A stretch of 9,753 nt of DNA from Thioalkalivibrio nitratireducens (GTDB lineage Bacteria > Pseudomonadota > Gammaproteobacteria > Ectothiorhodospirales > Ectothiorhodospiraceae): assembly GCA_011390385.1 (NCBI GenBank), contig JAABSN010000121.1, forward strand, positions 1 through 9,753. The letters run 5' to 3'. The position numbers and the translations under genes are program-made. Position 1 is the stretch's first letter. Each line of letters begins with the position of its first letter. This document shows positions 1-9,753 of this stretch, piece after piece. The notes beneath the pieces were generated by a model that was not told the DNA's origin, did not search any database, and was given only the letters and a program-made list of their open reading frames with translations.

Positions 1-131
1 GGGGCCCGGGTGATATCGGTGTGGTTCGGCCGCGCCTCACGGCCCCTACGCGGGTTCTTTCACGCTAACTGCGATGGCGCCATTGGCCACCCCTGGTCAT
101 GAAAGACGTAGGGTGCCAATGAGCGCAGCGA
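1..131 (-). repeat. REPIN/BIME-like palindromic repeat, left copy (partial, inverted)
   Basis: Read on the minus strand, this stretch aligns with the array at 9470-9753. The H1 palindrome is at 18-46, the conserved block TTAGCGTGAAAGAA is at 55-68 (reverse complement), a spacer containing GGGGTGGCC and TTTCATG follows, and one arm of the H2 palindrome with its CGTAGGGTGCCAATGAGC motif is at 107-131. H1 and H2 share a GGTGC...GCGCAGC...GCACC plan. The H2 copy here loses similarity after base 131, so it looks degenerate. The copy runs off the left edge of the window. There is no coding potential of its own. Confidence 0.8.
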
Positions 132-178
132 CGTGGCGATGACCGCTTCAATCCGCGTTTTTCAGGAGTTCTTGGGCG
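132..178 (+). promoter_or_regulatory. leader and ribosome binding site of the peroxidase gene
   Basis: Only 47 nt separate the end of the recognisable repeat from the ATG at 179. A CAGGAG Shine-Dalgarno-like run lies at 163-168, 10 nt before the ATG, which is slightly long spacing. I see no convincing -35/-10 pair in this stretch. The promoter is therefore probably inside or upstream of the repeat, or the gene is transcribed from beyond the window edge. Confidence 0.45.
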
Positions 179-1639
179 ATGAAGCGGATCACAGTGCTCT
201 TGATGTCAGTTTTCTTGCTTTCCGCGTGTTCCGGCGATGACGCGACGGTGTTTGATGATGCGGCGCTTGTCGGACTTGCCGAATCGCACGGGATGGATGG
301 CGATCCGCTGAATGGTCGGACGCCGCCGGATATTCGTGACCCATTGGCGCAACTCGGACGCGATCTCTTCTTTTCGAAGGCGCTCAGCGGTGATCTCGAC
401 ACCGCCTGCGCGAGTTGTCACCATCCGATGCTTGGCGGGGGCGATGCGTTGTCGTTGCCGGTCGGCGTCCATGCCGAGATTCCCGACCTGCTCGGTCCGG
501 GCCGCTTCCATTCCGGCTCCTTGGCTGGCGCTGCGGGCATGGCGTTTGACGGGGGCCCCACGGTGCCGCGCAACTCTCCGACCACGTTCAATGTTGCATT
601 ATGGGAGCGGGTCCTCTTCCACGACGGGCGCGTGGAACGCTTGCCGGATGGTGGAATCCGCACGCCAGATACCGGGTACGGTATTGCCGATCCACGAATT
701 TCAGGGGCGTCGTTGGTCGATGCCCAAGCACGGTTTCCGGTGACTTCGCCGGAGGAAATGCGAGCACACTTCGCCGCCGGTCAACACAACGATCAGGTGC
801 GTGAAGCCCTTGTCGGCCGATTGGTGTCGCAGACGCTTCCCAACACCTGGCTGGAGTCATTTCAACGCGCCTTTCAGAGCACCGCTGACGCTGCTAACTT
901 GATCACCGTGGACAACATAGCGATCGCCATTGCGGCCTATGAAGAGTCGCAGGTTTTCGTCGATACTCCGTGGACCCGCTATCTCAGCGGAGACAGGGAT
1001 GCGATTTCGACCGCGGCCAAGCGTGGCGCCGAGCTGTTCCTGAGGCCCATTAGCGAAGGGGGTGCCCAGTGTGCCTCATGCCATGCCGGGGATTCTTTCT
1101 CTGATGAGAGATTCCATGTGATTGCCATGCCTCAGATTGGCCGAGGCAAGGAAGATGGCTTGACGGGCGACGACGATTTTGGTCGATTTCGGGAAACGGG
1201 AGAGCCTGAGGATCGCTACGCTTTTCGAACGCCGTCGTTGATCAATGTTGCGGTCACGGGTCCTTACGGGCATGCGGGCGCGTACGAAAGTCTGGAGGAG
1301 ACTGTACGCCATCATCTCGATCCGGCAGAGGCACTCCGAAACTACGATTTCACCTTGGGGCAGCTTCGCCAATCTGCCGTGCAGTCCTTGAATGCGCGAA
1401 CCAATACCCTGTTTGCACTGGAGCAGTGGGAGACTCTGCGCTCGAGCGGATCATCCCTTTTGCAACCTGTGCAATTGAGCGACGAGCAAGTCGCCGATCT
1501 GCTGGAATTCCTGCATGCTCTGACAGACCCCTGCGTGCTTGATCGCGACTGCCTGGCTCCATGGATTCCTTCGGATGATTCCGTCGATCCCGATCATCTG
1601 AGACTCCACGCGGTGGATGTGGCTGGTTGGACCCTGTAG
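179..1639 (+). CDS. di-heme cytochrome c peroxidase / MauG family lipoprotein
   Basis: A 486-residue predicted outer-membrane lipoprotein of the bacterial di-heme cytochrome c peroxidase (CCP/MauG) superfamily. These enzymes reduce H2O2 or oxidise protein or small substrates with two c-type hemes. The signal peptide has an MKR n-region and lipobox LLSAC with Cys17; Ser at +2 predicts outer-membrane sorting. Heme motifs are CASCHH (Cys77, Cys80, His81) and CASCHA (Cys298, Cys301, His302). Family landmarks include FHDGR near 147-151, PVTSPEEM near 187-194, FRTPSLINVA near 349-358 and GPYGHAGAY at 361-369. The protein is longer than classical CCPs (about 340 residues) and ends in a tail with Cys452 and Cys458 that could form a disulfide. 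No Met occurs after Met317, so the usual distal Met of the C-terminal heme is not evident. Two hand-counted 60-base lines gave 32 and 34 G+C, against 46 and 41 for lines in cysS and the AstE-like gene; this may mark transfer. The exact substrate is unknown. Confidence 0.9.
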   Translation: MKRITVLLMSVFLLSACSGDDATVFDDAALVGLAESHGMDGDPLNGRTPPDIRDPLAQLGRDLFFSKALSGDLDTACASCHHPMLGGGDALSLPVGVHAEIPDLLGPGRFHSGSLAGAAGMAFDGGPTVPRNSPTTFNVALWERVLFHDGRVERLPDGGIRTPDTGYGIADPRISGASLVDAQARFPVTSPEEMRAHFAAGQHNDQVREALVGRLVSQTLPNTWLESFQRAFQSTADAANLITVDNIAIAIAAYEESQVFVDTPWTRYLSGDRDAISTAAKRGAELFLRPISEGGAQCASCHAGDSFSDERFHVIAMPQIGRGKEDGLTGDDDFGRFRETGEPEDRYAFRTPSLINVAVTGPYGHAGAYESLEETVRHHLDPAEALRNYDFTLGQLRQSAVQSLNARTNTLFALEQWETLRSSGSSLLQPVQLSDEQVADLLEFLHALTDPCVLDRDCLAPWIPSDDSVDPDHLRLHAVDVAGWTL

Positions 1640-1650
1640 GAACATTCCCC

Positions 1651-3465
1651 TCAACTGTCGGCGTAATCGGCGTAAAGCGCGTTGACCTGGTCTTCGAGGC
1701 TGTGCACGATCCGCTCGCGTTTCATCTTCAGCGTAGGGGTGAGCAGGCCGTCGTCGACGGTCCAGGGTTCGCGCAGCGCGGCCAGGCGGCGGATGCGGGC
1801 GTAGCCGGGAAAATCGTTCAGGTGGCGGTTGACGCGTGCCAGCAGACTGCGTTCGACGAAGCGGCTCTGCAGGTCCGTATCGCTTGCGGGATCGACATCA
1901 AGATCCGACGCTACTTCGCGCCAGACCTCGGGGTTCAGTACCACAAGCGCTGACAGGAAGGGGCGCCCCTCACCGACGATCAGTACCTGGTCGAACAGGC
2001 TGTCGAGCTGGATCGCCATCTCCATGTCCGCCGGAGGCAGCTTTTCGCCGTTGCCCAGCACGATGATGTCCTTGATACGGCCGGTGATGAACACGTGGCC
2101 GGTTTCGTCGACACGGGCCTTGTCGCCGGTGTGCAGCCAGCCCTTGTCGTCGATCGCGGCGCGCGTCGCCTCTTCGTTCTGCCAGTATCCGAGCATCACC
2201 GACGGGCTGCGGGTCAGCAATTCGTCGTTGTCACCGATACAGACGTCGACTCCGGGCAACGGGACTCCGATCGACGCCGGCACGTTGTCGTGAGGCCGGT
2301 TCGCGGTCACGACCGGGCTGGCCTCGGTCAGGCCGTAACCGTGGTAGACGGGCAGACCGAGCCCGATGAAGAAGCGGGCGATCGGCGGTGGAAGCGGCGC
2401 GCCCCCGCAGACCGCGTACTGCATGCGTCCGCCCAGACGAGCCAGCACCTTCCTGGCCACCATGCGCTCGAGCAGGGGCCAGAGGATGAATCGTGGCGAC
2501 CACCCGGCGCGTTCCTGGGCATGTTCGAAGCGAGCCCATCCGGTGTCGACCGTCAGACGGAAGAGCATGCGTGCGAACGAGGACCGTTGTTTCAGCCCGA
2601 CCTGAATCTTCGCGTATACACTTTCGTAGATGCGCGGCACGGAAATCAGGACCGTGGGCCGGATCGATTGCAGATCCTCGCCCAACTGCGCAATCGAACG
2701 CGCAAAGGCGACCTGAGCGCCGATCAGCATCGGCAGGTAGTAACCGGCCGTGCGTTCCAGCGTGTGCGACAGTGGCAGGAACGACAGAAAGACGTCATCC
2801 GCGTTCAGCGGGCCACATTGCGACGCCGCATGCGCATTGAACAGGATGTTCCGGTGGGAAAGCATCACACCCTTGGGCCGGCCGGTGGTTCCGGAGGTGT
2901 AGACGATGGTGGCGAGTTCGTCCGGCTGCGCCATCTGGGTGATCAGGTCCCCGTGCAAACCGAACAGCCAGTCCGAGGCGATCTGCAGGCGCGGGTCTCC
3001 GGGGAGTTCATCGGCCTCGATGCTGTGCAGGGAAATGATGCTGCGGACCGTCGGCATCTGATTCAGCGCCGGCTTCAGGCGTCGCCACTGGACCCTGCCC
3101 TCGATCAGCAGCAGCTTCACGTCGGCCTGTTCGAGGATGTAGGCGATGTTGTCGGCGCGATCATCGGTGTACAGAGGAACCGTGACCAGGCGCAGCCCCT
3201 GTGCCGCCTGATCGAAAGCGATCCACTCGCGCGAGTTGCGCAGCATCATCGCGACCCGGTCTCCGGCTTCCAGTCCCTCGCGTCGGAGTGCGAGCTGCCA
3301 CCGTCCGACCTCGGTGGCCATGTCGGCCCAGGTGCATTTCATCCATGCACTGCGGGAGCCGTCATATTGCCGGTATGCGGTCGTGTTCGGGGTGGCCCGC
3401 ACCCGCTCCCGAAACAGTCCGGCGAGGGTTTCGGCCCTTTCCGGGGTAATCGCCGAGTTGGTCAT
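1651..3465 (-). CDS. long-chain fatty acyl-CoA synthetase (AMP-forming)
   Basis: A 604-residue ANL-superfamily enzyme that activates a fatty acid with ATP to acyl-AMP and then transfers it to CoA, usually at the inner face of the membrane. Numbered from the chosen start: phosphate-binding loop YTSGTTGRPKG at about 189-199, substrate/adenine motif YHGYGLTEASP at about 374-384, GWLHTGD at 442-448 and GRIKDIIVLGNGEKL near 462-476. The C-terminal TPTLKMKR segment carries the probable catalytic Lys580. This is the FadD15/long-chain (AMP-binding) arrangement rather than an acetyl-CoA synthetase. The ATG at 3465 is preferred over an in-frame ATG 14 codons upstream because AGGAA lies 4 nt before it and the family's N-terminus begins near here. 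The gene sits 79 nt downstream of the metal permease on the same strand and may be cotranscribed by read-through, but no functional link to metals is evident. It converges on the peroxidase gene. Acyl chain specificity cannot be read from the sequence. Confidence 0.93.
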   Translation of the reverse strand: MTNSAITPERAETLAGLFRERVRATPNTTAYRQYDGSRSAWMKCTWADMATEVGRWQLALRREGLEAGDRVAMMLRNSREWIAFDQAAQGLRLVTVPLYTDDRADNIAYILEQADVKLLLIEGRVQWRRLKPALNQMPTVRSIISLHSIEADELPGDPRLQIASDWLFGLHGDLITQMAQPDELATIVYTSGTTGRPKGVMLSHRNILFNAHAASQCGPLNADDVFLSFLPLSHTLERTAGYYLPMLIGAQVAFARSIAQLGEDLQSIRPTVLISVPRIYESVYAKIQVGLKQRSSFARMLFRLTVDTGWARFEHAQERAGWSPRFILWPLLERMVARKVLARLGGRMQYAVCGGAPLPPPIARFFIGLGLPVYHGYGLTEASPVVTANRPHDNVPASIGVPLPGVDVCIGDNDELLTRSPSVMLGYWQNEEATRAAIDDKGWLHTGDKARVDETGHVFITGRIKDIIVLGNGEKLPPADMEMAIQLDSLFDQVLIVGEGRPFLSALVVLNPEVWREVASDLDVDPASDTDLQSRFVERSLLARVNRHLNDFPGYARIRRLAALREPWTVDDGLLTPTLKMKRERIVHSLEDQVNALYADYADS

Positions 3466-3544
3466 GATGTTCCTGTGTTCGACCGTTGTCACGATCGCAT
3501 GGTGCAACAGGTCGGGGCTGGCTGCCAGTCGATACGGTGCTTTC
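3466..3544 (-). other. 79-nt intergenic gap between permease and acyl-CoA synthetase
   Basis: This is the only non-overlapping junction within the minus-strand block. I see no T-tract hairpin that would terminate the upstream transcript. On the minus strand a TTGCAC resembles a -35 element, but no acceptable -10 follows at 16-18 nt. The only supported element is the AGGAA ribosome binding site for the synthetase near 3470-3474. Confidence 0.4.
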
Positions 3545-4690
3545 CTACAAGCCCAATGGGTGGCGCATCGGTTCGATGCTCAGGGCACCCTGGAACAGGG
3601 TCCAGCCGATCAGAAAGATCACCGTGCCACCAGCGATTCCCACGAGCGGCCCAGCGTGGCGCAGGCTGGCAAGACGTGTTGGTCGGAGGACTCGCCGGGT
3701 CCAGTCCCGCGCCTGCACGGCGAGAATGGCCAGTACCGATACGGTGATGGCCGTACCCATCGACATCGCCAGCACGGCGGCGATTCCCGCCATCCAGATC
3801 CCCAGCAGGTAAGAAACCGCCATGACCAGCACCGCACCCGAGCAGGGACGGATTCCAACGGCGAAGACGGTGGCGTACCACGGACCGCGCTGGTTCGGGT
3901 TCACATGGTGAGGTGTTCCGCAGCCACAGTCGGCGGTGTGGCCCGGCCCATCCGGGTGGACGCGAAGGAGCATTCCCGGGGCGGCCCCGGTGGTGCTGCT
4001 GCCGTTGGAAACTCGAGTGAACGGCGCGGCAGCCCCGCCCTGTTCGGTGTTGCCGCTCGGCGGTTCCAGGTCGTCGGATCGACTGCGGGCCTCGTTACGC
4101 AAGCGCCACAAGGCCCGCAGTCCACGCCCGATCAGCCAGAGCCCGAGCAGCGCGACCAGGAGGAAACTTGCCAACTCCAGATTGCGTACCTGACCCATGG
4201 TATCGCGGGCCAGCCAGCCGAGGATTCCGATCAAAAGTACCACTGCGACGATGGCAGTCACGCCCTGAAAAAGCGATGCTGCCGTGGATAACCAGATGCC
4301 GCGGCCGAGGCTTTGCCGGTTGGTCAGCAGGTAGGTGCTGATCACTGCCTTGCCGTGGCCCGGCCCCGCCGCATGGAAAATGCCGTAGAGAAAACTGGCG
4401 AGGATCAGGGCGGCTGCCGTCCGGACCGTGGGTGCCTCGTCGAGCTGGTGCAGGGCCTTGGTCAGCTGGCGATGGAGGTCGCGCTGGGTCTGCAGAATCC
4501 ACGTCGAAGCCTGCTCGACCAGCGTCGGTTTCGCGCGATCTTCCGCCGCCGACGGGCTCCCGAACGGGTTGGCGGCGGCCGCTGTCGGCATTATCAGCGA
4601 GACCAGCAGCAGGAGGATGGCCCCCCAGCCGGAATGCCGACGACTGAGCCGTGAAATTCCGGCACACATCATCGAAACCCCGTCGCTCAT
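3545..4690 (-). CDS. NicO/RcnA-type nickel/cobalt (or zinc) permease
   Basis: A 381-residue inner-membrane transporter of the NicO/RcnA superfamily, which moves Ni2+, Co2+ or related divalent metals. A hydrophobic signal-like segment at about 22-40 is followed by a periplasmic stretch. The core motif HAAGPGHGK lies at 106-114, and further membrane segments fall at about 135-160 and 172-192. A hydrophilic loop at about 200-268 contains clustered potential metal ligands (His245, His251, Cys255, Cys257, His261, His262). The second hallmark GIRPCSGA is at 279-286, followed by membrane segments to about 325 and a last one at 347-366. The ATG at 4690 is on the base right after the TAG of the DUF1007 gene, suggesting translational coupling. 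Met7, with GGGG upstream, is an alternative start. Pairing with DUF1007 is a known conserved arrangement (HI1248/HI1249 type) and argues for uptake rather than efflux. Metal identity is inference. Confidence 0.88.
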   Translation of the reverse strand: MSDGVSMMCAGISRLSRRHSGWGAILLLLVSLIMPTAAAANPFGSPSAAEDRAKPTLVEQASTWILQTQRDLHRQLTKALHQLDEAPTVRTAAALILASFLYGIFHAAGPGHGKAVISTYLLTNRQSLGRGIWLSTAASLFQGVTAIVAVVLLIGILGWLARDTMGQVRNLELASFLLVALLGLWLIGRGLRALWRLRNEARSRSDDLEPPSGNTEQGGAAAPFTRVSNGSSTTGAAPGMLLRVHPDGPGHTADCGCGTPHHVNPNQRGPWYATVFAVGIRPCSGAVLVMAVSYLLGIWMAGIAAVLAMSMGTAITVSVLAILAVQARDWTRRVLRPTRLASLRHAGPLVGIAGGTVIFLIGWTLFQGALSIEPMRHPLGL

Positions 4691-5512
4691 CTATCTTTCA
4701 TCACAGTGGACCGAGACCGTCTCTGCAAAGGATCGGCCAATATTCTCGACGGGTGTCCGTTGCCCCCGGTCCAGTGTGGCCACGTAGGCGATCAGCCAGC
4801 CCTCGGGCCGAGCGCGTTCCAGCGTTGCTTCGCATCCCTGGCCGCCGTCGAGGTAAATGACATCGCCCGGATCATGCAGCACCTCGATCCAGTAACTCGG
4901 ATCGTAGACCCGGTACTGCAGCGGTTGGGTCCGGTCGGGACGCATCGGGTCGAGCGGCAGTTCGAAGCGCAGGGTCAGTCGGCGCTGATCCCACAGCAAT
5001 TCCTGATGCCGAGCCTCGGCCACCTCCAGGCGTCTCTCGTTCCGGCCGATTTCAGTGAAATAGTCGTAGCCACGCAGGTTGTCGACCATGCGTGCAGTCA
5101 TTCTTTGCAGCGCTGCTTCCAGGTCGAGACCGGGTTCCGATGTGTCCATGTCTTCCAGGAGCAGGTGGCTGTACGTGGGGTCGAAGATCCATTCCTGACG
5201 CAGTGCCTGCAGATCGCCGGCATCGTCAAAGACCAGGCTCACACGCAGGTCGATCCACGCGTGCGGGTGCCCCTGTGCGGCGCCCACCCAAAATGCGATC
5301 GCAACGGGCAGGGCGCGCAGGAGGGCTTTGGCAAGCGAATGCAGGCGCCCAGCACAGGGTTCCGGCGGGTTCCGTCGCGAGCTCGGCGTGGACTGCGACT
5401 GCAGTGGGCTTCCTTTAGCTCCAGCGCCGGTGCACGCAAATGCCTTTTCCCGAGTCACTGGAGTCGGCGGCATTGCCGGTGTGCTGGATAGCCTGAGCGT
5501 GCTTCGGTTCAT
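4691..5512 (-). CDS. DUF1007 family periplasmic metal-binding protein
   Basis: A 273-residue protein of the DUF1007 family, found beside NicO-type permeases and thought to be their periplasmic component. A hydrophobic signal segment spans about 62-79, with likely cleavage after AAQG. The mature protein would begin [10 protein letters not shown], placing His82 and His84 at its N-terminus, a plausible metal site typical of the family. Other family features are the [10 protein letters not shown] segment at about 106-115 and the [12 protein letters not shown] block at about 200-211. The ATG overlaps the cysS stop codon as ATGA. A GGAGG at 5532-5536 is 19 nt upstream, too far for an ordinary RBS, so coupled initiation is likely. 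Oddly, about 60 residues precede the hydrophobic core. The only later start codons are ATG at residue 14 and GTG at residue 19, so the long N-region seems genuine unless a CTG at residue 56 is used. The metal ligand is not established. Confidence 0.85.
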
Positions 5513-6915
5513 ACCTGGTCAGTCGGCACAGCCTCCGCCCGATGCCAGCGCGTGCCTTCGGCCGTGTCTTCGAGCTGGATTCCCGCGGTGGCCAGTTCGT
5601 CCCGGATCGCGTCGGAGCGCGCGAAGTCCCGTGCCTTGCGCGCGGACTGCCGCTCGGCGATGCGTTCCTCGACCCATTCGGTCGTTGCACCATCACCGGT
5701 GTCGCCCTGGAACCACTCAATGGGATCCTGTTGCAAAATGCCGAGAAGATCGCCCGCGGCCAGGAGTTCGGCCTTGCGCTGCGCGGCCTCGGTCGGGTTC
5801 TCTGCGCCCGCGAGCGCGTCGCCCAGGCGATGTAGTTCGGCGATCGCCCCGGGCGTGTTGAGATCGTCGAGCAATGCCGCGAATGCCGCCGTGTCACGGA
5901 CATCCACCGCAGCGGCAGTGGTGTCGGCGTGATCCCGCAGCACGCGGTACAGGCTGTTCAGGCTGTTGCGCGCCTGTTCCAGTCCGCGCTCGGAGAAATT
6001 CAGCGGCGCCCGGTAGTGCCGGGCCAGCAGCGCCAGGCGCAGAACCTCGCCCGGGTAGACGTCCAGCAGGTCGCGCAGCAGGCGGAAGTTGCCGAGCGAC
6101 TTCGACATTTTCTCGCCGTCGACGGTCACGTGGCCATTGTGCACCCAATAGTGGGCGTACTCGACGCCATGGGCGCCGCAGCCCTGGGCGATCTCGTTCT
6201 CGTGGTGCGGGAACACCAGATCGTGGCCGCCGCCGTGGATGTCGATCGTGTCGCCGAGATGCGTCTCGATCATTGCCGAGCACTCGAGGTGCCAGCCCGG
6301 GCGTCCGGGACCCCAGGGGCTGGGCCAGGCCGGTTCGCCCGGTCGGGCCGGCTTCCAGAGCACGAAATCGGCCGGGTCGCGCTTGTAATCCGCAACCTCG
6401 ACGCGGGCACCGGCACGCATGTCGTCGAGACTGCGACCGGACAGCCGCCCGTATTCCGGGTAGGAACGCACGTCGTAGAGTGCGTGGTCGGCAGCGACAT
6501 ACGCGTGCCCGCGCCCGATCAGGCTCTCGATCAGCGCGATCATCTGGCCGATGTGTTCGGTGGCGCGCGGTTCCAGGGTCGGGGGCAGCGCGCCCAGCCG
6601 GGCGACATCCTCGTGAAAGGCAGCGGTGTAACGCGCGGTGAGCACGCCGATGTCCTCGCCGTTGTCGGCCGCAGCCTTGTTGATCTTGTCGTCGACATCG
6701 GTGATGTTGCGGGCATAGATCACGTGCTCACGGCCGTACAACGCGCGCAGCACCCGGAACAGGACGTCGAAGACGACGACCGGGCGCCCGTTGCCGATAT
6801 GCACGAAGTTGTACACGGTGGGCCCGCAGACATACATGGTCACCCGCTGCGGATCGGCCGGGACAAAGGGTTCCAGTTTGCCACCGAGGGTATTGTGCAA
6901 GGACAGCGTTTTCAT
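5509..6915 (-). CDS. cysS: cysteinyl-tRNA synthetase
   Basis: A 468-residue class I aminoacyl-tRNA synthetase that charges tRNA-Cys in the cytoplasm; length is close to the usual 460 or so. It has the N-terminal [15 protein letters not shown] segment with Cys30 and the HIGN signature at 39-42, NITDVDDKI at about 70-78, HLECSAM with Cys212, the [10 protein letters not shown] block at 235-244 and KMSKS at 269-273. Cys30, Cys212, His237 and Glu241 correspond to the Cys/Cys/His/Glu zinc site that discriminates cysteine, so the zinc site is intact. The ATG overlaps the hisI TGA by 4 nt (ATGA), and I see no strong Shine-Dalgarno, consistent with translational coupling to hisI. Its other end overlaps the DUF1007 gene in the same way. 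Placement between hisI and a metal-uptake pair is unusual. Whether this is the only cysS copy in the genome cannot be seen here. Confidence 0.97.
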
Positions 6916-7382
6916 TTCGGTTGATTTGCCGGAGTCGGTTTGGAAGCGGCTGGTTGCTTGCCATAGAGAGCGTCGGGGTCGATCAGGGGGTTATCCGTGA
7001 TCACCACCTCGTGTCCATCGACCCGCAGGAAGAAGCAGTTCGATCGACCCGTATGGCAGGCGGGGCCGGTCTGATCGACCCTTAGCAGCAGGGTGTCGCC
7101 GTCACAGTCGATGTAAAGACCCTTCAGCCGTTGGACCTGCCCCGAGCTTTCTCCCTTGCGCCACAGGCGTCCGCGTGAGCGCGAAAAATAGCAGACCCGC
7201 CCGGTGGTCAGTGTCTCCTCCAGCGCCTCGGCGTTCATCCATGCCATCATCAGCACCTCGCCGGTATCGTGCTGCTGAGCGATCGCGGGAATCAGGCCAT
7301 CAGCGTTGAGCCGCAGACGGTCGAGAATCTCTTCGCGCGGAAATCGGCTCCCCCTGGGCAGATTTTCGATATCCTTGAGCAT
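6912..7382 (-). CDS. hisI: phosphoribosyl-AMP cyclohydrolase
   Basis: A 156-residue cytoplasmic enzyme for the third step of histidine synthesis, hydrolysing phosphoribosyl-AMP to ProFAR precursor. Hallmarks are [10 protein letters not shown] at 41-50, [18 protein letters not shown] at 65-82, [15 protein letters not shown] at 92-106 and [11 protein letters not shown] at 108-118. The three zinc cysteines Cys93, Cys109 and Cys116 and the acidic DCDGD group that holds Mg2+ are all present. It is the stand-alone HisI form, not a HisI-HisE fusion, and no other his gene is visible. The open frame extends upstream to 7595, but the ATG at 7382 is chosen because family homology begins there and GGAG sits 8 nt before it. 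A short Ala/Pro/Lys-rich tail (about 142-156) lies beyond the conserved domain. It is the first gene of the minus-strand block and is preceded by a Zur-box-like palindrome. It could be a second, zinc-regulated copy or the sole copy. Confidence 0.95.
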
Positions 7383-7426
7383 GTTCGGGTCTCCGGTTCC
7401 TGGCCCCAGCGTGTTGCGCGGATGTT

Positions 7427-7441
7427 TGTTACAGGATAACA
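7427..7441 (-). promoter_or_regulatory. candidate Zur (zinc uptake regulator) operator upstream of hisI
   Basis: TGTTACAGGATAACA is an inverted repeat with 5-bp perfect arms (TGTTA/TAACA). It matches the core of the enterobacterial Zur box, TGTTATANTATAACA, at 12 of its 14 defined positions. It lies 45 nt upstream of the hisI ATG and overlaps a candidate extended -10, the usual geometry for repression by a Fur-family protein. It is 177 nt from the divergent AstE-like gene, too far for that to be the obvious target. The match is by eye against the remembered consensus; binding is inferred. Confidence 0.6.
7433..7441 (-). promoter_or_regulatory. candidate extended -10 of the hisI operon promoter
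   Basis: On the minus strand the sequence reads TGTTATCCT, an extended -10 pattern (TGn followed by TATCCT, 4 of 6 matches to TATAAT). No recognisable -35 is found at 16-18 nt upstream. Transcription starting near 7425 would give a leader of about 43 nt. The element is embedded in the Zur-box-like palindrome, so a bound repressor would block it. Confidence 0.35.
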
Positions 7442-7618
7442 GTGTTCGGGCGGCCTCGGCCGGGGGCGCGAGCCAACCCGGAATGCGCAGTGTACTGCCT
7501 GAGGCGGATGGAAGCATGCCGTCGCACTGCCTGCGGGCCCGAACCCCGGTCTCTACGGATACCGCAGTCCTGGGGGGTGGGTCTTCCGGGAACATTCATC
7601 AGATCATGGAGTTCGCGC

Positions 7619-8638
7619 ATGTCATCCAGCCCCATGCCCCCAGAATTGCCGACCGCCCTGCGCAGCATCAGCTACCATGGCCTGGAGCCCGGACCGCGCC
7701 TGATCGTGCTTGGCGCGGTGCATGGTAACGAGACCTGTGGCACACAGGCCATTCTCCGCCTGGCGGGGGAACTGGACCGGCGAGAGCATGAGCTCCTTTG
7801 CGGCACATTGACGCTGGTACCGGTGGCCAACCCGCTCGCGTACCAGCGCGCGCAACGGATGGGTGAGCGCAACCTGAACCGCAATTTCCGGGTTACCGAT
7901 TCCCCCCTGGACTTCGAGGACCGTCTCGCGAACCGTCTGTGTCCGTTGTTGGGCGCGCACGATGTGCTGCTTGATCTGCATTCCTTCCATACGCCGGGTG
8001 AGCCTTTCGTAATGCTCGGTCCGGCGAACAACGATGGCGAACTGGAGCCGTTCGCGAGGGCGCCCGAGGAGGAAGCACTCGTGCGTCGGCTCGGGCCGCG
8101 GCGTGTCGTTGAAGGCTGGCTGGATACCTATGCCCGCGGGGTGGCCCGGCGTCTGCGCAACCCCAATGCCAGCTTGCGGGCGCAGATGCTCAGCACCGAT
8201 CCCAGCTATGGCATCGGCACCACCGAGTACGTACGCAGCCAGGGCGGCTACGGAGTGACGCTGGAATGCGGACAGCACGATGATCCCGAGGCTCCGGACG
8301 TGGCCTATCGGGCCATTCTCAACACGCTGGCGCATCTGGAACTGATGGAATTTCCGCAGCCGGCACCCAGGACCGACCTCGAGGTGCTGCGCCTGGTGGA
8401 GGTCATCGACCGGGACGATGTGCGTGACGCATTCGTGCGCGAGTGGCGGAGTTTCGACCGTGTGCGCGCTGGCGAGGAGATCGGCATTCGTGCGGATGGG
8501 CACTCGGTCCGGTCGCCCGCCGATGGCTTCATCGTGTTTCCGAACCCCAGCGCGCTGCCCGGTAACGAATGGTTTTATCGAGCCGAAATCAGCCAGCGCC
8601 TCGTGGACGGCGTCCGTTCCCGGGATCTCCCGTCCTGA
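7619..8638 (+). CDS. succinylglutamate desuccinylase / aspartoacylase family protein
   Basis: A 339-residue zinc-dependent deacylase of the AstE/AspA family (M14-like carboxypeptidase fold), which hydrolyses the amide bond of N-acyl amino acids or related compounds. The zinc motif HGNE gives His35 and Glu38, and the third ligand is His121 in LLDLHSFHTP. The substrate-binding NRNF is at 87-90 and the probable catalytic Glu216 is in TLECGQH. A C-terminal beta-rich domain (about 250-339) completes the family architecture. The open frame extends back to 7442, but the ATG at 7619 is preferred: GGAG lies 7 nt upstream and homology begins just after it. The gene is not in an arginine-catabolism (ast) cluster, so an AstE role is not supported; the acyl substrate is unknown. 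It diverges from hisI across 236 nt and is followed after 73 nt by a TauE/SafE permease on the same strand, possibly cotranscribed. Confidence 0.9.
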   Translation: MSSSPMPPELPTALRSISYHGLEPGPRLIVLGAVHGNETCGTQAILRLAGELDRREHELLCGTLTLVPVANPLAYQRAQRMGERNLNRNFRVTDSPLDFEDRLANRLCPLLGAHDVLLDLHSFHTPGEPFVMLGPANNDGELEPFARAPEEEALVRRLGPRRVVEGWLDTYARGVARRLRNPNASLRAQMLSTDPSYGIGTTEYVRSQGGYGVTLECGQHDDPEAPDVAYRAILNTLAHLELMEFPQPAPRTDLEVLRLVEVIDRDDVRDAFVREWRSFDRVRAGEEIGIRADGHSVRSPADGFIVFPNPSALPGNEWFYRAEISQRLVDGVRSRDLPS

Positions 8639-8711
8639 AGCGGCTGGGCCTTCCCGCCCCGGTTCCGGAGGTCGCGCAAGACCCGCTTGCGCTGTGGGCG
8701 CGGGCGTCTCG

Positions 8712-9473
8712 ATGACGCCGGACCTGTTTCAGTTGCTGGTCATTGTGGTGGCGGCTTTCTTCGCGGGAGGCATCAATGCCCTGGCCGGCGGCGGCAGTTT
8801 CCTGACCCTGCCGGCGCTGGTCTTTGTCGGCGTCCCCGCAGTCTCCGCCAACGCCACGGGTACCGCTGCCCTGTTGCCGGGCTATGTTGCCAGTGCCTGG
8901 AGCTATCGGGACCTGATCCGCGCGCCGGTCGGCCTATCACTGTTGGCGGTCGTGGTCATCGGAATCCTCGGCGGGACGGCTGGAGCCCTGTTGCTGCTCG
9001 CAACGCCGAATCAGGCCTTCCGCGGCATCGTGCCCTGGCTGCTGCTGTTCGCGACGTTGCTGTTCGCGTTCGGCCCCGCGTTGCAGCGCCGCCTGGCCAG
9101 CCGCGCCGGGACGACCCGAGGCATCGGCGCCCGGGTGGGTATCCTCGGCGTCTGCGCGTACGGCGGCTACTTCAATGGTGGCATGGGCATCGTGATGCTG
9201 GCCCTGTTCCGCCTTCTCGGGGTGCAGGATCTCCGCGTGGCGAATGGGCTGAAGAACCTGTTGTCCGCAGTGCTTACGCTGATCGCGGTGCTGGTCTACG
9301 TGCTGGGTGGACTCGTGTCCTGGTCGCAGATCCTGCCGATGGCGGTCGCGGCAACGCTGGGTGGGCTTGCCGGTGCCCGCATCGGGCGCGTGCTACCGCC
9401 GGTGATGCTGCGCAACGGCATCGTTCTGGTCGGTGCCGTGACCACCCTGCTGTTCTTCCTCGGTCTGGATTAG
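8712..9473 (+). CDS. TauE/SafE family membrane transporter
   Basis: A 253-residue polytopic inner-membrane protein of the TauE/SafE (formerly DUF81) family, whose members export sulfite, sulfoacetate or other anions. The first membrane segment, with AGGGSFLTLPAL at 25-36, is the family's N-terminal signature. The second repeat half begins about 140 and carries GGYFNGGMGI at 151-160, followed by NGLKN at 178-182. About seven to eight hydrophobic segments can be traced (roughly 6-22, 30-45, 72-97, 104-121, 141-168, 183-203, 207-225 and 234-251). The ATG at 8712 is chosen because it places the first helix at the N-terminus; no good Shine-Dalgarno precedes it, and a GTG seven codons upstream is an alternative. 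It lies 73 nt after the AstE-like gene on the same strand. Its stop codon TAG is part of the first bases of the downstream palindromic repeat. The substrate cannot be inferred. Confidence 0.88.
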   Translation: MTPDLFQLLVIVVAAFFAGGINALAGGGSFLTLPALVFVGVPAVSANATGTAALLPGYVASAWSYRDLIRAPVGLSLLAVVVIGILGGTAGALLLLATPNQAFRGIVPWLLLFATLLFAFGPALQRRLASRAGTTRGIGARVGILGVCAYGGYFNGGMGIVMLALFRLLGVQDLRVANGLKNLLSAVLTLIAVLVYVLGGLVSWSQILPMAVAATLGGLAGARIGRVLPPVMLRNGIVLVGAVTTLLFFLGLD

Positions 9474-9584
9474 CGTGAAAGAATCCGCGTAGGGTGCCGT
9501 GAGGCGCAGCCGAACCGCACCGGTACCCCGCCGGGGCCTCCGGGCCTCGAGCGGTGCAATTCGCTGCACTCATTGACACCCTAC
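9470..9584 (+). repeat. REPIN/BIME-like repeat unit A (H1-spacer-H2)
   Basis: The unit starts with TTAGCGTGAAAGAA at 9470-9483, which includes the TauE-type stop codon, then GCGTAGGGTGC. Imperfect palindrome H1 lies at 9493-9521 (GGTGC/GCACC ends, GCGCAGC loop). A 31-nt spacer ending GGGCCTCGAGC follows. Palindrome H2 is at 9553-9580 in opposite orientation and is followed by CTAC, the mirror of the GTAG that precedes H1. Two inverted related hairpins make a REPIN-like pair. They may also act as an mRNA 3'-end stabiliser; there is no T-tract, so an intrinsic terminator is not supported. Confidence 0.85.
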
Positions 9585-9630
9585 ACTTGGGCCTTTCATG
9601 GTTCGGGGTGGCCGCCGGTGCCATGACAGT
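9585..9630. repeat. conserved inter-unit spacer of the palindromic array
   Basis: This linker between H2 of unit A and the start of unit B contains CCTTTCATG, GGGGTGGCC and GCCATGACAGT. The same blocks occur in the same order, on the other strand, in the left copy at about 69-106. The spacer is therefore part of the repeated module rather than unrelated sequence. Confidence 0.65.
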
Positions 9631-9753
9631 CAGCGTGAAAGAACCTGCGCAGGGTGCCGTGAGGCGCAGCCGAACCGCACCGATACCACGCTGGTCGTGA
9701 CCCCCAGGATCCCGGGCCTCGAGCGGTGCAATTCGCTGCGCTCATTGACACCC
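9631..9753 (+). repeat. REPIN/BIME-like repeat unit B (runs to the window end)
   Basis: A second direct copy of unit A. CAGCGTGAAAGAACC is at 9631-9645, H1 at 9653-9681 (exactly 160 nt after H1 of unit A), a 43-nt spacer again ends GGGCCTCGAGC, and H2 is at 9725-9752. H1 is identical to unit A's H1 over its full length, whereas H2 differs by one base in the loop. The spacer between H1 and H2 is 12 nt longer than in unit A and only its ends are conserved. The array may continue beyond the window. Confidence 0.85.

Follow-up and report, generated by a model that had tools for sequence, protein, structure and literature searches.

The DNA analysed here is a stretch of 9,753 nt (the window) from Thioalkalivibrio nitratireducens, a sulfur-oxidising soda-lake bacterium; those relatives of its DUF1007 protein that carry a name and share at least 47% identity are all from Thioalkalivibrio. 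Zur regulons typically turn on additional copies of zinc enzymes or forms of them that need no zinc. In the window, a palindrome resembling a Zur box stands before an operon that begins with hisI and cysS, both apparently sole copies, and continues with a DUF1007 gene and a NicO-family permease gene. Two questions follow: whether the palindrome is an operator for Zur and, if so, what such a switch is for. The preliminary description of this DNA had proposed a zinc-starvation operon behind a Zur box. The Zur part of this proposal holds up, and the rest is partly supported: the palindrome scores like znu sites, is conserved in 6/6 sequences of the window's clade and has a Zur-type regulator in relatives to go with it. 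Judging from sequence comparison, we consider it very probable that Zur uses the palindrome at 7427-7441 as an operator. The placing of sole copies of zinc enzymes under a predicted Zur operator is likely to be new, Zur-linked paralogs being already known.

Table 1. Predicted genes and regulatory elements of the hisI operon, with their positions in the window.
Feature	Position	Strand	Basis
Acyl-CoA ligase gene, AMP-binding	1651..3507	-	AMP-binding, 260.1 bits
NicO-family permease gene, ZevB-like	3545..4690	-	Pfam NicO, 122.5 bits
DUF1007 gene, ZevA-like putative periplasmic metal binder, HPHAW after a signal-like stretch	4691..5512	-	Pfam DUF1007, 164.3 bits
cysS, cysteinyl-tRNA synthetase (CysRS)	5509..6915	-	tRNA-synt_1e, 399.5 bits; TIGR00435, 486.8 bits (cut-off 340); aligned to E. 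coli 1li5
hisI, phosphoribosyl-AMP cyclohydrolase (PRA-CH)	6912..7382	-	Pfam PRA-CH, 118.9 bits; NF000768, 169.8 bits (cut-off 126); aligned to 1zps
Predicted Zur operator (coding strand: TGTTATCCTGTAACA)	7427..7441	-	Sole match in the window; PWM score 20.1; kept in 6/6 window-clade sequences
Putative proximal promoter P2 with the extended -10-like TGTTATCCT, which the operator overlaps	7433..7441	-	TGNTANNNT in 21/24 sequences, including 14/14 ALJ-clade loci without the right arm
Possible distal promoter P1, CATGCT-N18-TACACT, with its -10-like part some 107 nt ahead of hisI	7489..7518	-	Conserved in relatives

The downstream families named in the preliminary description (HisI, CysRS, a metal binder and a NicO permease) were all matched by Pfam profiles. 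Its statement that the genes are joined by ATGA overlaps is correct for hisI-cysS (4 nt, 6912-6915) and for cysS-DUF1007 (4 nt, 5509-5512), whereas the DUF1007 gene abuts the NicO gene without overlap (TAG directly followed by ATG, 4691/4690). A gap separates the NicO gene from the acyl-CoA ligase gene downstream, which is possibly the last gene of the operon; a ligase gene follows NicO in 19/19 Thioalkalivibrio loci with the full order. The plus strand of the window carries aspartoacylase-like, TauE/SafE permease and di-haem peroxidase-like genes. Among 80 loci gathered by a scan of species genomes (for L002 and L004 the DUF1007 match was taken from the initial scan), the order hisI-cysS-DUF1007-NicO-ligase occurs in 19, one further locus ends within DUF1007, and a NicO match adjoins DUF1007 in 63.

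The palindrome, TGTTACAGGATAACA, agrees with the Zur core TGTTATANTATAACA in 12 of the 14 positions that the core defines; between it and the start codon of hisI (ATG, 7382) lie 44 nt. This inverted repeat and its agreement with the core, both reported in the preliminary description, were confirmed: it is the only match to TGTTATANTATAACA in the window at two mismatches or fewer, and 200 dinucleotide-preserving shuffles of the window produced no match to this core, with the same outcome for TGTTA-N5-TAACA.

For scoring, we trained a symmetric position weight matrix (PWM) on 21 sites that precede znuA-type or porin-znu genes in related genomes. The matrix is not blind to the Zur consensus of the preliminary description, because the training sites were picked by their likeness to it; it is blind to the sites before hisI and in the gap between DUF1007 and NicO, and the znuA sites of G001-G003 are within the training set. 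The preliminary description had suggested comparing the hisI site with znu sites in this way, and the window's site scores 20.1 against 16.0-23.9 for left-out znu sites, well above most of the background; the hisI sites of five relatives score 21.2, 18.2, 18.0, 15.3 and 14.6. When the 150-nt upstream region of the window was shuffled 2000 times by mononucleotides, no shuffle reached the score of the site. After permutation of the matrix columns, 0/500 matrices reached 6/6 hisI regions (4 at most) and 0/500 reached 14/14 DUF1007-NicO gaps (12 at most).

We then scanned 663,593 bases in 39 Thioalkalivibrio loci, each fetched around a DUF1007 gene; this set includes neither the window nor G001, nor four loci that bear the title Thioalkalivibrio and differ in gene order (L022, L026, L028 and L037). 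Scores of at least 14 were found at 19 positions, 18 of which are accounted for by the operon (4 before hisI, 14 in the DUF1007-NicO gap); the remaining one is at L010:6073 (14.9). Among the loci left out, L022 has one match of 14.4 before DUF1007, and L026, L028 and L037 have none of 9 or more.

Whole genomes were searched with YGTTAYNNNRTAACR, a pattern devised from the collected znu sites. Its exact form has 19 matches in 14 genomes, compared with 9 for a reversed-pattern control; three are at hisI, four in the DUF1007-NicO gap, seven at porin-like genes of the znu type (six of these in the training set), one at folE2/dksA and two at ribA-like genes, and two are unexplained. Matches with one mismatch were fewer than those of the reversed control in 8/8 genomes, and this wider search was therefore dropped as evidence by itself. 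When the sites within one mismatch of the pattern are ranked by PWM score, the hisI site comes first in G004 and G008, second in G001 and G002, and third in G003; the other leading site precedes a znu-type porin-like gene in G004 and znuA in G001-G003. The hisI and porin sites are the only two exact matches in G004, and they have the centre CTGTG in common. TGTTA-N5-TAACA occurs seven times in the 14 genomes (three times for its reversed control): once each at hisI in G002, G003, G004 and G008, before a ribA-like gene in G006, at the matching place in G005 (a contig end there) and before the porin-znu genes of G011. Stray PWM sites were also found, scoring 17.5 and 14.3 in G002, 15.2 in G003, 16.3 in G009 (inside a long frame) and, several times, 14-20 in G015 and G016. 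The weakest hisI sites (14.6 and 15.3) score no better than these strays and rest for this reason on position and conservation, not on score.

Conservation was examined in 24 sequences: six of the window's clade (the window included), four of the T. paradoxus type (L005, L006, G015 and G016, of which only L006 entered a tree) and 14 of the ALJ/versutus clade (L007-L019 and L029). L061 and L021 belong to one assembly, treated as G008, and G007 derives from L020. Ahead of hisI, the window, L002, L003, L004 and L061 carry TGTTA-N5-TAACA without mismatch, G001 differs from it by a single substitution in an arm, and the site scores at least 14.6 in all six; hisI is absent from the assembly of G007, which looks like a member of the clade too. 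The arms of the dyad are better conserved than its centre, and the DNA around it aligns poorly among relatives. Conservation in relatives with the same operon, which the preliminary description had put forward as a check, therefore stands for the 6/6 window-clade sequences; it does not extend to the 14/14 ALJ-clade loci, where the box lies elsewhere, or to the 4/4 T. paradoxus-type sequences, where it is absent.

The left half of the palindrome, TGNTANNNT, is more widespread, occurring upstream of hisI in 5/6 window-clade (not G001), 2/4 T. paradoxus-type and 14/14 ALJ-clade sequences. These 21 of 24 sequences lend comparative support to the earlier suggestion that the palindrome covers a possible -10: TGTTAT is a Zur half-site and a TGN-TAT -10 at once, and the element at this position would act as promoter P2. 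Retention of the left half far outside the clade is also what one would see if there were no operator, merely an extended -10 element with a right arm that arose by chance. We regard that reading as highly improbable, as the right arm TAACA is present in 6/6 window-clade sequences and, within a weakly alignable stretch, in 0/18 others (0/4 T. paradoxus-type, 0/14 ALJ-clade). Further upstream, the putative promoter P1 recurs as CAGGCAGTACACTGCG with 0-1 mismatch in seven relatives. In the window, its five clade relatives and the four T. paradoxus-type sequences, the -10-like TACACT is found in 10/10 and CATGC in 8/10 (CATGA in L004, AATGC in L061). An aspartoacylase match is absent from the G015 stretch and lies 3.6 kb off in G016, and none adjoins hisI in either; because the aspartoacylase gene is not beside hisI in these two genomes, the element points to a promoter of hisI. 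Such a promoter, if active, would keep CysRS made at high zinc.

The regulator was sought in the relatives. FUR-family genes are present in 14/14. The preliminary description had named the lack of a zur gene in the genome as a refutation; among the relatives, a Zur-type FUR match (by score and span) occurs in 11/14, including G001-G003, and no such match was found in G004, G007 and G008, all of which are MAGs. Three of the five relatives with a hisI site have Zur-type genes, the remaining two (G004 and G008) being MAGs. The Zur-type gene adjoins a DNA-glycosylase-like gene and, in several genomes, TonB receptor or porin-znu genes (neighbours named by eye). For the two Zur candidates tested, the best NCBIfam model is Zur, at 145.7 and 137.9 bits and under its cut-off of 167. 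With two to three FUR-family matches per genome, the dyad could bind another regulator, either an unrelated repressor or a FUR-family paralog (Irr-like, or the one encoded close to a heme-receptor-like gene), and this would also suit arms that are conserved better than the centre and exact TGTTA-N5-TAACA sites that occur once each in G002, G003, G004 and G008. Nevertheless, a single matrix suits the znuA sites, the porin-znu sites and those in the DUF1007-NicO gap, and the shared centre of the G004 porin and hisI sites likewise argues against a separate regulator, which we consider improbable.

The two enzymes at the head of the operon were compared with proteins of known structure. The Cys, Cys, His and Glu positions of CysRS align with those of E. 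coli 1li5 and three Cys of HisI align with 1zps; we take zinc ligands to be among these residues, and by these alignments the zinc ligands of both enzymes are kept. PRA-CH and full-length CysRS were each matched once per genome in 13/14 relatives (G007 has none of either) and in 20/20 genomes of a second set, where the counts refer to relatives of the window's genome, many of them drafts, with G014 in both sets, and omit short CysRS-profile matches in other synthetase-sized frames. The preliminary description had likened HisI and CysRS to the spares of Zur regulons, a comparison that these single copies contradict; judged from the relatives, both appear to be sole copies.

Sole copies could nevertheless descend from spares, if a hisI-cysS pair from a Zur island had replaced the housekeeping copies. 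A CysRS tree is consistent with such a takeover in that it separates the Thioalkalivibrio type from that of E. coli and T. sulfidiphilus (100/100) and puts the copy from a Paracoccus island on the Thioalkalivibrio side, whereas the copy from a Pantoea island is placed with E. coli and Aeromonas (its branch is long and its position unsure). The 15 closest Gammaproteobacteria outside the genus, drawn from 274 genomes, are single-copy; hisI is near cysS in 10 of them, in some with pyrC, and no Zur-like site of 15 or more is present in the stretches fetched. Since such close relatives with hisI near cysS have single copies and no strong Zur-like site at that place, takeover is not our main reading, and we hold it to be quite improbable. 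In two close kin, G175 and G287, a site of 14.3 immediately precedes hisI; the DNA there is richer in AT, and in such DNA the matrix is less strict.

The place of the operator differs across the genus. In the ALJ/versutus clade, a site scoring 15.1-26.7 lies in the DUF1007-NicO gap in 14/14 loci, and the best score before hisI is 10.3. The T. paradoxus-type L005, L006, G015 and G016 have neither a hisI site nor a gap site (4/4). In the CysRS tree, the window and L002 group with L006, and ALJ3 and T. halophilus are outside. T. sulfidiphilus (L022) has its weaker 14.4 site 80 nt before the DUF1007 match, in a stretch with no hisI or cysS match. As far as these sequences tell, the predicted operator has changed place inside the operon, being before hisI, before NicO or absent; the hisI site may have been gained in the window's clade or lost in the paradoxus type. 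For 41 loci that do not have this operon type, 9 matches of at least 16 (a cut set after seeing the results of the matrix scan) fall in 77.8 kb upstream of DUF1007, compared with 6 in 555 kb elsewhere. Seven of the 41 have a site of at least 16 within 2 kb upstream of DUF1007, and hisI or cysS matches were found in none of the seven. On the strength of the ALJ-clade gap sites, the L022 site and these seven loci, DUF1007-NicO may be the general and older Zur target, with hisI-cysS a newer one, drawn in only in the window's clade.

A more far-reaching reading, to which we give an even chance, is that in one clade the transporter's Zur operator came to lie further upstream, the palindrome being completed on an existing extended -10, and that the sole CysRS and HisI thereby came under zinc control, with a second promoter providing a base level. 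The outcome would be an increased dose of zinc enzymes, not zinc-free spares. In the explanation that we favour, Zn-Zur would, when zinc is plentiful, occupy the palindrome, cover the extended -10 of P2 and repress hisI-cysS-DUF1007-NicO. When zinc falls, Zur would release the site, and more HisI and CysRS would be made from their sole genes, together with the ZevAB-like pair that would bring zinc in. The Zur-independent P1, about 50 nt further upstream, would probably hold the essential CysRS at its base level. Two points count against this explanation: an essential single-copy synthetase under repression needs a bypass that is itself conjectural, and T. paradoxus-type relatives manage without the site.

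A different purpose is conceivable for the same Zur step. hisI and cysS may be passengers, the selected target being DUF1007-NicO and the operator standing at the head of the operon by chance in this clade. The gap position of the box throughout the ALJ clade, the sites upstream of DUF1007 in loci without hisI or cysS, and the 10/15 other Gammaproteobacteria in which hisI is near cysS without a Zur-like site of 15 or more all agree with this view, which we treat as a serious possibility falling somewhat short of an even chance. However, HisI and CysRS are among nine enzyme families with paralogs predicted in Zur regulons, according to the accessible part of Haas et al. 2009 (PMC2770081), and a zinc island on a Paracoccus plasmid combines, in 17 kb, hisI, cysS, DUF1007 and a NicO-like gene with a zinc ABC transporter. 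hisI and cysS may themselves be the purpose of the switch, or they may be passengers of the transporter.

Both readings give the transporter pair a central role. H59 and H61 of the DUF1007 protein are invariant in 31/31 aligned proteins. We take ZevA to be a DUF1007 protein and ZevB a NicO permease, and a DUF1007 gene followed by a NicO permease gene to be the defining arrangement of ZevAB, a zinc system of Haemophilus influenzae reportedly described by Rosadini and colleagues in 2011. By Pfam matches and gene order the window has this arrangement; the Haemophilus pair is not known to be joined to hisI or cysS, as the window's pair is. According to the accessible parts of two reports, ZevAB is a further system for zinc uptake or binding in H. 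influenzae and aids growth in low zinc (PMC3872050, PMC10563805). By this analogy DUF1007-NicO is a probable zinc transporter pair, and zinc import would follow from Zur control together with the ZevAB precedent; zinc would then be the probable cargo although the family name points to nickel. A DUF1007 profile search of the PDB gave no match at E 0.1, and a literature search for DUF1007 with Zur and zinc found nothing. In the 31 aligned proteins (4691-5443 in the window) HPHAW directly follows a signal-like stretch, so that a metal-binding histidine may stand first in the mature protein.

Several known systems resemble this operon in part. The znu genes share its operator type under the same matrix, although they encode an ABC transporter, unlike DUF1007-NicO. 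The znuA boxes of G001, G002, G003 and G007 keep a TATANTATA core, whereas the hisI boxes have a variable centre; because of that core, the hisI dyad was initially suspected of being a non-Zur motif, an idea dropped on the variable centres of the porin-znu sites and the matrix scores. The accessible part of Haas et al. 2009 (PMC2770081) deals with the same two zinc enzymes, with zinc-binding residues kept and paralogs predicted under Zur; those are paralogs, often with COG0523 genes, whereas here apparent sole copies accompany a DUF1007-NicO pair. Plasmid zinc islands (Paracoccus sp. MA, L278; Pantoea soli, L277) also have cysS beside zinc genes, and that of Paracoccus includes hisI, DUF1007 and a NicO-like gene; unlike the window, they contain several genes on both strands and COG0523-type GTPases, and their cysS is presumably a spare. 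In the accessible parts of the literature on Zur with hisI, cysS or CysRS (including PMC2770081, PMC6103462 and PMC10957091), no treatment of sole copies was found, and a search on Thioalkalivibrio with zinc and Zur found nothing relevant. What sets the window apart is that apparent sole copies of two zinc enzymes, one essential for translation, would be tied to zinc supply; if so, the response to zinc running out may be raised zinc uptake together with raised zinc enzymes. The three operator states (before hisI, before NicO and absent) are found in sequenced species of one genus, and the steps can therefore be rebuilt and tested.

Some further observations were made on the way. On the Paracoccus plasmid, the gene after DUF1007 (L278:4167-5063) is annotated HflD; read by eye, its sequence looks like a NicO-like permease whose loop is rich in His and contains CGCG. 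The window's CysRS matches 503 Klebsiella plasmid-collection records, at about 46% identity for most among the matches listed. Between ppiB and the canonical cysS, E. coli (L300:2885-2899) and a chromosome-sized Klebsiella record (L353) have TGTTATAGCATAACC in common, 114-117 nt before cysS, with a PWM score of 18.9 and diverged flanks; the best scores within 400 nt are 12.7 in Proteus and 2.9 in Aeromonas. In G006, the sole exact TGTTA-N5-TAACA (L133:8468) precedes a ribA-like gene (GTP cyclohydrolase II), with DUF1538 next in line, and in G005 a like site lies at a contig end (L134:5520), with similar sequence after it; the accessible part of one report lists ribA in the V. cholerae Zur regulon (PMC6103462). 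An exact YGTTAYNNNRTAACR site scoring 24.0 lies in G009 (L242:5549) between a FolE2-like gene and a DksA-like/COG0523-like pair, all named by eye. Finally, the dyad-like word AGTTACTCGATAACG, which scores 12.5, is identical in G001 (C46:11462), G002 (C265:2004), G004 (C131:4233) and G008 (C118:4436).
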